Of a stretch of DNA of 6,538 bases, positions 1-6,538 are shown piece after piece. The stretch's first letter is position 1. Each line of letters opens with the position of its first letter. Origin of the DNA: Candidatus Cloacimonadota bacterium (GTDB taxonomy: Bacteria; Cloacimonadota; Cloacimonadia; Cloacimonadales; TCS61). The notes below the pieces were generated by a model. That model worked only from the letters and a program-made list of their open reading frames with translations, was not told the origin of the DNA and did no database searches. The stretch lies in NCBI GenBank assembly GCA_030596265.1, contig JAUVKM010000125.1, positions 1-6,538 of the forward strand, written 5' to 3'. The position numbers and the translations under genes are program-made.

Positions 1-71
1 AGTCCGGGGGCAAAACCTAATAAAATATAATGCATATTTACCTCAGTTTTTTCTATTTACTTTTTCTTTCC

Positions 72-95
72 GGGCAATTCGTGAATTGCCCCTAC
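72..95 (-). repeat. REP-like palindrome with 5' GTAG
   Basis: On the minus strand the tetranucleotide GTAG (95-92) is followed directly by a perfect 9-base inverted repeat, GGGCAATTC and GAATTGCCC, separated by two bases; a realistic fold is an 8-bp stem with a four-base loop. A GTAG or GGAG tetranucleotide at the 5' foot of a palindrome is the known signature of REP elements, which REP-associated tyrosine transposases (RAYTs) recognise as single-stranded hairpins. No T-tract follows on the minus strand, so it does not look like a terminator for the upstream reductase gene. Only one copy is in this window, so REP status is an inference from structure. Confidence 0.55.
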
Positions 96-98
96 GGT

Positions 99-167
99 GC
101 AGGACGTATCATTCTGATGCGTCCGAAACGTTCGGTTCAATTCGGTAACTTCCGGAATGAACTGCAA
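99..167 (+). repeat. Paired-hairpin intergenic element, copy A
   Basis: Hairpin 1 (102-124) has 10-bp arms GGACGTATCA and TGATGCGTCC with one T-G wobble and a 3-base loop. Hairpin 2 (135-162) has 11-base arms GTTCAATTCGG and CCGGAATGAAC with one A-A mismatch, one T-G wobble and a 6-base loop. A 10-base linker joins them. TGCA stands just outside both hairpins (98-101 and 163-166), so the outer edges can pair as GCA/TGC. Eight T residues follow at 168-175 on the plus strand, but no plus-strand gene lies upstream for it to terminate. The element starts about 40 bases beyond the stop codon of the reductase gene. A second copy lies at 2745-2815. Its function is unknown. Confidence 0.8.
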
Positions 168-173
168 TTTTTT

Positions 174-200
174 TTATCCATGTTTATGTACATCCGTGAC
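174..200 (+). repeat. ATCC(G/A)TG short repeat, copy 1
   Basis: The stretch reads as degenerate units of about 10 bases: TTATCCATGT (174-183), a shortened TTATGTA, and CATCCGTGAC (191-200). The same core, ATCCGTG, occurs at 6203-6209 and on the minus strand at 2723-2717, both in other spacers of this window. The repeat lies between the T-tract of paired-hairpin copy A and the end of the aldo/keto reductase gene. Its role is unknown; it is too short and degenerate to be a CRISPR array. Confidence 0.45.
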
Positions 201-205
201 ATTCA

Positions 206-1345
206 TTAATCTTTCTTTAATACTTTATGTGATTCTTTAAGCCATTTAATTATCTCGATCTGCTGCGGACATTTTGGTTCACATTCACCACATTCTATAC
301 ATCTATCCGCCCTATTATCTTCCCCTAAAAAAACACTATAGAACATTCTGCTTCGCTCTAATTCATCATACATTACGTTCATCATATACATTTCCAATAT
401 GGAAGAGATTGAAACGCCATGAGGACATGGTTCACAATATTTACAAGTCGTACAGAAGAATGGTGATCGCTTTAAATATGCCGTTCTGATAGTCTTAAAG
501 AGATCCAGTTCTTCATTGGAAAATATTCCTATTTTAGCTTTATTAGCACTTTCTATATTCTCTTTTACATGCTGTAAAATTGTCATTCCACTTAATAGAA
601 TTGGAACTTCCTTTTTATTCCAAACCCATTGCAAAGCACCATCAGAGTAGGAACGTTTCACTGGAAATCTCTGCCACATTTTCTCAATTTCCGGTGGTGG
701 AACCTTAGAAAGCTGACCACCTCGCAAGGGCTCCATTACGATAACTTCAATATTGTTTTTAATGGCATATTCAAATCCCTTCTCACCAGCCTGAAATTCT
801 AAATCCATGTAATTATACTGAAGCTGGCAGAATTCCCATTTATCATAAGCATCAACAATTTTTTTAAACACTGTGTATGAATCATGAAAGGAAAATCCGA
901 TATGTTTTATCTTTCCTTCTGCTTTTTTCTTTTCGCACCATTTAAGTACACCAAGATCTTTAATATTCTGCCACGTTTTTGCATTTAACGCATGCAGCAG
1001 ATAAAAATCAAAGTAGTCTGTTTGAAGTTTTTCCAATTGCTCATTAAATTGTTTATCAAAATCCGCTTCTTCCTTAATGAGCCAGGCGGGAAGTTTAGTT
1101 GCCAGTAATATTTTATCCCGCAAGTTCCGCTTTATTAAGTATCTCCCCACGAAATTTTCGCTTTCTCCCCCATGATAAGGTTGATCTGTATCAAGATAAT
1201 TCACACCATGTTCAATCGCATAATCAAGCATTTCTTCCGCTTTTTCTTCATTGATCATTTTCTGGTTTTTATCTAATATTGGAAAACGCATTGTACCAAA
1301 TCCTAGAATTGAAACTTCCTCTCCGCATAACTTACGATATTGCAT
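206..1345 (-). CDS. Aldo/keto reductase with C-terminal 4Fe-4S ferredoxin-type module
   Basis: This predicted cytoplasmic oxidoreductase has an N-terminal TIM-barrel aldo/keto reductase domain (about residues 1-285) and a C-terminal iron-sulfur region. The barrel keeps the family's catalytic tetrad as D52, Y57, K84 and H118, and the usual opening VSILGFGTMRFP. The C-terminal region has two cysteine groups: C298, C301, C304, C307 followed by proline, and C349, C352, C355, C359 followed by proline, the latter in the classic CIECGEC...CP form. This architecture matches the COG1453 type of predicted oxidoreductase; its natural substrate is not known, and electron transfer through the clusters is inferred. 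The length of 379 residues is normal for the fused family. The ATG is preceded by AAAGGA (1360-1355) at nine bases. It lies 31 bases after the lipoprotein gene and is probably the last gene of that cluster. Gene confidence is high; the specific reaction is unassigned. Confidence 0.95.
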   Translation of the reverse strand: MQYRKLCGEEVSILGFGTMRFPILDKNQKMINEEKAEEMLDYAIEHGVNYLDTDQPYHGGESENFVGRYLIKRNLRDKILLATKLPAWLIKEEADFDKQFNEQLEKLQTDYFDFYLLHALNAKTWQNIKDLGVLKWCEKKKAEGKIKHIGFSFHDSYTVFKKIVDAYDKWEFCQLQYNYMDLEFQAGEKGFEYAIKNNIEVIVMEPLRGGQLSKVPPPEIEKMWQRFPVKRSYSDGALQWVWNKKEVPILLSGMTILQHVKENIESANKAKIGIFSNEELDLFKTIRTAYLKRSPFFCTTCKYCEPCPHGVSISSILEMYMMNVMYDELERSRMFYSVFLGEDNRADRCIECGECEPKCPQQIEIIKWLKESHKVLKKD

Positions 1346-1376
1346 AATTTGTTATCCTTTCAATTATTAAAATCCA

Positions 1377-2099
1377 CTACCATTTTCTCATATAATTAAT
1401 GAAAACTGAACCAGAATTATCAAAAATTACACTTACTCCAACCGAAATAACATACTTTCTATTATGAAAACTGGTATAACCATGACCAATTCCCGGTATG
1501 CCGGTTCCTATTTGGAAAGTAATCATTTTGTCTTCAGAATAAATAACTTCATGTAATATTCCAACACCTCCAAAACATACTTTTCCATAAAATTTATCAT
1601 CTTCCAATGTTAATAAACTATCATTATCAACTTTTTCTAACCAATCCAAGTATGAACCGAATTCCCAGAATGTTCCGAATGATCCGTAAATTCCCCAACG
1701 ACCAGTTGTAAATGGATAGAATATCGAAGTTGAAATCTGGGGAGCTATCCCGTAATAATCATAGCTGTTCCCTGCATATTCTTCAACTGCTTCCACAGTA
1801 TGAAATCCTCTGTAGGCATCAGCATGAGCAGAAAAAGAGCACCATTTGTAAGTATAATTGATTTGATGCCGCAATTTCAGTGTTGTAGAATTTTCACCTT
1901 CATTAGATGCTCCACCCGTAGATACACTAATTCCAGAGTAATTAGTTAGTCCTTTATCACGACTGTTCAAAAGAGAAGCATGCTCAGTACCCATATATCC
2001 GTAATGATAACTGGGAATACATCCCGTAAATGCAATGATCAGAGAAGACATAAATATAAGCCGGAACCTCTTAACAAATTGAGATCTATTTTGTTTCAC
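1377..2099 (-). CDS. Hypothetical outer-membrane lipoprotein, beta-rich
   Basis: I do not recognise the family. The 240-residue protein starts with a basic n-region (KRFR), a hydrophobic stretch and a lipobox-like FTGC with C27 as the candidate lipidated cysteine, so it is probably exported and anchored by lipid. The mature part is rich in aromatic residues, glycine and alternating patterns typical of beta strands (for example around 115-145), and it ends in a tryptophan (NYMRKW). A terminal aromatic residue is common in outer-membrane barrels, though 213 mature residues would allow only a small barrel. The GTG start (2099-2097) overlaps the TGA stop of the PH-domain gene as GTGA and has AAGGGA just upstream. 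An alternative start at M17 would remove the basic n-region, so GTG is preferred. Translation is probably coupled to the upstream gene. Function is unknown. Confidence 0.85.
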   Translation of the reverse strand: MKQNRSQFVKRFRLIFMSSLIIAFTGCIPSYHYGYMGTEHASLLNSRDKGLTNYSGISVSTGGASNEGENSTTLKLRHQINYTYKWCSFSAHADAYRGFHTVEAVEEYAGNSYDYYGIAPQISTSIFYPFTTGRWGIYGSFGTFWEFGSYLDWLEKVDNDSLLTLEDDKFYGKVCFGGVGILHEVIYSEDKMITFQIGTGIPGIGHGYTSFHNRKYVISVGVSVIFDNSGSVFINYMRKW

Positions 2100-2692
2100 T
2101 GCTTCCCTTTTTCTAGAATATTACTTATTTTTTTTAACTCAATGAGAATATTTTCCAAAGCTTCTTCATTAACTACCGGAGATTTTGAAATTTCTTTGGT
2201 TGATGATCTTGCTTCACTCAGGTCTGATCTCAATTTTTCGTGCAGTTCATCCCAGTTTATAAGTCCTGAGAGTTTCCCTTCATAACCTGTAGCATTTTGG
2301 GTTTGACCAGCAGTTTGAATCTTGATCGAACCAATTCCCAGCCATCTGTCGTAAAGAGTTCTTTCCAGCATAAAATCCGTAACCATTCTAAAAGGAATAT
2401 TCTGTTTAATTTTGGTAAGAATACCTTTTTTAATAACAATTTTATCAGCTTCTATAGAATATGATAAATTCTTGATCCATAAGATCATTATTGGTGCAGC
2501 GATTATCCACATCAAGATAATTGAAATGAACACGATTCTCCATAGATAAAAAGAAAATTGTTCAAGATCAATATCACCATCTAATGCGGGAATTATATGC
2601 AAAAGGCATGCAAATAGTACAATTACGATTGATAATGATATAAGTATTAACCACGATTTTGTGATCAATTTTCTGTCTGGTCTAATTTCCAT
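2096..2692 (-). CDS. Membrane protein with bacterial PH domain (bPH2/YdbS-like)
   Basis: The 198-residue protein has two predicted membrane segments (about 13-33 and 50-73). After them comes a short domain (about 75-140) of the bacterial PH type, with the characteristic run YSIEADKIVIKKG, then IPFRMVTDFMLERTLYDRWLGIGSI split by a turn, and IKIQTAG. This layout, two helices then one PH domain, matches YdbS-like (DUF304/bPH2) proteins, whose molecular role is poorly defined. The domain would face the cytoplasm in the usual topology. The C-terminal tail (about 172-198) is charged and heptad-like, so it may form a short coiled coil; this is an addition beyond the minimal family form. A strong AGGAGG (2704-2699) stands six bases before the ATG. 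It is the first gene of a probable three-gene unit with the lipoprotein and reductase genes. Confidence 0.9.
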   Translation of the reverse strand: MEIRPDRKLITKSWLILISLSIVIVLFACLLHIIPALDGDIDLEQFSFYLWRIVFISIILMWIIAAPIMILWIKNLSYSIEADKIVIKKGILTKIKQNIPFRMVTDFMLERTLYDRWLGIGSIKIQTAGQTQNATGYEGKLSGLINWDELHEKLRSDLSEARSSTKEISKSPVVNEEALENILIELKKISNILEKGKQ

Positions 2693-2715
2693 TTTTCTCC
2701 TCCTGTTTTATTGGC

Positions 2716-2735
2716 TCACGGATTTAACGGATTAC
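2716..2735 (-). repeat. ATCCGT 10-base tandem repeat, copy 2
   Basis: On the minus strand two consecutive 10-base units can be read: GTAATCCGTT (2735-2726) and AAATCCGTGA (2725-2716). They share the ATCCGT core exactly one 10-base period apart. The repeat lies directly after the minus-strand T-tract of paired-hairpin copy B and just upstream of the PH-domain gene's ribosome binding site. The same order, hairpin pair then T-tract then ATCC repeat, is seen at 99-200 on the plus strand. Confidence 0.45.
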
Positions 2736-2770
2736 AAAAAAACCGCAGGACGTATCATTTTGATGCGTCC
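2736..2770 (-). terminator. Possible intrinsic terminator after the permease gene
   Basis: On the minus strand the first hairpin of paired-hairpin copy B (2770-2748) is followed after five bases (TGCGG) by seven T residues (2742-2736). A stem followed by a T-tract downstream of the permease stop could end transcription there. The five-base gap between stem and T-tract is longer than ideal, and on this strand the conserved wobble of the stem becomes an A-C mismatch, which weakens it. The call is therefore tentative. Confidence 0.35.
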
Positions 2771-2815
2771 GAAATATTTTAGTTCATACTGGCAGTTGCC
2801 GGTATGAACCTGCAA
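2745..2815 (+). repeat. Paired-hairpin intergenic element, copy B
   Basis: Hairpin 1 (2748-2770) has the same arms as copy A, GGACGTATCA and TGATGCGTCC, and differs only in its loop (TTT instead of TTC). Hairpin 2 (2782-2809) has 12-base arms GTTCATACTGGC and GCCGGTATGAAC with one T-G wobble and a 4-base loop. It has exactly the same 28-base length as in copy A but many base changes, most of which keep or improve pairing. The linker is 11 bases. The outer edges GCA (2745-2747) and TGC (2811-2813) can pair. The element ends three bases beyond the stop codon of the permease gene and fills most of the spacer before the PH-domain gene. Confidence 0.8.
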
Positions 2816-2818
2816 TAA

Positions 2819-3709
2819 TTATTTTATTGTAATTCTCATTTTCCTTCTTTCAATAATACTCTCTGCTGTATAGATCATCAAAGCGATCCAAACAAAAACA
2901 AATCCAATTAACTTATTAGAATCAAGTGATTCTTTGTAAAGAAAATATCCAACACAGAATTGCAGGATCGGTGCAATATATTGCAGAATACCTAATGAAG
3001 ATAAGGCAATTCTCTTTGCTGCTGATGCAAAAAATATGAGTGGTAGGGAAGTAACTACACCTGCCAGGATCAGCATTAAATTAAATTTAAGATCAATATG
3101 CCCGAATGAACCGACTCCTGAAAATTCTCTAAATAGCAGAAAAATGATAGCTGGAATGAATAGCATCATTGTATTCATTGTTAAGCCTTCGGTTGAATTT
3201 AGCGGATCTGTTTTCCGCAGTAATCCGTATATTCCAAATGTGAAAGCAAGAGACAAACCGATCCAGGGAAAGCTACCATGAACAAAAGTTAGATACAAAA
3301 CTCCAATCCCGGCAATCCCAAATGCTATCCATTGCCATTTCCTGGGACGCTCTTTTAGAAATACAACACCCAAGAAAACTGAAAATAGCGGATTTATAAA
3401 ATAACCTAAACTTGCTTCAATAATATAGTTGGAATTAACTGCCCAAATATATAACATCCAGTTTAATGCTAATAACAAAGAAGATATGGTAAAGATTATG
3501 AGTGATCTTTTATGAGAAAATACTTCTTTTAACCATTTCCAATTTTTTTTAGAAGTAAGAATAACTGATAGAAAAACAAACGACCAGATGATCCTGTGAC
3601 ACAAAATTTCGTGAGGTGGAATAAATTTGATAACTTTCCAGAAGATCGGGAAAAATCCCCAAAGAAGATACGCTCCTATTGCATATATAACACCTTTATT
3701 CAAATGCAC
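2819..3709 (-). CDS. rarD: RarD-type EamA/DMT-superfamily permease
   Basis: This is an inner-membrane transporter of the drug/metabolite transporter superfamily with about ten hydrophobic helices and two EamA halves. It matches RarD closely along its length: AYLLWGFFPIFWK near the start, the HRIIWSF motif (38-44), LNWMLYIWAVN (82-92), EASLGYFINPL (98-108), GLLRK (162-166), and SLGILQYIAPILQF (238-251). The length of 296 residues is normal. RarD was named for a chloramphenicol-sensitivity phenotype in Pseudomonas, but its true substrate is not established, so none is assigned here. The frame opens with GTG at 3709, yet the only good ribosome binding site touches that codon; TTG at 3703 is better placed and would give 294 residues beginning MNKGVIYAIG. 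It lies three bases after the propeller/MORN-like gene, so the two are probably cotranscribed. Confidence 0.93.
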   Translation of the reverse strand: MHLNKGVIYAIGAYLLWGFFPIFWKVIKFIPPHEILCHRIIWSFVFLSVILTSKKNWKWLKEVFSHKRSLIIFTISSLLLALNWMLYIWAVNSNYIIEASLGYFINPLFSVFLGVVFLKERPRKWQWIAFGIAGIGVLYLTFVHGSFPWIGLSLAFTFGIYGLLRKTDPLNSTEGLTMNTMMLFIPAIIFLLFREFSGVGSFGHIDLKFNLMLILAGVVTSLPLIFFASAAKRIALSSLGILQYIAPILQFCVGYFLYKESLDSNKLIGFVFVWIALMIYTAESIIERRKMRITIK

Positions 3710-3714
3710 TCCCT
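3709..3714 (-). promoter_or_regulatory. Ribosome binding site that favours a TTG start for the permease
   Basis: AGGGAG on the minus strand (3714-3709) overlaps the TAG stop of the propeller/MORN-like gene and shares its final G with the GTG codon at 3709-3707. A site with no spacing cannot serve GTG well. It stands five bases before TTG at 3703-3701, an ideal distance. The overlap with the upstream stop suggests termination and reinitiation coupling between the two genes. Confidence 0.5.
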
Positions 3715-6127
3715 ATTCTTTTCCTAAATCATTTTGGTATTTTTGCCACCATTTCTTGTAATATTTTACTTTGGGATTGAAATCAGTTACTGAGCATTCT
3801 GTTGGTGGATATTTCCCATCAATAAAACCTTGCAGCATATACATCGCTTCACGACCTATCGTGGACATTTTTCCTACTGGCCAATCTGTACTTTCTGTTG
3901 ATACCACTGGAGCACACTCTTTTTCAGATTCGATCTTATTCATTAATAACTCAAGAAATTGTTTTAATTTCCAATTACTCGAAGAAATTGGAAATACTAA
4001 AACTGGTTTCATTTCACTACTTTTGAGTATCTGTAAAAAATTACCTGGATTAATTTTTTGTAAATTAACTGGTTTTAAATATGTTCCTTTTTCGTAATAT
4101 CTTATTCCAACTTGTTTCTCTTTGGCATACACTTTCCAAATTCCTTCACGTCTACCTTTAATATATTTTCCTTCATGTTTACTATTAATTAGTGTTTCTA
4201 CTTCTCTTCTTCTTTCTACTATATTTTTTACTATAGATGTACTACGAATTATCTCCATCCAATAACCTTCTTTCAAGTTATTCTTATAATTTCCCATACT
4301 AAGCAGAACATCATTTTTCCAAGTTTGTTCTATTCCATTCTTCGTTCCATTTATATACTCTCTTTCAGTTTTAAGATTTCCTTTATAGCCATATATCTTT
4401 ATCTTTCCATCTGCATAGACACTTGGGAACTCAGAGATCATTTTTCCCTCAAATTGCAGTATTCCATTCATGAAGTAATCACGTACAAAGCCTTGCGGAA
4501 CTCCATCATCATATTCAGCATTACGATAATAAAATGCATCCTCCATTGAATCCAATGATTTGAATCTATTATCCATAAATGTAATCCACAATCCTTGTTT
4601 ATTACCATTTTCATTTAATTTATTTGGTTGTTTAATTACAGTTGGGAATTCCTCTGTATAAATTGGTTTTCCATCAGGATTAAAATAATTCCATTCACCT
4701 ACACTTTTCCCATTTACATAGTCTATTTCAACATAACAACCATTGTTGAAAGATTCAAACCAAATACCAACCTTAGTGTTATTTTTGTATTCTCCCTTTT
4801 CTTGTAGTTTATTCTCTGAATTATATTTTAGCCAAATACCCTCTTTCAAGTTATTTTCATATTCTGCTACTATTTTCACTACTCCATTCTTATAATGTTC
4901 AACATAATGACCATCTTTGATGCCGTCTTTATACTCTGTTATCCTTTCAACTGAACCATTATCAAAATAAGTTGTCCAAGTCCCAACTTTTTTCCCGGAT
5001 ATGAAATCTCCCTCCATAATAATTTGAACATTTTTATTCTTATATATCCAATGTCCTTCTTCTTGATAATTCACTAAATTACCCTCCCCTTTATGATAGG
5101 AGTACTGAATATCCTTATACTGTCCCTCATCGGTAATCCCTTTTGGAATATTTTCTTTTATGTAATTAATATATGAGCGCTTTTCATTCTTGTATTTATA
5201 TAATCCCTTGCTTGTATAAAGAAATACTTCTTTTGATGAATTCTGATATAATTGGATAGGCCAAGTATAATTAAAAACACTTTTAATAGTAGCCTTTCCA
5301 TCCTTAATACAAATCAAATCCATTTCCTCTTCTTCCTCTCCAATAGTCTGAATAGCCCATATAGTATTATTTTCATCTATAATAAAATCTGAAAGGTATA
5401 AAATACTATATGTAAGTTCCGAAAAATCGGTTTTTATTTTCTTTAAAGTATTATTTTCAATTTTATAGAAAGAACTTTTTGAATGCAACCAAACAACGTC
5501 ATCAGCAGTGATATAAATATTACTGCTCGGGCCATCATGTTTAGACCATATTCCATCAGCAAAGCGAAATATAGAACGTCCTCCAGAAAACCAAACTTTA
5601 TCTAATTGATCTATAGCAACATCCAATAGAGGAAATTGAAGTATTGAAGTATTCCCTTTTGTATACTCTTCCCATTTCTGATTATTAAGTGAATATATTG
5701 CATTCCTAGTAATAAACCATTTTCTTCCAGAAGGAGCAATTGCAGCCTTAATCATCTCATTACTTTTTAAAATTGTATTTGTTTGATTATAAATGTACCA
5801 TTCAGAATCTTGAAAATGGGTTATCCCATTGTTTTGTAGTATAACCCAAATTGAATTTGGATTTTCTATCAATATCTGTTTAAAATCGTATTTTGAATTT
5901 GTAGTATCTGAATTTGTGAAATAGTAATTTGTTTGTTTTGTTTTCGAATTATAATGGATTAATCCACATTTTGTTCCTAACCAATGGTTTCCATTAACTT
6001 CTGCATAAGCAGTTATGTATTGTTTTTTGAAATATGCAGCCCATTTATTATTTCTAGCCAAAAGTACATTTGGAAGAATCATTAATATACAACCAATTAA
6101 TATTATAATTTTTGACTTCATTTTCAC
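3713..6127 (-). CDS. Exported seven-bladed propeller plus MORN/YwqK-like repeat protein
   Basis: The 804-residue protein begins with a signal peptide (KMKSK, then a hydrophobic core, probable cleavage after A24), so it acts outside the cytoplasm. Residues 38 to about 320 contain seven degenerate blades, each with a hydrophobic or W-containing strand followed by a short loop, near 45, 89, 132, 174, 207, 251 and 296. The spacing of about 43 residues resembles two-component-regulator propeller (Reg_prop) repeats. Residues 357-683 hold about twelve repeats of the form G-x-W...Y..NG....E-Y-x-N-G-x-K; the first four are 24 residues each, as in MORN/YwqK-type repeats. Residues 692-804 form a separate domain with TIGREAMYMLQGF, a W-W pair (793-794) and two cysteines (C738, C778) that could form a disulfide. 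No transmembrane segment, kinase or DNA-binding domain follows, so it is not a hybrid sensor. YwqK-family names invoke an antitoxin, but nothing here supports that role. Function is unknown; binding or scaffolding at the envelope is a guess. Confidence 0.9.
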   Translation of the reverse strand: MKMKSKIIILIGCILMILPNVLLARNNKWAAYFKKQYITAYAEVNGNHWLGTKCGLIHYNSKTKQTNYYFTNSDTTNSKYDFKQILIENPNSIWVILQNNGITHFQDSEWYIYNQTNTILKSNEMIKAAIAPSGRKWFITRNAIYSLNNQKWEEYTKGNTSILQFPLLDVAIDQLDKVWFSGGRSIFRFADGIWSKHDGPSSNIYITADDVVWLHSKSSFYKIENNTLKKIKTDFSELTYSILYLSDFIIDENNTIWAIQTIGEEEEEMDLICIKDGKATIKSVFNYTWPIQLYQNSSKEVFLYTSKGLYKYKNEKRSYINYIKENIPKGITDEGQYKDIQYSYHKGEGNLVNYQEEGHWIYKNKNVQIIMEGDFISGKKVGTWTTYFDNGSVERITEYKDGIKDGHYVEHYKNGVVKIVAEYENNLKEGIWLKYNSENKLQEKGEYKNNTKVGIWFESFNNGCYVEIDYVNGKSVGEWNYFNPDGKPIYTEEFPTVIKQPNKLNENGNKQGLWITFMDNRFKSLDSMEDAFYYRNAEYDDGVPQGFVRDYFMNGILQFEGKMISEFPSVYADGKIKIYGYKGNLKTEREYINGTKNGIEQTWKNDVLLSMGNYKNNLKEGYWMEIIRSTSIVKNIVERRREVETLINSKHEGKYIKGRREGIWKVYAKEKQVGIRYYEKGTYLKPVNLQKINPGNFLQILKSSEMKPVLVFPISSSNWKLKQFLELLMNKIESEKECAPVVSTESTDWPVGKMSTIGREAMYMLQGFIDGKYPPTECSVTDFNPKVKYYKKWWQKYQNDLGKE

Positions 6128-6135
6128 TAGTTTTT

Positions 6136-6141
6136 ACCTCT
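6136..6141 (-). promoter_or_regulatory. Ribosome binding site supporting the GTG start
   Basis: AGAGGT on the minus strand (6141-6136) stands eight bases before GTG at 6127-6125 and fourteen before the in-frame ATG at 6121-6119. The spacing favours GTG, giving MKMKSK as the N-terminus. Either start leaves an intact signal peptide. Confidence 0.5.
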
Positions 6142-6200
6142 GTTTATTTCTGTATAATATCACAAACCAAAGCAATAAAACATGTTTAATTTCAAATTCT

Positions 6201-6230
6201 TTATCCGTGCTTATCTGCGCATATCCATGA
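6201..6230 (+). repeat. ATCCGTG 10-base tandem repeat, copy 3
   Basis: Three consecutive units of exactly 10 bases can be read: TTATCCGTGC (6201-6210), TTATCTGCGC (6211-6220) and ATATCCATGA (6221-6230). They share a T-A-T-C core in phase. The repeat lies in the 132-base spacer between the VOC gene and the propeller/MORN-like gene, without a hairpin pair beside it. The rest of that spacer is AT-rich; a TATTATACA stretch (6159-6151, minus strand) could hold a -10 box, but no convincing -35 partner is visible. Confidence 0.5.
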
Positions 6231-6259
6231 GCTACTATTCTGAAACTATTAGAATGATA

Positions 6260-6538
6260 TTACGTTTTACTCCAGATAGAGAGACGGTTTCCATTAACAT
6301 CTAAAAATGATGCATAAAAGCCCATATCATCACCGATCTCTGTTTTCGGTAATGTCTGTTTTCCACCGGCAGAAATGATCTCAGCCATTTTAGTTGGAAT
6401 ATCATCACACTCGATCACCAGATTCGGACCACCTTTGCTAACTTTCATATCGGGATCGAATCCACCGCCAACTAAACCATCTTTGAAGAAAGCATAATTT
6501 CCACCTTCCATAACTTCAACTTCCCAGCCAAATACATC
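6260..6538 (-). CDS. Glyoxalase/VOC-family protein, 5' end outside window
   Basis: Only the last 92 codons are present; the reading frame stays open to the window edge, and the visible part begins DVFGWEVEV before the methionine at 6511, so that ATG is internal. The opening resembles the FYKxVFGWxxE start of glyoxalase-like VOC proteins of the COG3324 type. Further matches are a GGGF turn, LVIECDDIPTKMAEIISAGG, and PKTEIGDDMGFYASFLDVNGNRLSIW, which is the usual end of the second beta-alpha-beta-beta-beta module. In metal-dependent relatives a glutamate often lies near this end; here the corresponding stretch is GNRLSIW, without an obvious glutamate, so metal-dependent lactoylglutathione lyase activity should not be assumed. 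The family includes dioxygenases, isomerases and binding proteins, and the substrate is not predictable. It ends 132 bases before the propeller/MORN-like gene. Confidence 0.88.
   Translation of the reverse strand, partial: DVFGWEVEVMEGGNYAFFKDGLVGGGFDPDMKVSKGGPNLVIECDDIPTKMAEIISAGGKQTLPKTEIGDDMGFYASFLDVNGNRLSIWSKT

Follow-up and report, generated by a model that had tools for sequence, protein, structure and literature searches.

The closest described systems are the REPs and the transposases associated with them. REPs are located between unidirectional and convergent ORFs (PMC3733652), and usually number more than 100 per genome (PMC2817692). Their tags are GTAG/GTGG or CGTC, and tagged units also occur as dimers, including head-to-head heterodimers (PMC3733652). 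In Pseudomonas fluorescens, REPINs consist of an inverted doublet, which is the unit, with matching 16-mers at the ends of the inverted pair and a spacer showing compensatory changes (PMC3116915). In REPtrons, a hairpin with a tetranucleotide foot is the substrate of the RAYT or TnpA-REP protein (PMC2817692, PMC6006769). All comparisons made here are with passages of these sources.

The window (the whole stretch of DNA analysed, 6,538 nucleotides) contains two copies, A and B, of a two-hairpin element that probably belongs with these systems: we favor, with some reserve, a short REP-type DNA repeat, non-autonomous, arranged as a head-to-head heterodimer, and copied by a transposase of Y1/HUH type. 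The features of the window are as follows; gene calls are from our own ORF finder and are not annotation.

1..34, minus strand: PrsW-type gene, first codons only (window edge), downstream of copy A in the mRNA sense; identified by eye
98..166, plus strand: copy A, whole element; match to model R1, 66 bits, E 4.5e-12
102..124, plus strand: hairpin 1 of copy A, GGACGTATCA-TTC-TGATGCGTCC, with T.G at pair 6; from sequence and fold
125..134, plus strand: spacer of copy A, GAAACGTTCG; the family spacer approximates the palindrome RAAAYRTTWC
135..162, plus strand: hairpin 2 of copy A, long class, with the A-A mismatch common in the family; from sequence
206..1345, minus strand: aldo/keto reductase with 4Fe-4S domain, upstream of copy A; PF00248, 4.8e-39
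2096..2692, minus strand: bPH-domain protein, downstream of copy B; PF03703, 5.2e-13
2744..2814, plus strand: copy B, whole element; match to model R1, 76.9 bits, E 1.6e-14
2748..2770, plus strand: hairpin 1 of copy B; from sequence and fold
2782..2809, plus strand: hairpin 2 of copy B, long class, with a perfect outer stem, which is unusual in the family; from sequence and fold
2819..3709, minus strand: EamA-family transporter, upstream of copy B; PF00892, 1.3e-26

A sequence-only reading of this DNA had placed the copies at 99-167 and 2745-2815. Elements are present there, but the family alignment puts the left and right ends one base further left. The two copies are real, with first hairpins that differ by one loop base, and the description of the 28-base second hairpins was accurate: they differ at exactly nine positions (6, 7, 8, 9, 12, 14, 15, 17, and 22), and from A to B the pairs change from T-A to A-T (7/22), T-G to C-G (8/21), C-G to T-G (9/20), A-A to T-A (6/23), and T-T to C-G (12/17). 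The hairpin-1 24-mer, allowing up to 3 mismatches, matched twice in the window against a mean of 0.00 in 200 shuffles, so the likeness of the copies is not due to chance. On the plus strand, z was −5.5 for copy A and −6.8 for copy B, with 0 of 200 shuffles folding as well in either case; on the minus strand the values were −2.0 (7/200 as good) and −5.8 (0/200).

That the element belongs to no named family was borne out, in that neither copy matched Rfam at E ≤ 1 (the sole listed match lies elsewhere, at 345-389). Searches of a CC-licensed library turned up no paper recognizable as a description of it. A viral origin was rejected, since the hairpin-1 pattern gave 0 matches in the viral collection searched.

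Further copies are present in the genomes of relatives, which excludes the possibility that just these two exist. Among 124 genomes of the phylum Cloacimonadota, which is known here from metagenome-assembled genomes (MAGs) only, 17 had matches at E ≤ 1e-6, and a repeat family is thereby added to the phylum. Model matches numbered 3-16 in each of 15 draft MAGs, opposite-strand duplicates included, in contrast to the usual REP copy number; only 150 candidates were scored per genome, so copies may have been missed. Near-symmetric variants (L134, L139, L143, L153) were matched on both strands, as were some ordinary copies more weakly. From 107 rows of model matches 88 copies were kept once duplicate retrievals of a place, matches on the opposite strand, and the half matches of L014 and L148 had been removed; the weaker rows of the 15-MAG search were mostly left out. 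An earlier set of 33 pattern stretches had been reduced by L018, L020, L030, and L032 (bare or cut-off palindromes) and L013, L014, L021, and L025 (cut or damaged), and alignment A2 was made without L004, L010, L015, and L016. The element is intergenic: only 2 of the 88 copies lie wholly within predicted ORFs (≥80 aa; 94 and 96 aa), and these ORFs are probably spurious.

The element is composed of two inverted units, each with a GCAG head, a stem-loop, and GAAAY, joined at a near-palindromic spacer, with stems that differ. The heads are outermost: among 79 full-length copies GCAG heads the left unit of 62 and the right unit of 53, while GTAG is at the foot in 2 and 3, respectively; AA(N)YRTT is present in the spacer of 55. 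Integron attC sites have the core RYYYAAC/GTTRRRY, and the ends of the element, read by eye as GCAGG...CCTGC, are unlike this core. The outer-end tag, palindromic units, and unlike stems resemble GTAG/CGTC REP dimers, above all the head-to-head heterodimers (PMC3733652), and the inverted doublet as unit, with compensatory changes in the spacer, is as in REPINs, although here the stems differ and each folds alone, in contrast to the matching REPIN ends (PMC3116915). The GCAG head differs from the REP tags described in the literature compared, and the string GCAG has 0 occurrences in the text of PMC3733652.

Of the copies placed in context, 70 are in tandem, 9 in convergent, and 4 in divergent surroundings, a distribution like the unidirectional and convergent placement of REPs (PMC3733652). 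The median distances are 47 bases after the upstream stop and 37 before the next start. Between tandem genes the element is antisense in 65 cases and sense in 5 (50 vs. 4 by junction types; 9 to 4 in a further set), so that the transcript in most cases contains the reverse complement of the element as it stands on the window plus strand. The orientation thus follows transcription; so strict an orientation is not stated for REPs in the passages compared. Replication strand was not supported as the source of the orientation: for copies between convergent genes, the surrounding GC3 skew has no single direction (in agreement at L107 and L129, opposed at L110, L116, L130, L150, and L151, nearly equal at L149, and one-sided at L147); skew was negative in 20/65 tandem entries, the loci being short and several entries coming from one locus.

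This orientation, and the nearness to gene ends, would also suit a cis-acting structured RNA, in which the mRNA order is hairpin 2, hairpin 1, and the ribosome-binding site of the next gene, and which would stabilize the transcript upstream or adjust how the following gene is translated. GGAG or AGGA follows within 25 bases of the element in 22/79 full-length copies, compared to 12/79 before it, and the minus strand of copy B folds well, as noted above. We nevertheless regard such an RNA as unlikely. Of the 84 usable family copies, 75 have at pair 6 of hairpin 1 a T.G that on the mRNA strand is a C-A mismatch, and the functions of the flanking genes examined are unrelated. An intrinsic or bidirectional terminator is very improbable: the hairpins are strong and lie behind genes, and eight Ts come after copy A on the plus strand and seven after copy B on the minus strand, but a T5 run occurs within 14 bases after the element in just 6/79 copies in the mRNA sense and 8/79 antisense, and most copies are inside tandem gene runs.

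Paired changes in the stems are a further argument for RNA, and the sequence-only reading had described them in hairpin 2, whose fold would be maintained, with hairpin 1 perhaps recognized by sequence. Paired substitutions in a two-hairpin repeat family are supported, but they are not limited to hairpin 2: in hairpin 1 there were 28 both-side cells against a shuffled mean of 6.5 (0/1000 shuffles; 84 of 88 copies usable, 54 distinct), and 9 against 3.3 when GGTTC-type stems were left out (3/1000), with shuffles that leave shared ancestry in place. In alignment A2 (25 copies) covariation was nowhere above shuffles, the pattern search having fixed most of hairpin 1. Alignment A3 gave a strong covariation score, which is inflated because A3 had been fitted to the structure and includes opposite-strand matches and places retrieved more than once; we therefore relied on the hairpin-1 both-side test and on wobble counts. 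Outside the conserved T.G pair, stem wobbles were A.C in 43 cases and G.T in 40 (p 0.83; hairpin-2 arms placed by best fit, 75 copies usable and 13 not). They favor neither strand, so what is visibly maintained is not an RNA fold.

The improved pairing of hairpin 2 in copy B does not extend to the family, being peculiar to B: pair 6/23 is A-A in 28 of 54 parsable copies, A-T in 21, and T-A in 1, so the mismatch is common. Moreover, much of the hairpin-2 difference is class switching and not pair-by-pair covariation. The apex class at a given site changed in 10 of 27 orthologous pairs (hand-picked, with members shared between pairs), which suggests exchange between copies. Orthologous copies show a conservation of 0.86, against about 0.83 for their flanks, and thus diverge about equally with them, which also counts against a structured RNA.

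Many copies occupy gene junctions shared between species, and degraded copies also occur. Copy A occupies the junction between the aldo/keto reductase and PrsW genes and is antisense to each of them. Read as its reverse complement, the 1..34 region gives ATGCATTAT after GAGGTAAAT, resembling by eye the starts of gene family 7, and the orthologue in G002 matches PrsW PF13367. This junction is also occupied in G002 and G006, with gaps of 135 and 98 bases, compared to 3 bases in G009. Copy B is between the EamA and bPH genes, again antisense to both; a copy is present at the orthologous junction in G009 (gaps of 126 or 95 bases in the window and G009), while in G002, G006, G007, and G014 the two ORFs overlap without a copy. 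The junctions lacking a copy are empty sites, and such comparisons allow insertion, decay, and arm exchange to be dated.

Dispersal, short inverted ends, and the existence of occupied and unoccupied sites might also indicate a miniature element derived from a DDE transposon, with GCAGG as its inverted ends. This is the least probable of the explanations considered, as the shared ends are just about 5 bases, and target-site duplication in full-length copies was close to the shuffled level for k = 2-5 (for k = 2, 11 observed vs. 10.8 expected). Given the lack of strand preference in the wobbles, the lack of target duplications, the rarity of T-runs, and the divergence of copies like their flanks, a transposed, decaying DNA repeat fits better than a conserved RNA.

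Alternatively, the element might be a recombination junction, with direct-repeat copies flanking gene modules, such that exchange deletes or swaps the module and one copy remains. A conserved operon in 12 genomes, including the window, has copies at different junctions, and 13/24 junctions with a copy were points of gene gain or loss, compared to 16/72 without (p 0.005); two other definitions of turnover gave p 0.07 and 0.10, and all definitions were made after the map had been seen. In G003, G007, G011, G012, and G014, single genes are flanked by a pair of parallel copies, some of which are partial, and the class switching of hairpin 2 is in keeping with such exchange. Against it, overlapping gene pairs leave no room for either event, and no excised module was seen. 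We consider this explanation doubtful, more so than structured RNA. Similarly low in our estimation is a distinct class of orientation-locked GCAG heterodimers, entering or surviving in one orientation only relative to transcription, serving as the direct-repeat boundary of exchangeable operon gene modules, and with hairpin-2 apices swapped between copies.

Under the favored explanation of a REP-type DNA repeat, the transposase would recognize the GCAG foot together with the hairpin, including its T.G pair 6, and would probably copy the element as single-stranded DNA into gaps behind genes in operons. The hairpin-2 apex class may then have changed at a site by exchange between copies. The orientation could be locked if insertion takes place into the non-template strand that transcription exposes, or if copies in the opposite orientation are lost; the bias offers a sharp test of whether transcription aims small repeats mobilized as single strands. 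No transposition event was seen.

The hairpin with its tetranucleotide foot and the presence of Y1_Tnp genes beside other palindromes in these MAGs are as in REPtrons (PMC2817692, PMC6006769). There were 68 Y1_Tnp hits in 14 of 15 MAGs, the exception being G006, which has 14 element matches. In contrast to REPtrons, none of the 68 neighborhoods scanned (about 1.2-1.5 kb per side or to the contig end, in incomplete MAGs) had the element on both sides, and no cognate RAYT was found among them. The element is real and REP-like, yet differs from a described REP in its head, its copy number, and the want of a bracketed Y1 transposase gene among the hits scanned. Canonical copies are near 2 of the 68 hits, on one side only (two copies at G014:C77, and one 1.46 kb away at G008:C285). 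Local RAYTs were rejected as cognates: at 13 Y1_Tnp loci the palindromes, where there were any, differ from the element except for these copies. A third copy is 2.4 kb from a Y1_Tnp hit (L191). Other REP-like palindromes adjoin some of the Y1_Tnp genes, and the weak match L174 (E 0.006) is the own hairpin of the RAYT at that place.

The element consists of two hairpins joined by a spacer, and two intergenic copies had been recognized in the window by the sequence-only reading. Their positions hold once the ends are moved one base to the left, and every difference listed between them, chiefly in the inner part of hairpin 2, is correct on rereading the sequence. The copies have in common a 24-mer, which is not expected to occur by chance, and on the plus strand both fold far better than their shuffles. 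Rfam has no match at either window copy. The repeats discussed here are as follows.

70–95, GTAG-type REP hairpin (reverse complement GTAGGGGCAATTCACGAATTGCCC), directly adjoining copy A
98–166, plus strand, copy A, at the junction of AKR (aldo/keto reductase) and PrsW
2713–2733 and about 6201–6234, second intergenic repeat, GCTCACGGAT...ATCCGTGAGC, identified by eye
2744–2814, plus strand, copy B, at the EamA–bPH junction

Copies in the source organism were counted within the window. One scan of genome contigs with the pattern AGGACGNATCANNNTGATNCGTCC returned 33 stretches (L numbers; G numbers denote metagenome-assembled genomes, MAGs). The element is carried by 29 of these, intact or else truncated at a contig end (L013) or damaged (L014, L021, L025). 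L018, L020, L030, and L032 are bare palindromes of other bacteria or, for L020, truncated where the stretch ends. The 29 record titles name Cloacimonadota, Cloacimonadales, Tenebribacter, Armatimonadetes or Armatimonadota; the three armatimonad-titled stretches (L022, L024, L029) come from G011 and G012, both listed in the phylum of G001. No viral contig searched matched the pattern. A covariance model built on 25 copies gave 3–16 matches per MAG in 15 MAGs at E ≤ 0.01 (opposite-strand duplicates counted), and under stricter filters (E ≤ 1e-6) matched 17/124 phylum genomes.

Each half of the element reads GCAG-stem-loop-GAAAY. Among 79 full-length copies the outer GCAG is present at the left end in 62 and, on the other strand, at the right end in 53, and the spacer approximates the palindrome RAAAYRTTWC, with AA(N)YRTT in 55. 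In L134, L139, L143, and L153 both sides have similar stems and the model matches both strands. The element pairs two REP-like units head to head, and their stems differ.

The main stem of hairpin 1 is GGACG/CGTCC, with variants GGTCG/CGACC, GGGCG/CGCCC, and GGATG/CATCC. Both-side changes exceed those of shuffles (28 cells against a mean of 6.5, or 9 against 3.3 without GGTTC-type stems), shuffles which leave shared ancestry in; in the 25-copy alignment no paired-change measure exceeded shuffles. Pair 6 is T.G in 75/84 copies. Outside it the non-Watson–Crick cells are 28 A.C, 26 G.T, and 12 others, and the outer arm of hairpin 2, usable in 75 copies and not in 13, has 15 A.C and 14 G.T, so that these wobbles favour neither strand.

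Hairpin 2 classes, assigned mainly by length, are short (49), long (25), CTCCGAT-type (4), and other (1) in 79 copies. Of 27 orthologous pairs, 10 differ in class, at 9 sites. They include L125/L136, with flanks 94–96% identical, and L149/L151, where one hairpin 2 is degraded. Such a change of apex class at a fixed site is seen in L104/L137, L125/L136, window 2744/L135:6062, and others. These changes look as if arms had been exchanged among copies.

In tandem contexts of the first set the element is antisense to its neighbouring genes in 65 cases and sense in 5 (63 and 5 without two copies within short ORFs); 9 others are convergent and 4 divergent. Counted by distinct tandem junction, 50 are antisense and 4 sense (binomial p 4e-11). 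The five sense cases are the orthologous pair L117/L138, L141 and L153 with unusual stems, and the degraded L152. In a second set, of 20 places, 9 were antisense, 4 sense, 3 convergent, 3 divergent, and 1 undefined; its sense cases, sorted post hoc with the result already seen, are L219 (at the same place as L195, which has flanks matching those of L152), L222 (with a GGTTC-type stem), and L231 and L236 (lacking a canonical hairpin 1). Replication strand as the cause of element direction was not supported, within the reach of short loci.

Full-length copies have no target duplication at their ends above the shuffled level, and T-runs after the element are few. Together with the absence of a wobble strand preference, this agrees with REP dimers as described in PMC3733652, which share the tandem and convergent siting and the head-to-head layout. 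The mover would be a Y1/HUH enzyme. None of 68 Y1_Tnp (Y1 transposase domain) hits had the element on both sides in the flanks searched, and several Y1 genes adjoin other palindromes; we therefore class the element as REP-like rather than placing it in a REP family.

Over 27 orthologous pairs chosen by hand, mean copy identity is 0.86 (aligned letters only, gaps ignored), against 0.81 for random between-genome pairs; the 600-base flanks, coding and non-coding pooled, average about 0.83 (averages of per-pair values). The EamA–bPH and AKR–PrsW junctions lack the element in some relatives, and in an operon conserved in 12 genomes, including the window, copies lie at differing junctions. Gene gain or loss was found at 13/24 junctions with a copy and 16/72 without (p 0.005; 0.07 and 0.10 by two other turnover definitions), an association that is suggestive only. 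Window 3713–6127 encodes a protein of 804 aa whose MORN-repeat match is weak and under the Pfam cut-off; among mapped loci, G009 alone has this protein at the corresponding position of the operon. In G008 a Y1_Tnp gene (L182:1707–2231) lies between EamA and bPH, the junction of copy B, apparently within the start of the bPH gene.

In L167 and L171, hairpins like the GTAG palindrome occur as inverted pairs next to Y1_Tnp genes, and a similar hairpin adjoins an element copy at L132:5188 (G007). The GTAG hairpin pattern matched in 6/8 MAGs searched (18 matches, some being both strands of one place), and the reversed control pattern gave 0. The GCTCACGGAT...ATCCGTGAGC repeat also occurs at many other mapped junctions. 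In several genomes it abuts the element or interrupts it, and G010 and G012 have in common a half-element joined to this repeat.
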